Shown piece after piece: positions 1-64,000 of a DNA stretch of 64,000 bases. The DNA lies in the NCBI RefSeq assembly GCF_004349315.1, contig NZ_SMLH01000003.1, forward strand, positions 62,001 through 126,000. The letters run 5' to 3'. Below the pieces are notes generated by a model, which was given only the letters and a program-made list of their open reading frames with translations, was not told the origin of the DNA and searched no databases. The stretch's first letter is position 1. Every line of letters begins with the position of its first letter. The translations under genes were made by a program, and so were the position numbers. The DNA is from Flavobacterium ranwuense. GTDB taxonomy: Bacteria > Bacteroidota > Bacteroidia > Flavobacteriales > Flavobacteriaceae.

Positions 1-3
1 CAT

Positions 4-2421
4 TTAGAATTTATTCTTAACTTGATTATAATCTATAAAATAACGCACACTTATCGAGAAAACATGGCTCAGTGCATCGTTATTCAATAAATTAGTGACA
101 TTGTCCGTAAACTCTTTATTGATGTTTCTTTCGAAAGCACCAGCATTATTTCGATATAAAACAGAAACTTGACTTCCGGGTGCAAACCACCAAGAATAGG
201 ATAAGTCAGCATTCCAGGAATAAAAACTCGAATTTTTATTGGCAGTATATCCTGCAAAATCATCAAGTCTTCCGTTTTGTTGTAATGATAAAGTGTTTTT
301 ATTTTCGGCATACGACCAATATTGGCGCAACGAAATATTAAACGTCATTTGGCTGTTCAGTGAGTATTTTCCAGAAAGCGTATTGGAATACGTAATTACA
401 TTTCTATTGGCGAAAATTATAGTATTTGGCGTAGCCGAATTCATGTCATCATTAATACTGTCAATGTAGCCTTTATTATTGTTTTGTCTGAAAAAATTGA
501 AGTTGTAATTTAGGGATAATTTATCATTAAAACGATATCTAGGACCAACAGAAAAACCGTAGGAATTTCTTCCTGATTCATCAAAAAAAGCATAAGAAGG
601 ATTCACATCAATGGCAAAACTATTATTGTAATTGGTCGAAACGTATAGATAACCTCCAATTTTTGTTGGTTTAATCACGTATCTGTCGGCAGTTCTGGGT
701 TCGTAATAATCAAATGTTTCTAATGCATTGGCGTCAATACCAAGTCCGAAAAAGTGATTTTTTTTGTTCTTAGAATTTATCTCAAAATTGATATTGCTGG
801 ATTGAATTTTACCAGTTTCTTTTTGAAATTGTGAATAGACATTAAGGTAAGCACTAAAGCTGTTAAAGTATTTCGTTGGATTGAGAATTCTATAACTGGT
901 ATTACCATATAAACTATAATAGTTAGTTTCAAAATTGATTCCTAAATCATTGTTATCGAAATCTTTAGTAACTATATTAGTACCAATGCTATAACGGTAT
1001 TTTCCGCTGGTTTCAGATAGATTTAATTGGGAATTAATTCCTTTTTTATCTTCAATAGCATTGATATAGCTGTATTTAAAATCTCCGGAAAGACTGTAGG
1101 TGTTTTTCTTGGTGTTCAGATCCCAAACTAAAGCCGTAACATTTCCATCCCTGAAACTTCCGTTTCGAGTTACATTCGTATTTACAAACGCAATTGAGGA
1201 ATTTTTGCGAAAGCGCTGGTCTAAAACCAAAACATTGTAATTTGCGAGTGGTTCAACTATTTCTTTTCGGACTTCTTGTGTGTCGTTATTTCGAATAGTT
1301 GCTGAAGTTTTTTCGGTCACGGCATTCAATATTCCTATTCCCAACCCATTTTTGGTTCTTCCAGAAATTTTTAAAGCATTGATAAGATTTACACTTGCCG
1401 GATTATCTATGATTTCTTCATTGGCTGCAGGGGTTGGATAATTGATTGGGTTTCCTCCAATTCTTCTTGAATAAACCAAATTTCCTTTGCTGAACAAATC
1501 GGTTCCCTCTGTAAAAAAAGGTCTGTTTTCGTTAAATTGTTGTTCGAATGGTCCTAAATTCAGAATTTGATCATCGTATTTTGTTTGTCCAAAATCAGGA
1601 ATAAGAATCATATCCAGCGTAAAAGCATCATTTATTCCATACTTTAAATCCAATCCGCCTTTGAGTGTTCCGTATGTTTTTTGTTGCGCATTCGCATTTA
1701 CATAAAAGGAAGAATACGGCAAAAGGAAAAGTCGAGTAGGTGGTTTTATGTTTTCAATCCCTTCCAAAACTCCAGTCTGTTGGGTGAAAGTCCCTAGTTT
1801 TGAATCGATGAAATTCCAAGTATATTTATGACGATCTCGTCTAATTTCTCTAAAAAAATTAAGTCCCCAAGTTTGTTTGTTTTCATTGGAAAAGCGTAGT
1901 GCAGCGTATGGAATTCTCATTTCTACAACCCAGCCTTTGTCCGTAATTACGGCTTTACTTTTCCAAACGGCATCCCAGGAATAATCCTCGCCATTGGTGT
2001 CAGTGGTAATACAATCTGCCTGTCCATCTGCAGCATTGACAAAAAACTGAAAATCTTGTTGTCCATCATTAAAGCCATTTATAAAAACACCAAAAAGGTC
2101 AGAAGTCCCAAAATTATCCCGTTGGGTAATTTCTCTTAAAATTTTATCGGGACTTTCATCATACATGATAGCTCCTATATATATGGCGTCATTATCGTAT
2201 AAAACTTTTACTTCTGTTTTTTTATTTTCTGGAATCGCTTTGCCGTTGTCTGGATCAAACATGATAAAATCATTGGCTATTGAAGCCGTCTGCCATGTGT
2301 TCTCATCTAATTTTCCGTTGATTTCAATTTTTTCCGAAATGAATTTCGTTTGTAAGACCTTTTTTTGGCTGTAGCCAAAAACACTTATTAATAGAAAACA
2401 AAACAATAAATGATTTTTCAT
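4..2421 (-). CDS. DUF5916 outer-membrane/secreted protein (copy 1)
   Basis: The protein begins with a signal peptide (MKNHLLFCFLLISVFGYSQ). An N-terminal carbohydrate-binding family 9-like domain follows (about residues 25-220), then a long C-terminal DUF5916 region with many alternating aromatic beta-strands, typical of an outer-membrane barrel. I place the start at 2421 because the open frame can be extended to 2475 only by an unlikely N-terminal extension ahead of the signal peptide. It is a close paralogue of the next gene (2557..4950); both share the PFFTEGTDLFSKGNL motif and end in a YFIDYN-VKNKF tail. The family is common in Bacteroidetes and its function is unknown. The frame ends 3 bases from the window edge, so whether a further operon partner follows cannot be seen. 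Confidence 0.88.
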   Translation of the reverse strand: MKNHLLFCFLLISVFGYSQKKVLQTKFISEKIEINGKLDENTWQTASIANDFIMFDPDNGKAIPENKKTEVKVLYDNDAIYIGAIMYDESPDKILREITQRDNFGTSDLFGVFINGFNDGQQDFQFFVNAADGQADCITTDTNGEDYSWDAVWKSKAVITDKGWVVEMRIPYAALRFSNENKQTWGLNFFREIRRDRHKYTWNFIDSKLGTFTQQTGVLEGIENIKPPTRLFLLPYSSFYVNANAQQKTYGTLKGGLDLKYGINDAFTLDMILIPDFGQTKYDDQILNLGPFEQQFNENRPFFTEGTDLFSKGNLVYSRRIGGNPINYPTPAANEEIIDNPASVNLINALKISGRTKNGLGIGILNAVTEKTSATIRNNDTQEVRKEIVEPLANYNVLVLDQRFRKNSSIAFVNTNVTRNGSFRDGNVTALVWDLNTKKNTYSLSGDFKYSYINAIEDKKGINSQLNLSETSGKYRYSIGTNIVTKDFDNNDLGINFETNYYSLYGNTSYRILNPTKYFNSFSAYLNVYSQFQKETGKIQSSNINFEINSKNKKNHFFGLGIDANALETFDYYEPRTADRYVIKPTKIGGYLYVSTNYNNSFAIDVNPSYAFFDESGRNSYGFSVGPRYRFNDKLSLNYNFNFFRQNNNKGYIDSINDDMNSATPNTIIFANRNVITYSNTLSGKYSLNSQMTFNISLRQYWSYAENKNTLSLQQNGRLDDFAGYTANKNSSFYSWNADLSYSWWFAPGSQVSVLYRNNAGAFERNINKEFTDNVTNLLNNDALSHVFSISVRYFIDYNQVKNKF

Positions 2422-2556
2422 AAAACGATTGATTGGTTGATTGATGTATAATAAAAAAAACCAAAATAGCTTCAAAGGGAGTAATCACCAATCCACGGAA
2501 TAGTTTGAATTAATAGACTCACTTTTCAATCGAATGTTACAGTTTGATTTGAAAAA

Positions 2557-4950
2557 TTAAAATTTATTTTTCACCGCATTGTAATCAATAAAATAGCGAA
2601 TGCTTATGGAAAGCACATTGGTGAGGTCACTGTTAAAAATACTTTTAAGATTTTTTGACAGATCTTTTTGAACCATGTCAGTCCTTTCTAAACCATAATT
2701 ACGATACAAAATAGAGATTTCGCTTCCTGGAGCAAACCACCAAGAATACGATAAATCGAAGTTCCAAGAATTAAAATTCCTGTCTTTGTTCTCTGCGTAA
2801 GTACTGTTTGGAGTTAAATAACCGCTGTTTTGTAAGGTGAAGAATTCATGGTTTTTTGAATATGACCAATAATAACGCGCTGTTAAGTTAATCGTCATTT
2901 TATTATTCAACGAATATTTTCCGGTAAGGTCATTTTGAAGTATTTCTCGATTACGTTCTGCAAAAATGATTCCCGTTTCATTAGAATCAACCCAGCCTCG
3001 ATAGTTAGTTTGGTTGATGTAATCCATTGCGAACGCAATAGAAAGCCTATCGTTGAATCGGTATTTTGGGCCTAAATAAAGACCGTAATTACCCCGGCCG
3101 TCCTCATTGTATTTTGTGAATGAAGGTTGAATAATTATCGAAAAAGCATTGTTTTCATTTGATGTGAAATTTATTGCAGTAAAAACTTTTTCAGGAATAA
3201 AGACATATCTTTCATATTCACGAGGTTCATAAAAATCGAAAGTTTTGAATGGTGAAAATTCAACTACAAACTCTAAATAGTCATTGCGTAATGTTGTTGC
3301 TTTTATTTCTGTTCCAAATGCACCAGTTTGTAATTTTTTGGAGGTGTTTTCAATCTCAAAATTAATATATTGATTCAGCTTGAAAGTATTAAAAATTTTA
3401 GTTGGATTTACAATTCTATAACTTCCATTCGCATAGGCGTTATGATAATTAGTGTAAAAATTAATTCCTAAATCATTTACATCGTAGTTTTTTGAAACAT
3501 ATTTCCCAGAAAATAAATACCGGTATTTTCCACTGGTTTTTCTGAAATTCAATTCTGCTTTATAACCATCGTAATCTTCAATGGTATTGATAGTACTGTA
3601 TTTAAAATCTCCGTATAAGTTATACGTATTTTTTTTTGTGTTTAAATCGAATAGTAATCCAGAAACATTCGCATCTCTAAAACTTCCATTTCTGGTGGTA
3701 TTTGCATTAACAAATGTAACGGATGAGTTTTGGTTGAAACGCTGATCTAAAACCAACATGTTATAATTGGCTAGTGGTTCAATGACCTCTTTTCTAACCT
3801 CGCCAGTGTCATTGTTTAAAATAGTAGCTTTTGTCTTTTCAGTAACGGCATTCAAAAATCCAATACCCAGCCCTTTTTCAGTACGGCCAGATATTTTCAC
3901 GGCATTCAACAAATCTACAGTACTTGGATAATTGGTTATTTCTTCATTTTCAGCCGTTGCGGGTTCAGTGCTTGGAGCGCCGCCAATTCTTCGGGAATAG
4001 AATAGATTTCCTTTGCTGAACAAATCAGTTCCTTCGGTAAAAAACGGTCTATTTTCTTCTAACTGTTGTTCGAAAGGCTCTAGATTTAAAATAGCATTAT
4101 CAAATTTTGTCTGCCCAAAATCAGGGACCAAAATAGCATCCAGTGTAAAGGAATCGTTGATACCGTATTTTATATCCAACCCAGCTTTTAAAGTCGTGTC
4201 AGAACCAATATCACTTTGTTGATAGTAAGCAGATGAATATGGAATCAGGAAAAGTCGGGTAGGCGTTTCTATGCTTTCAATTCCTTCAAGAATTCCCGCT
4301 TGCGGAATTACAGCGCCAATTTTAGTATCGATCCTATTCCAAGTATATTTTTGTACATCGCGTTTGATTTCACGCATGAAGTTTAAACCCCAAGTTTGTT
4401 TGTCAGCTTTTGAAAATCGTAAAGCGGCATAAGGAATTTTCATCTCCACAACCCAACCAAATTCAGTGAGTGTTACTTCGCTGTCCCAGATGGCATCCCA
4501 GGTAAAATCTTCAGAATCTTCAGTTGCTAAACAATCCATTTGGACTCCCGAAGCACTTACAAAAAAGCGAAAATCTTGTTGACCATCATTAAATCCATTA
4601 ATGTAAACCGAAAAATGATCTGAAACTCCAAAAACATCTCGATTTGTTATTTCTTTCTGAATTTTTTCTGGCTCATTATCATAAAGCAATGCCGAAATGT
4701 AAATGGCATTGTTGTCATACAGTACTTTTACTTCTGTTTTTTTATCATGGCTTATTGGTTTTCCATTGTCAGGTTCAAACATTATAAAATCGGAAGCAAC
4801 TGAAGCTGTTTCCCAAATTTTCTCGTTTATCTTCCCATCGATTGTTATGTTTTCTGTTATGGATTTTGCTTGAAGCGTTTTTTTTTGACTAAAAACAGCA
4901 TGGCTAAAGAATATTAAAAAAAATAGAGCTGTAGAATGTAATTTTGACAT
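2557..4950 (-). CDS. DUF5916 outer-membrane/secreted protein (copy 2)
   Basis: A 797-residue paralogue of the adjacent downstream gene, with signal peptide MSKLHSTALFFLIFFSHAVFSQ, a family 9 carbohydrate-binding-like domain (about residues 25-220) and a DUF5916 region predicted to form a beta-barrel. Shared landmarks are DDFIMF/SDFIMFEPDNGK near the N-terminus, NRPFFTEGTDLFSKGNL in the middle, the SWWFAPGS motif and the terminal RYFIDYNAVKNKF. It lies about 135 bases upstream of copy 1 on the same strand, so co-transcription is plausible. Ligand binding or surface assembly is possible, but nothing in the sequence fixes a substrate. The pair most simply reflects a tandem duplication that has since diverged. 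Confidence 0.88.
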   Translation of the reverse strand: MSKLHSTALFFLIFFSHAVFSQKKTLQAKSITENITIDGKINEKIWETASVASDFIMFEPDNGKPISHDKKTEVKVLYDNNAIYISALLYDNEPEKIQKEITNRDVFGVSDHFSVYINGFNDGQQDFRFFVSASGVQMDCLATEDSEDFTWDAIWDSEVTLTEFGWVVEMKIPYAALRFSKADKQTWGLNFMREIKRDVQKYTWNRIDTKIGAVIPQAGILEGIESIETPTRLFLIPYSSAYYQQSDIGSDTTLKAGLDIKYGINDSFTLDAILVPDFGQTKFDNAILNLEPFEQQLEENRPFFTEGTDLFSKGNLFYSRRIGGAPSTEPATAENEEITNYPSTVDLLNAVKISGRTEKGLGIGFLNAVTEKTKATILNNDTGEVRKEVIEPLANYNMLVLDQRFNQNSSVTFVNANTTRNGSFRDANVSGLLFDLNTKKNTYNLYGDFKYSTINTIEDYDGYKAELNFRKTSGKYRYLFSGKYVSKNYDVNDLGINFYTNYHNAYANGSYRIVNPTKIFNTFKLNQYINFEIENTSKKLQTGAFGTEIKATTLRNDYLEFVVEFSPFKTFDFYEPREYERYVFIPEKVFTAINFTSNENNAFSIIIQPSFTKYNEDGRGNYGLYLGPKYRFNDRLSIAFAMDYINQTNYRGWVDSNETGIIFAERNREILQNDLTGKYSLNNKMTINLTARYYWSYSKNHEFFTLQNSGYLTPNSTYAENKDRNFNSWNFDLSYSWWFAPGSEISILYRNYGLERTDMVQKDLSKNLKSIFNSDLTNVLSISIRYFIDYNAVKNKF

Positions 4951-5095
4951 AAATTGGGATTAAATCTAAACAAAAATAATAAAATTAACATAGAAAATGT
5001 ATTTTTTTTGATTATTCACTCAATAATTAGGCATGGTTTTCGTTATAGCAAGACTAAAGTTTTGTTAAATGCAATTTGAATCGTGTTTTTTACTG

Positions 5096-5103
5096 TACGT
5101 TTG
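5096..5103 (+). promoter_or_regulatory. -7 promoter element TACGTTTG
   Basis: This matches the Bacteroidetes TAnnTTTG consensus. A TTG at 5076-5078 lies 17 bases upstream as a possible -33 element. It sits 34 bases before the L,D-transpeptidase start at 5138. Confidence 0.55.
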
Positions 5104-5137
5104 CAACCCGAATTAATTTATAACTTAAAGATAATCA

Positions 5138-5860
5138 ATGATTTATACGATACTTCCTACTGTTTTATTTATGCTTGCTTCCTTCTCTCCGAATGAAACA
5201 AGTTTTTCTGAACCAAAGAATGTTAAACCAATAGTTTATGCCAAAACGCTAGAAACTAGCGATGAGGCTAAAATTGAAATAGCATACAATAATTTACATT
5301 CCGATAAATTTGCTTTACCAAAACTAGAGAGTTTTTCTGTAGCTTTGAAAGGATATTATTCGTTGAAAGAAAAAGGATTGATTAAGAAAGACATTTTAAC
5401 TTTAATCGACTTTAGTTTATCATCTAATACCAAAAGACTTTGGGTAATTGATTTAATTACTGGAGATGTACTGTTTCATTCTCTTGTTGCCCACGGAAGA
5501 AATACTGGCGAAGAATTTGCTTCTAATTTCTCCAATGCTTCAGAGTCCTATAAAAGCAGCTTAGGGTTTTACTCCACAGGTGAAATGTACAATGGTAAAC
5601 ACGGAATGTCACTTCGTTTAGACGGTTTAGAAAAAGGAGTGAATGATAATGCAAGAGCAAGAGGTGTAGTGATGCACGCAGCTGATTATGTTTCTAATTC
5701 ATTTATAAAAAACAATCACAGGCTGGGAAGAAGTCAAGGTTGTCCAGCTGTGCCGGTAGAATTGTCTAAAGAAATTATCAGTACAATAAAAAACAAATCA
5801 TGTTTCTTTATTTATCATCCATCAAGGGTTTCTAAATTTGGGGCGGAATCAATTTCTTAG
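5138..5860 (+). CDS. murein L,D-transpeptidase catalytic domain protein (YkuD_2 type)
   Basis: A 240-residue exported protein with a hydrophobic N-terminus. The C-terminal half carries the YkuD_2-type catalytic site: His180 in RGVVMHAADYV and the nucleophile Cys202 in GRSQGCPAVP. Members of this family are predicted to act on peptidoglycan peptides through a cysteine acyl-enzyme; whether this one makes 3-3 cross-links or attaches proteins cannot be read from sequence. A TACGTTTG promoter lies just upstream. The gene converges on a second, unrelated L,D-transpeptidase (5849..7438), and the two frames overlap by 12 bases at their 3' ends. Confidence 0.85.
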   Translation: MIYTILPTVLFMLASFSPNETSFSEPKNVKPIVYAKTLETSDEAKIEIAYNNLHSDKFALPKLESFSVALKGYYSLKEKGLIKKDILTLIDFSLSSNTKRLWVIDLITGDVLFHSLVAHGRNTGEEFASNFSNASESYKSSLGFYSTGEMYNGKHGMSLRLDGLEKGVNDNARARGVVMHAADYVSNSFIKNNHRLGRSQGCPAVPVELSKEIISTIKNKSCFFIYHPSRVSKFGAESIS

Positions 5861-7438
5861 TTTAGAATATAAATTGGCATCTAGATTGTAAATATCATCT
5901 CTAAAAATCAGTTTGTTGTTTTCGCTCCAAGCGGTCCAATATAAGAGATGGAAGGAAACTTCTTTTTTGATTTTTATAAATTTTGTTTTTTCGTTTTGTA
6001 GGATTTCTGTAATTTTCTCCAGATTCCAATTGAAGGCATCGTCCAATAAATATTCGGTTAATTCTAATGGATCATCTACTCTGACGCAACCCGAACTCAG
6101 CGAACGATCTATTTTGTCGAAATAATCCCTGTGATTGGTATCGTGTAAATAAACAGAAAAGCGGTTTGGAAAAATAATTTTAACCATTCCCAACGAATTA
6201 AAAGTTCCCGGACTTTGTACATAACGATAACTTCTCGCGTTTGATAATTGCCATTCGTAAGGACTTACGATTCTTCCGTTACTATCGTATACCTTAATAT
6301 TTGATTCAGATAAATAGTTTATGCTTTTTAAAATGGCTGGAATAACATCTTCCCGCAAAATCGTGGGAGGAACAGTCCAAGTTGGGTTAAAAACAACCTG
6401 AGTTAATTTAGACGATAAGATTGGTGTTTTTCTTTTGGCTCTTCCCACTATTACTCTGTGCGTTCTCAACGTATCTCTATCTTTGACTAACGTCAATCTG
6501 TAGTCAGGAATATTAATGATCACATATTCCTTTCCCATTTCTTTTGGATACCATTTCCAACGTTCCAGATTTACGATAATTTGTTGTGTTCGTTGTTTTT
6601 TAGAAAAATTGAGTGAAGCTATTGTTGCGGGTCCAATTATCGCGTCTACAGCTAAGCCATGACGATTTTGAAATTTTTCTATGGCAAGTACCGTTTCTTC
6701 GTCGTAAATAGATGTTAAGCTATCTTTATATTGCAGCTCTTTCCAGTAAGTCAATCTTTTTTTAATGTCAATTATGGAAGGGTTGGTGTCGTTTGGAGAA
6801 ATTATTTGCTCGATTTTTAATGCTTTAAAATTATCTTTAGGAAAAGTATTGATCAATCTCAGTGCTTTTTTTAATCTTTTATAAACAATATGATTGGGTT
6901 TCAATTGCTCTATTTTATCTGCTAAGGAATCACTGTCCAGTAAATCGGTCAAGGTCTCATTTATGTCAATATAGTTTCCTTTTAAATCCCAGTTTTTATA
7001 TAGTTTTCTGGGATTTAGTGTTCCGTTAGTCAAATGTGAAATATATTTTTGAAGACTCGAGGTCAATAAAATGTCATATTTGGATAAATCAGAATCGTCC
7101 AGTTTAGCTGATTTTTTTTCAAAATCACTTAATGTTTTTACTTTGTAATCGGCTGGATTTAAACCCTCTTCGTCAGATTTAAGGAGTTCTGCTAAAATTA
7201 TTTTTCTGTTATCCTTAGAGTGCCAAATTGTTCTGTAATTAGTTGATTTATAAAAATCGGAAAGTGCTTTACTGTTAAAAGAAATTAGTAAAGTAGAATC
7301 AATTCTAATAGATTTGTCTTCGGGTAGAACAGGAGGATTTGAAATATTTTTTTTCAAAATTACCTCACTTTTTAGTTCTGCCTTTTTGCAACCAATAGTT
7401 ACACAGATTAATAGTATTAGAAATAACGCGTTCATCAT
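5849..7438 (-). CDS. L,D-transpeptidase of the YcbB/LdtD-like family (lipoprotein)
   Basis: A 529-residue predicted lipoprotein: the signal sequence ends in a lipobox with Cys17 (CVTIGCKK). The order of domains resembles E. coli YcbB: an N-terminal scaffold domain, a peptidoglycan-binding module (about 215-278, with RHGLAVDAIIGPATIASLN), and a YkuD catalytic domain (about 300-480). His432 lies in VYLHDT and Cys451 in SSGCVRVDDP. Such enzymes form 3-3 cross-links between stem peptides in the periplasm. The start overlaps the stop of the upstream acetyltransferase (ATGATGA context), which suggests translational coupling. Its 3' end overlaps the convergent YkuD_2 gene. Confidence in family is high; physiological role is inferred. 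Confidence 0.88.
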   Translation of the reverse strand: MMNALFLILLICVTIGCKKAELKSEVILKKNISNPPVLPEDKSIRIDSTLLISFNSKALSDFYKSTNYRTIWHSKDNRKIILAELLKSDEEGLNPADYKVKTLSDFEKKSAKLDDSDLSKYDILLTSSLQKYISHLTNGTLNPRKLYKNWDLKGNYIDINETLTDLLDSDSLADKIEQLKPNHIVYKRLKKALRLINTFPKDNFKALKIEQIISPNDTNPSIIDIKKRLTYWKELQYKDSLTSIYDEETVLAIEKFQNRHGLAVDAIIGPATIASLNFSKKQRTQQIIVNLERWKWYPKEMGKEYVIINIPDYRLTLVKDRDTLRTHRVIVGRAKRKTPILSSKLTQVVFNPTWTVPPTILREDVIPAILKSINYLSESNIKVYDSNGRIVSPYEWQLSNARSYRYVQSPGTFNSLGMVKIIFPNRFSVYLHDTNHRDYFDKIDRSLSSGCVRVDDPLELTEYLLDDAFNWNLEKITEILQNEKTKFIKIKKEVSFHLLYWTAWSENNKLIFRDDIYNLDANLYSKLRN

Positions 7439-7878
7439 TCATTTTTTTTAAACATGACAATGTGTTCTCCGACATCTTTTATTTCAAAAGGCAATCCTTT
7501 GACTTGATATCCCATTTTTTTATAAAAACCAACAGCCTCTTTTCGGGCATTAAACCAAATTAAATTTGAATTTTGGTCCATGCAATATTTCTCTGAATTT
7601 ATAATGAGTTTTTCTCCAAAACCCTTTCTTTGATGTTGCTTTAAAACTGCCATTCCCCGAATTTGAAACTGCTTTTCTGCATCAAATAAATCGTTTTTTT
7701 CTTCGAATAATGAAATGACACCTGCCAGATTTTTGTTTTCATACAATCCAAAATGGACGGTGGTTTCTAAAATGTCTCCATCAAAACGACAACTTTCAAT
7801 TGGTTTTTCAGCACGAAGTACGGGATGTCTTACTGGAAATGTTTCTAAAGCGGTAATTTTTTTGATATTTTGGATCAT
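7435..7878 (-). CDS. GNAT family N-acetyltransferase
   Basis: A small acetyltransferase with the acetyl-CoA binding motif A visible as the QIRGMAVLKQHQRKGFGEKL stretch, followed by the conserved WFNARKEAVGFYKKMGY segment of the GNAT fold. I use the ATG at 7878 (MIQNIKKITALETF). The same frame stays open up to 8130, but that extension runs antisense through a tRNA-Gly gene and its promoter and so cannot be the real N-terminus; an ATG at 7923 is a weaker alternative. It overlaps the downstream L,D-transpeptidase by 4 bases. The acyl acceptor is not predictable. Confidence 0.85.
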   Translation of the reverse strand: MIQNIKKITALETFPVRHPVLRAEKPIESCRFDGDILETTVHFGLYENKNLAGVISLFEEKNDLFDAEKQFQIRGMAVLKQHQRKGFGEKLIINSEKYCMDQNSNLIWFNARKEAVGFYKKMGYQVKGLPFEIKDVGEHIVMFKKNE

Positions 7879-8001
7879 TTTTTTTAATGTTTTTTCAACA
7901 TAATAAAGGTATAATAATTTCATAATAAATTCTTTATGATTTTTATATGCTTTATTAAAAAAGGTTGTGGGTGTAAGTTTGTGATTTTTTAAGAAAAAAA
8001 C

Positions 8002-8033
8002 TTGCATTGAAGCAAACTTATTAATTATATTTG
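8002..8033 (+). promoter_or_regulatory. promoter of the tRNA-Gly pair
   Basis: A TTG at 8002-8004 and the -7 element TATATTTG at 8026-8033 are separated by 21 bases, close to the flavobacterial promoter layout. The first tRNA-Gly begins 14 bases downstream. Confidence 0.65.
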
Positions 8034-8046
8034 CACCGTTGTTAAT

Positions 8047-8119
<73 letters not shown>

Positions 8120-8124
8120 CTAAG

Positions 8125-8150
8125 CCTCAAATTTAGGTTTGAGGTTTTTT
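8125..8150 (+). terminator. intrinsic terminator between the two tRNA-Gly genes
   Basis: Stem CCTCAAA / TTTGAGG with a 6-base loop, followed by TTTTTT. Confidence 0.8.
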
Positions 8151-8166
8151 ATTTTACTGTTTTAAT

Positions 8167-8239
<73 letters not shown>

Positions 8240-8245
8240 CTTCAA

Positions 8246-8276
8246 AGCCGAAACTTAATTGTTTCGGCTTTTTTTT
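8246..8276 (+). terminator. intrinsic terminator after tRNA-Gly copy 2
   Basis: A perfect 9-bp stem AGCCGAAAC / GTTTCGGCT with loop TTAATT, followed by a run of eight T. Confidence 0.88.
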
Positions 8277-8292
8277 GTCATTTATTTTAGAA

Positions 8293-9000
8293 TTACTTTA
8301 TAAAACTTAAATCAGTTCCACTTTCCAGTTCTTCGGGTGCTTGTTTTTGTTTAAACAAGCGTGCTGTCAAATTCCCTTTCAAAGTAATTTTATCGCCTTT
8401 TACATCCAACCAGCTTCCTTCTCTTAATCCTAAAACGGGTACAGAATTATAAGCGTGGAACTCTTTTATTCTGGTTTCACGAGTTTCTCCCATGTGTTTT
8501 GAATTGGTGTCGGGATCTAAATAATGCGGATTTAAATTAAAAGGAATTAATCCCAGAGTTTTAAAACTTGGAGGATAAACAATTGGCATATCATTTGTCG
8601 TTTGCATCGTTAATCCACAAATGTTACTTCCTGCACTTGTTCCTAAATACGGAGTTCCATTTTTTACAACCTCAGAGAGAATTTCCATACAATTGTTTTT
8701 GTATAATTGTGATACTAAAACAAATGTGCTTCCTCCTCCAGTAAAAATTCCTTCTGCATTTTTCATAGCCAGTGCGGCATCCTCAAATTCATGTATTCCG
8801 ATTACTTTTTTATTTATTTTGGCAAAAGCCAAGCTTACCATTGCGGTATATTCCTCATGAGAAATGCCACCGGGTCTTGCATAAGGAACAAAAAGGATAG
8901 TATTGCAATTTTGAAAATGCAATTGTAATTCAGGTAATAAATAGTCGAGATAATTCTGGTTGGCAAGCGTAGAAGTGCTTGCGATTAGTATATTTTTCAT
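8293..9000 (-). CDS. pepE: peptidase E, alpha-aspartyl dipeptidase (family S51)
   Basis: A 235-residue cytosolic protein matching dipeptidase E over its whole length. The nucleophile elbow GTSAGSN places the catalytic Ser at residue 122. The SISHEEY-like N-terminal region, the FTGGGSTF motif (about 87-93) and NLNPHYLDP with a candidate catalytic His are in the expected order. The enzyme cleaves dipeptides with N-terminal aspartate. It is transcribed alone toward the tRNA-Gly pair and ends just past their terminator hairpin, which could also act on this strand. Confidence 0.93.
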   Translation of the reverse strand: MKNILIASTSTLANQNYLDYLLPELQLHFQNCNTILFVPYARPGGISHEEYTAMVSLAFAKINKKVIGIHEFEDAALAMKNAEGIFTGGGSTFVLVSQLYKNNCMEILSEVVKNGTPYLGTSAGSNICGLTMQTTNDMPIVYPPSFKTLGLIPFNLNPHYLDPDTNSKHMGETRETRIKEFHAYNSVPVLGLREGSWLDVKGDKITLKGNLTARLFKQKQAPEELESGTDLSFIK

Positions 9001-9147
9001 TTTTGGTGCATAATTTGTGCTAAAGGTATTAAATCAGTCTTTTTTATTTCACATTTTTAATTAACATTTTTTTACCAACCTATTAGTAATTAATTTGGAA
9101 CGCATTAAGATACTTTTACGAGGCGTGAATAACGGATTTAAAAACGG

Positions 9148-9903
9148 ATGATTAGAATTGTGTACTTATATTTGGCTTTTGTAGCAACGAATGTTGTAGC
9201 ACAAGAAACTTCTCGAATAAAATTGAAAGGAAAAGTGACCTCTGATGTTTCTGTTTTAGAAGGGATTTATGTGATAAATTTAAAAAGTGAGCAAGCATTA
9301 GTTACAGATAAAGAAGGAAATTTTTCTATATTGGCTAAAGTCGGGGATACATTGCTATTCACTGAAGCGCAGTTTAAAGAGGTTAGAATTGGCTTAACAC
9401 AAAAGGATTTTGAGCAAGAAATGCTTACTATTAAAATGATGCCCATAGTAAATCAATTGCGTGAAGTTATTGTGAGAAACGGTATCAATGCGGTTTCAAT
9501 GGGGATAATTCCAAAGGGACAAAAAACATACACTCCAGCAGAACGAAAGTTATATACTGCCAGTAATCTTAATGCCTCTGCTAATGCGGGCACTATGATG
9601 GGTGGGTCAATCTCAGCAGATCCATTATTAAATTGGATTTCAGGAAGAACTAAAATGCTTAAAAAAGAAGTTGAAGTCGAAAAGAAAGAATCGTATTTGA
9701 GGCAATTAGAGAATATGTTTACCATCGATTATTTTGTAAGTAAATTAAAAATACCTTCTGAATATGTCAAAGGATTTGAATATTATATCGTAGAAAACGA
9801 AAGATTTGTAACCATTTTGAAATCTAAAAATGTGGCAATGACTACTTTCTTGATTGGAGAATTAGCCACTAAATACAAAGAAATAATTGCCAGTGAAAAT
9901 TAA
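9148..9903 (+). CDS. carboxypeptidase-regulatory-like domain protein, tandem paralogue 1
   Basis: A 251-residue exported protein with signal peptide ending VVAQ. The first half (about 25-100) is a CarboxypepD_reg-like beta-sandwich, recognisable by LKGKVTSDVSVLEGIYV and DKEGNFSILAKVGDTLLF. A conserved linker LREVIV and the block YTPAERKLYTA follow, then a charged alpha-helical C-terminal half. It is the first of three homologous genes whose ends overlap, followed by a diverged fourth. In Bacteroidetes the regulatory-like domain usually occurs at the N-terminus of TonB receptors; here it is free-standing. Function unknown. Confidence 0.82.
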   Translation: MIRIVYLYLAFVATNVVAQETSRIKLKGKVTSDVSVLEGIYVINLKSEQALVTDKEGNFSILAKVGDTLLFTEAQFKEVRIGLTQKDFEQEMLTIKMMPIVNQLREVIVRNGINAVSMGIIPKGQKTYTPAERKLYTASNLNASANAGTMMGGSISADPLLNWISGRTKMLKKEVEVEKKESYLRQLENMFTIDYFVSKLKIPSEYVKGFEYYIVENERFVTILKSKNVAMTTFLIGELATKYKEIIASEN

Positions 9904-10621
9904 AAGTACCCTACAGTTTGTCGTTTTTTTGTTAGTTCAAGTTGCCTTTGGCCAAACGGACAACGGAAAGGAACTTCGAGGAAAAATTATCGCCGATTCT
10001 GTTGCGGTTGATCGCATTACGATTGAGAATGTAACAACAGATAAAACTGCTTTTTCGGATGTGAATGGTTTCTTTACTATAGCTGTAAAAGAAAGCGATG
10101 TTTTGGTGTTTACTGCAGTTCATTTAGAAGGTCTCCGTAGGAAAATTAACAAGCAGGATCTGTTACAGGAAGTTATTACAGTGAGGATGCTTCCCAAAAG
10201 CATTATTTTGAATGAAGTTATAGTGAATGAATCTACGATTACGGCGGAGAGTTTAGGAATTATACCTTATGGGCAAAAAAAATACACACCAGCCGAGAGA
10301 AAATTATACACTGCAACCTCTGGTGGAGGTATCGATGGATTGCTGAATGCAATTTCAGGTCGTAAAGCCATGCTTAAAAAAGAGATTGTAATTGAGAAAA
10401 AAGAACAATTATTAGCTAGAATCGAAGTTCTTTTTGAAGATAAATATTACGTGGAAACCTTGAAAATACCCACAGATTATATTAAAGGATTTCAATATTA
10501 CTGTATTGATGATACTGGTTTTGCAAATGCATTACGATCTAAAAACAAGACAATGGTTATGTTTCTAATTGTAAGGCTTGCCGAAAATTACAATGAAATT
10601 ATTACTGGTGAAAACAAATAG
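9893..10621 (+). CDS. carboxypeptidase-regulatory-like domain protein, tandem paralogue 2
   Basis: A paralogue of the preceding gene with the same order: signal peptide (ending VAFGQ), CarboxypepD_reg-like domain, LNEVIV linker, YTPAERKLYTA block and a helical tail. I choose the GTG at 9893, which gives MKIKSTLQF and a normal signal peptide; a TTG at 9887 adds two residues. The GTG lies inside the last codons of paralogue 1, giving an 11-base overlap and likely translational coupling. It lacks the Ala/Asn/Met-rich insertion seen in paralogue 1 between the YTPAER block and SGR motif. Function unknown. Confidence 0.8.
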   Translation: MKIKSTLQFVVFLLVQVAFGQTDNGKELRGKIIADSVAVDRITIENVTTDKTAFSDVNGFFTIAVKESDVLVFTAVHLEGLRRKINKQDLLQEVITVRMLPKSIILNEVIVNESTITAESLGIIPYGQKKYTPAERKLYTATSGGGIDGLLNAISGRKAMLKKEIVIEKKEQLLARIEVLFEDKYYVETLKIPTDYIKGFQYYCIDDTGFANALRSKNKTMVMFLIVRLAENYNEIITGENK

Positions 10622-11372
10622 ACTTCTATCGGTAATTTTATTTTTAATGTGTCAAATTTCCTTTTGCCAAACTGCTGGTGAAAAGTTGCTTCATGGTAAA
10701 ATTAGAGTGGATTCGGGCTATATAAGTGGAATAAATGTCTTAAATTTAGTAAACGAAAAAACAGTCGTCACAAATAGTGAAGGAGAATTTTTTATTTTGG
10801 CAAAAGCCAATGATGTACTGGTTTTTACAGCGGTTAATTTAGAACTTCACAAGAAGTTAATCGATGAAAAAGATTTCATTTTAGATGTATTGAACATAAA
10901 AATGGTTTCGAAAGTAACGGAGTTAAAAGAGGTAATTGTTAATGAGAATTCAATTAATGCAGTTTCACAGAGGATTTTATCTAAAGAGCCTATGAAATAT
11001 ACTCCTGCAGAAAGGCGACTGAGGACGGCAGGAGATTTTAAACCCATTATGTTGTTAGGTTTGTTAGGTGGGTCAATGCCGCTTGATCCGCTTATAAACA
11101 AGATTAATGGAAGGACAAAACGGCTGAAAAAACTCGTTATTCTCGAGAAAAAAGAACAATACATCAAATTGATTTCGGAATTGTATGATAAAGAATATTT
11201 TACAATTAAACTGGATATACCTTCTGTATATGTGATTGGATTCAAATATTTCATTGTGGAGGATGAAATATTTTTGAAGGTCTTGGAGTCCAAAAACGAA
11301 CAAAGGACTTCTTTTTTTATGATAGCTTTAGCGCAAGAGTATAAAGCTTTAATAGCTGGTGAAAATAAATGA
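10608..11372 (+). CDS. carboxypeptidase-regulatory-like domain protein, tandem paralogue 3
   Basis: Third paralogue, with signal peptide CQISFCQ, regulatory-like domain, LKEVIV linker and YTPAERRLRTA block. The preferred start is the GTG at 10608, overlapping the end of paralogue 2 by 14 bases exactly as paralogue 2 overlaps paralogue 1; ATG 10593 or TTG 10578 would lengthen the N-terminus ahead of the signal sequence. The gene ends in codons for AGENK, as paralogue 2 ends in GENK, and these codons contain another GTGAAA, but there the frame stops after a few codons instead of opening a further copy. Confidence 0.8.
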   Translation: MKTNRLLSVILFLMCQISFCQTAGEKLLHGKIRVDSGYISGINVLNLVNEKTVVTNSEGEFFILAKANDVLVFTAVNLELHKKLIDEKDFILDVLNIKMVSKVTELKEVIVNENSINAVSQRILSKEPMKYTPAERRLRTAGDFKPIMLLGLLGGSMPLDPLINKINGRTKRLKKLVILEKKEQYIKLISELYDKEYFTIKLDIPSVYVIGFKYFIVEDEIFLKVLESKNEQRTSFFMIALAQEYKALIAGENK

Positions 11373-11457
11373 TTTTTTGTAGACTGTTTTATTCATAATC
11401 CTTAGCAAAAATCAATTGCCATGTTTGAAAAAAATAATACTTATAAAATAATCCAAG

Positions 11458-12213
11458 ATGAAAACGAAAATAAGAATCCTTTGTTTGCTTTTCTTTTGCC
11501 AATTTTCTTTTGGTCAAAATGAAAATAGAAAGTCATTACACGGTCAATTTACAAATGAATCCGCTTTGGTGGACAATGGATATGTTTTTAATTTGAATTC
11601 AAAAACGAGAACCTTTATAAGTAATCAAGGTTTTTTTGATATTTTGGCGAAAGCCAAAGATACATTGCTAGTCTCAAGCGCTTCTTTTAAGTCTAAAAAA
11701 ATTGTGATTCAGGAGAAAGATTTTTCAAAACCTTTGTTTGTGGTTAATTTAGAAACGCAGACTACGCTGTTGAAGGAAGTAATTGTGAAGCGCAAAGCGG
11801 AGATAAAACCAATAACTGGCGGTTCACAGGGTATTGTTGATATGCAGTTTTTTGATGATGCGAAATCCTCACCTATTAATAGAACCATGCCCTCAGATGG
11901 AACCATAGAAAATGGAATGGATTTTGTTAGAATATATAAAATGGTTTCTAAATTATTTAAGAATGATTCGGCAAAAAGAACCGATTTGAATCCTGATGTG
12001 GATTTTTCTGATGTGGTTTCTAAAGGGATTGATACTTATTTCTTTACAAATACATTGAAGTTGAAAAACGATGAAATTGGGCTTTTTCTGGATTATTGCG
12101 AGAATGATCCAAAATCAAAAAGCCTTTTGAAACAAGAAGATGAATTTTTACTAATTGATTTTTTAATCACCAAGAACGAAGAGTTTAAAAGAATTACTAC
12201 TTTTGAAAAATGA
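11458..12213 (+). CDS. diverged fourth carboxypeptidase-regulatory-like domain protein
   Basis: A 251-residue exported protein with signal peptide ending FSFGQ. The N-terminal half resembles the three upstream paralogues (LHGQFTNESALVDNGYVFNL, FFDILAKAKDTLLV, LLKEVIVKR), but the YTPAER block is missing. The C-terminal half differs, with a DIDTYFFTNTLKLK-like segment and an acidic end. It lies 85 bases after paralogue 3 and overlaps the DUF6702 gene by 4 bases (ATGA), so it is probably translated together with that gene and possibly with the M1 peptidase. Function unknown. Confidence 0.75.
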   Translation: MKTKIRILCLLFFCQFSFGQNENRKSLHGQFTNESALVDNGYVFNLNSKTRTFISNQGFFDILAKAKDTLLVSSASFKSKKIVIQEKDFSKPLFVVNLETQTTLLKEVIVKRKAEIKPITGGSQGIVDMQFFDDAKSSPINRTMPSDGTIENGMDFVRIYKMVSKLFKNDSAKRTDLNPDVDFSDVVSKGIDTYFFTNTLKLKNDEIGLFLDYCENDPKSKSLLKQEDEFLLIDFLITKNEEFKRITTFEK

Positions 12214-12716
12214 AAAAAACAATTTTAATTACTTTTTTTGGGTTATTATTTTTAACGTTAACGTCCTTTAGTGTGCATAAATTTTATGTATCCTTATACC
12301 AAGTAAATTACGCTCCTCAAAAGAAAATGCTTCAAATCACCGCTCGTATTTTTGTTGATGATTTGAATAGTACAGTTGGGAAAAAGTATAGTAAAAAAAT
12401 CAATTTAGGTTCCGAAAAAGAAACAGAGGAAGATTTGATTTTATTGAAAAAGTATTTAAGCGAAAAATTCTCAATAAAAATAAATGGAAAATCTAAGTCC
12501 ATGAATTTTTTAAGCAAAGAAATGGAAGGAGATGTACTTATTTGTTATTTAAGTATGAAGGAAATCCCTAAGATTAATTCACTCGAAATTTACAATACAG
12601 TTATCATAGAAGGAAATTCAGAGCAACAGAATATTATGCATTTTAATGTATCTGGAATAAAAAACACGTTGCTATTTACAGAATCTACGCCAAAAGGAAT
12701 GTTAAATTATGAATAA
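12210..12716 (+). CDS. DUF6702 family exported protein
   Basis: A 168-residue protein with an N-terminal signal or anchor segment (residues 1-22) and the SVHKFYVSLYQVNYAPQKK motif typical of the DUF6702 family, which in flavobacteria is often found beside M1-family peptidases. That is the arrangement here: it starts by ATGA overlap with the preceding gene and lies 60 bases before the M1 peptidase. A beta-rich periplasmic protein is likely. No enzymatic motif is visible, and an accessory role to the peptidase is inference from position only. Confidence 0.72.
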   Translation: MKKTILITFFGLLFLTLTSFSVHKFYVSLYQVNYAPQKKMLQITARIFVDDLNSTVGKKYSKKINLGSEKETEEDLILLKKYLSEKFSIKINGKSKSMNFLSKEMEGDVLICYLSMKEIPKINSLEIYNTVIIEGNSEQQNIMHFNVSGIKNTLLFTESTPKGMLNYE

Positions 12717-12776
12717 GTGTAGAAACATCTGTTTTAAATTATTATTTTCACGCACTGAATAACCAGATTTTCACCT

Positions 12777-15020
12777 ATGAAAAAATTTACTTTATTATTA
12801 CTTCTTCCTGCAATTTTATTTGCTCAAGAAAAAACTACTCCTGTTACACCAAAACAAACAGGAAAGTATGATACCAATAAGTTTAGCCAAATGTATGATT
12901 TGTTAGCAACGCCTAACATGTTTCGTACTGCTTCTGGAGCTCCGGGTCCGGCTTATTATCAGCAACAGGCTGACTACAAGATAAATATAGAGCTTGATGA
13001 CAAGAAATCTAAATTGACTGGGTCAGAAACGGTTACTTATTATAACAATTCTCCAGATACTTTAGAGTATTTATGGGTTCAGTTAGACCAAAATCAAGCT
13101 GCTAAAACTTCGCAGACTCCATTGGCTGAAAGCCAAAAAATGGAACAGGTTTTTCCTGCTGGAAACTTTGCAAACAAGTTTTTAAAACAGGAACAAGAGC
13201 GTGGTTTTAACATTGAATTTGTGAAAGATGTAAAAGGAAATCCTTTGTCATATTCGATCAATCAAACCATGATGCGTATTAATTTATTAACTCCAATGAA
13301 ACCTGGCGAGAAATTTACTTTTTCGATCAATTGGTGGTATAATATTAATAATTACAGACAAGATGGTGGTCGTTCAGGATATGAATTATTCGAAAAAGAA
13401 GGAAACAAATTATATGTAATTGCTCAGTTCTATCCTAGAATGGCAGTTTATAATGATGTTGAAGGATGGCAAAATATGCAATTTTGGGGAACAGGAGAAT
13501 TTACGTTGCCTTTTGGAAATTTTGATGTAAATATCACTGTGCCGGCAGATCACGTTATGGAGGCTACAGGTGAATTGATGAATAGAAGCGAAGTATTTAC
13601 TGCAGAGCAAGTAAAAAGATACGAACTGGCTCAAAAATCATTTGATAAACCAGTTGTAATTGTTACTCAAGCGGAAGCTGAAGCTAGTGAAAAAGGGTTT
13701 TCAGAGAAGAAAAAAACGTGGAAATTTAGCGCTAAAAACGTAAGGGATTTTGGTATTGCTACTTCTAGAAAATTTATTCTTGATGCAATGGCAGTTCAAT
13801 TGACTAACAAAACAGTTATGGCTATTTCGGTTTATCCTAAAGAAAGTAATCCACTTTGGGGAGAAACTTCTACCAAAACTGTGGCGCATACTTTAAAAAG
13901 TTACTCATCTCACACATTTGATTATCCTTATCCAAAAGCAGTTTCTGTATCAGCAGAAGATCAAGGAATGGAATATCCAATGATTTGTTGGAATTATGGT
14001 CGTCCTGACGAAAAAGGAGTGACAAGTGAACGTACTAAAAACGGAATGATTGGTGTAGTAATACATGAAGTAGGGCATAATTTCTTTCCTATGATTGTAA
14101 ATTCTGACGAGCGTCAATGGTCTTGGATGGATGAGGGTCTTAATACTTTTATGCAATATATGGCTGAACAAGAAATGGGTACAAATTTCCCTTCCAGTCG
14201 TGGGCCAGCAAGTAAAATTGTTCCTTACATGAGTGGAGATCAAAAATTCTTGGAGCCTATTATGTCAAACTCTGAAACGATAGTTCAATTTGGTGCTAAT
14301 GCTTATAGTAAGCCAGCAACAGGTTTAAATATTCTTAGAGAAACTATCATGGGAAGAGAGTTATTTGACCATGCTTTCAAAGTATATGCTAACAGATGGA
14401 AATTCAAGCATCCTACACCAGAAGACTTTTTTAGAACTATGGAAGATGCATCAGCAGTTGATTTAGATTGGTTTTTCAGAGGATGGTTTTATTCGACTGA
14501 TTTTGTTGACATCGGAGTGAAAGAAGTAAAACAATATTATGTATCTGAGACTGCAATTGCAGCATTAAAAGATGCTGTAGTAAGAAGAGGACGTTTTGGT
14601 CAAGAAAAAGGACCTTTCGTTTATTTAGTTCCTGGAACAAGTGAAGAATTGTCATCAAAAGATAAGAAGGCATTGGCAATTGCAGATGTAAATTTATTAT
14701 CTGAGTATGTAAACCAAAATTTTTCTGTTGACGAAAAATTAAAATTAAAATCACCTAAGTATTTCTACGAAGTAGAGTTTAACAAACCAGGAGGAATGTT
14801 AATGCCAATTATCGTTGAATTGACGTACGAAGATGATACGAAAGAAACCTTCAAGTATCCAGCTCAAATCTGGAGAAAAAATAATGATACAGCTAAGAAA
14901 GTTTACGCAACTGAGAAAGCAGTCAAAAAAATTCAGATAGATCCAAAATTAGAAACTGCTGATATTGATGTAACCAATAACGCATGGCCTAAAGAAGAAG
15001 TAAAGTCTAAATTTGATTAA
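12777..15020 (+). CDS. secreted M1-family metallopeptidase
   Basis: A 747-residue aminopeptidase-like zinc enzyme. Signal peptide MKKFTLLLLLPAILFAQ is followed by an M1 N-terminal beta domain and the catalytic domain. The zinc site is HEVGH at 430-434 with the third ligand Glu453 in WMDEGLNTF, which gives the M1 spacing of 18 residues. The exopeptidase substrate motif, usually GAMEN, appears as DQGMEYP. A Tyr in NAYSKPATGLNIL may be the transition-state tyrosine. It likely hydrolyses peptides in the periplasm or at the surface. It ends the cluster of exported proteins and is followed by a strong terminator. Confidence 0.93.
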   Translation: MKKFTLLLLLPAILFAQEKTTPVTPKQTGKYDTNKFSQMYDLLATPNMFRTASGAPGPAYYQQQADYKINIELDDKKSKLTGSETVTYYNNSPDTLEYLWVQLDQNQAAKTSQTPLAESQKMEQVFPAGNFANKFLKQEQERGFNIEFVKDVKGNPLSYSINQTMMRINLLTPMKPGEKFTFSINWWYNINNYRQDGGRSGYELFEKEGNKLYVIAQFYPRMAVYNDVEGWQNMQFWGTGEFTLPFGNFDVNITVPADHVMEATGELMNRSEVFTAEQVKRYELAQKSFDKPVVIVTQAEAEASEKGFSEKKKTWKFSAKNVRDFGIATSRKFILDAMAVQLTNKTVMAISVYPKESNPLWGETSTKTVAHTLKSYSSHTFDYPYPKAVSVSAEDQGMEYPMICWNYGRPDEKGVTSERTKNGMIGVVIHEVGHNFFPMIVNSDERQWSWMDEGLNTFMQYMAEQEMGTNFPSSRGPASKIVPYMSGDQKFLEPIMSNSETIVQFGANAYSKPATGLNILRETIMGRELFDHAFKVYANRWKFKHPTPEDFFRTMEDASAVDLDWFFRGWFYSTDFVDIGVKEVKQYYVSETAIAALKDAVVRRGRFGQEKGPFVYLVPGTSEELSSKDKKALAIADVNLLSEYVNQNFSVDEKLKLKSPKYFYEVEFNKPGGMLMPIIVELTYEDDTKETFKYPAQIWRKNNDTAKKVYATEKAVKKIQIDPKLETADIDVTNNAWPKEEVKSKFD

Positions 15021-15040
15021 ATAAAGACATAAAATTAAAA

Positions 15041-15066
15041 AAGACTCTGAAAAGAGTCTTTTTTTT
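15041..15066 (+). terminator. intrinsic terminator after the M1 peptidase
   Basis: Stem AAGACTCT / AGAGTCTT with loop GAAA and a T tract. Confidence 0.85.
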
Positions 15067-15101
15067 ATGAAAAAATTAAAAGTCAAGGATTCAAAATTAG
15101 G

Positions 15102-15109
15102 TATCTTTG
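15102..15109 (+). promoter_or_regulatory. -7 promoter element TATCTTTG before tatA
   Basis: An exact TAnnTTTG match, 21 bases before the tatA start. Confidence 0.55.
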
Positions 15110-15130
15110 CAACAATAAAAAATAAGAAAT

Positions 15131-15532
15131 ATGTTTGGCATAGGAGGAGGCGAATTAATTTTTATCATGTTTATAGTACTCATGCTTTTTGGGTCGGATA
15201 AAGTACCAGAAATAGCCCGCACCATGGGTAAAGCAATGGCACAATTAAAACATGCTACGAATGACATAAAAAGTGAGATTCAAAAAGGAGCAGAGGCTAA
15301 TGGATTTGATACACAGACATTAACTGATTTAAGAGGGAATATTACATCAGAGATTAATAAAGCTAAGGAAAACCTATTGGGAGATACGTCTCAAATTAGC
15401 GATATAACCGGAAATATCACCTCAGAAATCAATAAAGCCAAGGACAATTTACTGGGCGAAACAACCACTCCAATCGAAACAGTTAAAGAAGTTATAGAAG
15501 ATGTTGCAGGACCTATAAAACGTCAGATGTAA
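15131..15532 (+). CDS. tatA: twin-arginine translocase subunit TatA/TatE family
   Basis: A 133-residue protein with the TatA signature: a short N-terminal transmembrane helix (MFGIGGGELIFIMFIVLMLF), the FGSDKVPEIARTMGK hinge and an amphipathic helix. TatA forms the conduit of the Tat pathway for folded proteins in the inner membrane. The C-terminal tail holds two near-identical copies of GNITSEINKAKxNLLG (about residues 72-87 and 97-112), longer than the simple tail of many TatA proteins. The stop and the start of the PAP2 phosphatase overlap by one base (TAATG). No tatC is nearby. Confidence 0.9.
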   Translation: MFGIGGGELIFIMFIVLMLFGSDKVPEIARTMGKAMAQLKHATNDIKSEIQKGAEANGFDTQTLTDLRGNITSEINKAKENLLGDTSQISDITGNITSEINKAKDNLLGETTTPIETVKEVIEDVAGPIKRQM

Positions 15533-16095
15533 TGTTGGAAAAATTACTGTCTTTAGATACGGAATTGTTTGTTTATTTGAATGGGTTAGGTTCGGAAACG
15601 TATGATGGACTTTGGTTATTTATTACCAGGCAAAGCAACTGGACTCCTCTTTTTTTACTGCTTTTGTATGTTATTTATAAAAAATTAGGAGTTAAACAAA
15701 CCTTATATTTATTGCTATTTGTAGCAGCTTTAATCACAATTACAGATCAAACAACAAACTTGTTTAAAAACGGATTTCAAAGATTACGCCCTTGTAATAA
15801 TTCTGAAATCAATTCCTTTATACGTGTAGTTCAAGAACGCAAATCATTCAGTTTTTTCTCAGGACACGCCGCAAATTCTATGGCAGTTGTAACATTTTTG
15901 TATTATAATTTTAAGGACAAAATTAAATTTTTTGGCTTCCTGTTCTTATGGCCGCTCATCTTCGCTTTCAGTAGAATCTATCTGGGATTGCATTATCCAT
16001 TGGACATTCTTACAGGCTATTTCTTCGGATTTGCTTTTGGTTTTTTGATGTTCAAAGGCTACAAAATAGCACAACAAAAGTATTTTCCACAATAA
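15532..16095 (+). CDS. PAP2 family membrane phosphatase
   Basis: A 187-residue polytopic membrane protein with the three PAP2 motifs: K79 to RP86-87 in KNGFQRLRP, SGH at 110-112, and SRIYLGLHYPLD with the third-motif Arg and His. Such proteins dephosphorylate lipid phosphates, for example undecaprenyl diphosphate or phosphatidate phosphates, at the membrane face. Co-translation with tatA is suggested by the TAATG overlap. Which lipid it acts on cannot be decided from sequence; undecaprenyl-PP recycling is a reasonable candidate given the family. Confidence 0.88.
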   Translation: MLEKLLSLDTELFVYLNGLGSETYDGLWLFITRQSNWTPLFLLLLYVIYKKLGVKQTLYLLLFVAALITITDQTTNLFKNGFQRLRPCNNSEINSFIRVVQERKSFSFFSGHAANSMAVVTFLYYNFKDKIKFFGFLFLWPLIFAFSRIYLGLHYPLDILTGYFFGFAFGFLMFKGYKIAQQKYFPQ

Positions 16096-16113
16096 TAATT
16101 TTAGAATTATTTA

Positions 16114-16211
16114 GGAGCTATTTCCTGCTAATCGCTGTATCTTTTTCTTTTCCTTCTTCTTTATCAGTCAGAATTACAAGAAAAAGGATGCCGCTTTTAT
16201 CAGGGCTAAGG
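16114..16211. repeat. imperfect-palindrome intergenic repeat, copy 1
   Basis: Starts GGAGCTATTTCCTGCTAATC, contains CTTTTTC and GAAAAAGGATGCCGCTTT arms, and ends ATCAGGGCTAAGG. It resembles the elements at 46818..46959 and 49674..49739 in arm sequence and layout. It lies between the 3' ends of two convergent genes. Confidence 0.5.
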
Positions 16212-16239
16212 TATTTGTTTTCAAAAGAAATATCCTAAA

Positions 16240-16881
16240 CTAAAGAACTCTGCTCACTGTCAGTCCATCACGAATAGGCAACAAGACTGTTTCTACTCTT
16301 GGATCAGTTGCTAATGACTTATTGTATTCCAGCAATACTTTTGTACTCAAATCATTGGGTTGTAAAGGCTCTAGAACTTTACCGCTCCATAACACATTAT
16401 CTGATAAAATAATCCCACCTTTATTCATTTTTGGAACAATTAATTCAAAATAGTTGCTGTAATTTTCTTTATCAGCATCGATGAAAACCAAATCAAATTT
16501 TAAGTCAAGCGTTGGAATAATGTCAATTGCTTCTCCTAAATGCTGAAAAATTTGCTTTCCCCAAGGTGATTTGTCAAAATGTTTGCGTTGAAAATCAACC
16601 AACTCTTCTTTGATGTCAATCGTGTGCAATTGTCCGGTTTCTTGCATGCCTTCGCACAAACACAACGCTGAATAACCTGTATACGTACCAATTTCCAGAA
16701 TATTTACCGGCCGAATCAATTTAGACAACATACTCAAAACCCGACCTTGAAAATGCCCGCTCAACATTCGCGGCAGCAGAATTTTTTGGTAAGTTTCCTT
16801 ATTCAGAGCTGCCAGTAAAGCCGGTTCTTTTTCAGAATGTTGCTCGATATAATCTTCTAATTCTTGGGAAATGAAATGCAT
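16240..16881 (-). CDS. SAM-dependent O-methyltransferase (class I, caffeoyl-CoA/catechol type)
   Basis: A 213-residue methyltransferase with the SAM-binding motif LEIGTYTGYSALCL and the metal-site motif FIDADKENY followed by GGIILSDNVLWSG, the pattern of cation-dependent O-methyltransferases. The substrate is not predictable. Its start overlaps the toxin stop by one base (TAATG on the minus strand). The first 38 bases of this gene and its leader occur a second time at 17515..17567, on the far side of the toxin-antitoxin module, so the original promoter has been separated from the gene. Confidence 0.9.
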   Translation of the reverse strand: MHFISQELEDYIEQHSEKEPALLAALNKETYQKILLPRMLSGHFQGRVLSMLSKLIRPVNILEIGTYTGYSALCLCEGMQETGQLHTIDIKEELVDFQRKHFDKSPWGKQIFQHLGEAIDIIPTLDLKFDLVFIDADKENYSNYFELIVPKMNKGGIILSDNVLWSGKVLEPLQPNDLSTKVLLEYNKSLATDPRVETVLLPIRDGLTVSRVL

Positions 16882-16895
16882 TATTTTAAACTTTT
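16843..16895. repeat. direct repeat A (start of O-methyltransferase gene)
   Basis: This 53-base segment covers the O-methyltransferase first codons and the bases before them. It matches 17515..17567 at 49 of 53 positions in the same orientation, 672 bases apart. Confidence 0.85.
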
Positions 16896-17180
16896 TATCG
16901 GGTCATGAAAAGTATTGAATATTCTAACGATATGAATTGTGTTTAGATTGAATTGATAAAGTGTTTTGTAGTTTCTAGTGATAATTCTTCTACAATCAAT
17001 TCGGTTTTCGTCAATCTGAAATTGCTCGGGAAAAGTAATTAAGTGTATACTTCTAAAAATTTCATCTGTTATTTTAGTAGCAACAAGGGGAGAAATATTT
17101 TTTTCTAATGAAAGATAAATGTCTTTTAAATCAAGCTTCGCATTATTAGTCCAGAAAATGGCATAATTAGTATTATTCAT
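16881..17180 (-). CDS. RelE/ParE-family toxin of a toxin-antitoxin pair
   Basis: A 99-residue protein with the RelE/ParE layout: N-terminal FWTNNAKLDLKDIYLSL helix region, the middle Arg-rich DCRRIITRNYKTLYQ strand, and the C-terminal HIVRIFNTFHDPIKS strand. Family members inhibit translation (RelE) or gyrase (ParE); the target here is undecided. The antitoxin gene overlaps its start by 8 bases. Its last codons (SLK and stop) lie inside direct repeat A, so the present C-terminus is partly made of duplicated O-methyltransferase leader. Confidence 0.82.
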   Translation of the reverse strand: MNNTNYAIFWTNNAKLDLKDIYLSLEKNISPLVATKITDEIFRSIHLITFPEQFQIDENRIDCRRIITRNYKTLYQFNLNTIHIVRIFNTFHDPIKSLK

Positions 17181-17424
17181 TTTTCCAGGTTTTCATTTCT
17201 TCGATAAGATTTTCTTGAGAAATTACTCTATTGTGTTTAATATCTTCTAATCCTTCTTCAACCTTATTATTATATTCCGAAAGTGTTAAGGTATTTCCTT
17301 TGGTATCGTAAGAAACAATTTCATTCAAATAATTATCAAATACCGACGATACAATACGAAGTACTCTTTCGTCTGCTAAATCCAATTGAAGTTGAATTTT
17401 TTGTTTTAATTCTTGAAGTCCCAT
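17173..17424 (-). CDS. antitoxin of the RelE/ParE-type module
   Basis: An 83-residue acidic protein lying directly upstream of and overlapping the toxin by 8 bases, the usual antitoxin-first order. The N-terminal half (LQELKQKIQLQLDLADERVLR) is helical. The C-terminal half (VEEGLEDIKHNRVISQENLI) resembles the toxin-wrapping tail of small antitoxins of parE-linked modules. No classical DNA-binding fold can be named with confidence. Assignment rests on size, overlap and partner. Confidence 0.75.
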   Translation of the reverse strand: MGLQELKQKIQLQLDLADERVLRIVSSVFDNYLNEIVSYDTKGNTLTLSEYNNKVEEGLEDIKHNRVISQENLIEEMKTWKNE

Positions 17425-17514
17425 TTTGCTAATTTATATACAAATTTACAAAATTTTATAATACGTTTCATTATTGTGTCCGGTCAGCTACTTAGACTCT
17501 TTTTTACAATTTCC

Positions 17515-17567
17515 CTCGATACAATCTTCTAATTCTTGGGAAATGAAATACATTTTTTTAAATTTTT
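17515..17567. repeat. direct repeat B (orphan copy of O-methyltransferase 5' end)
   Basis: Reading on the minus strand it encodes MYFISQELEDCI and then loses homology, compared with MHFISQELEDYI in the intact gene. It marks where the original start lay before the toxin-antitoxin module was inserted. Confidence 0.82.
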
Positions 17568-17621
17568 CACAAAATTACAAATAACCAAATTCACAAATAA
17601 CCAAAACCTCAAAATACTTGC

Positions 17622-17629
17622 TAACTTTG
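17622..17629 (+). promoter_or_regulatory. -7 promoter element TAACTTTG directly before rlmN
   Basis: Only four bases separate the element from the ATG at 17634, so transcription should start at or within a base or two of the start codon. Confidence 0.65.
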
Positions 17630-17633
17630 CACC

Positions 17634-18677
17634 ATGGAAATCGATAAAAAAGACATAAGAGCTTTATCAAAAGAACAATTACGTGATTTTTTTGTCGCTA
17701 ATAACGACAAAGCCTTTCGTGGGAATCAAGTTTACGAATGGTTGTGGAGTAAAGGAGCACATAGTTTTGAAGATATGACTAATGTTTCGAAAGGAACACG
17801 TACGATGCTGGAAACGCATTTTGTTATCAATCACATCAAAGTGGATACAATGCAGCGCAGTGAAGACGGAACCGTGAAAAATGCTGTTCGTTTGCATGAT
17901 GGTTTGGTGGTGGAGTCGGTTTTGATACCTACTGATACGAGAACTACAGCTTGTGTTTCCAGTCAAGTAGGGTGTAGTTTGGATTGCAACTTTTGCGCTA
18001 CAGCGCGATTAAAAAGAATGCGAAATCTGGAACCGGCTGAAATCTATGATCAAGTAATTGCCATTGATAAAGAAAGCCGTTTGTATTACAATCATCCGTT
18101 GTCGAATATTGTTTTCATGGGAATGGGAGAACCGCTCATGAATTACAACAATGTCTTGAAGGCAATCGAAATGATTACTTCTTCGGAAGGTTTAGGAATG
18201 TCGCCTAAACGTATTATGGTTTCTACATCGGGAGTTCCTAAAATGATTAAGAAATTAGCAGATGATGACGTGAAATTCAAATTAGCAGTTTCGCTACACT
18301 CAGCAATCGATGAAATTCGTTCTAGAATTATGCCTTTTAGTGCTAATTTTCCTTTGGCGGATTTACGCGAATCATTGGAATATTGGTACCGAAAAACTAA
18401 AAGTAAAATCTCCTACGAGTATGTCGTTTGGAAAGATATCAATGACAATAAAGCCTCCATAGATGCTTTGGTGAAGTTCTGTAAATACGTTCCTTGCAAA
18501 GTGAATCTTATCGAATACAATCCAATCGATGATGGAGAATTTCAACAAGCTTCCGAAGAATCAATTAATGCGTATATAAAAGCACTTGAAGCTAGCGGAA
18601 TTGTTGTAAAAGTACGAAGAAGCCGCGGAAAAGATATTGATGCTGCTTGCGGACAACTGGCCAATAAAGAGATGTAA
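17634..18677 (+). CDS. rlmN: 23S rRNA (adenine2503-C2)/tRNA methyltransferase RlmN
   Basis: A 347-residue radical-SAM enzyme. The 4Fe-4S cluster cysteines are Cys114, Cys118 and Cys121 in GCSLDCNFC. The methyl-carrying cysteines expected in this family are seen at the C-terminus (Cys339 in DAACGQL) and in the radical-SAM domain. MGMGEPLMNYNNV is the GGEP-type SAM-binding motif. It methylates A2503 of 23S rRNA and A37 of some tRNAs. The start is preceded at once by a -7 promoter element, so the mRNA is probably leaderless. A long hairpin terminator follows. Confidence 0.96.
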   Translation: MEIDKKDIRALSKEQLRDFFVANNDKAFRGNQVYEWLWSKGAHSFEDMTNVSKGTRTMLETHFVINHIKVDTMQRSEDGTVKNAVRLHDGLVVESVLIPTDTRTTACVSSQVGCSLDCNFCATARLKRMRNLEPAEIYDQVIAIDKESRLYYNHPLSNIVFMGMGEPLMNYNNVLKAIEMITSSEGLGMSPKRIMVSTSGVPKMIKKLADDDVKFKLAVSLHSAIDEIRSRIMPFSANFPLADLRESLEYWYRKTKSKISYEYVVWKDINDNKASIDALVKFCKYVPCKVNLIEYNPIDDGEFQQASEESINAYIKALEASGIVVKVRRSRGKDIDAACGQLANKEM

Positions 18678-18685
18678 TCTCAAAA

Positions 18686-18730
18686 AAAAGCATTAAAAAG
18701 CAAATGAGTATTTTGCTTTTTAATGCTTTT
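18686..18730. terminator. bidirectional terminator hairpin
   Basis: A 19-bp perfect stem (AAAAGCATTAAAAAGCAAA and its complement) with a 7-base loop, flanked by A and T runs, between rlmN and the convergent lipoprotein gene. Confidence 0.8.
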
Positions 18731-18750
18731 GTAATTTACAGAAAAGAAGT

Positions 18751-19629
18751 TTATTTCTCTAAATGGATTTCTTTAATAACACCATTTATTGTGATAGTTG
18801 CAAGATTATCACAACCACCTTTCCCAAAATCTAAAATCGCTTCAGCTTTATTTAATCCTTGAGAATTTGTTTTAGTATTGGTAATTGTTCCTTTTACGGG
18901 GAAAGGTAATTTACAACCCATAGAGAAACGAAGCGGGTTTGCTTTGATAGTACTTGTGTATATATCTCCATTCGGTAATTTTGTAATGCTATATCCCCAA
19001 ACTAAGAAAACATTGTCTTCCCAAACAGTTAGTGTACTAAATCCTTCTATCATTTCTCTAACTCTTGTGCCGGTTCTAGTCAGAACTTTGCCGTTTTCAA
19101 AAGTAATCGTTAAGTTAATAGTAAATGTTGAAACGGGATGAATTGCTGCTAATAAATCGGTGCTTTTTAGGGATCTAGTTATGGTTTCTGTACCATTAAT
19201 TTTTTTGCCATTATGGTAGAATCCATCTAAACGGTAGGTAATCTTATGCTCTAAACTAGTGAAATTATTAGAAAAAGTAATGAAAATTTTTCCTTTCAGC
19301 ACATTTCCATTAGGAAGAGCGCAACCTTGAGTGCCAAAATCGATTGTTCTTTTCCAAATCCCATCTGTTAATACCGTAGTGACTGTTGCGCAGTCAGGCA
19401 AAATGCTTTTAATGGTAGTAGTGCTTTTACTTACGGACCCTTTTTGGACTGAGAATTGATCATCAGCAATGTTTGCAATATCATCAACTGCTATGTCAAT
19501 ATTCGAATCCGCAGTGATTTCTTCCGTTTCAATTGTGGCAATTTGGTCTTGAACTTTTTCATTTGAATCACAACTAATAAAAAAGGATAGCGCTACGAAT
19601 GCTCCAAGTAATAAAATTTTTGTTTTCAT
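18751..19629 (-). CDS. hypothetical lipoprotein
   Basis: A 292-residue predicted lipoprotein with lipobox FISC at Cys20. An acidic low-complexity stretch follows (about 22-60, rich in Asp, Glu, Ile and Thr), then a beta-rich body with repeated Thr-rich strands (for example TYRLDGFYHNGKKINGTETI and FENGKVLTRTGTRVRE). The body appears to contain two related halves with G-C-LPNG-like and MGCKLPFPVKGTIT segments. No known domain is recognised. It stands alone, convergent with rlmN. A surface or periplasmic location is inferred from the lipobox. Confidence 0.72.
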   Translation of the reverse strand: MKTKILLLGAFVALSFFISCDSNEKVQDQIATIETEEITADSNIDIAVDDIANIADDQFSVQKGSVSKSTTTIKSILPDCATVTTVLTDGIWKRTIDFGTQGCALPNGNVLKGKIFITFSNNFTSLEHKITYRLDGFYHNGKKINGTETITRSLKSTDLLAAIHPVSTFTINLTITFENGKVLTRTGTRVREMIEGFSTLTVWEDNVFLVWGYSITKLPNGDIYTSTIKANPLRFSMGCKLPFPVKGTITNTKTNSQGLNKAEAILDFGKGGCDNLATITINGVIKEIHLEK

Positions 19630-19870
19630 AATAAATAGTTTTTTTAGGTTAAAGTTTTGAGTGGTAAACTAATAAAAAGTTTAATTGGGGCTCAATTAAG
19701 TCATAAATATATAAAAAAAATCAATTCAAAAGAGGATGGTTTTAAATGAATCATAATAAACCTGAAAAGCTATTAGATACCATGTTAGGCAATACTTTTT
19801 TTGAATTTCAAAGATTGTATATTAAAACACATACTTAAAGGAAATAAACGAATTTTTTTATTAAAAATAG

Positions 19871-19878
19871 TATCTTTG
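19871..19878 (+). promoter_or_regulatory. -7 promoter element TATCTTTG before the polyprenyl synthase
   Basis: It ends 8 bases before the ATG at 19887, implying a very short mRNA leader. Confidence 0.6.
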
Positions 19879-19886
19879 ATTTCTAA

Positions 19887-20864
19887 ATGAATGTCACTTC
19901 TAAAATAAAACAGCCCATTTTTAACGAAATGGAACTTTTTGAAAAAAAGTTCTACGAATCGATGACTTCAAAAGTGGCTTTGTTAAATAGAATTACCTAT
20001 TATATCGTAAACAGAAAGGGAAAGCAAATGCGCCCTATGTTTGTTTTTCTGACGGCCAAAATGGTTTCAACCGGAATAGTAAATGAGCGAACGTATCGCG
20101 GAGCTTGTGTTATCGAACTGATTCATACCGCAACATTAGTTCACGATGATGTAGTGGATGACAGCAACCGCAGAAGAGGTTTTTTCTCCCTTAATGCGCT
20201 TTGGAAAAATAAAATTGCGGTACTTGTAGGTGATTATTTATTGTCCAAAGGATTATTGCTTTCTATTGATAATGGAGATTTCGATTTACTTCGAATTATT
20301 TCTGTCGCTGTACGCGAAATGAGTGAAGGCGAATTACTTCAGATTGAAAAAGCCCGAAGACTTGACATCACAGAGGATATTTACTATGAAATCATTCGAA
20401 AAAAGACAGCGACACTTATTGCTGCCTGTTGTGCTCTTGGTGCAAGATCCGTTATTGAAGATGAAGTTCAGGTAGAAAACATGCGCAAGTTTGGAGAACT
20501 CATCGGGATGGCTTTCCAAATAAAAGATGATTTATTCGATTATACCGAAGATGCCATTGGTAAACCTACTGGAATTGACATCAAAGAACAAAAAATGACT
20601 TTGCCTCTTATTCACGTCTTGAATACGTGTACTTCAAAAGAGAAAACATGGCTTATCAATTCCATTAAAAACCATAATAAAGATAAAAAACGCGTCAAAG
20701 AAGTTATTGCTTTTGTGAAAAACAATAATGGATTGCTTTATGCAGAACAAAAAATGATAGAATTCCAGCAAGAAGCGCTTTTGCTTTTAGATAATTATTC
20801 GGATTCTGAGTTTAAAGATGCGCTGATTTTGATGGTAAATTATGTGATTGAAAGAAAAAAATAA
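19887..20864 (+). CDS. trans-polyprenyl diphosphate synthase
   Basis: A 325-residue prenyltransferase with both aspartate-rich motifs: DDVVD at 87-91 (in VHDDVVDDSNRRRG) and the second in QIKDDLFDY. GKQMRPMFV matches the GKxxRP substrate motif. It elongates allylic diphosphates with isopentenyl diphosphate. The length fits the octaprenyl/heptaprenyl type that supplies the side chain of menaquinone in Bacteroidetes, although product length cannot be fixed from sequence. It has its own -7 element and sits upstream of the ECF sigma gene without overlap. Confidence 0.92.
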   Translation: MNVTSKIKQPIFNEMELFEKKFYESMTSKVALLNRITYYIVNRKGKQMRPMFVFLTAKMVSTGIVNERTYRGACVIELIHTATLVHDDVVDDSNRRRGFFSLNALWKNKIAVLVGDYLLSKGLLLSIDNGDFDLLRIISVAVREMSEGELLQIEKARRLDITEDIYYEIIRKKTATLIAACCALGARSVIEDEVQVENMRKFGELIGMAFQIKDDLFDYTEDAIGKPTGIDIKEQKMTLPLIHVLNTCTSKEKTWLINSIKNHNKDKKRVKEVIAFVKNNNGLLYAEQKMIEFQQEALLLLDNYSDSEFKDALILMVNYVIERKK

Positions 20865-21013
20865 TTTTTTTTAAAATATTTTTCTTTCGTTAACTATTGA
20901 TTTTATTGACTTTTTTTGGTTTTAATTTTTTAGAATCAAAAAATTTTCTATCTAAGATGCAACCTTTTTGCATTGTCAATCGTCTATACTTATAGAAACA
21001 CTTTATAAAAATT

Positions 21014-21574
21014 TTGAAAGTAATCAACTTACATCAGGAGGAAAATGAATTAATCGAGTTAGCTGTCGAGAATAATCGGCATGCACAACAAAAGATTTAT
21101 ACCCAGTTTTCTCCAAAAATGTTAAGCGTTTGCCGTCAATATATAAAAGACATTCATCAGGCCGAAGATATCATGATTACTGCTTTTATGAAAGTGTTTA
21201 CGAATCTGAAGAATTTTCAACACAAAGGAAGTTTTGAAGGTTGGATTAGAAGAATCATGGTCAATGAATGTATTTCTTATATCCGAGTTGAAAAAAAGCT
21301 AAAATATATTGAAGATGAAACCTACTTTGAAGAAAGTTTTAATAACATCGAAAGCCAATTTTCAATAGACGATATTCAATTTTTGATTGACAGTTTGCCG
21401 GATGGCTATAAAATGGTTTTCAATTTATATGCTATCGAAGGATTCAAACATCACGAAATTGCAACTATGTTAGGGATTAATGAAGGAACATCAAAATCGC
21501 AATTGTCACATGCCAGAAAAATGTTGCAAGGACAGATTAATAAGCTAAAAAATTACAGTAATGGAACCGAATAA
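21014..21574 (+). CDS. ECF-type RNA polymerase sigma factor
   Basis: A 186-residue sigma-70 family protein with region 2 (AEDIMITAFMKVFTNLKNF, GSFEGWIRRIMVNECISYIR) and region 4 (LPDGYKMVFNLYAIEGFKHHEIATMLGINEGTSKSQLS). The start is a TTG at 21014, because the nearby ATG after GGAGGAAA is out of frame. The end overlaps the next gene by 14 bases. The partner is a single-span membrane protein in the position of an anti-sigma factor, so an envelope signal is likely. Target promoters are not evident in the window. Confidence 0.92.
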   Translation: MKVINLHQEENELIELAVENNRHAQQKIYTQFSPKMLSVCRQYIKDIHQAEDIMITAFMKVFTNLKNFQHKGSFEGWIRRIMVNECISYIRVEKKLKYIEDETYFEESFNNIESQFSIDDIQFLIDSLPDGYKMVFNLYAIEGFKHHEIATMLGINEGTSKSQLSHARKMLQGQINKLKNYSNGTE

Positions 21575-22280
21575 ATTAGAAACACAGTTCAAAGAGCAAT
21601 TAAATTCTCGGGAAATCAAACCATCAGAAATGGCTTGGAGCAAATTGGATGCCATGCTTACGGTTGCTGAAAAACCAAGAGCCAAATTTCCTTGGTTGTT
21701 TATAGCGGCAAGTTTTGTTGGATTTCTATTGATAGGAACGGTTTATTTTAATGGTTTTAAAACTATAAAAATAGATAAGGGAAATCCAGTAGTTCTAGAA
21801 GAAAAAATAGATAGGAATAATTTAGAAGAGCCAGAAATAGTCAGTGAAACTGTTTTGCCTAACCGAATTAAAAAAACAACAATAAAGGTACATAAAATTG
21901 TTGCTGACAATAATAATCTAAAAAAGCAGCCAAAGCAACTTAATAATAAAGAGGAAGAGGTTTTAATCATCAATCAATCAAAAGAAAATGGTGCTGTAGT
22001 TAATTCTTCTGAAAACAAGAATAGCCAATCAACAAGTGTAAATAAATATATTTCAGCAGAAAAATTATTAGCAGAAGTTACGAATACTAAATTTGAACCT
22101 AAAGCTATTGATAAAACACATGAAAAAACTAGGAAAGCTATTGCGGTTAATCCAAACAGTTTACTGGCAAATGCTGAAACTGAATTAAATCAATCATTTA
22201 GAGAATCTGCATTGGACAAATTCAATAAAAATTTTAATGCTATAAAAACAGTTTTAGTTAATAGAAATTACGAAGAATAA
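21561..22280 (+). CDS. single-span membrane protein, putative anti-sigma factor
   Basis: A 239-residue protein with a cytoplasmic N-terminal segment of about 45 residues, one transmembrane helix (FPWLFIAASFVGFLLIGTVYF, about residues 46-66) and a Lys/Asn-rich extracytoplasmic tail. The MEPNKLETQFKEQLNSREI start and WSKLDAML motif are typical of flavobacterial proteins encoded directly after ECF sigma genes. No zinc-binding HxxxCxxC motif is present. The 14-base overlap with the sigma gene supports translational coupling. The anti-sigma role is inferred from context. Confidence 0.7.
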   Translation: MEPNKLETQFKEQLNSREIKPSEMAWSKLDAMLTVAEKPRAKFPWLFIAASFVGFLLIGTVYFNGFKTIKIDKGNPVVLEEKIDRNNLEEPEIVSETVLPNRIKKTTIKVHKIVADNNNLKKQPKQLNNKEEEVLIINQSKENGAVVNSSENKNSQSTSVNKYISAEKLLAEVTNTKFEPKAIDKTHEKTRKAIAVNPNSLLANAETELNQSFRESALDKFNKNFNAIKTVLVNRNYEE

Positions 22281-22321
22281 ATAAAAATCAATCATCAATC
22301 ATCAATCAAAAAACGAAAATC

Positions 22322-23914
22322 ATGCAAAAAATTATTTTATTCACAGCAATTGTGTTGCTTTCTTTACTATGTAAGGTAAACGCTCAAGGAGTAGATGCCA
22401 TAAAAAATAGTTCAGACTGGCACTATAGAGGTTCAAAGCCGGATAGTTATGAAATGGGATTAGATGCAGGGGCTGAAAAAAACAATCAAATGGTTTACAA
22501 AATTAAATCGATTCAAAGTAAAACGAATGGTTTTGGTACTATAATGAAAACCATACAATCGGATGCATTTTTGGGAAAAACAGTCAAAATGACTGCGTAT
22601 GTAAAAAGTGAAAATGTAAAGTCATGGGCAGGGTTGTGGATGCGAGTAGATTATTATACTGCAGCAGTTTTAGCTTTTGATAATATGCAAAGAAGACCCA
22701 TCAAAGGAACTAAGGATTGGACTAAATATGAGGTGGTTTTATATGTTCCAACTGAGGCAACAGCTATTTCGTATGGTGTTTTATTAAATGAAACAGGACA
22801 AATTTGGTTTAAGGATGTAGTAATAGAAATAGTTGATGACTCCCTTGAAGAAACCGGACAAAATAAAGGAAGAGACCATAAAGTAATTTCCTTTGAAACC
22901 AAAGCCAAAGCTATTAGTAACGAAATTAAAGCCATTACAGATAATGAAAAAAATGCCCTAAAAGTGGCTGTGGAATTAATTGACAGGGACTTAGAAAAAG
23001 GTGTTGTCACTAAGGAGCAAGCAAGTGACCTTAAAATGCAAAAAGCAAAAATTCATGCTGCAGTCATTGAGGCAAAAGTGAGTGTTGAACAAGCAAAGTT
23101 AAATCAATTGGTACAAGATAAAGTTGATGGAAAAGTTGCAGATGAAAAGGAGCATAGAAGCGGAGGCCGAACGATTATTCTAGGTAACAATTCAAATTCA
23201 ATTGGTTCTCAAACCGAAATTAATATCACTTCTATGAAGGTTTATAATGGTCAGGAAGATAAGGAAGAGCGCCAATCCAAAAGAACTACTTCACAATTTG
23301 TATTCGCTACTGGATTGAATAATGTAGTGACTGATGGCTCAATACAAAAATCAGATTTTAGGTATTTAGGGTCGCATTTTTACGAGTGGGGATTGAGTTA
23401 CAATACCAGAATTTTACAAAATGACAATCTATTGCATGTAAAATATGGATTTTCAGTCACCTACAATAACTTGAGAGCTACGGATAATAGGTATTTTGTA
23501 GCTGATGGAAACCAAACAAAACTTGAGGTAAATCCAATTCATCAGGATGATTCTCGTTTCAAGAATGTAAATTTAGTATTTCCAATGCACTTAGAATTTG
23601 ACTTCACAAAATCCAAAGAAAGAGATGGGAAGACCTATTTTAAAACACACGATAGTTTCCGTATTGGTTTAGGAGGGTACGTTGGTACAAATCTAAAATC
23701 GAAGCAATATATAAATTATGATATTGATGGGTATAAGTCAAGAGAAATAACTAAAGGTGATTTTAATGTTGATAGTTTTATATATGGATTAAGCACTTAT
23801 GTAGGATATAAATCTACCAGTTTGTACTTGAAATATGACTTGAATCCTTTATTCAAAGACAATACAGTGAAACAAAATAACGTTTCCTTAGGAGTGCGTT
23901 TCGATTTTAATTAA
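22322..23914 (+). CDS. exported protein: AraC-associated ligand-like domain, coiled coil and beta-rich C-terminus
   Basis: A 530-residue protein with signal peptide ending KVNAQG. Residues about 25-170 match a domain otherwise known to me beside AraC-type regulators (KPDSYEMGLDAGAE, SWAGLWMRVD, FDNMQRRPIKGTKDWTKY, ISYGVLLNETGQIWF), probably a galactose-binding-like sandwich. An alpha-helical, coiled-coil stretch follows (about 190-265). The rest, ending GVRFDFN, has alternating beta-strands like an outer-membrane barrel. It follows the sigma/anti-sigma pair by 41 bases and may be the regulated output or sensor of that pair. The combination is unusual. Confidence 0.68.
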   Translation: MQKIILFTAIVLLSLLCKVNAQGVDAIKNSSDWHYRGSKPDSYEMGLDAGAEKNNQMVYKIKSIQSKTNGFGTIMKTIQSDAFLGKTVKMTAYVKSENVKSWAGLWMRVDYYTAAVLAFDNMQRRPIKGTKDWTKYEVVLYVPTEATAISYGVLLNETGQIWFKDVVIEIVDDSLEETGQNKGRDHKVISFETKAKAISNEIKAITDNEKNALKVAVELIDRDLEKGVVTKEQASDLKMQKAKIHAAVIEAKVSVEQAKLNQLVQDKVDGKVADEKEHRSGGRTIILGNNSNSIGSQTEINITSMKVYNGQEDKEERQSKRTTSQFVFATGLNNVVTDGSIQKSDFRYLGSHFYEWGLSYNTRILQNDNLLHVKYGFSVTYNNLRATDNRYFVADGNQTKLEVNPIHQDDSRFKNVNLVFPMHLEFDFTKSKERDGKTYFKTHDSFRIGLGGYVGTNLKSKQYINYDIDGYKSREITKGDFNVDSFIYGLSTYVGYKSTSLYLKYDLNPLFKDNTVKQNNVSLGVRFDFN

Positions 23915-23950
23915 AGTCTAGTTGAGTTAGTTTTTATACTTTTTTAAGAG

Positions 23951-23979
23951 CCCTTTCAGAGTTTCAAACTCTGAAAGGG
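23951..23979. terminator. long perfect hairpin, terminator-like
   Basis: A 14-bp arm CCCTTTCAGAGTTT with its exact complement around a single base. Only a weak T tract follows, so it may instead be a palindromic repeat or a processing site. Confidence 0.5.
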
Positions 23980-24000
23980 TTTATATCTTTAAAAACTTTG

Positions 24001-24008
24001 TAACTTTG
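24001..24008 (+). promoter_or_regulatory. -7 promoter element TAACTTTG before dnaG
   Basis: An exact TAnnTTTG match, 29 bases before the TTG start of dnaG. Confidence 0.45.
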
Positions 24009-24037
24009 ACCTTTTGCAACTTTGACCCTATATTAAA

Positions 24038-26020
24038 TTGATTTCAAAAGCCACTATAGATACTGTTTTCGAAACTGCTCGTGTTGAGGAGGTAATTGGT
24101 GATTTTGTACTATTGAAACGTGCAGGAAGTAACTTCAAAGGGCTAAGCCCGTTTTCTGAAGAGCGCTCTCCATCGTTTATGGTTTCTCCAGCCAAAGGAA
24201 TTTGGAAAGATTTTAGTTCTGGAAAAGGGGGTAATTCTGTGGCTTTCTTGATGGAACACGAAAAGTTTACGTATCCGGAAGCTATTCGCTATTTAGCCAA
24301 AAAATATAATATTGAAATTGAAGAAACCGAGCAAACAGATGAAGAAAAAGCCAATACTGATGTTCGAGAAAGTATGTATTTGGTTTCAGAATTTGCAAAA
24401 ACCTATTTCCATGATACACTTTTAAATTCGGAAGAAGGAAAAGCAATTGGCTATTCTTATTTCAAAGAAAGAGGTTTTACCAATGAAACCATAAAGAAAT
24501 TTGGATTGGGTTATTCCCCTGAAGCTTGGGATGCTTTTACAAAAGAAGCTTTAGGAAAAGGATATAAATTAGAATTTCTGGAAAGTACAGGGCTCACAAT
24601 TCCCAGAGATGACAGGCCTTTTGACCGTTTCAAAAGTCGTGTGATGTTCCCAATACAAAGTATGTCGGGAAGAGTACTTGGTTTTGGAGGAAGGATTCTT
24701 ACCAATGATAAAAAAGCGGCAAAATACCTGAATTCACCAGAGAGTGAAATTTATCACAAGAGCAAAGTATTGTATGGTATTTTTCAAGCCAAACAATCCA
24801 TTGCTAAACTCAATAATTGTTATTTAGTCGAAGGATATACGGATGTAATTCAGTTCAATCAATCGGGGATTGAAAATGTTGTAGCTTCTTCAGGGACAGC
24901 TTTGACGCCAGATCAAATCCGATTAGTAAATAGACTGACAAAGAATATTACCGTTCTTTTTGATGGAGATGCCGCCGGTTTGCGCGCTTCAATTCGAGGA
25001 ATCGATTTGATTCTTGAAGAAGGAATGAATGTAAAAGTATGTACATTTCCTGACGGAGAAGATCCGGATAGTTTTGCCAGGAAAACGTCTTATGATGATT
25101 TAGTTTTATATCTCGAAAATAATGCTAAAGATTTTATTCAGTTCAAAGCATCACTTTTGATGAATGAGGCCAAGAATGATCCAATCAAAAAAGCGGATTT
25201 AATTCGGGATATGGTAGTCAGTATTTCGAAAATTCCGGATAGAATTCAACGCGAAATTTACATTCAGGAATGTTCCCGAATTATGGATATTTCGGAGCAA
25301 GTGCTTGTGAGTACCTTGGCACAATTAGTTCAAAAAGATGTTGTTGAAGTTGGAAAAAAGCAAAAACAAGAGTTAGTGCAAAAGGCTTTTGACTTTGTTA
25401 AAAATGAAGGGATAGGAGATAGCGAAAAGGTAGATTCACTTTATTTATTTGAAAGGAAAATTATTGAAATTTTGGTGCTTTATGGTAATTTAACAAAGGA
25501 GTTTGAAGATGTGTTTTTAAAATCAAATGAAGATGGAGAAATTATAGATGTTACTGAAATTAAAGAATTAAAAGTTTTTCAGAAAATATATTTGAGTTTG
25601 CAAGATGATGAAGTAGAATTTGCAAGTCCAATATTTAGAGAGATTTATAAAAATTTAATAGATTATTATTTGCAAAATGAGGATTCTGGGCTTGAAAAAT
25701 ATATAAACCATTTTCAGTCAGGTATTCCAGATGAAGTAACTAATATTATAATGGAGGATGAGAAAAATGTATTGCATAATTGGATAGGTCAAAATATTTT
25801 TCCTAAAACCAAAGAGGAAATGTTAAATCAGGATGTTTCGGATACATTACTTACTTTAAGATGGTTTTTAATTAGTGAAATTATAGAAGAGTTAAAAAAT
25901 TTAGTCTCTAATGAGCCAGACTCAGATAATATGGAGTCATTGTCTTTAGTCATGAATTATATAGAGTTAAGAGGAAAATTTTCAAAAAAATTAGGAAGAG
26001 TTGTGGTACGTTATCATTAA
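24038..26020 (+). CDS. dnaG: DNA primase
   Basis: A 660-residue primase. The N-terminal zinc-ribbon fold is recognisable (GSNFKGLSPFSEERSPSFMV), but the ligands Cys-x2-His and Cys-x2-Cys are replaced by Ser37, Ser40, Asp58 and Ser61 with the spacing kept. The catalytic core holds the TOPRIM domain: YLVEGYTDVIQFNQSG, then VLFDGDAAGLRASIRG with the DxD acidic site. A helicase-binding C-terminal domain follows. It makes RNA primers at the replication fork. The start is TTG at 24038; no in-frame ATG gives the conserved N-terminus. A -7 promoter and a terminator bracket it as a single gene. Confidence 0.94.
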   Translation: MISKATIDTVFETARVEEVIGDFVLLKRAGSNFKGLSPFSEERSPSFMVSPAKGIWKDFSSGKGGNSVAFLMEHEKFTYPEAIRYLAKKYNIEIEETEQTDEEKANTDVRESMYLVSEFAKTYFHDTLLNSEEGKAIGYSYFKERGFTNETIKKFGLGYSPEAWDAFTKEALGKGYKLEFLESTGLTIPRDDRPFDRFKSRVMFPIQSMSGRVLGFGGRILTNDKKAAKYLNSPESEIYHKSKVLYGIFQAKQSIAKLNNCYLVEGYTDVIQFNQSGIENVVASSGTALTPDQIRLVNRLTKNITVLFDGDAAGLRASIRGIDLILEEGMNVKVCTFPDGEDPDSFARKTSYDDLVLYLENNAKDFIQFKASLLMNEAKNDPIKKADLIRDMVVSISKIPDRIQREIYIQECSRIMDISEQVLVSTLAQLVQKDVVEVGKKQKQELVQKAFDFVKNEGIGDSEKVDSLYLFERKIIEILVLYGNLTKEFEDVFLKSNEDGEIIDVTEIKELKVFQKIYLSLQDDEVEFASPIFREIYKNLIDYYLQNEDSGLEKYINHFQSGIPDEVTNIIMEDEKNVLHNWIGQNIFPKTKEEMLNQDVSDTLLTLRWFLISEIIEELKNLVSNEPDSDNMESLSLVMNYIELRGKFSKKLGRVVVRYH

Positions 26021-26060
26021 AGGGATATGATTTTTTTACGTCACAATATTGACAAATTAA

Positions 26061-26105
26061 AAAGCTCTGTATCATCTGAATTAGTTTCAGATGATACAGA
26101 GCTTT
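26061..26105. terminator. bidirectional terminator
   Basis: A 20-bp perfect stem (AAAGCTCTGTATCATCTGAA) with a 5-base loop, followed by TTTTG, between dnaG and the convergent response regulator. Confidence 0.8.
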
Positions 26106-26178
26106 TGTTTATGGTGATGGATTACAATGTATTAATCCATTTTTTTTAAAAATTAGGGAGAGTTATGTCGTGGTATTC

Positions 26179-26808
26179 TTAAACGATCTCTAAAGTTTTT
26201 GCTTTGTTTACCAAGTCTACTAAATTGGTAACATTTAGTTTTGTTAGTAATCGTAATTTGTACGTACTAATTGTTTTTTCGTTTAGTTTCAGAATGTCAG
26301 CTATCTCATGATTTTTCTTCCCATCACTTAGATAACGTAAAACTTCTACTTCTCGATTGGAAAGCTTACGGTATAAACGCTCGCTCTTACTTTGTTTTGC
26401 AATTAATGCTAGATTTTTCTTTACGGTTTCATTCATGATTATCTTTCCTTGGTGGACTTTGATAATCGATTGGCCCAAAGTTTCTAACTTTTCTTTTTTG
26501 TGGATAAACCCGGAAACTCCCGCTTTAATAGCATTGGGTGCGTAAATTTGTTCTGAAAGACCACTGAAGATAATAATTTTAGTTTTCGGAAAATTTTTCA
26601 AGAGTGCTTTAACCTCGAAAATACTGGAAAGACCTTCCAGCTCCAAATCTAAAATCAATACATCAATTTCTTTAGTTAAAAGTATATCCCGCACCATCAA
26701 AAAATTACCTACATTGGCAACTATTGATATGTCTGCATTGTCTTTAAAGTAAGATTTTACTCCAAAATGCACAACAGGATAATTATCGGCTATACATACT
26801 TTAATCAT
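26179..26808 (-). CDS. LuxR/NarL-type response regulator
   Basis: A 209-residue two-domain regulator. The receiver domain (about 1-120) has the phospho-acceptor candidate Asp54 in LILDLELEG and the conserved Lys in HKKEK. The helix-turn-helix output domain (about 145-205) carries LSNREVEVLRYLSDGKKNHEIADILKLNEKTISTYK. Only one acidic residue (Asp8) of the usual pair at the active site is seen. No sensor kinase gene is next to it, so the input is unknown. It stands alone between dnaG and nadE. Confidence 0.9.
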   Translation of the reverse strand: MIKVCIADNYPVVHFGVKSYFKDNADISIVANVGNFLMVRDILLTKEIDVLILDLELEGLSSIFEVKALLKNFPKTKIIIFSGLSEQIYAPNAIKAGVSGFIHKKEKLETLGQSIIKVHQGKIIMNETVKKNLALIAKQSKSERLYRKLSNREVEVLRYLSDGKKNHEIADILKLNEKTISTYKLRLLTKLNVTNLVDLVNKAKTLEIV

Positions 26809-26902
26809 GATTTTAAATTTTTAGAATTAATTGTTATTGGAAATGTAAAATTAATAAATAAATTCTGTAATTAATTGTAAATCAATATAAAATGTGACTT
26901 CT

Positions 26903-27703
26903 TTATTTTTTTGGGATAAAACAAACAGGAATTGCTGTCATTTTATGTTGATTGATCGTATTTAATCGCTTATAAATTTCGAAAACAACTTTTTCTCTTC
27001 CTGAAAAAGCATTCGAAGATTTTCCGGCTTCATTTTGGGCCATTGCCCATTCCAGCTCGTCATAACTGGCTCCTAATTGATCTTCATCTGTTCTTTCGTC
27101 ACCAAATAATCCATCAGTAGGCGATGCATTTAAAATAGAATCCGGGACTTTTAAGTAACTGCCTAAAAGAAAGACTTCTGACTTCATTAAATCAGCAATA
27201 GGGCTCAAATCAACCCCACCATCACCATATTTTGTATAAAAACCCACTCCAAAATCTTCTACTTTGTTTCCAGTTCCTGCAACTAATAAGCCATGAATGC
27301 CAGCAAAGTAGTAAAGTGTTGTCATTCTTAACCGTGCCCGGGTATTGGCAAGTGATAAATGAACTTTATCGCTATCTGAAATATCGGGTACAGCTTTCTT
27401 GAAAGTTTCGAAAACGGAGCTCAAATCAGCTTCAATACTGGATACATTAGGAAATCTTTTTTTTAATTGTTCGATATGTTCCTGTCCACGGGTTACGTGA
27501 CTTTGTGCCTGATGGATGGGCATTTCAACGCATAAAACTTTTAATCCTGTTTGCGCACATAATGTTGAGGTAACTGCCGAATCTACTCCTCCTGAAACCC
27601 CAATTACAAAACCATTTACTTTTGCATTTTCTGCATATTTTTTTAACCAATTTACAATATGAGTATTCACTTTTTCAACAGGTAATGTGCTTTTTTTAGT
27701 CAT
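26903..27703 (-). CDS. nadE: NAD+ synthase, ammonia-dependent
   Basis: A 266-residue protein with the ATP-pyrophosphatase P-loop SGGVDS at 37-42 and the NAD+ synthase landmarks GTGNKVEDFGVGFYTKYGDGGVDLSPI and SPTDGLFGDERTDEDQLG. There is no glutaminase domain, so it should use free ammonia to convert deamido-NAD to NAD. It is divergent from gldB with an intergenic region that holds -7 elements for both strands, as in Flavobacterium johnsoniae where nadE also neighbours gldB. Confidence 0.95.
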   Translation of the reverse strand: MTKKSTLPVEKVNTHIVNWLKKYAENAKVNGFVIGVSGGVDSAVTSTLCAQTGLKVLCVEMPIHQAQSHVTRGQEHIEQLKKRFPNVSSIEADLSSVFETFKKAVPDISDSDKVHLSLANTRARLRMTTLYYFAGIHGLLVAGTGNKVEDFGVGFYTKYGDGGVDLSPIADLMKSEVFLLGSYLKVPDSILNASPTDGLFGDERTDEDQLGASYDELEWAMAQNEAGKSSNAFSGREKVVFEIYKRLNTINQHKMTAIPVCFIPKK

Positions 27704-27732
27704 AATAGTTTACATTTTAAAAATCAGGAATG

Positions 27733-27740
27733 TATATTTG
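27733..27740 (+). promoter_or_regulatory. -7 promoter element TATATTTG for gldB
   Basis: An exact TAnnTTTG match, 63 bases before the gldB start. Confidence 0.5.
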
Positions 27741-27785
27741 CAAAATCAATTTGTTGCGCATTCGTTTCCTTAGATTCTTTGGACG

Positions 27786-27793
27786 CAAATTTA
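27786..27793 (-). promoter_or_regulatory. -7 promoter element TAAATTTG for nadE
   Basis: On the minus strand, 82 bases before the nadE start. It overlaps the intergenic leader of gldB, giving an interleaved divergent promoter pair. Confidence 0.45.
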
Positions 27794-27803
27794 ATTAATA
27801 TAT

Positions 27804-28760
27804 ATGAAAAAATATCTGTTTCTTGTAGTCTTTTGTCTCTTTCTTTTATCCTGTGATAAGAAAAATAAAGTTGAAAGTGCCGTTACAGCAATTCCTTTGG
27901 AAGTAAAAGTGGAACGCTTTGACAAAATATTTTTTGAAACTCCACCGCAGGATTTAGAAAAAGTAAAAAAAGAATTTCCGTTTTTTTTTCCTCCAAGAAA
28001 TGATAATAGTGTTTGGTTGAATAAAATGCAGGATCCGTTGTGGAGAGAATTGTACACCGAAGTTCAAAAAAAATATAGTGATTTTGGACCAGTAAAAGTG
28101 GAGTTAGAGTCACTTTTTAAACACATCAAATATTATTTTCCTAAGACAAAAACACCCAAAGTAATCACTGTAATCTCTGAAATGGATTATAAAAATAAGG
28201 CTATTTATGCGGATAGTTTGGTTGTTATTTCGCTTGAATTGTATTTAGGAAAGGATCATAAATTTTATCAGTTTCCAAATTATTTGAAACAAAATTTTGA
28301 GGAAAGACAAATCGCGCCAGATGTAGTTTCGAGTTTTTCGGAACGTCAAATCCCGCCTGTTTTGGACAAAAATTTACTTAGTCAAATGATTTATTATGGA
28401 AAGCAATTGTATTTAAAAGACTTACTTTTGCCGGATTATACCGATGCCGAAAAGATGGGATATACTCCAGAACAGATAACATGGTGTCAAGAAAATGAAA
28501 GTTATATGTGGCGTTATTTTATTGAAAAAGAAATGCTTTACAGTAATGATCAAAAGTTAATTTCCCGGTTTATAAACCCGGCACCATTTTCTAAATTTTA
28601 TTTGGAAATTGATAATGAATCACCAGGGCAGGTTGGTGCCTGGATAGGATGGCAAATGGTACGCTCTTATATGAAAAATAATGAAGTGCCTATCGCAGAT
28701 TTATTAAAAACCAATACAAAAGAAATATTTGTGAAATCTAAATACAAACCCAAGAAGTAA
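27804..28760 (+). CDS. gldB: gliding motility lipoprotein GldB
   Basis: A 318-residue predicted lipoprotein with lipobox Cys17 (LLSCDKK). Conserved GldB features include KVERFDKIFFETPP, PFFFPPRND, ISEMDYKNKAIYADSLVVISLELYLG and PFSKFYLEIDNESPGQVGAWIGWQMVR. GldB is required for gliding of Flavobacterium and is one of the gld proteins tied to the type IX secretion and motility machinery. The stop and the gldC start overlap by one base (TAATG), so the two are probably translated together. Confidence 0.95.
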   Translation: MKKYLFLVVFCLFLLSCDKKNKVESAVTAIPLEVKVERFDKIFFETPPQDLEKVKKEFPFFFPPRNDNSVWLNKMQDPLWRELYTEVQKKYSDFGPVKVELESLFKHIKYYFPKTKTPKVITVISEMDYKNKAIYADSLVVISLELYLGKDHKFYQFPNYLKQNFEERQIAPDVVSSFSERQIPPVLDKNLLSQMIYYGKQLYLKDLLLPDYTDAEKMGYTPEQITWCQENESYMWRYFIEKEMLYSNDQKLISRFINPAPFSKFYLEIDNESPGQVGAWIGWQMVRSYMKNNEVPIADLLKTNTKEIFVKSKYKPKK

Positions 28761-29095
28761 TGTCGAATAAAAATACATCAGAAATTAAGTTTCTAATTGA
28801 ATTAGATGAAAACCGAGTTCCGGAAAAATTAATGTGGTCAGCCAAAGACGGTGGAGTCGAACAAGAAGAGGCAAAAGCAATTATGTTGTCTATCTGGGAC
28901 AGCAAGGCAAAAGAAAGTATGCGAATTGATTTATGGACTAAAGATATGCCAGTTGATGAAATGAAAATTTTCTTTCACCAAACTTTAGTGGCAATGTCCG
29001 AAACATTCAAACGCGCTACAGATGATGAAAAAATGGCAGATACCATGAAAGATTTCTGCGATTATTTTGCGGAAAAACTGGAGTTGACAAAATAG
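28760..29095 (+). CDS. gldC: gliding motility protein GldC
   Basis: A 111-residue cytoplasmic protein with no signal peptide, matching GldC over its length (SEIKFLIELDENRVPEKLMW, LSIWDSKAKESMRIDLWTKD, MPVDEMKIFFHQTL). In Flavobacterium gldC is co-transcribed with gldB and improves gliding efficiency; the biochemical role is unknown. It overlaps the gldB stop by one base. A strong terminator separates it from the convergent engB. Confidence 0.94.
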   Translation: MSNKNTSEIKFLIELDENRVPEKLMWSAKDGGVEQEEAKAIMLSIWDSKAKESMRIDLWTKDMPVDEMKIFFHQTLVAMSETFKRATDDEKMADTMKDFCDYFAEKLELTK

Positions 29096-29119
29096 AATAG
29101 ATTGTATGCTAAAAAATAA

Positions 29120-29156
29120 AATCCCAAAACTAAAATTTTTAGTTTTGGGATTTTTT
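29120..29156. terminator. bidirectional terminator between gldC and engB
   Basis: A stem of about 16 bp (AATCCCAAAACTAAAA with its complement), followed by TTTTTT on the plus strand and A-rich sequence on the other side. Confidence 0.85.
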
Positions 29157-29174
29157 ATATAATAAATTTAGTTC

Positions 29175-29795
29175 TTAAAACTGACTATTATTTTTGAAAA
29201 CTTCTTGATTCACTTCGTCAATATAAGAAAGTAATTCTTCTTTTCCAGTCGATTCTGTTGCTGAAGTAACAAAGTAATGCGGCATTTCGGCCCAATTGTT
29301 AGCAAACATTTTCTTCTTGTACGCTGCAATATGAGAATCAATTTTCACTTTACTGATTTTATCTGCTTTGGTGAAAACGATACAAAAAGGAATTTCACTT
29401 TCGCCCATATAAGACATGAATTCAATATCTATGGTTTGTGCTTCATGACGAATATCAATCAGAACAAAAGCACAAACTAATTGCTCTCTAGTTTCAAAAT
29501 AATCAGTAATAAATTCTTGAAAAATTGATTTCGTTTTTTTAGAAACTTTTGCATAACCGTAACCTGGTAAATCGACAAGAAACCAATTGTTGTTAATCAA
29601 AAAGTGATTAATCAATTGTGTTTTTCCCGGTCTTCCTGATGTTTTTGCTAATTTTTTTTGATTCGTTAGCATGTTAATCAAAGAGGATTTTCCAACATTT
29701 GATCGGCCAATAAAAGCATATTCCGGCAAAAAGTCTTTGGGACATTTGGCTACATCGGAGTTGCTGATAACAAATTCGGCAGTATTAATTTTCAT
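29175..29795 (-). CDS. engB: ribosome biogenesis GTPase YsxC/EngB
   Basis: A 206-residue GTPase of the YihA/YsxC type. P-loop GRSNVGKSS lies at 30-38. The second and third switch motifs appear as SGRPGKTQ and DLPGYGYAKVS, and the nucleotide specificity motif is TKADK. It assists large ribosomal subunit assembly and is usually essential. It is the downstream gene of a small two-gene minus-strand unit with the alpha/beta hydrolase, 32 bases apart, in the order known from Flavobacterium johnsoniae. Confidence 0.95.
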   Translation of the reverse strand: MKINTAEFVISNSDVAKCPKDFLPEYAFIGRSNVGKSSLINMLTNQKKLAKTSGRPGKTQLINHFLINNNWFLVDLPGYGYAKVSKKTKSIFQEFITDYFETREQLVCAFVLIDIRHEAQTIDIEFMSYMGESEIPFCIVFTKADKISKVKIDSHIAAYKKKMFANNWAEMPHYFVTSATESTGKEELLSYIDEVNQEVFKNNSQF

Positions 29796-29827
29796 TTTTT
29801 CTAGGTGTAAAATTCTCCTTTTTAGGA

Positions 29828-30601
29828 TTAGTGCACTGATAAATGCGTGTGTGTTAACCAGTCTTCTAATAAACGATTAAATTCATCAGGATGCTCCATC
29901 ATGGCAGCATGACCACATTTATCTATCCAGTATAAGGTAGAATTAGGTAATAATTTATTGAATTCTTCTGCAACATCTGGAGGTGTAACTTTGTCGTTTT
30001 TTCCCCAGATTATACAAGTTTGAACATGCATTTTTGGCAAATCTTTTGCCATATTATGACGAATGGCACTTTTGGCAATTGTCAGTGTTTTTATCAATTT
30101 TATTCTGTCATTTACAGATTCGTAAACTTCATCAATAAGTTCTTTGGTAGCTACTTTTGGATCATAAAATACATCTTCAGCTTTTTTCTTAATGTATTCA
30201 TAGTCTCCTCTTTTAGGATAACTATCACCCATTGCGCTTTCATAAAGCCCAGAACTTCCAGTTATTACAAGTCCGGCTACTTTTTCAGGATACATTTTAG
30301 TGTGGTACAAAGCAATATGACCACCTAATGAATTTCCTAAAAGAATTACCCTGTCTAACCCTTTGAATGTGATGAAATCTTTAACATATTTTGCAAAACT
30401 TTTTACATTCGTTTTTAAAATGTTTTGAGTGTATATCGGTAAATCTGGGATTATTATTTTATATCCTTTTGTAGAGAAGTAACTTGCTACAGCGTCAAAG
30501 TTGCTAAGTCCACCCATGAGTCCATGTAAAATGACAATTGGAGTTCCTTCGCCAGCTTCATAATAGCTATATCTACCTTCTTTTTTATAGTGTTTTTCCA
30601 T
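29828..30601 (-). CDS. alpha/beta hydrolase
   Basis: A 257-residue hydrolase fold protein with oxyanion motif ILHGLMGG, nucleophile elbow GNSLGGH (Ser91), acid in WGKNDKVTPP and catalytic His in DKCGHAAMMEHP. No signal peptide is present, so it should be cytosolic. The substrate is unknown; esterase, lipase-like or C-C hydrolase activities are possible. It precedes engB on the same strand and has its own -7 element at 30631-30638. Confidence 0.9.
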   Translation of the reverse strand: MEKHYKKEGRYSYYEAGEGTPIVILHGLMGGLSNFDAVASYFSTKGYKIIIPDLPIYTQNILKTNVKSFAKYVKDFITFKGLDRVILLGNSLGGHIALYHTKMYPEKVAGLVITGSSGLYESAMGDSYPKRGDYEYIKKKAEDVFYDPKVATKELIDEVYESVNDRIKLIKTLTIAKSAIRHNMAKDLPKMHVQTCIIWGKNDKVTPPDVAEEFNKLLPNSTLYWIDKCGHAAMMEHPDEFNRLLEDWLTHTHLSVH

Positions 30602-30630
30602 TTTTTTTGAATGCGGATTTTCAATTTTGA

Positions 30631-30638
30631 CAAATATA
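30631..30638 (-). promoter_or_regulatory. -7 promoter element TATATTTG for the hydrolase-engB unit
   Basis: On the minus strand, 30 bases before the hydrolase ATG. The 380-base gap 30602-30982 otherwise holds the mraZ operator region at its right end and low-complexity AT sequence. Confidence 0.6.
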
Positions 30639-30892
30639 GGATTTAATAAATAAAAATGAATTTTTACAACAATTTTTAATTGTAAAATTATACATGTTGC
30701 TGTGAAAACAGGCTTCTCTTTTTGTCGTATTTGAGTTTTAAAATTTGATTATTTCGGAATTGGTTGTAAGATTTTAAATTGAAATTTTATTGTATTTCAT
30801 CTCCTTTTTTTTATAACATTACCTTTCTTACAAATAAAATAAAAGAGAGCTAACGTCTTGATTGTCCAAAAATTAAAGGTTTTTGACCAAAA

Positions 30893-30938
30893 GTGGTTAA
30901 ACTTATTAACAAAGTGGTATATAGTGGTAAATTGTGGT
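30893..30938 (+). promoter_or_regulatory. putative MraZ operator: GTGGT direct repeats
   Basis: GTGGT occurs at 30893, 30914, 30924 and 30934. The last three are spaced exactly 10 bases apart and the first lies 21 bases upstream, so all sit on nearly the same helical face. In other bacteria MraZ represses the dcw cluster by binding repeats of GTGGG with 5-base gaps in the same position. The mraZ start is 45 bases downstream, and a TA-rich near-match to the -7 element (TAATTTTTG, 30949-30957) follows the array. Confidence 0.72.
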
Positions 30939-30982
30939 AATATTTTTTATATTTTTGCTCAACATCATTTAAAACTTTTTGC

Positions 30983-31456
30983 TTGGATACAATTATAGGA
31001 ACATATGAATGTAAAGTCGATGCTAAAGGGAGGTTGCTGTTGCCAGCGCCTTTGAAAAAGCAATTGGCTGCTTCACTTCAAAACGGATTCGTTTTGAAGC
31101 GTTCCGTTTTTCAACCTTGTTTGGAATTATATCCTATGCAGGAGTGGGATTTGATGATGCAAAAAATCAATAAGTTGAATCGATTTGTAAAGAAGAACAA
31201 TGATTTTATCCGCAGGTTTACTGCTGGGGTTAAAGTGGTTGAAATAGATGCTTTGGGTAGATTATTAGTACCGAAAGATTTAGTAATGTTTGCGAGTATC
31301 GCTAAAGAGGTCGTGTTTTCATCGGCAGTGAATATTGTTGAGATTTGGGATAAAGATTTATACGAAAAATCAATAAACGGGGAAGACGTTGATTTTGCAG
31401 ATTTGGCAGAAGAAGTAATGGGAAATATAAATGACGACGACAATGGAATATCATAA
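30983..31456 (+). CDS. mraZ: transcriptional regulator MraZ
   Basis: A 157-residue protein with two AbrB-like repeats, each with the diagnostic core DAKGRLLLP (N-terminal) and DALGRLLVP (C-terminal). MraZ is the first gene of the division and cell-wall cluster and in characterised bacteria represses it. The start is a TTG at 30983, giving MDTIIGTYECKVDAKGR; no ATG preserves the first domain. Four GTGGT repeats upstream look like its own operator. Its 3' end overlaps rsmH by 26 bases. Confidence 0.94.
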   Translation: MDTIIGTYECKVDAKGRLLLPAPLKKQLAASLQNGFVLKRSVFQPCLELYPMQEWDLMMQKINKLNRFVKKNNDFIRRFTAGVKVVEIDALGRLLVPKDLVMFASIAKEVVFSSAVNIVEIWDKDLYEKSINGEDVDFADLAEEVMGNINDDDNGIS

Positions 31457-32339
31457 TCCGGTTTTGCTTCAGGCATCAGTAGATGGTTTAAATATTAGGC
31501 CTGACGGCATTTATGTAGATGTGACTTTTGGCGGTGGAGGACATTCAAAAGAAATTTTGAAAAGACTCGGGCCAAACGGAAAGTTGTTTGCTTTCGATCA
31601 GGATGAAGATGCTTTGGCAAATTCTCTGCTAGATGAAAGATTTACGCTTATAAATGAGAATTTCCGTTTTATAAAACGGTTTTTGCGTTTTTATGGGGTG
31701 AAAAGTGTTGATGGAATCTTGGCCGATTTAGGGGTTTCATCTCATCAATTTGATGTTCCGGAAAGAGGTTTTTCTACTCGCTTTGATGCAGGATTAGATA
31801 TGAGAATGAGTCAGAAAAATGATTTGAATGCCTATCGGGTTGTCAATGAATATGATGATGTAAATTTGAAAAGGGTGTTTTTGGATTATGGTGAATTGAA
31901 AAATGCACCTGCTTTGGCAAGAACAATTATAGAGGCCAGAGAGGAGCAGCCAATCAAAACAACCGATGAATTGAAAGAGGTTTTGGCGAGATATTTACCG
32001 GAAAGAGTTAGAAATAAAATATTGGCTCAAATCTATCAGGCTATTCGAATTGAAGTGAATCAGGAAATGGATGTTTTGAAAGAGTTTTTGGAACAATCCT
32101 TAGAAATATTGAATCCGGGCGGAAGATTAAGTGTGATCTCGTATCACTCATTAGAAGATCGATTGGTGAAAAGATTTGTAAAAAACGGAATGTTTGAAGG
32201 GGAACCTGAACGTGACTTTTTTGGTAATTTTTCAGTGCCGTTTAAAACAGTTGGAAAATTAATTGTTCCGGATAATGCTGAAATAAAAGAGAACAATAGA
32301 GCAAGAAGTGCCAAATTAAGAATTGCTGAAAAGATATAA
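31431..32339 (+). CDS. rsmH: 16S rRNA (cytosine1402-N4)-methyltransferase RsmH
   Basis: A 302-residue SAM methyltransferase with the RsmH motif VTFGGGGHSKEIL near the N-terminus, ADLGVSSHQFD, the RGFSTRFDAGLDMRM block and the C-terminal SVISYHSLEDRLVK. It methylates the ribosomal P-site cytosine. It is the second gene of the dcw cluster and overlaps mraZ. Two starts are possible: ATG 31431 (MTTTMEYHN) and ATG 31443 (MEYHNPVLL); the second matches the usual N-terminus but the first is also common in relatives. Confidence 0.95.
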   Translation: MTTTMEYHNPVLLQASVDGLNIRPDGIYVDVTFGGGGHSKEILKRLGPNGKLFAFDQDEDALANSLLDERFTLINENFRFIKRFLRFYGVKSVDGILADLGVSSHQFDVPERGFSTRFDAGLDMRMSQKNDLNAYRVVNEYDDVNLKRVFLDYGELKNAPALARTIIEAREEQPIKTTDELKEVLARYLPERVRNKILAQIYQAIRIEVNQEMDVLKEFLEQSLEILNPGGRLSVISYHSLEDRLVKRFVKNGMFEGEPERDFFGNFSVPFKTVGKLIVPDNAEIKENNRARSAKLRIAEKI

Positions 32340-32350
32340 TTAGTCATAAA

Positions 32351-32698
32351 ATGAAAAACGGAGTTTACAGCCTATTGAAAGCGCGGTTTCTTATCAATGA
32401 TGATGCAGTAAAAAACTGGCGGTTTATTGTTTTTGTAATTCTACTGGCGATCGTTATGATTGCTAATACGCAGCGATTTGAACAAAAAGTGTTTCAGATT
32501 GCCGAGTTGACAAATCAGGTTAAAGAGTTGCGTTCGGAATTTGTGGACAGACGCTCAGAATTAATGAAATTAAAAATGGAATCAACTGTTTCTGAAAAAA
32601 TGATAGAAAAAGAAATTTTTCCGTCAACAGTTCCTCCAGTTAAAATAAAAGTTAAAAAAGAAGAAGAAAAAAGCTTTTTCAAAAAAATATGGCAGTAG
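32351..32698 (+). CDS. ftsL: FtsL-like division protein
   Basis: A 115-residue bitopic membrane protein: short cytoplasmic segment, one transmembrane helix (WRFIVFVILLAIVMIAN, about 23-40) and an extracytoplasmic coiled-coil stretch (about 43-85) ending in a Lys-rich tail. Position between rsmH and ftsI, topology and size are those of the FtsL family of Bacteroidetes, whose sequence is poorly conserved. FtsL would form a complex with FtsQ and a FtsB-like protein to activate the septal synthase. The end overlaps ftsI by 10 bases. Confidence 0.85.
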   Translation: MKNGVYSLLKARFLINDDAVKNWRFIVFVILLAIVMIANTQRFEQKVFQIAELTNQVKELRSEFVDRRSELMKLKMESTVSEKMIEKEIFPSTVPPVKIKVKKEEEKSFFKKIWQ

Positions 32699-34692
32699 AA
32701 GATAAATACATATCGTACAGAATTTATCTGGTTGCATTCGCTATCTTTTTGATGGCTATTGCGATTGCTGTAAAATTGACAAATATTCAATGGGTTGAGG
32801 GAGATTATTATAGAAAATTAGCCAAGGAAAGAACCGTTAAGAATTTTATCATTCCTGCTAATAAAGGAAATATTTATTCTGCCGATGGGAGCCTTTTAGC
32901 TACTTCCATTCCTAATTATGAAATACGTTTTGACGCTGTGGCTCCAAAAGCCGAAGCATTTGAAAAAAATGTGAAGTCGTTATCAGATTCATTGGCATCA
33001 GTTTTAGGAAAACCATCTAATTTTTTTGAAAACGAATTAAGAAAAGCCAGAGCTAATAAAAACAGGTATTATTTAGTTGCCCGTAAATTAAGTTATACCC
33101 AGTATTCTAAAATAAAAGGTTTTCCATTATTCAATTTAGGTGCTTACAAGGGCGGAATTATAATTGAACAAGAAACAGTACGAGAACATCCAATAGGGAA
33201 AATTGCAGAGCGCACTGTTGGTTATGAAAGGACTACAGAATCTGGATCATTTGATGGAAAAGGAATTGAATGGGCCTTTAGAAAATATTTGAACGGTAAA
33301 GACGGTAAGATTTTAAAGCAAAAAATAGCAAAAGGGCAGTGGAAACCCATTCGTGATATTAATGAAGTTGAACCTCAGGATGGATATGATGTGATATCCA
33401 CAATCGATGTTTATGTTCAGGATATCGCACATCACGCGTTATTGAAACAGTTGGAATTGTATGAGGCGGATCATGGTTGTGTAGTAGTTATGGAAACTAA
33501 AACGGGTCATGTAAAAGCAATTTCAAATTTAGGAAGAGCAGATGACGGAACCTATTATGAAACTACAAACTATGCAGTTGCCGAATCGCATGAACCTGGA
33601 TCTACTTATAAATTAGCAGGTTTAATGGCGCTTCTTGAAGATAAAAAAACGGATACCAGTACTGTTTATGACAGTAAAGGTGGAGTTGTGGTTTATTCAG
33701 GAAAAAAAGTAAACGATTCCCATACAGGAGGTTACGGAAAAATTTCTCTGGCAAGAGGTTTTGAACTTTCTTCTAATACGGTTTTGGTTCAGGCAGTTTA
33801 CAATGGGTACAAAAATGAGCCTTCAAAATTTGTAAATCATCTTAATAATTTTGGATTAAATAGAACTTTAGGGCTTTCGATTAAAGGAGAAGGAGTGCCT
33901 TATATTCCGCAGCCAAGTGATAAAAATTGGTCAAATATTTCACTGCCTTGGATGGCCTTTGGATATGGAGTTCATATTACACCGTTGCAAACATTAGCTT
34001 TTTATAACGCGGTTGCCAATGATGGTGAAATGGTAAAGCCTCAGTTTGTTTCTGAAATTAAAGAATGGAACAGAACCATCAAAAAATATGAGAAAGAAGT
34101 ATTGAATCCAAGAATTTGCTCTCCAGAAACTATTTCAAAATTAAAAGCTGTTCTGGCAAATGTTGTTAAAAAGGGAACGGGGTCAAAACTCTATTCGAAA
34201 GATTTTTCTATGGCGGGAAAAACAGGTACAGCTCAGGTTAATTATGGAAAAAGTGGTAGATCTGGAATGTATTATGCTTCTTCATTTGTAGGGTATTTTC
34301 CGGCGGATAAACCTATGTATTCTTGCATAGTTGTAGTTCATAGACCTAATACCGCGCTTAATAATTTTTATGGTGCTGATGTGGCAGGTCCCGTTTTTAA
34401 GAGAATTGCTCAAAAGATTTTTACAGATGCGCCCTCAACAAATGAGATTAAAAACCTAAATAGAAAGATTACAAAGCAAGAAAAAAGTTATGATTCTTAC
34501 TTTGTAAAATCAGAAAAGAAATTGCAATTAATCCCAAATGTGAAAGGAATGTCTGGAATGGATGCGGTTGCTTTATTGGAGAATTTAGGTGTAAAAGTAA
34601 AGGCTGTTGGAGTTGGTAAGGTGAAAAAACAATCGCTTGCTGCGGGTCAGAATATTGTGAAAAACACAACTATACTATTGGAATTATCATGA
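32689..34692 (+). CDS. ftsI: septal peptidoglycan transpeptidase FtsI (PBP3-type)
   Basis: A 667-residue class B penicillin-binding protein. One N-terminal transmembrane helix (about 10-30) is followed by a dimerisation/pedestal domain and the transpeptidase domain. Active-site motifs are STYK at 305-308 (Ser305), SSN at 361-363 and KTG at 511-513. A C-terminal PASTA domain (about 610-667, LIPNVKGMSGMDAVALLENL) is present. It cross-links septal peptidoglycan together with FtsW. The stop overlaps the murE start as ATGA. Confidence 0.95.
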   Translation: MAVEDKYISYRIYLVAFAIFLMAIAIAVKLTNIQWVEGDYYRKLAKERTVKNFIIPANKGNIYSADGSLLATSIPNYEIRFDAVAPKAEAFEKNVKSLSDSLASVLGKPSNFFENELRKARANKNRYYLVARKLSYTQYSKIKGFPLFNLGAYKGGIIIEQETVREHPIGKIAERTVGYERTTESGSFDGKGIEWAFRKYLNGKDGKILKQKIAKGQWKPIRDINEVEPQDGYDVISTIDVYVQDIAHHALLKQLELYEADHGCVVVMETKTGHVKAISNLGRADDGTYYETTNYAVAESHEPGSTYKLAGLMALLEDKKTDTSTVYDSKGGVVVYSGKKVNDSHTGGYGKISLARGFELSSNTVLVQAVYNGYKNEPSKFVNHLNNFGLNRTLGLSIKGEGVPYIPQPSDKNWSNISLPWMAFGYGVHITPLQTLAFYNAVANDGEMVKPQFVSEIKEWNRTIKKYEKEVLNPRICSPETISKLKAVLANVVKKGTGSKLYSKDFSMAGKTGTAQVNYGKSGRSGMYYASSFVGYFPADKPMYSCIVVVHRPNTALNNFYGADVAGPVFKRIAQKIFTDAPSTNEIKNLNRKITKQEKSYDSYFVKSEKKLQLIPNVKGMSGMDAVALLENLGVKVKAVGVGKVKKQSLAAGQNIVKNTTILLELS

Positions 34693-36152
34693 GTATATTA
34701 AAAGATATATTGTACAAAGTAGCTATCGAAGCCGTAAAAGGTTCGACGGATATTGCTATCAATAAAATGGATTTTGATTCTAGAAAAATCGAGTCCAATG
34801 ATGTTTTTATTGCTATTCGTGGCTCCATTTCTGATGGTCATGATTTTATAGAAAAAGCAATTCAACAAGGAGCTGTAGCAGTTATTTGCGATACATTTCC
34901 GGTGAATATTGCTAAAGGAATTACCTATGTTCAGGTAAAAGACACGAATTCTGCCCTCGCATTTATGGCTGCAAATTATTTTGGTGATCCTTCTCAAAAC
35001 TTGAAATTGGTTGGAATTACAGGGACAAACGGTAAAACGACCATTGCTTCTTTGTTGTACCAATTATTTAAAAAAGCAGGTTTTAAAGTTGGTTTGCTTT
35101 CGACAGTAAAAATTTTAGTTGATGACGTTGAATACAAAGCGACTCACACGACTCCAGATTCGATTACGATAAATCATTATCTAAAAGAAATGGTAGAAAA
35201 CGGTATTGAATACTGTTTTATGGAAGTGAGTTCTCATGGGATTCATCAAAAAAGAACCGAAGCATTGCATTTTGTTGGCGGTATTTTTACCAATTTGTCT
35301 CACGATCATTTGGATTATCATCCAACGTTTGCAGAATACAGGGATGTGAAAAAATCGTTCTTCGATAATTTGCCAAAAACAGCCTTTGCGTTGTCCAATA
35401 TTGATGATAAAAATGGGCAAGTGATGTTGCAGAACACCGCTGCTAAAAAAATGACCTATGCCTTAAAATCGTATGCCGATTATAAAGCGCAAATCCTGGA
35501 AAATCAATTGTCAGGTTTGTTTTTAAAAATAAACGGAAATGAAGTTTGGGTGAAGCTGATAGGAACATTTAATGCGTATAATTTATTGGCTATTTATGGA
35601 ACTGCGATTGAACTTGGAATGGAAAGTTTGGAAGTACTTCGGTTACTGTCAGATTTAGAAAGTGTTTCGGGACGTTTTCAATTTATTGTTTCCGCATCAA
35701 ATATTACTGCGATTGTGGATTATGCGCATACACCGGATGCATTAGAAAATGTGCTGAAAACTATCAATGACATTCGTACAAAAAACGAACAATTAATCAC
35801 GGTTGTAGGTTGTGGAGGAAATAGAGATAAAACCAAGCGACCAATTATGGCTGGAATTGCATCTGATCTGAGCGACAAAGCAATTTTCACTTCGGATAAT
35901 CCAAGAAACGAAGATCCGGAAGTTATTATTGCTGAAATGGAGCTAGGTGTTGCCTCTCAGAATTATAAAAAAATGTTGACCATAACTGATAGAAAACAAG
36001 CCATAAAAACGGCATGTCAATTGGCTCAGCCCAATGATATTATTTTAATTGCTGGGAAAGGGCATGAGACGTATCAGGAAATAAATGGAATACGTCATGA
36101 TTTTGACGATATGAAAATAGTTAAAGAAATATTAGACCAACTCCATAAATAG
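34689..36152 (+). CDS. murE: UDP-MurNAc-tripeptide synthetase MurE
   Basis: A 487-residue Mur ligase with ATP-binding motif GTNGKTT and the MurE specificity motif DNPRNEDP, in which the DNPR sequence marks meso-diaminopimelate as the added residue. It adds the third amino acid to UDP-MurNAc-L-Ala-D-Glu in the cytoplasm. This predicts a DAP-type cell wall, consistent with the Gram-negative Bacteroidetes. It starts inside the ftsI stop codon (ATGA) and is followed by mraY after 6 bases. Confidence 0.95.
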   Translation: MSILKDILYKVAIEAVKGSTDIAINKMDFDSRKIESNDVFIAIRGSISDGHDFIEKAIQQGAVAVICDTFPVNIAKGITYVQVKDTNSALAFMAANYFGDPSQNLKLVGITGTNGKTTIASLLYQLFKKAGFKVGLLSTVKILVDDVEYKATHTTPDSITINHYLKEMVENGIEYCFMEVSSHGIHQKRTEALHFVGGIFTNLSHDHLDYHPTFAEYRDVKKSFFDNLPKTAFALSNIDDKNGQVMLQNTAAKKMTYALKSYADYKAQILENQLSGLFLKINGNEVWVKLIGTFNAYNLLAIYGTAIELGMESLEVLRLLSDLESVSGRFQFIVSASNITAIVDYAHTPDALENVLKTINDIRTKNEQLITVVGCGGNRDKTKRPIMAGIASDLSDKAIFTSDNPRNEDPEVIIAEMELGVASQNYKKMLTITDRKQAIKTACQLAQPNDIILIAGKGHETYQEINGIRHDFDDMKIVKEILDQLHK

Positions 36153-36158
36153 AAAAAT

Positions 36159-37388
36159 ATGCTGTATTACTTATTTGAATATTTAGACAAGATATTGGAT
36201 GTGCCTGGAACGGGTGTTTTTCAGTACATCACTTTTAGATCCGCGTTAGCATTGATGCTTTCTTTACTATTGTCTACAATTTATGGTAAAAGAATAATCC
36301 GTTTTCTGCAAAAACAGCAAGTGGGAGAAACCGTTCGTGAACTTGGTTTAGCAGGTCAGAACGAAAAAGCGGGTACGCCAACAATGGGAGGGTTAATTAT
36401 CATATTTGCCACTTTGGTTCCAGTTGTACTTTTTGCAAAACTGCATAACATTTACATCGTTTTGTTGATTGTGACTACACTTTGGATGGGAATAATTGGT
36501 TTTATAGATGACTATATTAAAATTTTCAAGAAAGATAAAGAAGGTTTAAAAGGAATATTTAAAGTTGTAGGGCAAGTAGGTCTTGGTTTAATAGTAGGAA
36601 CTGTTCTTTATTTTAGTCCGGCGGTTACCGTGCGTACCGATACTTCTACATCAGATATTTTTAGAGTGCCAACAGAAACGGTGATTTTGCCAGCGCCAGT
36701 TGAAGAAAAATCTACTGCTACGACAATTCCTTTCTTTAAAAATAATGAATTTGATTATGCTGAATTACTAGCATGGACTGGCGAAGGATATGAAAAGTGG
36801 GCTTGGTTAATTTTTATTCCAGTTGTTATTTTTATTATAACGGCAGTGTCTAACGGTGCTAATTTAACGGATGGTATTGATGGACTTGCTGCAGGGACTT
36901 CTGCTGTTTCAGTTCTGGCATTAGGAATATTTACGTTCGTTTCAGGGAATATAATTTTCTCCAATTATTTGAATATTATGTATATCCCTAATTCGGGGGA
37001 AATGACGGTTTTTATTGCCGCATTTGTAGGATCATTGATTGGATTTCTTTGGTACAACTCGTATCCGGCTTCAGTTTTTATGGGCGATACAGGGAGTTTG
37101 ACAATTGGAGGTATTATTGCAGTTCTGGCAATTGCCGTTCGAAAAGAAATGCTGATTCCTTTATTGTGCGGAATTTTTCTTGTCGAAAATTTATCTGTGG
37201 TTTTACAAGTAAGTTATTTTAAATATACCAAGAAACGCTTTGGCGAAGGCCGAAGAATCTTTCTAATGTCGCCATTGCATCATCATTATCAGAAGAAAGG
37301 CTATCACGAAAGTAAAATTGTAACACGATTCTGGATTGTTGCCATAATGCTGGCCATATTATCAATTGTTACCTTAAAATTAAGATAG
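36159..37388 (+). CDS. mraY: phospho-MurNAc-pentapeptide transferase MraY
   Basis: A 409-residue polytopic membrane enzyme that makes lipid I from UDP-MurNAc-pentapeptide and undecaprenyl phosphate. Conserved sites include the FIDDYIKI aspartates, [15 protein letters not shown] and the [14 protein letters not shown] histidine motif. It is longer than the E. coli enzyme because of an inserted loop at about residues 155-200 (between [10 protein letters not shown] and [10 protein letters not shown]), a feature seen generally in Bacteroidetes. It is 1 base from murD. Confidence 0.95.
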
Positions 37389-37389
37389 C

Positions 37390-38721
37390 ATGAGGCTAGT
37401 AATCTTAGGCGGCGGAGAAAGTGGTATAGGTACTGCTATTCTGGGTAAGAAAAAAGGATATGAAGTTTTTGTATCTGATTTTGGAAAGATAAAAGGAAAT
37501 TACAAAGAGGTTCTTATCATTAATGGAATAGTTTGGGAAGAAGAAAAGCATACCGAAGATTTGATTTTGAATGCTGATGTGGTCATGAAAAGCCCAGGGA
37601 TTCCAGACAAATCTCCAATAGTAAAAAAGCTTATCGAAAAAGGAATTCCAGTATTATCTGAAATTGAGTTTGCGGCACCTTTTACGGATGCAACCATAAT
37701 AGGGATTACTGGTAGTAATGGGAAGACCACTACCACAATGCTTACACATCATTTGCTGAAATCAGCAGGATTAAATGTAGGGTTGGGAGGAAATATTGGA
37801 AAGAGTTTTGCCTGGCAAATAGCGGATAATAAATACGATTCTTATGTGCTGGAGTTGAGTAGTTTTCAATTGGACGGAATCATAAATTTTAAGCCACATA
37901 TTGCTATTATTACAAATATTAGTCCAGATCATTTAGATCGATACGATTACAAATATGAAAATTATATTGATGCGAAGTTTAGAATTACGATGAATCAAAC
38001 CGAGGAAGATTACCTCATTTATGATGCCGACGATGAAGCCATTGCAGAATGGTTTAAAACACACACAACAAAAGCCAAATTAATTCCTTTTTCATTGACA
38101 AAAACTTTCAGCGAAGGAGCTTATATAAAAAACAACAAAATGGAAATTTCAATCAATCAGGAAGAGCTTTCAATGGACACAGTACACATTGCCTTAGAAG
38201 GAAAACATAACATGAAAAACGCAATGGCAGCAACCTCTGTGGCAAAATTGATGCAGATTAGAAAATCTACAATACGTGAAAGTTTATCTAATTTTCAGGG
38301 AGTGGAACACCGTCTTGAAAAAGTATTGAAAATTCAAAACGTACAATACATCAATGATTCAAAAGCAACTAATGTAAACGCTACTTTTTTTGCATTAGAC
38401 AGCATGAATACACCTACCGTTTGGATTGTGGGAGGTGTTGATAAAGGAAATGATTACAATGAATTGATGTCATTAGTTCGTGAGAAAGTAAAAGCTATTA
38501 TTTGTCTTGGTGTAGATAATAAAAAAATTATTGATGTTTTTGGAAATGTAGTTGATATGATGATTGAAGTTGATAACATGAATGATGCTGTGAGAATGGC
38601 GCAACGATTATCAGAAAAAGGAGATACAGTTTTATTGTCACCTGCTTGTGCCAGTTTTGATTTATTCGAAAGCTACGAAGACAGAGGGAATCAGTTCAAA
38701 CAAGCAGTTAAAAATTTATAG
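37390..38721 (+). CDS. murD: UDP-MurNAc-L-Ala:D-Glu ligase MurD
   Basis: A 443-residue Mur ligase with ATP loop GITGSNGKTTTTML and the central Mur signature LGGNIGKSFAWQIAD. The first domain carries the UDP-binding LGGGESGIG turn. It adds D-glutamate to UDP-MurNAc-L-alanine. It begins one base after the mraY stop, so it is probably translated together with it, and is followed by ftsW after 45 bases. Confidence 0.95.
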   Translation: MRLVILGGGESGIGTAILGKKKGYEVFVSDFGKIKGNYKEVLIINGIVWEEEKHTEDLILNADVVMKSPGIPDKSPIVKKLIEKGIPVLSEIEFAAPFTDATIIGITGSNGKTTTTMLTHHLLKSAGLNVGLGGNIGKSFAWQIADNKYDSYVLELSSFQLDGIINFKPHIAIITNISPDHLDRYDYKYENYIDAKFRITMNQTEEDYLIYDADDEAIAEWFKTHTTKAKLIPFSLTKTFSEGAYIKNNKMEISINQEELSMDTVHIALEGKHNMKNAMAATSVAKLMQIRKSTIRESLSNFQGVEHRLEKVLKIQNVQYINDSKATNVNATFFALDSMNTPTVWIVGGVDKGNDYNELMSLVREKVKAIICLGVDNKKIIDVFGNVVDMMIEVDNMNDAVRMAQRLSEKGDTVLLSPACASFDLFESYEDRGNQFKQAVKNL

Positions 38722-38766
38722 TAAGTCTAATTTATTAAGACTTTAAGCTTTAATAAAAATCAAACA

Positions 38767-40053
38767 ATGAAACAACTAGTCAACAAATTAAAGGGAGATA
38801 AAGGGATTTGGTCATTCGTGGCCTTATTGGCCTTGTTTTCATTTATGCCTGTTTTTAGTGCTAGTAGTAATTTGGCCTATATTGGTCAAGGAAACGGAAA
38901 TACATTAGGCTATTTAGTAAAACACATAGCACACATATGTATTGGTTTTCTAATTATATTTTGGGTTCATAAAGTGCCCTATCATTATTTTAAAGCAATT
39001 TCTAAAGGGGCCTTGTATATTGTTTGGCTATTATTGGCATACACATTAATCAAAGGGACCGTTATCGCTGGTGCTAATGCCAGTCGATGGATTCAGGTGC
39101 CATTTATTGGGATTACATTTCAAACGTCAACATTGGCAGCAATGGTGTTGTTTATTTTTGTAGCCCGTTATTTATCTAAAACCAGAGAAGTTCCTATTTC
39201 TTTTAAGTCCTCTATTTGGGAGCTTTGGTTGCCGGTATTCATTACGTTAATATTCATTCTTCCAGCCAATTTTTCCACTACGGCATTAATTTTCTCCATG
39301 GTGCTAATGTTGGTTTTCATTGGGAAGTATCCGTTGCGTTATATCGGAATTGTAGTAGGTTCTGGGATTGTGTTTCTGGCATTTTTTATTTTGATTGCTA
39401 AAGCTTTTCCGGATGCTTTTCCTAACCGTGTCGATACTTGGATTAGTCGTATTGATAATTTTACCAGTGATAAACCGGATGAGGATGATTATCAAATAGA
39501 GAAAGCTAAAATCGCCATAGCTTCGGGGAAAATATACGGATTAGGCCCAGGGAAAAGTGTCCAGAAGAACTTTTTGCCTCAATCTTCCTCCGATTTTATT
39601 TTTGCTATAATCGTCGAAGAATATGGACTTATAGGAGGTTTGGGAGTATTGACATTATATTTATTGTTGTTGTTTCGATTTGTGATAGCATCGCACAAAG
39701 CCAATTCACTATTCGGAAAATTAGTAGTGGTGGGATTGGGTTTTCCCATGATATTTCAGGCAATGGTAAATATGGCTGTAGCGGTTGAATTATTACCCGT
39801 TACGGGACAAACATTACCCTTAATCAGTAGTGGAGGAAGTTCAATCTGGATGACTTGTTTTGCCCTTGGAATCATCATTAGTGTTACGAAAAAAGAAGAA
39901 GAAATTACGCAGGAATTAAAAGATACTGCCAAAAGAGAAGAAGCACTTCAAAAATTAATTGACAGGGAATTAGAAGAGGAAGAGGTAGCAGCTGAGAATT
40001 ATTCGATTGAAGATAAAGCTAAGAATCCGATGCATGCAGTTTTGAATAAATAA
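38767..40053 (+). CDS. ftsW: septal peptidoglycan glycosyltransferase FtsW (SEDS family)
   Basis: A 428-residue polytopic SEDS protein with about ten predicted transmembrane segments and the family motif in the last third (AVELLPVTGQTLPLISSGGS). It polymerises glycan strands at the division site, acting with FtsI encoded upstream. The C-terminal cytoplasmic tail (about 385-428) is Glu-rich and charged (KEEEITQELKDTAKREEALQ), longer than in many homologues. It lies between murD and murG in the usual flavobacterial order. Confidence 0.94.
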   Translation: MKQLVNKLKGDKGIWSFVALLALFSFMPVFSASSNLAYIGQGNGNTLGYLVKHIAHICIGFLIIFWVHKVPYHYFKAISKGALYIVWLLLAYTLIKGTVIAGANASRWIQVPFIGITFQTSTLAAMVLFIFVARYLSKTREVPISFKSSIWELWLPVFITLIFILPANFSTTALIFSMVLMLVFIGKYPLRYIGIVVGSGIVFLAFFILIAKAFPDAFPNRVDTWISRIDNFTSDKPDEDDYQIEKAKIAIASGKIYGLGPGKSVQKNFLPQSSSDFIFAIIVEEYGLIGGLGVLTLYLLLLFRFVIASHKANSLFGKLVVVGLGFPMIFQAMVNMAVAVELLPVTGQTLPLISSGGSSIWMTCFALGIIISVTKKEEEITQELKDTAKREEALQKLIDRELEEEEVAAENYSIEDKAKNPMHAVLNK

Positions 40054-40083
40054 GGCGTTTTAGAAAATTAGAAATTAATAAAA

Positions 40084-41172
40084 ATGAAACAGTATAAATT
40101 CATATTAAGTGGTGGCGGAACGGGAGGACATATCTATCCGGCAATTGCTATTGCAAATGAATTAAAATCTCGTTTTCCTGATGCCGAATTTCTTTTTGTA
40201 GGTGCCAAAGACAAAATGGAAATGCAAAAAGTACCTCAAGCAGGTTACAATATTAAAGGACTTTGGATATCTGGTTTGCAGCGTAGACTGACATTAGACA
40301 ATGCTCTTTTTCCAGTGAAGTTGCTTTCAAGTTTATTAAAATCAAGAACAATAATCAAACAGTTCAAACCAGATGTGGTTATTGGAACAGGTGGTTTTGC
40401 AAGTGGTCCGTTATTGCAAGTAGCGGCAATTGCAGGAATTCCAACAGTGATTCAAGAGCAAAATTCCTTTCCGGGAATTACCAATAAACTGTTGAGTAAA
40501 AAAGCAAACAAAATATGTGTTGCTTATGAAAATCTGGAACGCTTTTTTCCAAAAGAAAAAATGATTTTGACTGGAAATCCAGTGCGTCAGGATTTAATTG
40601 ATATCGAAAGCAAAAGAGAAGAAGCTATTCAATTTTTTAATTTGGATCCAAATAAAAAAACATTATTGGTTCTCGGAGGAAGTCTTGGAGCAAGAAGGGT
40701 AAACCAATTAATCGAAAAAGAGTTAGCCAATATGCTTTCTCAAAATGTTCAGGTGATTTGGCAATGCGGAAAGTTGTATTTAGAAGATTATAAAAAATAC
40801 AATTCAGCAAATGTTCAGGTTGTCGCTTTTATTGAAAGAATGGATTTAGTTTATGCAGCAGCAGATATTGTTATTTCACGCGCTGGTGCATCATCTGTTT
40901 CGGAATTATGTATTGTGGGGAAACCAGTGATTTTTATTCCTTCACCTAATGTAGCTGAAGATCATCAGACTAAAAATGCACAAGCGATAGTCGATAAAAA
41001 AGGCGCTTTAATGTTGAAAGAATCCGAGCTTGATTCACAATTCAGTCTTGTTTTTGAAGTCTTACTGAAAGATCTGGGAAAGCAAAATCAGCTGAGTGAA
41101 AATATAAAATTATTGGCTATGCCAGAAGCAACAAAACAAATTGTTGACGAAATTGTAAAGCTAATTAGATAG
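40084..41172 (+). CDS. murG: lipid II synthase MurG
   Basis: A 362-residue glycosyltransferase with the N-terminal [16 protein letters not shown] loop that binds lipid I and the C-terminal UDP-GlcNAc site ([20 protein letters not shown]). It transfers GlcNAc to lipid I at the inner face of the membrane, producing lipid II. It lies between ftsW and murC in the usual flavobacterial order, separated from each by about 30-40 bases. Confidence 0.95.
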
Positions 41173-41209
41173 AAATAAAAAAGATAATATACCAAAGACT
41201 CAAAATAAA

Positions 41210-42559
41210 ATGAACTTAAATCAAATACATAACGTCTATTTTATCGGAATCGGAGGCATTGGGATGAGTAACTTGGCTCGTTATTTCAAGAATCTGGGCA
41301 AGAGTGTCTCAGGTTATGATAAAACGCCATCGGCTCTTACCAGTGAATTAATAGAAAGTGGAATTCCAATTCATTTTGAAGACAGTATTGATGCGATTCC
41401 GAAAGATTTTTACATAGAAAACACTTTGGTCGTTATTACGCCGGCTGTTCCTAAGACGCATTCAGAGTGGAATTATTTCTTGGAGAGAGATTTTCAAGTA
41501 AAAAAAAGAGCAGAGGTTTTAGGAATAATTACAAAAGATACTTTTTGTTTTGCAGTTGCTGGAACACATGGAAAAACAACTACATCAGGAATTTTAGGAC
41601 ATATTTTGCAGGAAAGCGGTGCTGATGTTACTGCTTTTATTGGTGGAATTGTTGAGAATTACAATTCGAATTTAATAGGAAGCGGGAAAACAGTAACTGT
41701 TGTTGAAGCGGATGAATTTGATCGTTCATTCCTGCATTTACATCCTAATATTGCCTGCATAACTTCTATGGACGCAGATCATTTGGATATTTATGGAACC
41801 AGTGAGGCAATAGAAGAATCTTTCCTTGAATTTGCATCAAAAATAGAAGATAAGAGTAATCTTTTTATAACAAAAGAATTACCAATTGAAGGTGTAACCT
41901 GTGCTGTGAATGAAGATGCAGTTTTTAAAGCTTTTAATGTTAGAATTGAAAATGCAAGCTATGTTTTTGATGTACAAACGCCTACGGAAGTAATCAAAGA
42001 TTTACATTTTGGTTTACCTGGAAGACATAATTTAATGAATGCATTAATGGCTATCGCAATGGCAAAATTATTCGGCACCCCAACCGATGCCATTGCAAAA
42101 GCCATTACATCATTTAAGGGAATTAAAAGAAGATTTTCATACCAAATAAAAACAGAAGCTAAGGTTTATATCGATGATTACGCCCATCACCCAACGGAGA
42201 TAAATGCAGTGCATCAGGCTGTTCGTGAATTGTATCCAAACCAAAAAGTTTTGGCCGTTTTTCAACCCCATTTATTTAGTAGAACGAGAGATTTTGCTGA
42301 TGATTTTGCCAAAAGTTTATCGGCTTTTGATGCTATTATTTTACTAGATATTTATCCGGCCCGTGAATTACCAATGGAAGGAATAAACTCACAATGGTTG
42401 ATGGATAAAATGACGAATAATAATAAAAAAATTGTAAATAAAGGCGATTTGATTGAGACAATTTTAGCAAGTGACGCATCGATTATTGTAACAATTGGAG
42501 CTGGAGATATTGGAGAATTAGTACCATCAATTAAAAAAGCGATAAATGAAACTCTTTAA
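41210..42559 (+). CDS. murC: UDP-MurNAc:L-alanine ligase MurC
   Basis: A 449-residue Mur ligase with the N-terminal nucleotide-binding GIGGIGMSNLARYF motif, the ATP loop GTHGKTTTSG and the C-terminal DDYAHHPTEI motif. It adds L-alanine to UDP-MurNAc, the first peptide step. The stop overlaps the ftsQ start by 14 bases. With murE, mraY, murD and murG it covers the lipid II route except murF, murA, murB and ddl, which are outside this window. Confidence 0.95.
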   Translation: MNLNQIHNVYFIGIGGIGMSNLARYFKNLGKSVSGYDKTPSALTSELIESGIPIHFEDSIDAIPKDFYIENTLVVITPAVPKTHSEWNYFLERDFQVKKRAEVLGIITKDTFCFAVAGTHGKTTTSGILGHILQESGADVTAFIGGIVENYNSNLIGSGKTVTVVEADEFDRSFLHLHPNIACITSMDADHLDIYGTSEAIEESFLEFASKIEDKSNLFITKELPIEGVTCAVNEDAVFKAFNVRIENASYVFDVQTPTEVIKDLHFGLPGRHNLMNALMAIAMAKLFGTPTDAIAKAITSFKGIKRRFSYQIKTEAKVYIDDYAHHPTEINAVHQAVRELYPNQKVLAVFQPHLFSRTRDFADDFAKSLSAFDAIILLDIYPARELPMEGINSQWLMDKMTNNNKKIVNKGDLIETILASDASIIVTIGAGDIGELVPSIKKAINETL

Positions 42560-43268
42560 CTGGACAAATATTCGATTATTACTGATGTTTGTGTTGGTGA
42601 TTCTTCTGTTTTCGTTTACGTCAAATCGTAATGCAAATAGAAAATTGACTAAATCTATAGTTATTTTTGTAGGAGATAACGCTCCTTTTGTGAAGCAAGA
42701 AACGGTTAATAAATTGTTAATAGAAAATAAAAAAGATGCATCAAGCATTCAAAAAGTTAATCTAGATTTGAATAAGCTGGAAACAAGTCTCAATGCACAA
42801 GAAATGATTGAAAAATCAGATGTATTTGTGAGTATTGATGGAGTGTTAAAAGCAGTGGTGAAACAAAAGACTCCTATTGCTAGAGTTTTTGACAAAAATG
42901 GTTCTTTTTATATTGATTACGAAGGAAATAGAATGCCCTTGTCAACTAATTTTACAGCTAGAGTTCCACTTGTTTCAGGAGGAATAAATAAAAAAAATAA
43001 CGAAGATTTATCCGATTTATTTCGCTTAATCTATGACGATGCGTTTTTGAAAAAAAACATCATCGGAATTCAAATTATGCCTAATGGAAGCTTAAAAATG
43101 CTCAATAGAAATTTTGAATATCAAATTGATTTTGGTAGAATGATAAATGTGGAGCGTAAATTCAAGAATTATAAAGCTTTTTTTCAAAAAGCGGTTTTAG
43201 ATAGTTCGTTGTATAAATATAAAAAAATTGACCTCCGATTTACGGAACAAGTAGTTTGCACTAAATAA
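42546..43268 (+). CDS. ftsQ: cell division protein FtsQ-like
   Basis: A 240-residue bitopic protein: one N-terminal transmembrane helix (about residues 8-24), then a POTRA-like region (about 35-105) and a beta-rich FtsQ domain (about 110-235). Sequence conservation outside Bacteroidetes is low, but place between murC and ftsA, topology and size match FtsQ, which links the early Z-ring complex to FtsL and FtsW/FtsI. It overlaps murC by 14 bases. Confidence 0.9.
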   Translation: MKLFNWTNIRLLLMFVLVILLFSFTSNRNANRKLTKSIVIFVGDNAPFVKQETVNKLLIENKKDASSIQKVNLDLNKLETSLNAQEMIEKSDVFVSIDGVLKAVVKQKTPIARVFDKNGSFYIDYEGNRMPLSTNFTARVPLVSGGINKKNNEDLSDLFRLIYDDAFLKKNIIGIQIMPNGSLKMLNRNFEYQIDFGRMINVERKFKNYKAFFQKAVLDSSLYKYKKIDLRFTEQVVCTK

Positions 43269-43274
43269 TAGATA

Positions 43275-44660
43275 ATGGAAAAAGAGAATATTGCAGTAGG
43301 TCTAGATATTGGGACAACTAAAATAGTTGCCATGATAGGCAAGAAGAATGAATATGGGAAACTAGAAATTTTAGGTGTAGGAAAATCTAAAAGTTTAGGT
43401 GTGGCTAGAGGTGTGGTAAATAACATCACTCAAACCATACAATCAATACAGCAAGCGATTCAAGAAGCCGAAAATAATTCAGGCTATAAAATAAAAGATG
43501 TAGTTGTAGGAATTGCGGGACAACACATCCGTAGTATTCAGCATACAGATTACATCAGCAGAAACAACCCCGAAGAAGTAATCGGTGGGAATGATATTCA
43601 GCTTTTGATTGACCAAGTGAATAAATTGGCGATGTTACCCGGCGAAGAAATTATACATGTTTTGCCACAAGAATTTAAAATTGACGGACAATCTGAAATC
43701 AAAGAGCCTATAGGAATGTATGGTGGAAGATTAGAGTCTAGTTTTCATGTTGTAGTAGGGCAAGCTTCATCGATTCGTAATGTAGGCAGATGTATTCAAA
43801 GTTCTGGAATCGAATTATCAGGGTTGACATTGGAACCATTGGCTTCAGCTGATGCCGTTTTGAGTCAGGAAGAAAAAGAAGCTGGAGTTGCGCTTATCGA
43901 TATTGGTGGTGGAACAACAGATTTGGCTATTTTCAAAGATGGTATTATTCGTCACACTGCGGTAATTCCTTTTGGAGGAAATGTGATTACAGATGATATC
44001 AAAGAAGGATGTTCGATCATTGAAAAACAAGCGGAATTATTGAAAGTTAAATTTGGATCTGCTTGGCCAGGAGAAAATAAAGACAACGAAATTGTTTCTA
44101 TTCCAGGATTAAGAGGTAGAGAGCCCAAAGAGATTTCTTTGAAAAATCTATCTAAAATAATCCATGCTCGTGTTGTGGAAATTGTAGATCAGGTGTTCAC
44201 TGAAGTGAAAGCTTACGGACACGAAGATCCTCGTAAAAAACTAATTGCAGGAATTGTACTTACTGGTGGTGGTGCACAATTGAAACACATCAAGCAGTTA
44301 GTAGAATATATTACAGGAATGGATACGAGAATAGGATATCCAAACGAGCATTTAGCTGGGAATTCTGATGAGGAGATTTCAAGTCCTTTATATGCAACTG
44401 CAGTTGGATTAGTAATGAAAAGCATTGAGAATAAAACACAGAGTGCGGTAAGAATGGATGCCATTGAACAACCTAAAGCTGCGGTATACAGACAGGCAGT
44501 TGTTCAAAATCCGGTGGTGAATGAGATTCTTGAGAAAGAGGAAGACGAAGAGGATCAAAACTCAAATGAGAAACATAATTCTACCGTAAATAGGATACAA
44601 AGAAATTTCTTTGACCGTTATGTTGACAAGATTAAGGATTTCTTAGATAATGCAGAATAA
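43275..44660 (+). CDS. ftsA: cell division protein FtsA
   Basis: A 461-residue actin-family protein with the phosphate-binding motif VGLDIGTTKIVAMIG, the SHS2 (1C) subdomain (about 80-160), the second phosphate loop DIGGGTTDLAI and the adenosine motif LTGGGAQLKHI. The C-terminal end (residues 445-461, FFDRYVDKIKDFLDN) is an amphipathic helix fit to attach the membrane, as in FtsA. It anchors FtsZ filaments. It is 6 bases after ftsQ and about 100 bases before ftsZ. Confidence 0.95.
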   Translation: MEKENIAVGLDIGTTKIVAMIGKKNEYGKLEILGVGKSKSLGVARGVVNNITQTIQSIQQAIQEAENNSGYKIKDVVVGIAGQHIRSIQHTDYISRNNPEEVIGGNDIQLLIDQVNKLAMLPGEEIIHVLPQEFKIDGQSEIKEPIGMYGGRLESSFHVVVGQASSIRNVGRCIQSSGIELSGLTLEPLASADAVLSQEEKEAGVALIDIGGGTTDLAIFKDGIIRHTAVIPFGGNVITDDIKEGCSIIEKQAELLKVKFGSAWPGENKDNEIVSIPGLRGREPKEISLKNLSKIIHARVVEIVDQVFTEVKAYGHEDPRKKLIAGIVLTGGGAQLKHIKQLVEYITGMDTRIGYPNEHLAGNSDEEISSPLYATAVGLVMKSIENKTQSAVRMDAIEQPKAAVYRQAVVQNPVVNEILEKEEDEEDQNSNEKHNSTVNRIQRNFFDRYVDKIKDFLDNAE

Positions 44661-44757
44661 TTTAGAAGTAATAAAAAATATTGTTTTTTTTCCTTTTTGC
44701 CCCAAGTAAAAAGAATTAAAAATCAAAAAATAATATAAATATCAAAAACCAAATAAA

Positions 44758-46701
44758 ATGATGAGCAACTCAGAATTTGGAAGTATTTCATTTGATTTAC
44801 CAAAGAACCAATCAAATGTAATAAAAGTTATTGGTGTAGGTGGAGGCGGAAGTAACGCCATAAACCACATGTTTAAACAAGGAATTAAAGGGGTGGATTT
44901 CATCGTATGTAATACGGATTCTCAGGCCTTACAAAGCAGTTCTGTGCCTAACAAAATTCAGTTAGGAGTGCATTTGACTGAAGGACTTGGTGCTGGAGCA
45001 AACCCAGATGTAGGACAGCAATCCGCTATTGAAAGTATTTCCGAGATTGAAAAAATGTTGGATAGAAATACTAAAATGGTATTCATCACTGCCGGAATGG
45101 GTGGTGGAACTGGAACTGGAGCTGCACCCGTAATTGCACAATTGGCTAAAGAAAGAGACATTCTTACTGTAGGGATTGTGACATTGCCTTTCTTGTTTGA
45201 AGGGAAAGTGCGTCAGGAACAAGCGTTAATTGGTATAGAAAAATTACGCAAACAAGTTGACTCTTTAATTGTTATCAACAACAATAAATTAAGAGAAGTG
45301 TATGGTAATCTTGGTTTCAAAGCAGGATTTTCAAAAGCGGATGAAGTTTTGGCTACAGCCTCAAGAGGTATTGCTGAAGTAATTACGCATCACTATACTC
45401 AAAATATCGATTTAAGAGATGCTAAAACGGTATTGTATAATAGCGGAACAGCTATTATGGGATCTTCTGTTTCTTCTGGTGAAAATAGAGCTAAAGAAGC
45501 CATTATTGCTGCTTTAGATTCTCCTTTGTTAAATGATAATAAAATTACAGGTGCCAAAAACGTATTGTTGCTTATCGTTTCTGGAACTAATGAAATTACA
45601 ATTGACGAAATTGGAGAAATCAACGATCATATTCAAGTTGAAGCGGGGCATAATGCAAATATTATCATGGGGGTTGGTGAAGACGAATCACTTGGAGATG
45701 CTATTGCAGTGACTATAATCGCTACAGGTTTTGATATTGAACAACAAAACGAAATAGTAAATACTGAGCCAAAAAAAATTATACACACATTAGAAGATGA
45801 ACAAAGAAGTGTTCATAATCTAAGTAATAAAACGGTAGCTGCTTTTGATTTAAATGCGGAATCTCCAGCATCTAATTCAAACGAAAGAATAGTTTTTGAT
45901 TTATTGGAAGATACTGTTGTTGCTCCTGAGCCAGTGGTAACGACACCAACTATTAATAAGGAAGAATTGATGGTGATGTCTGAGTTTATTAAAAATTTAG
46001 ACGTGACTTTCGAAATTGTTTCTCCTATTACTGACATTGATTTTACAATTTCAACACCTGTTGCTGAAGTTAATGAAGTAAAAGCAGTTCAGCCAAAAGT
46101 TATTGAAAGACAAGAACAAACTGCTTTCTCTTTTGATTTACCACTTTTCAAAGCAGAACCGGTAGCTCAAGTTGAAGAGAGCAAAGTGATGTTTGAATTG
46201 ACGAATGAAACCCGTGATATGAAAGTAAACGAAGCGGTTCAATTTGTTCCCGTAACAGAATTGACTGACAATGGAATTATCAAATATTCTCTTGAAGAGT
46301 TCATGGAACCAGAGCATGATTTCATGGCTAAACCAGTTGCTAAAACTCCGGAAGTTGTTATTCCGGCGGAATTAAACATCACAATGAAACAAGTTGATAC
46401 ATCAGTAAATACATCTGTTGACTTTGAAGCTATTTCTCCAATGGAAATGACAATCGAGGAATCATTGCGAATGAGAGCTGATGAAAGAAGAAAAAAACTA
46501 AAAGAATTCAATTATAAGTTTCATAACAATGTTTCTAAAATTGATGAATATGAAAAAGAACCAGCTTACAAAAGATTGGGAATAGATATTTCAAACAATC
46601 AAGCCAATAATACAAATTCGAGAATTTCTGTGGGAACAGACAGCAACAACGATCTACAGTTGCGTTCTAACAACTCGTATTTACATGACAACGTAGATTA
46701 A
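44758..46701 (+). CDS. ftsZ: cell division protein FtsZ
   Basis: A 647-residue tubulin homologue. The GTPase domain is conserved: VIGVGGGGSNAINHM, the tubulin signature GGGTGTGAAPVIAQLA and the T7-loop region NDNKITGAKNVLLLI. The core ends near residue 330. A long Glu/Val-rich linker with several AxxAxE-type runs follows (about 335-600), then a basic helix (MRADERRKKLKEFNYKFHNN). FtsZ of other phyla is near 380-400 residues, so the linker is the source of the extra length, as in other flavobacteria. It closes the cluster and is followed by a terminator. Confidence 0.96.
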   Translation: MMSNSEFGSISFDLPKNQSNVIKVIGVGGGGSNAINHMFKQGIKGVDFIVCNTDSQALQSSSVPNKIQLGVHLTEGLGAGANPDVGQQSAIESISEIEKMLDRNTKMVFITAGMGGGTGTGAAPVIAQLAKERDILTVGIVTLPFLFEGKVRQEQALIGIEKLRKQVDSLIVINNNKLREVYGNLGFKAGFSKADEVLATASRGIAEVITHHYTQNIDLRDAKTVLYNSGTAIMGSSVSSGENRAKEAIIAALDSPLLNDNKITGAKNVLLLIVSGTNEITIDEIGEINDHIQVEAGHNANIIMGVGEDESLGDAIAVTIIATGFDIEQQNEIVNTEPKKIIHTLEDEQRSVHNLSNKTVAAFDLNAESPASNSNERIVFDLLEDTVVAPEPVVTTPTINKEELMVMSEFIKNLDVTFEIVSPITDIDFTISTPVAEVNEVKAVQPKVIERQEQTAFSFDLPLFKAEPVAQVEESKVMFELTNETRDMKVNEAVQFVPVTELTDNGIIKYSLEEFMEPEHDFMAKPVAKTPEVVIPAELNITMKQVDTSVNTSVDFEAISPMEMTIEESLRMRADERRKKLKEFNYKFHNNVSKIDEYEKEPAYKRLGIDISNNQANNTNSRISVGTDSNNDLQLRSNNSYLHDNVD

Positions 46702-46725
46702 CTAACTCAAACCAAAATGAGGTAG

Positions 46726-46760
46726 CCCGAAAATTCATTTAATTTTCGGGTTATTTTTTT
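46726..46760 (+). terminator. intrinsic terminator after ftsZ
   Basis: Stem CCCGAAAATT / AATTTTCGGG with a 5-base loop, then TTATTTTTTT. It ends the dcw cluster. Confidence 0.88.
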
Positions 46761-46817
46761 GTAGTTTCGAGCAACAAAGCAATCTATTGTTAATTACAGT
46801 AAATTTCTTTAATTTTG

Positions 46818-46959
46818 TCGGGCCTTTATCCAGCTGTCGTTTCAAGCTTTTTGTCAAAAATGTTTTTTCTACGTCCTTAAAAGAGCTTCTAAAGTCGCTT
46901 TTTAAGTGCATGAAAAAAATCATTTTCTCCTAAAAAGGCTTTCCACTACCATCTGGGTC
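46818..46959. repeat. imperfect-palindrome intergenic repeat, copy 2
   Basis: Starts TCGGGCCTTTATCCAGCTGT, continues to CAAGCTTTTTG, and ends in AAAAAGGCTTTCCACTACC and ATCTGGGTC. The arms resemble the copies at 16114 and 49674. The loop (about 46850-46930) is AT-rich and contains no credible gene. Confidence 0.5.
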
Positions 46960-47039
46960 AAAAAAGAATCGTTTTCATAATTAGCATTTTAACAATCGAT
47001 TAAACAAATAGTCGATTAATCAAATTAACAATAAAGAAT

Positions 47040-47489
47040 ATGAGTTTATCAGTACAAATCATGGACGATATTAAAACAGCCATGAGAGCCAAAGATACAG
47101 TAGCATTAGAAGCTTTAAGAGCTATTAAATCTGAAATCCTATTAGCGCAAACTGCAACAGGATCAAAAGAAGAAATCTCAGCAGATGATGAAATAAAATT
47201 GTTGCAAAAATTAGTAAAAACACGTAAGGAAAGCGCTAAGATTTTTACAGAGCAAAACCGTTTGGATTTAGCTGAACCAGAATTGGCACAAATCGCAGTA
47301 ATAGAAAAATTCTTGCCGGCACAATTAAGCGAAGCAGAAGTTGAAGTTGTGATTGCAAAAATTATTGCAGAAACAGGTGCGTCAGGAATTGCTTCAATGG
47401 GGAAAGTGATGGGATTAGCGGCAGCACAATTAGGTGGAACTGCCGAAGGAAAAACGATTTCTACTATAGTTAAAAAACTATTGACATAA
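47040..47489 (+). CDS. GatB/YqeY domain-containing protein
   Basis: A 149-residue alpha-helical protein of the YqeY type (DDIKTAMRAKDTVALEALRAI, LLQKLVKTRKESAKIF, LPAQLSEAEVE, GMGKVMGLAA-like segment). The domain is shared with the C-terminus of GatB, where it helps bind tRNA. The free-standing form has no clear assigned function; a tRNA-related role is possible. The gene follows ftsZ across a 340-base gap that holds a terminator and a repeat element. A possible -7 element TAAATTTG overlaps its stop codon. Confidence 0.9.
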   Translation: MSLSVQIMDDIKTAMRAKDTVALEALRAIKSEILLAQTATGSKEEISADDEIKLLQKLVKTRKESAKIFTEQNRLDLAEPELAQIAVIEKFLPAQLSEAEVEVVIAKIIAETGASGIASMGKVMGLAAAQLGGTAEGKTISTIVKKLLT

Positions 47490-47497
47490 ATTTGTAT

Positions 47498-47557
47498 GAT
47501 TTAAGGTTAACGATTTTACACCATAAATCTAAAATCGTTAATCAATAATCTTAAATC
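47498..47557. other. long inverted repeat upstream of the tRNA-Arg locus
   Basis: Nested complementary arms: TTAACGATTTTA at 47507 pairs with TAAAATCGTTAA at 47530, and GATTTAAG at 47498 with CTTAAATC at 47550. No T tract follows, so it may be an attenuator-like or processing structure, or a palindromic repeat, rather than a simple terminator. Confidence 0.5.
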
Positions 47558-47561
47558 AAAT

Positions 47562-47624
47562 GGCTGCGTAGTTCAACTGGATACCTGCCTGCCTGCCTGC
47601 CGGCAGGGAATATCAGATTTCGAC
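47562..47624 (+). pseudogene. 5' half of tRNA-Arg(TCG) with a 24-base insert in the D-arm
   Basis: The bases match the intact tRNA-Arg at 47877 from its first base through anticodon loop base 38 (TTTCGAC), then homology ends. A 24-base CCTG-rich insert (47584-47607) interrupts the D-arm. There is no 3' half, so it cannot fold as a tRNA. It marks the insertion point of the GIY-YIG unit. Confidence 0.88.
47584..47607. repeat. CCTG tandem repeat with palindrome CCTGCCGGCAGG
   Basis: Four CCTG-phase repeats run into a perfect 12-base palindrome. GC content is far above the surroundings. It sits inside the D-arm of the truncated tRNA copy. Confidence 0.8.
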
Positions 47625-47629
47625 AATAA

Positions 47630-47875
47630 ATGGAATATTTTGTATATATTTTAGAGAGTGAGATTGATGGAAGGCTTTATAAAGGTCAGACAAGTGATAT
47701 AGATAAAAGAATAATAGAACATAATTCAGGTAAGACAAAATCTACCAAAGGTTTTAAGCCCTGGAAATTGGTTTATTTAGAAACTTTTGGTACAAGAGAA
47801 GAAGCAGTTCTTCGTGAAAAATATTTTAAAACAGGAAGTGGAAGAGAATTTTTAAAAGAAAAAACAACAAAATAA
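47630..47875 (+). CDS. small GIY-YIG nuclease family protein inserted in tRNA-Arg
   Basis: An 81-residue single-domain GIY-YIG protein. The first motif appears as FVYIL, the second as LYKGQT. A conserved Arg sits in KRIIEHN and the catalytic Glu candidate in GTREEAVLREKY. It is similar to the UPF0213/YhbQ-like family. The gene starts 5 bases after the truncated 5' tRNA copy and ends 1 base before the intact tRNA-Arg, so it has no flanking sequence of its own and no group I intron core. A homing or integrating role is inferred from position. Confidence in the fold is high and in the mobility inference moderate. Confidence 0.9.
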   Translation: MEYFVYILESEIDGRLYKGQTSDIDKRIIEHNSGKTKSTKGFKPWKLVYLETFGTREEAVLREKYFKTGSGREFLKEKTTK

Positions 47876-47876
47876 T

Positions 47877-47950
47877 GGCTGCGTAGTTCAACTGGATAGA
47901 ATATCAGATTTCGACTCTGAGGGTTGCAGGTTCGAACCCTGTCGCGGCCA
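47877..47950 (+). tRNA. tRNA-Arg (anticodon TCG)
   Basis: A 74-base cloverleaf: acceptor GGCTGCG / CGCGGCC with a T-G wobble at position 4, D-stem GTTC/GAAT, anticodon stem TCAGA/TCTGA around loop TTTCGAC, T-arm with GTTCGAACC. CCA is not encoded. Its 5' half is a duplicate of 47562..47624, restored after the GIY-YIG insertion, so the gene is intact. Confidence 0.95.
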
Positions 47951-47961
47951 CAAACACAAAT

Positions 47962-48014
47962 AAAAATGCTTCAAAAAAATCAAGTTTGCTTGAAATTATT
48001 TTGGAGCATTTTTT
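47962..48014 (+). terminator. terminator after tRNA-Arg
   Basis: A long stem AAAATGCTTCAAAA with TTTTGGAGCATTTT and an inner hairpin TCAAG/CTTGA, followed by T-rich sequence. Confidence 0.75.
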
Positions 48015-48035
48015 ATTTTAAAGCGGTTATAAAAT

Positions 48036-48845
48036 ATGTCATTACAACTTTTTATTTCAGTATTGTTTGGAATATTATTTCTTCTAATAATTGTTTTTAG
48101 AGTTCTGGAGCCTGCCTATCTCTTACTATTTAATAAACCATTTTACATCCATTGGTATCCTTTCTCCAAAAAATTAAAATCAAGCCAACGCCAAATTTTA
48201 GTAAACGACTTTCCGTTTTATAGCAGGCTTTCTTCTAAAAGGAAAGCGTATTTTGAACATCGAGTAAGTGAGTTTATTGCTAAATATGAGTTTATAGGCA
48301 AGGAAGTTGTTATTACGGAACAAATGAAAATACTGATTGCGGGAACGTATGTGATGTTGACTTTTGGGATGAGAAATTATCTTGTTCGTTTATTCAATAA
48401 AATAATAATTTATCCTTCCAGTTATTTTTCTACCGTAAATGAAGCGTATCATAAAGGAGAATTTAATCCCAGAATGAAAGCGGTAGTTTTTTCGTGGGAA
48501 GATTTTTTATTGGGACATTTAACATCAAGCGATAATATTAATCTGGGTTTACATGAGTTCTCTCATGTGTTGCATTTTCATTGCTTAAAAAGTAATGATC
48601 CAAGTGCCATTATCTTTTTTGATGAATTCAATGAAGCCGTAAAATATTACAGCGATCCAGTTTTAAATAACGAGTTGACTCAGAAAGATTATTTTAGATT
48701 GTATGCTTATGAAAATCAATTCGAATTTTTATCGGTTATCTTGGAACATTTTTATGAGACACCTCGTGTTTTCAAAAGGGAGCATCCGGAACTATATGCA
48801 CATATTTCAAGAATGATTAATTTTAAAGAAGAATATTTAAAATAA
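48036..48845 (+). CDS. zinc-dependent peptidase, MtfA/M90-like
   Basis: A 269-residue protein with an N-terminal membrane helix (about residues 3-24) and a metallopeptidase domain with HEFSHVLHF, the HExxH motif (about residues 172-176), matching the MtfA (M90) family. In E. coli MtfA modulates glucose PTS control by binding Mlc; that regulator is not expected here, so the target in Bacteroidetes is unknown. The F-Y-rich tail (DYFRLYAYENQFEFLSVILEHFYETP) with an acidic third-ligand candidate is family-typical. Confidence 0.86.
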   Translation: MSLQLFISVLFGILFLLIIVFRVLEPAYLLLFNKPFYIHWYPFSKKLKSSQRQILVNDFPFYSRLSSKRKAYFEHRVSEFIAKYEFIGKEVVITEQMKILIAGTYVMLTFGMRNYLVRLFNKIIIYPSSYFSTVNEAYHKGEFNPRMKAVVFSWEDFLLGHLTSSDNINLGLHEFSHVLHFHCLKSNDPSAIIFFDEFNEAVKYYSDPVLNNELTQKDYFRLYAYENQFEFLSVILEHFYETPRVFKREHPELYAHISRMINFKEEYLK

Positions 48846-48868
48846 AAATGGCGCTTTAAGCGCCATTT
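48846..48868. terminator. bidirectional terminator hairpin
   Basis: Stem AAATGGCGCTT / AAGCGCCATTT, between the convergent mtfA-like gene and rpe. Confidence 0.75.
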
Positions 48869-48871
48869 CTT

Positions 48872-49534
48872 TTAGAAGTTTGTTAGCTTCTTCAGATCTT
48901 GTATCGTTTGGGTTGGATTTTCCGCTTTGAAAACAAAGCTTCCGGCTACCAGAACATCAGCTCCGGCTTCCACTAATTGTTTTGCATTTTTATTGGTTAC
49001 ACCACCGTCAATTTCAATGATTGTAGTTGCTCCTTTTTTAGTGATTAACGCTTTTAGCTTTTCAATTTTAGCATACGTATTTTCAATAAAAGATTGTCCT
49101 CCAAAACCTGGATTCACACTCATGATACAAACCAAATCAATGTCATTGATTACATCTTCCAGTAAGTCAATATTAGTGTGTGGATTGATTGCAACTCCAG
49201 CTTTCATTCCTTCCGCTTTGATGGCTTGTAGTGTTCTGTGAAGGTGTGTACAGGCTTCATAGTGTACACTTAGAATATTAGCTCCTAATTCAGCAAAAGT
49301 TTTAATGTAACGATCCGGATCTACAATCATCAAGTGAACGTCAATTGTTTTTTTTGCATGTCGGTTAATGGCTTCCAGAACTGGCATTCCATAAGAGATG
49401 TTAGGAACAAAAACGCCATCCATGATATCGATATGAAACCAATCGGCTTCACTGTTGTTGATCATTTCGATGTCGCGTTGCAGATTGCCAAAATCGGCAG
49501 CAAGCACTGATGGTGCAATAAGTGTATTCTTCAT
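48872..49534 (-). CDS. rpe: ribulose-phosphate 3-epimerase
   Basis: A 220-residue TIM-barrel enzyme of the pentose phosphate pathway. The motif APSVLAADFGNL, the metal-binding DWFHIDIMDGVFVPN, HLMIVDPDRYI, VNPGFGGQSFI and EIDGGVTNKNAKQL are all in the usual order. It converts D-ribulose 5-phosphate to D-xylulose 5-phosphate in the cytosol. A -7 element on the minus strand lies at 49593-49600, 59 bases upstream of the ATG. Confidence 0.96.
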   Translation of the reverse strand: MKNTLIAPSVLAADFGNLQRDIEMINNSEADWFHIDIMDGVFVPNISYGMPVLEAINRHAKKTIDVHLMIVDPDRYIKTFAELGANILSVHYEACTHLHRTLQAIKAEGMKAGVAINPHTNIDLLEDVINDIDLVCIMSVNPGFGGQSFIENTYAKIEKLKALITKKGATTIIEIDGGVTNKNAKQLVEAGADVLVAGSFVFKAENPTQTIQDLKKLTNF

Positions 49535-49552
49535 TGTGTAGTTGTTACGTTG

Positions 49553-49572
49553 AGACGCACAGCAGTGCGTCT
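49553..49572. repeat. REP-like palindrome AGACGCAC-GTGCGTCT
   Basis: An 8-base arm with an AGCA loop, in the leader of rpe between the promoter and the gene. GC content exceeds the surroundings. Confidence 0.6.
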
Positions 49573-49592
49573 TTACAGTTGTATTGTTTGTG

Positions 49593-49600
49593 CAAAAGTA
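49593..49600 (-). promoter_or_regulatory. -7 promoter element TACTTTTG for rpe
   Basis: An exact TAnnTTTG match on the minus strand, 59 bases before the rpe start. Confidence 0.6.
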
Positions 49601-49637
49601 GTTTTTTTACAGCAATTGGCGAAAGTTTTTTTATAGG

Positions 49638-49655
49638 GACAACTCGCGAGTTGTC
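49638..49655. repeat. 18-base perfect palindrome GACAACTCGCGAGTTGTC
   Basis: A perfect palindrome centred on CGCG. It belongs to the cluster of repeats in the 440-base gap between rpe and rpoD (49535-49974). Confidence 0.7.
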
Positions 49656-49673
49656 TGTACTATGAAATTGCGT

Positions 49674-49739
49674 AAGGGATTGTAGTGGAAATCCTTTTTA
49701 TTTTTTTTCTAAAAATAAAAGATTGCAACGGAAAGCCCG
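49674..49739. repeat. imperfect-palindrome intergenic repeat, copy 3 (inverted)
   Basis: Contains AAGGGATTGTAGTGGAAATCC and then AAAAGATTGCAACGGAAAGC around an AT core. Reverse-complemented it matches the layout of the copies at 16114 and 46818 (AAAAAGG-TTTCCACTAC and GGGC-TTTCC arms). Beyond it, up to 49826, I see nothing coding. Confidence 0.5.
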
Positions 49740-49826
49740 ACTCGAAGTTTTTACGGAGGGTTACGCCTAAATGATTTTAAACAGAAATAGGTGAGAGAAT
49801 CTGAAATGAATTCAGATTAAAAAGCA

Positions 49827-49851
49827 AAACTCCGGTAATCAACCGGAGTTT
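49827..49851 (-). terminator. intrinsic terminator candidate for rpoD
   Basis: Stem AAACTCCGGT / ACCGGAGTTT with a 5-base loop. On the minus strand it is followed by a T-rich run. A second complementary pair (AAAGTCAAAAATCAT near 49910 and TATGACTTTTGACTTT near 49942) lies closer to the rpoD end. Confidence 0.6.
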
Positions 49852-49974
49852 CAATCATCAATCAAAAAACGAACAGTTAATCAGACCGTCGTTACTTATT
49901 AGTCTAAAGCCGAAAGTCAAAAATCATAATGTTGTTGGACTTTATGACTTTTGACTTTTAGACATTTGACTGTT

Positions 49975-50838
49975 TTATCCTAAATAAGTTTTTAGTATTT
50001 TACTTCTTGAAGTGTGTTTTAATCTGCGGATTGCTTTTTCCTTGATTTGACGCACACGCTCACGAGTTAGGTCGAAAGTTTCTCCAATTTCCTCTAAGGT
50101 CATTGGGTGTTGGTCACCAAGACCAAAATATAAACGAACTACATCAGCTTCTCTTGGAGTCAATGTTTCTAGGGAACGCTCAATCTCCGTACGCAATGAT
50201 TCATGGATTAATTCTCTGTCTGGATTTGGAGATTCACCAGAACGCAATACGTCGTAAAGGTTAGAATCTTCTCCTTCTACAAGAGGTGCATCCATTGATA
50301 AGTGACGACCGGAGTTTTTCATACTCTCTTTTACGTCATTTACGGTCATGTCTAGCTCTTTTGCAATTTCCTCAGCAGATGGTGGACGCTCGTTAGATTG
50401 CTCTAATAAAGCGTACATTTTGTTGATTTTATTGATAGAACCAATTTTGTTCAAAGGCAAACGAACGATACGGGATTGTTCAGCCAATGCTTGTAATATA
50501 GATTGACGAATCCACCAAACGGCATACGAGATGAATTTGAAACCACGTGTTTCATCAAAACGTTGTGCTGCTTTTATCAATCCTAAATTTCCTTCGTTGA
50601 TCAAATCGGGAAGTGTTAATCCTTGATTTTGATATTGTTTTGCTACCGAAACTACGAAACGTAAATTGGCTTTTGTCAATTTCTCTAATGCTTTCTGGTC
50701 ACCGGCTTTAATCTTTTGTGCTAATTCTACCTCTTCGTCAGCGGTAATAAGGTCAACTTTTCCAATTTCTTGTAAATACTTGTCTAATGAAGCAGTTTCA
50801 CGATTGGTTACCTGCTTGGTGATTTTTAGTTGTCTCAT
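49975..50838 (-). CDS. rpoD: primary RNA polymerase sigma factor RpoD/SigA
   Basis: A 287-residue principal sigma factor. Regions 1.2 ([16 protein letters not shown]), 2 ([30 protein letters not shown] and [13 protein letters not shown]), 3 ([15 protein letters not shown]) and 4 ([15 protein letters not shown] to [29 protein letters not shown]) are all clear. It lacks the region 1.1 and the non-conserved insertion of E. coli RpoD, as is normal for Bacteroidetes, which read TTG and TAnnTTTG promoters. It is monocistronic. Confidence 0.96.
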
Positions 50839-50934
50839 GTTTTTTTGTCTCCTAAATTTTAAGTGTACAAATGGTTATACGTATAGAGTCTCAAAAAAGT
50901 TACAATAGTTTCTAAAATAATTTAATTTAAAACA

Positions 50935-50968
50935 AAAATCCCGTTTCAAATAAATGAAACGGGATTTT
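50935..50968. terminator. terminator hairpin for pnp
   Basis: A 14-bp stem AAAATCCCGTTTCA / TGAAACGGGATTTT. On the minus strand it is followed by a T-rich run. It lies between pnp and rpoD. Confidence 0.82.
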
Positions 50969-51001
50969 CTATAAATAAACCTTTAGTAAACTAAGATCTG
51001 A

Positions 51002-53134
51002 TTACTCTTTTCTTTCCTCACGTGGAGGTCTTGGCATAAGTGCTTTTCTTGACACTTTTTCTTTTCTTGTTTTTGGATCCATACCTAAGTATTTCACTTG
51101 AAAAGTATCGCCCATATTAACAACATCAGAAACGTTCTCAGTACGTTCCCAAGCTAACTCAGATACGTGAAGTAATACTTCATTTCCGGGTGCTGCAAGG
51201 TATTCTACTACAGCTCCAAAATCAAGCATTTTGATTACTTTCACATCATAAGCTTCTCCCATCTGTGGTTTGAAAGTAATGGACTGAATTTTAGCCAGTA
51301 CCGCTTCAATTCCAGCAGGATCTGTACCAAGAATCTCGATGACTCCTTGTTCGTCTACTTCGTTGATAACGATTGTAGTTCCGGTAGCTTTTTGTAATTC
51401 TTGAATTACTTTTCCACCAGGTCCGATCAAAGCACCAATGAAATTACCAGGAATAGTTCTTGTAATAATTTTTGGAGCATATGCTTTAACATCTGCTTTA
51501 GGCGTTGCTAAAACTTCAGTTATTTTTCCAAGAATGTGCAAACGACCATCACGAGCTTGAGCTAATGCTGATTCCATGATGTTGTATGCCAATCCTTCGA
51601 TTTTGATGTCCATTTGACAAGCAGTGATTCCATCAGCAGTTCCGGTTACTTTAAAGTCCATGTCTCCTAAGTGATCCTCATCACCAAGAATATCAGACAA
51701 TACTGCAAAACGATCTCCGTCAGTAATTAATCCCATAGCAATACCAGAAACTGGTTTGATCATTTGGATACCTGCATCCATAAGCGCTAATGTACCAGCA
51801 CAAACGGTAGCCATAGAAGATGAACCGTTAGATTCTAATACTTCTGATACAATACGAATAGTATAAGGACAATCAGCAGGAATCATGTTTTTCAAAGCTC
51901 TTTGAGCTAAGTTTCCGTGACCTACTTCTCTTCTTGAAGTTCCTCTTAATGGTTTTGCTTCACCTGTAGAGAAAGGAGGGAAGTTGTAATGTAAGTAGAA
52001 TTTCTCTTCACCTTGTTGAGATGGAGAATCAATTTGGTTTGCTTCTCTAGAAGTTCCTAAAGTCGCTGTTGCTAATGCTTGAGTCTCTCCTCTTGTAAAC
52101 AATGCCGATCCGTGAACAGATGGTAAATAATCTACTTCAGCCCAGATAGGTCTGATTTCTGTAGTTTTTCTACCGTCTAAACGTGTCCCTAAATCTAGGG
52201 TTACGTTACGAACGGCTTCTTTATTGGCTTTGTAGAAATATTTAGAAACTAAATCCCCGTTTTCAGCTAATTCTTCTTCTGTAAATAAAGATTTTACGAG
52301 TTCTTTTACTTCAGCAAATTGGGCTGTTCTTTCGTGCTTTGCTGTTCCTTCTTTTGCAATAGCGTAACACAAATCGTAAGATGCCGCCTTTACTTTGTCA
52401 TAAATGGCGCAGTCTTCTTTTTCTTGCTCGTATGTTCTTACTTCTTTTTTACCAAAAGCAGCAACTAATCTCTCTTGCGCTTCGATTTGAATTTTGATGG
52501 CTTCGTGAGCAAATTTAATAGCTTCCACCATTTCGTGTTCTGAAATTTCTTTCATCTCACCTTCTACCATTGCGATAGAATCTTTAGAAGCACCAATCAT
52601 CATGTCAATATCAGATAATTCTAATTGCGCGCGACTTGGATTAATAACGAATTTTCCGTCAACACGAGCTACACGAGCTTCCGAAATCAAAGTTGAAAAA
52701 GGAATATCAGATAAAGCAAGTGCTGCCGAAGCTGCTAAACCTGCTAATGCATCTGGCATTACGTTTTCGTCATGAGACATCAACTGAATCATCACTTGCG
52801 TTTCTGCGTGGTAATCACTTGGAAAAAGTGGACGTAATACACGGTCAACTAATCTCATTGTCAAAACTTCGCTATCGCTTGGTCTTGCTTCTCTTTTGAA
52901 AAATCCACCAGGAAAACGACCTGCTGCTGCAAATTTTTCACGATAATCTACCGTTAAAGGCAAAAAATCTACTGGGCTTGCTTTTCTGGCAGATACAACT
53001 GTTGCAAGCAACATCGCATTTCCCATTTGTACTACTACTGAACCGTCAGCTTGTTTGGCTAGTTTTCCGGTCTCGATTGAGATGCTTCTGCCATCTCCTA
53101 AATCGATAATTTCTTTTGAAACTTTTGGAATCAT
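51002..53134 (-). CDS. pnp: polyribonucleotide nucleotidyltransferase
   Basis: About 710 residues from the ATG at 53134 ([14 protein letters not shown]), preferred over ATG 53161, which adds a nine-residue extension. Two RNase PH domains are separated by a helical linker. The phosphate-binding site [20 protein letters not shown] and the second-domain signature [19 protein letters not shown] are present. A KH domain ([15 protein letters not shown]) and a C-terminal S1 domain ([16 protein letters not shown]) follow. The enzyme degrades mRNA phosphorolytically. It follows rpsO on the same strand, the classical S15-PNPase order. Confidence 0.96.
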
Positions 53135-53253
53135 AATTTGAATTCTCTTTAGATTAAACAATGGGTTCTAGTTGTGTTGTAGTTGTTGTTGTGCGTAGTT
53201 AATGCCTAAAACCCAATGAAAAACCAAACTTTTTTATTATTGTATATAAAAAC

Positions 53254-53279
53254 AAAAAGAGGCACTTTCGCACCTCTTT
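53254..53279 (-). terminator. attenuating or terminating hairpin after rpsO
   Basis: A 7-bp stem AAAGAGG / CCTCTTT with T run on the minus strand, between rpsO and pnp. Confidence 0.65.
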
Positions 53280-53287
53280 ACTATTGA

Positions 53288-53554
53288 TTATTTTCTGATA
53301 TTCAATACTTTGATAATTTCACGGTATCTGTTGATTTCTGTTTTCTTCAAGTAATCCAACAAAGATCTTCTTTTACCTACAAGCAATACTAATGAACGCT
53401 CTGTGTTATAATCGTGACGATTTTTTTTCAAGTGCTCCGTTAAGTGGCTAATTCTGAAAGTGAACAAAGCAATTTGAGCTTCTGATTTTCCAGTGTTTGT
53501 TTTTTCTCCGTGTTTAGCGAAGATTTCTTCTTTAATCTCTTTAGTTAAATACAT
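53288..53554 (-). CDS. rpsO: 30S ribosomal protein S15
   Basis: An 88-residue protein with the S15 pattern (GKSEAQIALFTFRISHLTEHL, KNRHDYNTERSLVLLVGKRRSLLDYLKK). It binds 16S rRNA early in small-subunit assembly. Length is as expected (about 89). A -7 element TACTTTTG lies on the minus strand at 53610-53617. It is followed by pnp, and a hairpin in between may set the ratio of the two. Confidence 0.97.
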   Translation of the reverse strand: MYLTKEIKEEIFAKHGEKTNTGKSEAQIALFTFRISHLTEHLKKNRHDYNTERSLVLLVGKRRSLLDYLKKTEINRYREIIKVLNIRK

Positions 53555-53609
53555 TCCAATATTTGTTTAATGATTTTTATGTATGTCATACAGCTATTGT
53601 AAGACCGTG

Positions 53610-53617
53610 CAAAAGTA
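53610..53617 (-). promoter_or_regulatory. -7 promoter element TACTTTTG for rpsO
   Basis: An exact TAnnTTTG match on the minus strand, 56 bases before the rpsO start. Confidence 0.6.
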
Positions 53618-53707
53618 GTATTTATTTTTTGGAAGAACAAGTTTTTATGAATATTATTGAGCTTTTGGGGAAACCCTAAAAAATCAAAACTAGTTTTTAC
53701 GGTCTAT

Positions 53708-54649
53708 TTATCTAATTGTGATGGGCAGGGAATACAAAAATCTCACGGGAATACCTTTCATTTTGCCAGGAGTCCAACCTCTATAACTCTTTAATACCAT
53801 GATGGCCTCATCATCGAGCCCGTAACCCAATCCCTTTATTATTTTAATGTCGTCTATGTTTCCGTCGCCTTTAACTATAAATGTTAAATATATTTTACCT
53901 GAAATGTTGTTTATTTGCGCTTCTTTTGTTTTCCTAATATTATTTGCGATGTAGCTGTAAAAATGGTCGATTCCTTTTTTGGGTTCGGCCTTTGATAATA
54001 TAATTTTATAGGGATGCTCTACATTCCTGGAGTCAATGCTTATTCCTGAAATGAATTTGCCGTTTTCATAAATTTCCGTGTAGCTACAATTAAGGTTTTT
54101 ACTTTGTCCTTTCCAGATACCATCATGAAATCCGTTTTTTATTTTTCCGCTTTCGTGCTGTTTGTCATCGGAGTATTCATAATCCCCGTTGCCGTCAATA
54201 ACTTTTTGGACATTTTCGGTATTCCAAAATTGATTAACGCTGATTTCAGAAATAGGTCCGTTTTGACTTTCTAGATATTCAATTTCTGATTTGATTTGTC
54301 CATTTTCATGCCAGTCATACTGTTTGCCACTTGGTCTGGAATTTACATAATTCGCAATAGATCTTTTATTTCCATTTTCATAATAATATATAAATTGTCC
54401 TTCTTTCGATAAATAATCTTTGGCTTTTGAGGCTCCTTTCATTTGTATTTTTCCGGATTTATAATAATCTTGAAAAATATATTGGTCTTGTTCTAAAGAA
54501 TAATCTTTTACGATACGATAGTATTTATGATTGATTTCATCAGTTTCATTCCAGAGGGAATCCAAATAAACTTTTTTGCTAATAGGGGTTTGAGAGAATG
54601 ATAAAATTGGAATTAGAAAAAACAGTATAAAATGTAAGTTTGATTTCAT
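53708..54649 (-). CDS. exported protein with MORN/YwqK-like repeats and TonB C-terminal domain
   Basis: About 313 residues from the ATG at 54649 (MKSNLHFILFFLIPILSFSQ, a signal peptide); the frame extends to 54700 only by an atypical N-terminus. The middle holds MORN/YwqK-type strand repeats (GKIQMKGASKA, GNKRSIANYVNSRPSGKQ, GQIKSEIEYL, GIWKGQS). The last 80 residues form a TonB C-terminal domain (KIYLTFIVKGDGNIDDIKI to AIMVLKSYRGWTPGKMKGIP). Unlike true TonB it has no transmembrane anchor or proline-rich spacer, so a direct energy-coupling role is unlikely. It is partly coupled to the preceding GAF gene in position. Confidence 0.78.
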   Translation of the reverse strand: MKSNLHFILFFLIPILSFSQTPISKKVYLDSLWNETDEINHKYYRIVKDYSLEQDQYIFQDYYKSGKIQMKGASKAKDYLSKEGQFIYYYENGNKRSIANYVNSRPSGKQYDWHENGQIKSEIEYLESQNGPISEISVNQFWNTENVQKVIDGNGDYEYSDDKQHESGKIKNGFHDGIWKGQSKNLNCSYTEIYENGKFISGISIDSRNVEHPYKIILSKAEPKKGIDHFYSYIANNIRKTKEAQINNISGKIYLTFIVKGDGNIDDIKIIKGLGYGLDDEAIMVLKSYRGWTPGKMKGIPVRFLYSLPITIR

Positions 54650-54683
54650 AAATAATTTAGATTGAAAATTAAATGTATTAATT

Positions 54684-55139
54684 CTAATACAAATTTGCAA
54701 TTTCGCGATTTACAAACTCCAAAAATTGCTCGTCAGCTTCAGAAAATGGATCCAACACATGGCTGTCAATATCAATTTGTCCTATGTTTTCTCCGTTTAC
54801 AAAAAGTGGCACTACGATTTCTGATTTTACGGTAAAACTACAAGCAATATAATTGTCTTGCGCTGCAACGTCAGGAACGACAAAGTTTTCATTAGAAACT
54901 GCTACTTGCCCGCAAATTCCTTTTCCGAAAGGGATTACAGTATGATCTGTTTCTGCACCTACGTAAGGACCTAAGTGTAGTGTTTTAGTTTCTTGATTTG
55001 CAAAATAAAATCCAACCCAATTGTAATATGCAATAGAGTCGCTAAGTAATTGACAAATAGACAAGAGTTTTTCGTCTCTTGACAGCGTTTTGTTTAATGT
55101 GATTTCGGTAATTTTTGGTTGTAATTCTTGAAATGTCAT
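54684..55139 (-). CDS. GAF domain protein, probable free-methionine-(R)-sulfoxide reductase
   Basis: A 151-residue cytosolic GAF protein matching the fRMsr family: WVGFYF, LGPYVGAETDHTVIPFGKGICGQVA, VPDVAAQDNYIACSFTVKSEIVVPL and QIDIDSHVLDPFSEADEQFLE. Two cysteines, in GKGICG and YIACS, correspond to conserved family positions; a third family cysteine is not visible. It would reduce free methionine-R-sulfoxide. A -7 element lies at 55159-55166. Confidence 0.82.
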   Translation of the reverse strand: MTFQELQPKITEITLNKTLSRDEKLLSICQLLSDSIAYYNWVGFYFANQETKTLHLGPYVGAETDHTVIPFGKGICGQVAVSNENFVVPDVAAQDNYIACSFTVKSEIVVPLFVNGENIGQIDIDSHVLDPFSEADEQFLEFVNREIANLY

Positions 55140-55158
55140 GTTTTTAATTTTATTTATG

Positions 55159-55166
55159 CAAAAGTA
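55159..55166 (-). promoter_or_regulatory. -7 promoter element TACTTTTG for the GAF gene
   Basis: An exact TAnnTTTG match, 20 bases before the GAF start. Confidence 0.6.
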
Positions 55167-55191
55167 TTTAAAGCAGGTTTCAAAAATTACA

Positions 55192-55199
55192 TAAATTTG
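55192..55199 (+). promoter_or_regulatory. -7 promoter element TAAATTTG for xrtF
   Basis: It ends 15 bases before the TTG start of xrtF, divergent from the GAF promoter. Confidence 0.55.
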
Positions 55200-55213
55200 T
55201 TAAAAAATAGATC

Positions 55214-55762
55214 TTGAAAAAATATTTTATTCTGTATAAACCTTTTTTGCTTTTTCTGGCAACTTTTTTTCTGGCTTATATCGTGCTGACTTTTTTGTAT
55301 CAACGCTATCTTATGAGTTTTGAAGAAAATGAAATAGATTTAATTACAAGAATGGTGGGAAAAAATACGGCGCAAGTGTTGCAACTATTTAATGATGGGT
55401 CTTCGATTGAAGAAAGTGTTGCGCATCCTTATATGAAGTTGTTTTATAGTCAAAAATATGTAGCCCGAATTGTAGAAGGTTGTAATGCAATCAGTGTAAT
55501 TATTTTGTTTATTTCATTTGTGGTAGCTTTTTCAGGAAAACTAAAGACGACGCTACTTTTTATCTTTGGAGGAAGTTTACTGATTTATGTGTTGAATATT
55601 TTGAGAATAGCAGCTTTAAGTGCGCTTATTTTTTATTTTCCAAAACAAGAACCATTTTTACACGGAGTCCTTTTTCCTTTGTATATTTATGGAGTCGTTT
55701 TTATTTTGTGGTTAATTTGGGTTCGTAAATTTTCAAGATATGCTTCAAAAGATATTAAATAA
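55214..55762 (+). CDS. xrtF: exosortase family protein XrtF
   Basis: A 182-residue polytopic membrane protein with about five predicted helices. The exosortase catalytic trio is visible: Cys90 in VEGCNAISV, Arg131 in ILRIAALSA and His150 in FLHGVLFP. Exosortases cleave and transfer proteins with C-terminal sorting signals. The XrtF type is found in Flavobacteria and its cognate substrate is not obvious. The start is a TTG at 55214. The end overlaps the next gene by 23 bases, which is the usual partner pair. Confidence 0.9.
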   Translation: MKKYFILYKPFLLFLATFFLAYIVLTFLYQRYLMSFEENEIDLITRMVGKNTAQVLQLFNDGSSIEESVAHPYMKLFYSQKYVARIVEGCNAISVIILFISFVVAFSGKLKTTLLFIFGGSLLIYVLNILRIAALSALIFYFPKQEPFLHGVLFPLYIYGVVFILWLIWVRKFSRYASKDIK

Positions 55763-56183
55763 CAAGCTAAGATTCATACAATTCCTTTTTTTAGTTGTAT
55801 TATTAGTGCTTGTTCGCGCTTTTGAAAATCAGTTGTTTTATGACCCTTTTCTGGATTTTTTCAAAAAAGATTTTACTAAGTTAAGGTTGCCAAGTTTCAA
55901 TTCAACCCAATTGTTTTTAGGGTTATTGTTCCGTTATACAGTGAATACTACTATTTCATTGGGTATTATTTATGTTCTTTTCAAAGACGTGGCAATGGTT
56001 AAATTTGCTTTCGTACTCTATTATTTTTTCTTCATAATTTTAATTGTTGCTTTTTTCTACATTGTCTACTTCGCGAATGAGCATAGTAATTGGGTTTTAT
56101 TTTACGTTCGCAGGTTTTTGATTCAACCTATTTTTGTCTTATTATTTGTTCCGGGATTTTATTATCAAAAACAAAATAAATAG
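55740..56183 (+). CDS. exosortase F system-associated membrane protein
   Basis: A 147-residue polytopic protein with about four transmembrane segments and a conserved N-terminal amphipathic region (LVRAFENQLFYDPFLDFFKK). It overlaps xrtF by 23 bases and matches the small membrane protein regularly encoded next to exosortase F. Function unknown, but the strict gene pairing implies a common function. No catalytic motif is seen. Confidence 0.85.
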   Translation: MLQKILNNKLRFIQFLFLVVLLVLVRAFENQLFYDPFLDFFKKDFTKLRLPSFNSTQLFLGLLFRYTVNTTISLGIIYVLFKDVAMVKFAFVLYYFFFIILIVAFFYIVYFANEHSNWVLFYVRRFLIQPIFVLLFVPGFYYQKQNK

Positions 56184-56241
56184 TCTTTTTTCTTTATCTT
56201 TAATGTTGATTTAAGTTCCTGTTTATCAAATAAATAAGGAT

Positions 56242-57072
56242 ATGAAAATAATAAAACATTCTGGAGATATTGTCGAATTTAATTCTGATAAACTCAAAAA
56301 ATCACTTTTAAAATCCGGAGCAAGTGCTATTGCGGTCGACAACATACTTTATACGATAAAAAAACAAATGTATGAAGGTATTTCTACGAAGCAAATCTAT
56401 AAAATGGCTTTTTCATTATTGAAAAAAACAGCTAATTCCCATGCAGCACGTTATAATTTAAGAGAAGCAATACGATTGTTAGGTCCTGCAGGTTTCTTTT
56501 TCGAAAAATACATTGCCCGTCTTTTTGCTTCGGAACAGTATCAAACGGTAACAAATATAACCTTGCAGGGCAAATGTGTCTTGCATGAAATTGATGTTTT
56601 AGTAAAGAAGAATGAGGATATTTCCATGGTTGAATGCAAATATCATGTGGGTAGAGACGCCGCTTCGGATGTGAAAGTTCCCATGTATATTTTGTCGCGT
56701 TTTAATGATTTGAAGGAAAGACAGCATGCTATTTTCGAAAAAAAAGATAGTATTTCAAATTGTTGGATCGTCACAAATAACAGGTTTACAACAGATGCGG
56801 TCGATTTTGCAAAATGTTCTGGATTGAATTTATTAAGTTGGAATTATCCGGAAGACAATAATCTAAAAACGAAAAACGACACGAGTTATCTTTATCCGGT
56901 AACTTGCTTAACCACGTTATCAATAGCTGAAAAAGATAAGTTATTGATATTGGATGTGATTTTGGTAAAAGAAATAATAAACCATTCCGATTGCTTGGAG
57001 AAAATTGGATTAAGCCCAAACCGGATAAAACACGTATTAAAAGAAGCATCAGAATTATGTAGTTATACTTAA
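56242..57072 (+). CDS. ATP-cone domain plus PD-(D/E)xK nuclease-like protein
   Basis: A 276-residue protein. Residues 1-90 form an ATP-cone, with the KLKKSLLKSGA and REAIRLLGP segments known from nucleotide-sensing domains of ribonucleotide reductase and NrdR. Residues about 90-190 resemble a type IV restriction or Holliday-junction-type nuclease: acidic Glu89, Asp118 in HEIDVLVKK and Glu131-Cys-Lys133 (MVECKYH) form the PD-(D/E)xK triad. The C-terminus (about 235-276) may be a helix-hairpin-helix. The beta-CASP nuclease gene follows 41 bases on. Confidence 0.83.
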   Translation: MKIIKHSGDIVEFNSDKLKKSLLKSGASAIAVDNILYTIKKQMYEGISTKQIYKMAFSLLKKTANSHAARYNLREAIRLLGPAGFFFEKYIARLFASEQYQTVTNITLQGKCVLHEIDVLVKKNEDISMVECKYHVGRDAASDVKVPMYILSRFNDLKERQHAIFEKKDSISNCWIVTNNRFTTDAVDFAKCSGLNLLSWNYPEDNNLKTKNDTSYLYPVTCLTTLSIAEKDKLLILDVILVKEIINHSDCLEKIGLSPNRIKHVLKEASELCSYT

Positions 57073-57113
57073 AATGATAGGTTTTGGATTGTTTAATTTT
57101 AAATTCAAATCAA

Positions 57114-58469
57114 ATGAAAGTTAAATTTATTGGTGGAGCAGGTACAGTGACCGGTTCTAAAACATTAATTGAAAGTAATGGGATTCGGATTTTGATAGAT
57201 TGCGGGTTGTTCCAAGGCATTAAACCTTTGCGGGAACTCAATTGGGAACCTTTGCCTATTTTGCCCTCCACGATAGACTTTGTTTTACTCACTCATGGTC
57301 ATTTAGATCATTGTGGTTGGTTGCCAAGACTGGTGAATCAGGGCTTTGACGGTAAAATTTATTGCACGAGTCCCACAAAAGATATTACTAAACTCATCCT
57401 TCTGGATAGTGCTAAAATTCAGGAGGAAGAAGCTAAAAAAGCAAATGAAGGAAAATATTCCAAACATGAAATTGCCGAACCACTTTATACGGTAGAACAG
57501 GCTGAAAAAGTTTTTCCGTTTTTTAGAGTAATTAAAACCAATGAGCCTGTTCCTTTGGATGCTCAAATTGAAGCTATTTATACCAATGCAGGTCATATTT
57601 TAGGCGCGTGCAGTATTGCATTGACACTTGAAAATAAAACCTTAGTTTTTTCCGGAGACATTGGCCGTGATAATGATGTGTTGATGTATCCGCCAACTAA
57701 ACCCAAAAAAGCTGATTATGTTTTTCTAGAAAGCACCTATGGTGATCGATTACATCCTCAAACTGATACCAAATTAGAACTGGAAACTTACATCAACAAT
57801 ACAGTTGAGAAAGGCGGAACGATTATTATTCCAAGTTTTGCAGTAGAGCGTGCCCAGACAATCATGTATCTGATATGGCAACTTAGAGAAGAAGACAGGA
57901 TTCCCAATATTCCTTATATTATTGATACCCCAATGGGAATTAATGCACTGAATATTTTTTCGAATAATAAAAAATGGCACAAGTTATCGCTGGAAGAATG
58001 TGCCGAAATGAGTAAAATGTTTTCATTGGTTTCTGATTATCAGGAAACAATTGAAGTGATTTTTGATCAAAAGCCTAAAGTGGTGATTGCGGCTAGCGGA
58101 ATGGTTACAGGCGGAAGAGTGTTGAGTTATCTCGAACATTATATTGGCCTTCCGGAAACTACTGTAATCATTGTAGGATATCAGGCCGAAGGAACACGTG
58201 GAAGAAAATTATTAGAAGGAGCAGAAGAAATTAAAATTCATGGTCGGTATTATCCCGTAAAAGCAAATATTTTGGAAATACAAGGTTTGTCAGCGCATGG
58301 AGATCAAAAGGATTTGCTTAACTGGCTGTCAGCGCTGGAAAATAAACCGACAAGAGTTTTTCTCGTGCATGGAGAGAATCAGCCGATGGATGAACTTCGG
58401 ATAAAAATTCATGAAAAATATGGTTTTGATTGTAGAATTCCTTTAATGGGACAAGAATTTGAGTTGTAA
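57114..58469 (+). CDS. metallo-beta-lactamase-fold beta-CASP RNase (RMMBL type)
   Basis: About 451 residues from the ATG at 57114 (MKVKFIGGAGTVTGS); the frame can begin at a TTG at 57084 but adds an unlikely N-terminal decapeptide. The metallo-beta-lactamase zinc motif HGHLDH is at 61-66, with further ligands in NAGHILGACS and FSGDIGR. A beta-CASP domain follows (ESTYGDR, IIPSFAVERAQ, ASGMVTGGR) and a C-terminal RMMBL motif (SAHGDQKDLL, VHGE). Relatives process RNA 3' or 5' ends. The ATP-cone nuclease just upstream is a regular neighbour in related genomes. Confidence 0.92.
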   Translation: MKVKFIGGAGTVTGSKTLIESNGIRILIDCGLFQGIKPLRELNWEPLPILPSTIDFVLLTHGHLDHCGWLPRLVNQGFDGKIYCTSPTKDITKLILLDSAKIQEEEAKKANEGKYSKHEIAEPLYTVEQAEKVFPFFRVIKTNEPVPLDAQIEAIYTNAGHILGACSIALTLENKTLVFSGDIGRDNDVLMYPPTKPKKADYVFLESTYGDRLHPQTDTKLELETYINNTVEKGGTIIIPSFAVERAQTIMYLIWQLREEDRIPNIPYIIDTPMGINALNIFSNNKKWHKLSLEECAEMSKMFSLVSDYQETIEVIFDQKPKVVIAASGMVTGGRVLSYLEHYIGLPETTVIIVGYQAEGTRGRKLLEGAEEIKIHGRYYPVKANILEIQGLSAHGDQKDLLNWLSALENKPTRVFLVHGENQPMDELRIKIHEKYGFDCRIPLMGQEFEL

Positions 58470-58508
58470 ATTTTTCAGGAATTTGATTTTTTGATTTGAT
58501 AAAATCAC

Positions 58509-58516
58509 TAATTTTG
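58509..58516 (+). promoter_or_regulatory. -7 promoter element TAATTTTG before the HYC_CC_PP gene
   Basis: An exact TAnnTTTG match that ends 4 bases before the GTG start at 58521. Confidence 0.55.
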
Positions 58517-58520
58517 CAAT

Positions 58521-58922
58521 GTGAAATTTAATAAACATATAAGTATACTTCTGGCTATTTTTATATTGGTTTCCAATATGGGATTAGCATTTAATGTTCG
58601 TTATTGCGGGAACGAGATTGCTTCGGTTACTCTTAAAACTCCTGCTCAGGATCAAAATTTAGAAAAAGATTGTTGTGGGGTTGTTGAAAAAAAATCACAT
58701 TGTTGCAAAGACAAAGAGGTTAATTTTCAAAAGAAAACAGATAATTTAATTCAAAAAATAGTTTCTCTCCATACGGATTTTACATTTTCAATAGAGGAAT
58801 GGAATCCTTCTGTGTTATCATTTGTTTCAAATTTTAAAAGCAGCCCATTTATTTCGTATTACTACGATGCAAATGCGCCTCCTTTTTTTAAATTATACCA
58901 CCAATATATTTTCTACGCGTAG
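58521..58922 (+). CDS. HYC_CC_PP family small exported protein
   Basis: A 133-residue protein with an N-terminal signal segment and the family landmarks: RYCG at 27-30 (the family His is Arg here), CC at 51-52 and at 61-62, and NAPPFFKLYH near the end. GTG is the start. Such proteins are found upstream of TonB receptors and heavy-metal-binding proteins, as here. The paired cysteines and this context suggest a role in copper or other soft-metal handling; that is inference. Confidence 0.8.
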   Translation: MKFNKHISILLAIFILVSNMGLAFNVRYCGNEIASVTLKTPAQDQNLEKDCCGVVEKKSHCCKDKEVNFQKKTDNLIQKIVSLHTDFTFSIEEWNPSVLSFVSNFKSSPFISYYYDANAPPFFKLYHQYIFYA

Positions 58923-58993
58923 TTTTAATGTTTTAATAAAAACTTGAATCACACCTTTGTGATTTTACATTTTTTAAACATTAAAAAACAATC

Positions 58994-61006
58994 ATGCAAA
59001 AACAAATTTCAATACTTTTATTACTCTTCTTTTGTGCTTTTAATTCTTATTCGCAAGATACTTTGCAGGAGATAAAAGTAAAAGGCAACAGTAAAAGTTT
59101 AAAAAAATCATATAGCCTAACGGCTAATACTACAACGTTGACAAGCAAAGAATTACTTAAAGCCGCCTGTTGTAATCTGGCAGAAAGTTTCGAAACAAAT
59201 CCTTCAATTGATGTCAATTTTTCGGACGCTTTGACAGGAACGAAACAAATAAAAATGCTGGGATTGACGAGTCCTTATTTGATGATTACGGAGGAAAACA
59301 TTCCTTCGGTTCGTGGTGCTTCTCAAGCCTACGGATTGTCTTTCACGCCGGGAACTTGGGTAGAAAGCATCCAAATTACAAAAGGTGCAGGAAGTGTAGT
59401 CAATGGCTTCGAAAGTATTTCGGGACAAATCAATACCGAATTAATAAAGCCAATCAGCGATATTCCGTTTTTTCTGAATGCCTATGGTTCAACAGATTCT
59501 CGGTTTGAATTAAATACGCATTTCAATACCAAAATTTCTGATAAATGGAGTAGTAGTTTGTTTGTTCACGGAAACACAAGAGTTTCAAAAAACGATATGA
59601 ATGACGATGGTTTTCTGGACAATCCATTGGCAAAACAAATCAATGTTTTAAATCGTTGGCAATATACCAATGCCGAAAAAGGTTGGGTGAGTTTCATTAA
59701 CTTCCGGTATATGAATGATCAAAAACAAACAGGAGAATTAAATTTTGACCCAGATAGAGATAAGGGGACGACTAATTATTGGGGTTCCGAAATCAATACG
59801 GAACGTTTTGATGTTTCCACTAAATTAGGCTATGTTTTTCCAGATATGCCGTATCAGAGTATTGGTTTTCAGAATGCTTTTAACAGTCATGATCAAAACT
59901 CTTATTTTGGCTTAAATCAATATAATATTAAACAAAAAAGTTATTATTCGAACTTAATTTTCAATTCGATTATCAATAATACGAAACATAAATTTTCAAC
60001 GGGTTTGAATTTCACGTATGATAAATACGGAGAGTTTGTCAATGTGAATGATTACAGCCGAATTGATAATTCGGTGGGTGCTTTTTTCGAATATACCTAT
60101 GATAATACAGAGAATTTTAGCGTAGTTCTTGGCGGTAGGATTGACAATCATAATCGTTTGGGGACTTTTGCTACGCCAAGATTACACGTGCGATACAATC
60201 CTTGGGAAAAAGGTGTCTTGCGATTTTCAGCAGGAAGAGGGAAACGAAGCGCTAATGTTTTTGCTGAAAACCAACAGCTTCTGGCAAGTTCAAGAACCTT
60301 TGAATTTTTAGATACCAATGGAAAAATATACGGTTTGAATCCTGAAATTGCATGGAATTATGGGTTGAGTTTTATGCAGGGTTTTTTGCTTTTTGGCAAG
60401 AGTGCTGATGTTGGATTTGATTTATACAGAACCGATTTTCAAAATCAGGCAGTTGTTGATGTATTGCAAAGTCAGCAACAGGTATTGTTTTACAACTTAA
60501 AAGGGAAATCGTATGCGAATAGTTTGCAAGTAGAGTTCAATTATGAATTAGCCAAACATTTTAATTTGAGAACAGCCTACAAATACTATGATATTAAAAC
60601 GGATTATTTATCAGGAACATATCAAAGGCCATTGCAGGCAAAACATCGTTTCTTTGGGAATTTAGGATATGAAACTCATATTTTAGATAAAGGAAAACAA
60701 TGGAAGTTTGATTATACTTTCAACTGGCTTGGAAAACAACAATTGCCCAATACTTCAACAAATCCCGAAGAAGACAGGCTGCCTGAATTTTCGCCTTCAT
60801 TTTCTGTGATGAATATACAAGTTACCAGAACTTTTTCTTCTACTTTTGAAGTATATATTGGCGGTGAAAATATTGGGAATTACAAGCAAGATAATGTTAT
60901 CTTGGGTAATGAGAATCCATTTGGACCTACTTTTGATGCATCGATAGTTTATGGTCCGGTTTTTGGACAAATGTATTATGCGGGTTTGCGTTTTAAAATT
61001 AAATAA
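58994..61006 (+). CDS. TonB-dependent outer-membrane receptor, probably copper-related
   Basis: A 670-residue TonB-dependent receptor: signal peptide ending FNSYSQ, a possible TonB box (DTLQEIKVKG), a plug domain (about 40-165, with GFESISGQINTEL) and a C-terminal beta-barrel ending in YAGLRFKIK. The plug begins with a Cys-Cys pair (KAACCNLAESF) that is typical of the receptor group linked to HYC_CC_PP and heavy-metal-associated proteins. It sits between those genes, 9 bases before the HMA protein, so it may bring copper or a copper complex into the periplasm; the ligand is inferred. Confidence 0.9.
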   Translation: MQKQISILLLLFFCAFNSYSQDTLQEIKVKGNSKSLKKSYSLTANTTTLTSKELLKAACCNLAESFETNPSIDVNFSDALTGTKQIKMLGLTSPYLMITEENIPSVRGASQAYGLSFTPGTWVESIQITKGAGSVVNGFESISGQINTELIKPISDIPFFLNAYGSTDSRFELNTHFNTKISDKWSSSLFVHGNTRVSKNDMNDDGFLDNPLAKQINVLNRWQYTNAEKGWVSFINFRYMNDQKQTGELNFDPDRDKGTTNYWGSEINTERFDVSTKLGYVFPDMPYQSIGFQNAFNSHDQNSYFGLNQYNIKQKSYYSNLIFNSIINNTKHKFSTGLNFTYDKYGEFVNVNDYSRIDNSVGAFFEYTYDNTENFSVVLGGRIDNHNRLGTFATPRLHVRYNPWEKGVLRFSAGRGKRSANVFAENQQLLASSRTFEFLDTNGKIYGLNPEIAWNYGLSFMQGFLLFGKSADVGFDLYRTDFQNQAVVDVLQSQQQVLFYNLKGKSYANSLQVEFNYELAKHFNLRTAYKYYDIKTDYLSGTYQRPLQAKHRFFGNLGYETHILDKGKQWKFDYTFNWLGKQQLPNTSTNPEEDRLPEFSPSFSVMNIQVTRTFSSTFEVYIGGENIGNYKQDNVILGNENPFGPTFDASIVYGPVFGQMYYAGLRFKIK

Positions 61007-61014
61007 TATAAATA

Positions 61015-61356
61015 ATGAAAAATATAATAGTACTAATATTGCTGACATTTGCTGGATTTACAGTTCAGGCTCAAGTGGCGAAAAATAAAAATGCTAAGGT
61101 TGAATTTCATGTGAGCGGGAATTGTGAAATGTGTAAAAAGAGAATTGAAAAAACGGCATTAAGTGTTTCGGGTGTGAAATCTGCCGATTGGCATATGGAT
61201 TGTGGTACTTTATATTTGATTGTAAACGAACAGAAAACGAATGTCCCAACAATTCAAAAAGCTATTGCAAAAGTTGGTCATGATACAGGTGAAGTCAAGG
61301 CATTAAAGGAAGATTATGACAGTCTGCATACTTGTTGCCAATATGAACGAAAATGA
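61015..61356 (+). CDS. exported heavy-metal-associated (HMA) domain protein
   Basis: A 113-residue protein with a signal peptide (ending VQAQ) and a heavy-metal-associated domain. The metal-binding CxxC motif is Cys37-Cys40 in GNCEMCKKRIE. A second Cys pair (HTCCQYERK) lies at the C-terminus. Domains of this kind carry Cu(I) or similar ions. It is the third member of the small exported metal cluster and is followed by a terminator. Confidence 0.9.
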   Translation: MKNIIVLILLTFAGFTVQAQVAKNKNAKVEFHVSGNCEMCKKRIEKTALSVSGVKSADWHMDCGTLYLIVNEQKTNVPTIQKAIAKVGHDTGEVKALKEDYDSLHTCCQYERK

Positions 61357-61366
61357 TTTTTAAAAA

Positions 61367-61394
61367 AAACCAAAGTGAAAGCTTTGGTTTTTTT
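61367..61394 (+). terminator. intrinsic terminator after the HMA gene
   Basis: Stem AAACCAAAG / CTTTGGTTT and a T run. The 236-base stretch 61395-61630 that follows holds no further feature I can support. Confidence 0.85.
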
Positions 61395-61630
61395 AATGCC
61401 ATAGTTTAATAAATTTTTTGAGTGAAATGGAGGCTGTTAACTATAAAAAATCATGTTTTTAAGGAACTAGAATTGTGATTATTAAAAATAACATTTGATT
61501 GTTGGTAATGTAAAGTTAATTTGGTTAATTTAAATAGTTAATAAAACTTTAAAGTAGTACCATAAATTGTGGTTAAGATATATTATCCGTACTTTCACGC
61601 ACGAATAATTTTAGCATAAAACACCGTAGA

Positions 61631-62311
61631 ATGAACGATTTTGATTGGAAGAATTTGATTGACCCGCTTTTTTATATTCATTTTGATATTAATGGAATTA
61701 AATTGGGTATTTATATAGTTTTATTTATTGTTTTTGCAGAAACAGGTCTTTTTGCAGGTTTCTTTTTACCGGGAGATAGTTTATTGTTTTTAGCAGGGAT
61801 TTACAGCCGGGAATTAATAGAGAATATTTTATTCATTGATAATGATTTTATAAATGTTGTTCTTTTAGCAACACTTGTGGCTTTATCAGGAATTTTAGGG
61901 AATATTGTAGGATACTGGTTTGGTTCAAAAAGCGGATACTATTTGTACAACAAGGAAGATAGCTTTTGGTTTAAGAAAAAGTATTTAGTTCAATCAAAAG
62001 ATTTCTTTGAAAAATATGGAGGAAAAGCAATTATTTTTGCTCGATTCCTTCCAATATTTAGAACTTTTGCACCAATAGTAGCTGGGATTGTTTCTATGGA
62101 GAAAAAGAAGTTTATGTTTTACAATATTCTAAGTTCTTTCATTTGGTCATTCACCTTGATTTTCGCAGGACATTATTTATATGGTTTCCTACTTGAAAAT
62201 TATCAGATTGATTTGAAAGAGCACATAGAAATAATTGTTATCGCTTTAGTTGGAATTACTGTTTTGCCGGTAATTTATAAGTTCAGCAGAAAATCTAAAG
62301 TTAAAGAATAA
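61631..62311 (+). CDS. DedA family membrane protein
   Basis: A 226-residue polytopic inner-membrane protein with the DedA core: ETGLFAGFFLPGDSLLFLAG, GNIVGYWFGSKSG, RFLPIFRTFAPIVAGIVSM. DedA proteins are lipid transporters or scramblases, acting for example on undecaprenyl phosphate or phosphatidylethanolamine, and maintain the membrane potential. Substrate is unspecified here. A bidirectional terminator separates it from the convergent groL. Confidence 0.92.
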   Translation: MNDFDWKNLIDPLFYIHFDINGIKLGIYIVLFIVFAETGLFAGFFLPGDSLLFLAGIYSRELIENILFIDNDFINVVLLATLVALSGILGNIVGYWFGSKSGYYLYNKEDSFWFKKKYLVQSKDFFEKYGGKAIIFARFLPIFRTFAPIVAGIVSMEKKKFMFYNILSSFIWSFTLIFAGHYLYGFLLENYQIDLKEHIEIIVIALVGITVLPVIYKFSRKSKVKE

Positions 62312-62331
62312 ATCAATAATTTATAATCCAT

Positions 62332-62367
62332 AAAAAAACCGTCTCATGTAAATGAGACGGTTTTTTG
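62332..62367. terminator. bidirectional terminator between dedA-like gene and groL
   Basis: A perfect stem ACCGTCTCAT / ATGAGACGGT with AT loop, extended by A and T runs on both sides. Confidence 0.9.
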
Positions 62368-62384
62368 TTTATAGTGGATTGCTA

Positions 62385-64000
<1,616 letters not shown>

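Follow-up and report, generated by a model that had tools for sequence, protein, structure and literature searches.

We suggest, with a probability of roughly one half, that the tRNA-Arg(TCG) locus of Flavobacterium ranwuense described here is one copy of a widespread family of chromosomal, intron-less, homing-like minimal mobile elements residing at tRNA genes. The unit, of approximately 0.3-0.45 kb, combines a gene for a GIY-YIG nuclease of one domain with a shortened copy of the target tRNA gene, into which palindromic inserts are set, mostly in the D-loop or the T-loop. It is missing at the homologous sites of most close relatives and usually spares one intact tRNA. Selection maintains the ORF, units of like architecture are found at many tRNA types, and near-identical units occur in arrays. 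All coordinates refer to the window, i.e. the whole stretch of 64,000 nucleotides that was analysed (contig NZ_SMLH01000003.1, positions 62,001 to 126,000).

Table. Features of the tRNA-Arg(TCG) locus, in window coordinates.
Feature	Coordinates	Strand	Remarks
YqeY gene, upstream neighbour outside the element	47040..47489	+	PF09424, E 2.6e-41
Broken tRNA-Arg(TCG) copy, positions 1-22	47562..47583	+	100% identity to the intact tRNA
24-nt palindromic insert, (CCTG)3 + CCTGCCGGCAGG	47584..47607	+	D-loop edge of the broken copy
Broken tRNA copy, positions 23-39	47608..47624	+	100% identical to 47899-47915
GIY-YIG nuclease gene, 81 aa, single domain	47630..47875	+	PF01541, E 1.6e-16
Intact tRNA-Arg(TCG)	47877..47951	+	ARAGORN; Rfam RF00005, 63.8 bits

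The first-pass annotation had described bases 47559-47624 as a repeat of the 5' half of the intact tRNA. This is correct for two segments, both 100% identical to their counterparts (47559-47583 to 47874-47898, and the second as given in the Table), but it overlooked the 24-nt insert lying between them, CCTGCCTGCCTGCCTGCCGGCAGG, which accounts for the difference between the 66 nt of the upstream copy and the 42 nt of the matching intact stretch. The duplicate covers tRNA bases 1-39 and three bases upstream. The insert separates position 22 of the 75-nt tRNA from position 23, a point that we take to be A21|22 in standard numbering, so that the acceptor 5' strand, the 5' side of the D-arm and the D-loop (positions 1-22) lie ahead of it. 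The alignment score of the broken copy (68) is far from chance, the maximum obtained when 96 tRNAs were scored against a shuffled 400-nt stretch (15 shuffles) being 30.7. As had been stated, solely the 81-codon GIY-YIG gene lies between the two tRNA sequences, with 5 nt ahead of its start and 1 nt from its stop to the intact tRNA; because the tRNA begins 1 nt past the stop codon, the ORF and the tRNA are probably co-transcribed here, to judge from this spacing. An Rfam search of 47000-48500 (E up to 1) returned the tRNA as the sole match and no intron family, in agreement with the earlier view that an intron core is absent. The genome encodes four GIY-YIG matches, of which the other three are located within frames of 602, 456 and 220 aa. 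With at most one mismatch allowed, the 16-nt core of the palindrome has a single occurrence in the genome of 3,735,422 bases, inside the broken tRNA copy, and the idea that it is a dispersed repeat of its own genome was therefore discarded.

Homologous sites were located via the conserved YqeY gene, which was present in 59 of 61 genus genomes, and the 30 genomes with the closest YqeY were read. The tRNA-Arg(TCG) gene follows YqeY in 29 of them, while the remaining one ends at a contig end. In the comparison with empty tRNA-Arg sites, proposed in the first-pass annotation, 27 of the 30 sites were empty, and three were filled (the present one, L130, which is cut by a contig end, and L131). Presence and absence of the ORF at this site is a difference across species. 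The empty sites, each with a single tRNA-Arg(TCG) after YqeY, contain no relative of the ORF within a locus of about 3.4 kb and no CCTG-type palindromes, and within 400 nt on either side they contain no second tRNA copy (scores of at most 29.0, inside the shuffle range). The best empty match, L118, corresponds closely to both outer flanks of the filled locus: its upstream flank is a near-match to the native flank still attached to the broken copy, and the intact tRNA, which carries the native downstream flank, has the same sequence as the tRNA of L118. As both flanks and the tRNA match, the filled and the empty site differ by one unit and a duplicated part of the tRNA, which upholds the earlier proposal that an insertion duplicated tRNA sequence and left one tRNA intact. 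In the filled locus the broken copy is interrupted by the insert, while the intact tRNA equals that of the empty site; an enzyme that recognised nothing but the tRNA would therefore be expected to cleave the very locus that encodes it. The ORF is patchy in the genus: 8 of 199 genomes have a full-length match with an identity of 60% or more, and one further genome (G142) has a broken copy.

The genomes of the genus (199) and phylum (296) samples were drawn from larger groups. The genus search gave matches at E up to 1e-10 in 84 of the 199 Flavobacterium genomes, from which 30 loci were kept, and the best 80 of 126 relatives were taken from a scan of named genomes. Together they amount to 110 loci, or 106 once the duplicates L035, L036, L038 and L041 were removed; L002 and L034, which resemble one species, were both retained. 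Most relatives have the same three parts: a GIY-YIG ORF of a single domain, an intact tRNA on the strand of this ORF, and a truncated, palindrome-interrupted tRNA copy. In 87 of the 106 loci the ORF has an intact tRNA on its own strand no more than 120 nt away. The tRNA closest to the ORF stands after it in 66 loci and before it in 29, and no tRNA was found in 11, one locus (L094) being counted in the wrong class, as ORF-before-tRNA. L094 belongs to the ORF-after-tRNA class because the second tRNA called by ARAGORN is a palindrome-bearing fragment, and for this reason it was also rejected as an ancestral form with two intact tRNAs. The tRNA types involved are Arg (TCG, CCT, ACG, TCT, CCG), Met, Leu, Pro, Ser, Ala and others, so relatives of the ORF do occur beside other tRNAs with duplicated parts, as the first-pass annotation had suggested looking for.

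A tRNA copy is present on the opposite side of the ORF in 84 of the 94 testable loci, the other 12 being the 11 loci without a tRNA and L017, located at a contig end. Ten loci (L016, L021, L049, L064, L082, L091, L097, L100, L102 and L106) have no clear copy, i.e. none with an alignment score of at least 36. The patterns which would have spoken against insertion, an ORF always lacking the duplicated half or a conserved non-mobile gene, are not those seen. Among the loci without a tRNA, partial copies on both sides were recorded in L004, L005 and L104, and tRNA-like copies in L014, L015, L020 (weakly), L023, L028 and L068. Neither a tRNA nor a copy was found in the stretches read for L010 and L013; the match in the latter, inside a 687-aa frame, is probably another protein. 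In two loci beside tRNA-Arg(TCG), L016 and L043, the ORF is interrupted by a stop codon, and hence decayed units exist.

The copies follow a mirror rule. When located upstream of the ORF, 55 of 61 begin at tRNA position 1 and stop at variable positions, from 22 to 76; when located downstream, 22 of 23 reach to within 2 nt of the tRNA 3' end and begin at variable positions, from 1 to 59. As the copies are anchored at the outer end and variable at the inner one, erosion takes place on the side facing the ORF. The copy of the present locus stops at position 39, the last base of the anticodon loop, exactly as had been noted, but this end is not a general feature of the 61 comparable loci. Because of this variation, the cut in the anticodon arm that had been deduced from it is rejected; the position that does recur is the edge of the D-loop, where 59 of the 88 inserts found across all copies are placed (positions 20-24), with 8 inserts in the T-loop and 21 elsewhere.

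Among the 61 upstream copies, 56 are interrupted by an insert 14 nt or longer, which is located at positions 20-24 in 52 cases. Three of the other five (L019, L047 and L108) have a palindrome directly past the aligned part, L103 lies at a contig edge, and the last is the misassigned L094. Among the downstream copies such inserts are present in 14 of 23, and several of the rest have shorter palindromes, e.g. TCCGCCGCGGCGGA in the tRNA-Met copies. The most frequent insert sequence is CCTGCCTGCCGGCAGGCAGG; unlike palindromes also occur, and some long inserts are low in symmetry. In the 52 loci with a D-loop palindrome, 1116 of 1127 bases on its 5' side match the intact tRNA, while on its 3' side an average of 19.0 nt out of about 53 is retained.

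The exact 20-mer palindrome was found at 43 places in 16 of the 199 genomes of the genus sample, six of them in broken tRNAs beside a family member and 37 outside such copies. Genomes with scattered palindromes have a family match in 7 of 15 cases, compared with the overall rate of 84 in 199. After removal of sites with short flanks and of repeated sites, 36 scattered sites were left for the analysis of flanks. These showed no hairpin preference (mean z -0.38, control -0.61), and the notion that the palindromes target hairpin loops was abandoned, as the flanks were no more structured than the controls. The scattered copies favour A^T flanks (A on the left in 25 of 36, T on the right in 29 of 36), the D-loop site being A^G. 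Scattered 20-nt palindromes (L144, L170, L171, L179 and others) often border another Flavobacterium repeat, with the left flank ...tagccccga or the right flank tcggggcta...

The second sample consisted of 296 Bacteroidota genomes, in which a profile search (E up to 1e-10) detected the family in 179, single genomes having between 0 and 18 matches. For 29 of the 179, the best locus of each was inspected for the tRNA-bound architecture, two of these loci repeating earlier ones. A same-strand tRNA lies within 300 nt in 26 loci and is absent from the stretches read in the other three. A broken copy accompanies 21 of the 26, and 20 of the 21 contain an insert of at least 10 nt; all 10 upstream copies are anchored at the 5' end and 10 of 11 downstream copies at the 3' end. 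Asn, Cys, Val and Pro(CGG) were added to the tRNA types, as was Leu(CAG) in selected stretches. Of 15 stretches selected for several copies, 12 have a same-strand tRNA, and the three without one all come from the same genome (G485). In another genome, G429, the units are arrayed in groups of 3-5 at four tRNAs, namely Ser(TGA), Leu(CAG), Ser(GCT) and Arg(CCT), and adjacent ORFs are 95-100% identical in DNA except for one pair at 75%.

At the tRNA-Arg(CCT) of this genome (L235, G429:C1:1911202-1913529), broken 5' copies with D-loop inserts are located upstream, and downstream there is a broken 3' copy whose insert lies in the T-loop; unlike palindromes surround this one tRNA. L183 (G007:C24:33900-37200), a stretch of 3.3 kb without any tRNA called by ARAGORN, has six ORFs in tandem; the spacers that were read contain a TCCCGCATAGGCGGGA-type palindrome ahead of the T-arm in a tRNA-Pro-like 3' part.

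The 81-aa protein belongs to the GIY-YIG superfamily (PF01541 score of 60.7 bits versus a cut-off of 22.6), and neither a Pfam search nor its AF2 model (pLDDT 90.9) contains any further domain. Eight residues are invariant in 49 sequences (Y6, Y17, R27, H31, N32, P44, E63 and K67), and Y6, Y17, R27, H31, N32 and E63 are presumably the conserved catalytic residues of GIY-YIG enzymes. The nearest fold is UPF0213 BH0048 (E 3.4e-5), followed by Slx1 (2.2e-3), whose entries mention branched DNA, while the I-TevI catalytic domain is a weak match (0.81). By sequence, the nearest solved relatives are BH0048 (PDB 1zg2, 5e-10) and EF2693 (PDB 1ywl, 2.4e-6). A PHROG annotated as homing endonuclease was matched with E 3.6e-6. 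The protein has no match to a defence family, and the possibility that it is a known defence gene was set aside on this basis. A phage or plasmid origin was likewise rejected, as the search for such homologs gave two weak phage matches, two weak plasmid matches and none in viral contigs. Matches outside Bacteroidota are metagenome bins, where contamination is possible.

The protein tree (98 proteins) is poorly resolved, with 5 starred branches out of 93. On this tree the tRNA type requires 24 changes versus 42.8 when shuffled (67 rows; 0 of 500 as low), while phylum, for the same rows, requires 11 versus 13.0 (1 of 500), a weak tracking. For the 37 rows with a known family, tRNA type needs 13 changes versus 21.0 and host family 15 versus 21.1 (0 of 500 in both cases). 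As fewer changes than in the shuffled sets are needed, lineages are linked both to the type of tRNA and to the host family. At tRNA-Arg(TCG), the identities of YqeY and of the ORF diverge in some pairs, being 53 versus 76% between the present locus and L042, and 83 versus 68% between L042 and L048. AU tests on the 228-nt ORF did not reject any of three YqeY clades (p 0.48, 0.42 and 0.12); they used 20 of the 28 YqeY-bearing loci, omitting the duplicates L035, L036, L038, L041 and L034 and the broken-ORF loci L110, L016 and L043. In view of this result the claim of significant horizontal transfer at the YqeY-tRNA-Arg(TCG) site was dropped, and vertical descent with many losses may account for the pattern there. 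The dN/dS values of the ORF, 0.12-0.22 against nine orthologs and 0.07-0.23 over 13 pairs, indicate purifying selection.

The ORF is present at some homologous sites and absent from others and is not surrounded by an intron, as expected of a free-standing homing gene; the intron core that would enclose a group I or group II intron homing endonuclease was not found. We tentatively go one step further, at rather less than even odds, and propose that such one-gene GIY-YIG parasites of bacterial tRNA genes could form a new class of mobile element. In such an element the hairpin-bearing tRNA half, with the hairpin in the D-loop for the 5' type and in the T-loop for the 3' type, would be an obligate functional part that marks the end or the cut site of the unit, which would enter the tRNA genes of any host via the shared tRNA sequence and rebuild a working tRNA. 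In the homing-like reading itself, the enzyme would act in genomes that lack the unit, where it would break the cognate tRNA gene or a single strand of this gene folded into a structure, and repair would copy the unit into the break, the tRNA sequence flanking the ORF on both sides serving as homology arms. Such copying by tRNA homology would resemble intron-less homing, and the duplicated tRNA sequence would keep the host tRNA functional. The palindrome, in turn, might disable the leftover, native-flanked copy as a tRNA, as a recombination partner or as a cleavage site. Besides self-cleavage, the points that speak against the homing-like reading are the AU tests, the tracking of host family and, weakly, of phylum, the members for which the stretches read contain no intact tRNA (11 of 106, 3 of 29 and 3 of the 15 selected), and a protein limited to the GIY-YIG domain, with UPF0213 and Slx1 as its nearest folds and a weak match to I-TevI. 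Given the difficulty of self-cleavage, either the flanks or the structure of the site matter, or the palindrome is the true site.

The last of these options leads to a different explanation, which we consider unlikely though worth weighing, namely that the palindrome and not the tRNA is the site of the enzyme, and that a structure- or hairpin-specific GIY-YIG nuclease, similar to the Ssn nucleases of Neisseria and their repeats of about 20 bp, cuts the hairpin of the broken copy and thereby drives amplification of the unit and its capture at tRNA genes. It would remove the problem of the intact tRNA being cut, and it fits the near-universal insert of the upstream copies, which varies in sequence yet stays palindromic, as well as the resemblance to UPF0213 and then to Slx1 with its branched DNA. 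However, the scattered palindromes of Flavobacterium do not track the family, their flanks show no preference for hairpins, and unlike palindromes are found around a single tRNA in L235. The palindromes could also be unrelated small repeats that land anywhere, are purged from essential tRNAs and are tolerated in the spare copy, the element itself being a GIY-YIG gene that duplicates tRNA ends. The 37 of 43 exact 20-mers outside broken tRNA copies would be accounted for in this way, but we regard this explanation as quite improbable: 59 of 88 inserts fall in a single 5-nt window, and 40 copies of the 16-base core are located within 450 nt of an ORF (117 kb) against one in the other 343 kb of the loci. 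Moreover, the sole copy in the present genome lies in the broken tRNA, and the A^T flanks preferred by the scattered copies differ from the A^G of the D-loop site.

Two further explanations seem very improbable to us, and to a similar degree. One of them places the action of the nuclease at the RNA level, with tRNA as its substrate; the broken half-tRNA with its hairpin would then serve as a decoy, an antitoxin or a controlling leader. The same-strand order and close packing do suggest one transcript, and the broken half is 99% identical to the tRNA up to the hairpin; on the other hand, the broken copy stands before or after the ORF depending on the locus, its RNA fold is no more stable than that of shuffled sequences (z -0.51), a defence family match is absent and the nearest folds do not suggest RNA cleavage. 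The other supposes a non-mobile, old host gene with lineage-specific losses, for which the tRNA repeats merely permit deletion. Such a history would agree with the AU tests, which do not reject vertical descent at the YqeY-tRNA-Arg(TCG) site, with the tracking of host family on the tree and with the low dN/dS. It is, however, at odds with the patchiness within the genus and with the spread from 0 to 18 matches per genome at many tRNA types, and deletion alone does not produce new tRNA duplications at other tRNA types. In addition, L002 and L006 have opposite orders of ORF and tRNA at the same tRNA although their hosts are close (YqeY 95%).

A homing-like element at tRNA genes, the reading which we prefer, has features in common with several known systems. 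The Ssn proteins of Neisseria are site-specific, single-strand GIY-YIG nucleases with repeats of about 20 bp, of which there are reportedly hundreds per genome, and reportedly they form no tRNA-bound unit. The likeness lies in a small GIY-YIG protein linked to a palindromic repeat of about 20 bp, and the difference in the single genomic palindrome found here, within a tRNA copy. The UPF0213 proteins BH0048 and EF2693, which are the nearest solved relatives by sequence (BH0048 also by fold), are entered as hypothetical proteins. Group I introns with homing endonucleases occur in bacterial tRNA genes and likewise bring a nuclease gene to these sites; in the present case, no intron family was found in 47000-48500, and the tRNA is rebuilt by duplication and not by splicing. 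In REP/RAYT systems and Rickettsia palindromic elements, small palindromes are tied to a mobiliser or inserted in genes, which is reminiscent of the present palindromes. Unlike in REP/RAYT, a GIY-YIG protein takes the place of the Y1 transposase and the palindrome core is single-copy here; dispersal of the REP/RAYT kind is not seen, as the genome has one core and the scattered copies in the genus do not follow the family.

The nearest description found in the open PMC literature is that of SegB, one of a group of related free-standing GIY-YIG homing endonucleases of T-even phage genomes, for which tRNA density within 1000 bp was compared (PMC13096335). Both systems combine a free-standing GIY-YIG gene by tRNA genes, tRNA duplication or amplification, and the lack of an intron (PMC13096335). 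In contrast to the phage-borne SegB (PMC13096335), the family described here is chromosomal and directly adjacent to the tRNA, with an 81-aa protein in the present locus. The truncated, palindrome-bearing tRNA copy is a feature of this family that goes unmentioned in the SegB passages of that paper (PMC13096335). No description of a tRNA-adjoining GIY-YIG unit was found in the open PMC literature; the unit is apparently undescribed, although the family may overlap with the Ssn nucleases.

If our reading is true, the units would be among the smallest self-sufficient mobile units known, and they would explain the single-domain GIY-YIG genes and tRNA fragments that are found beside tRNAs. There is also a practical aspect, as hairpin-tagged fragments can be mistaken for genes in tRNA prediction; in L094 (positions 1051-1126), a palindrome-bearing tRNA fragment was called a tRNA-Arg gene by ARAGORN, and such fragments may inflate annotated tRNA counts. 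Finally, the family would lend itself to studying how essential tRNA genes can be the target of a parasite and yet come to no harm.
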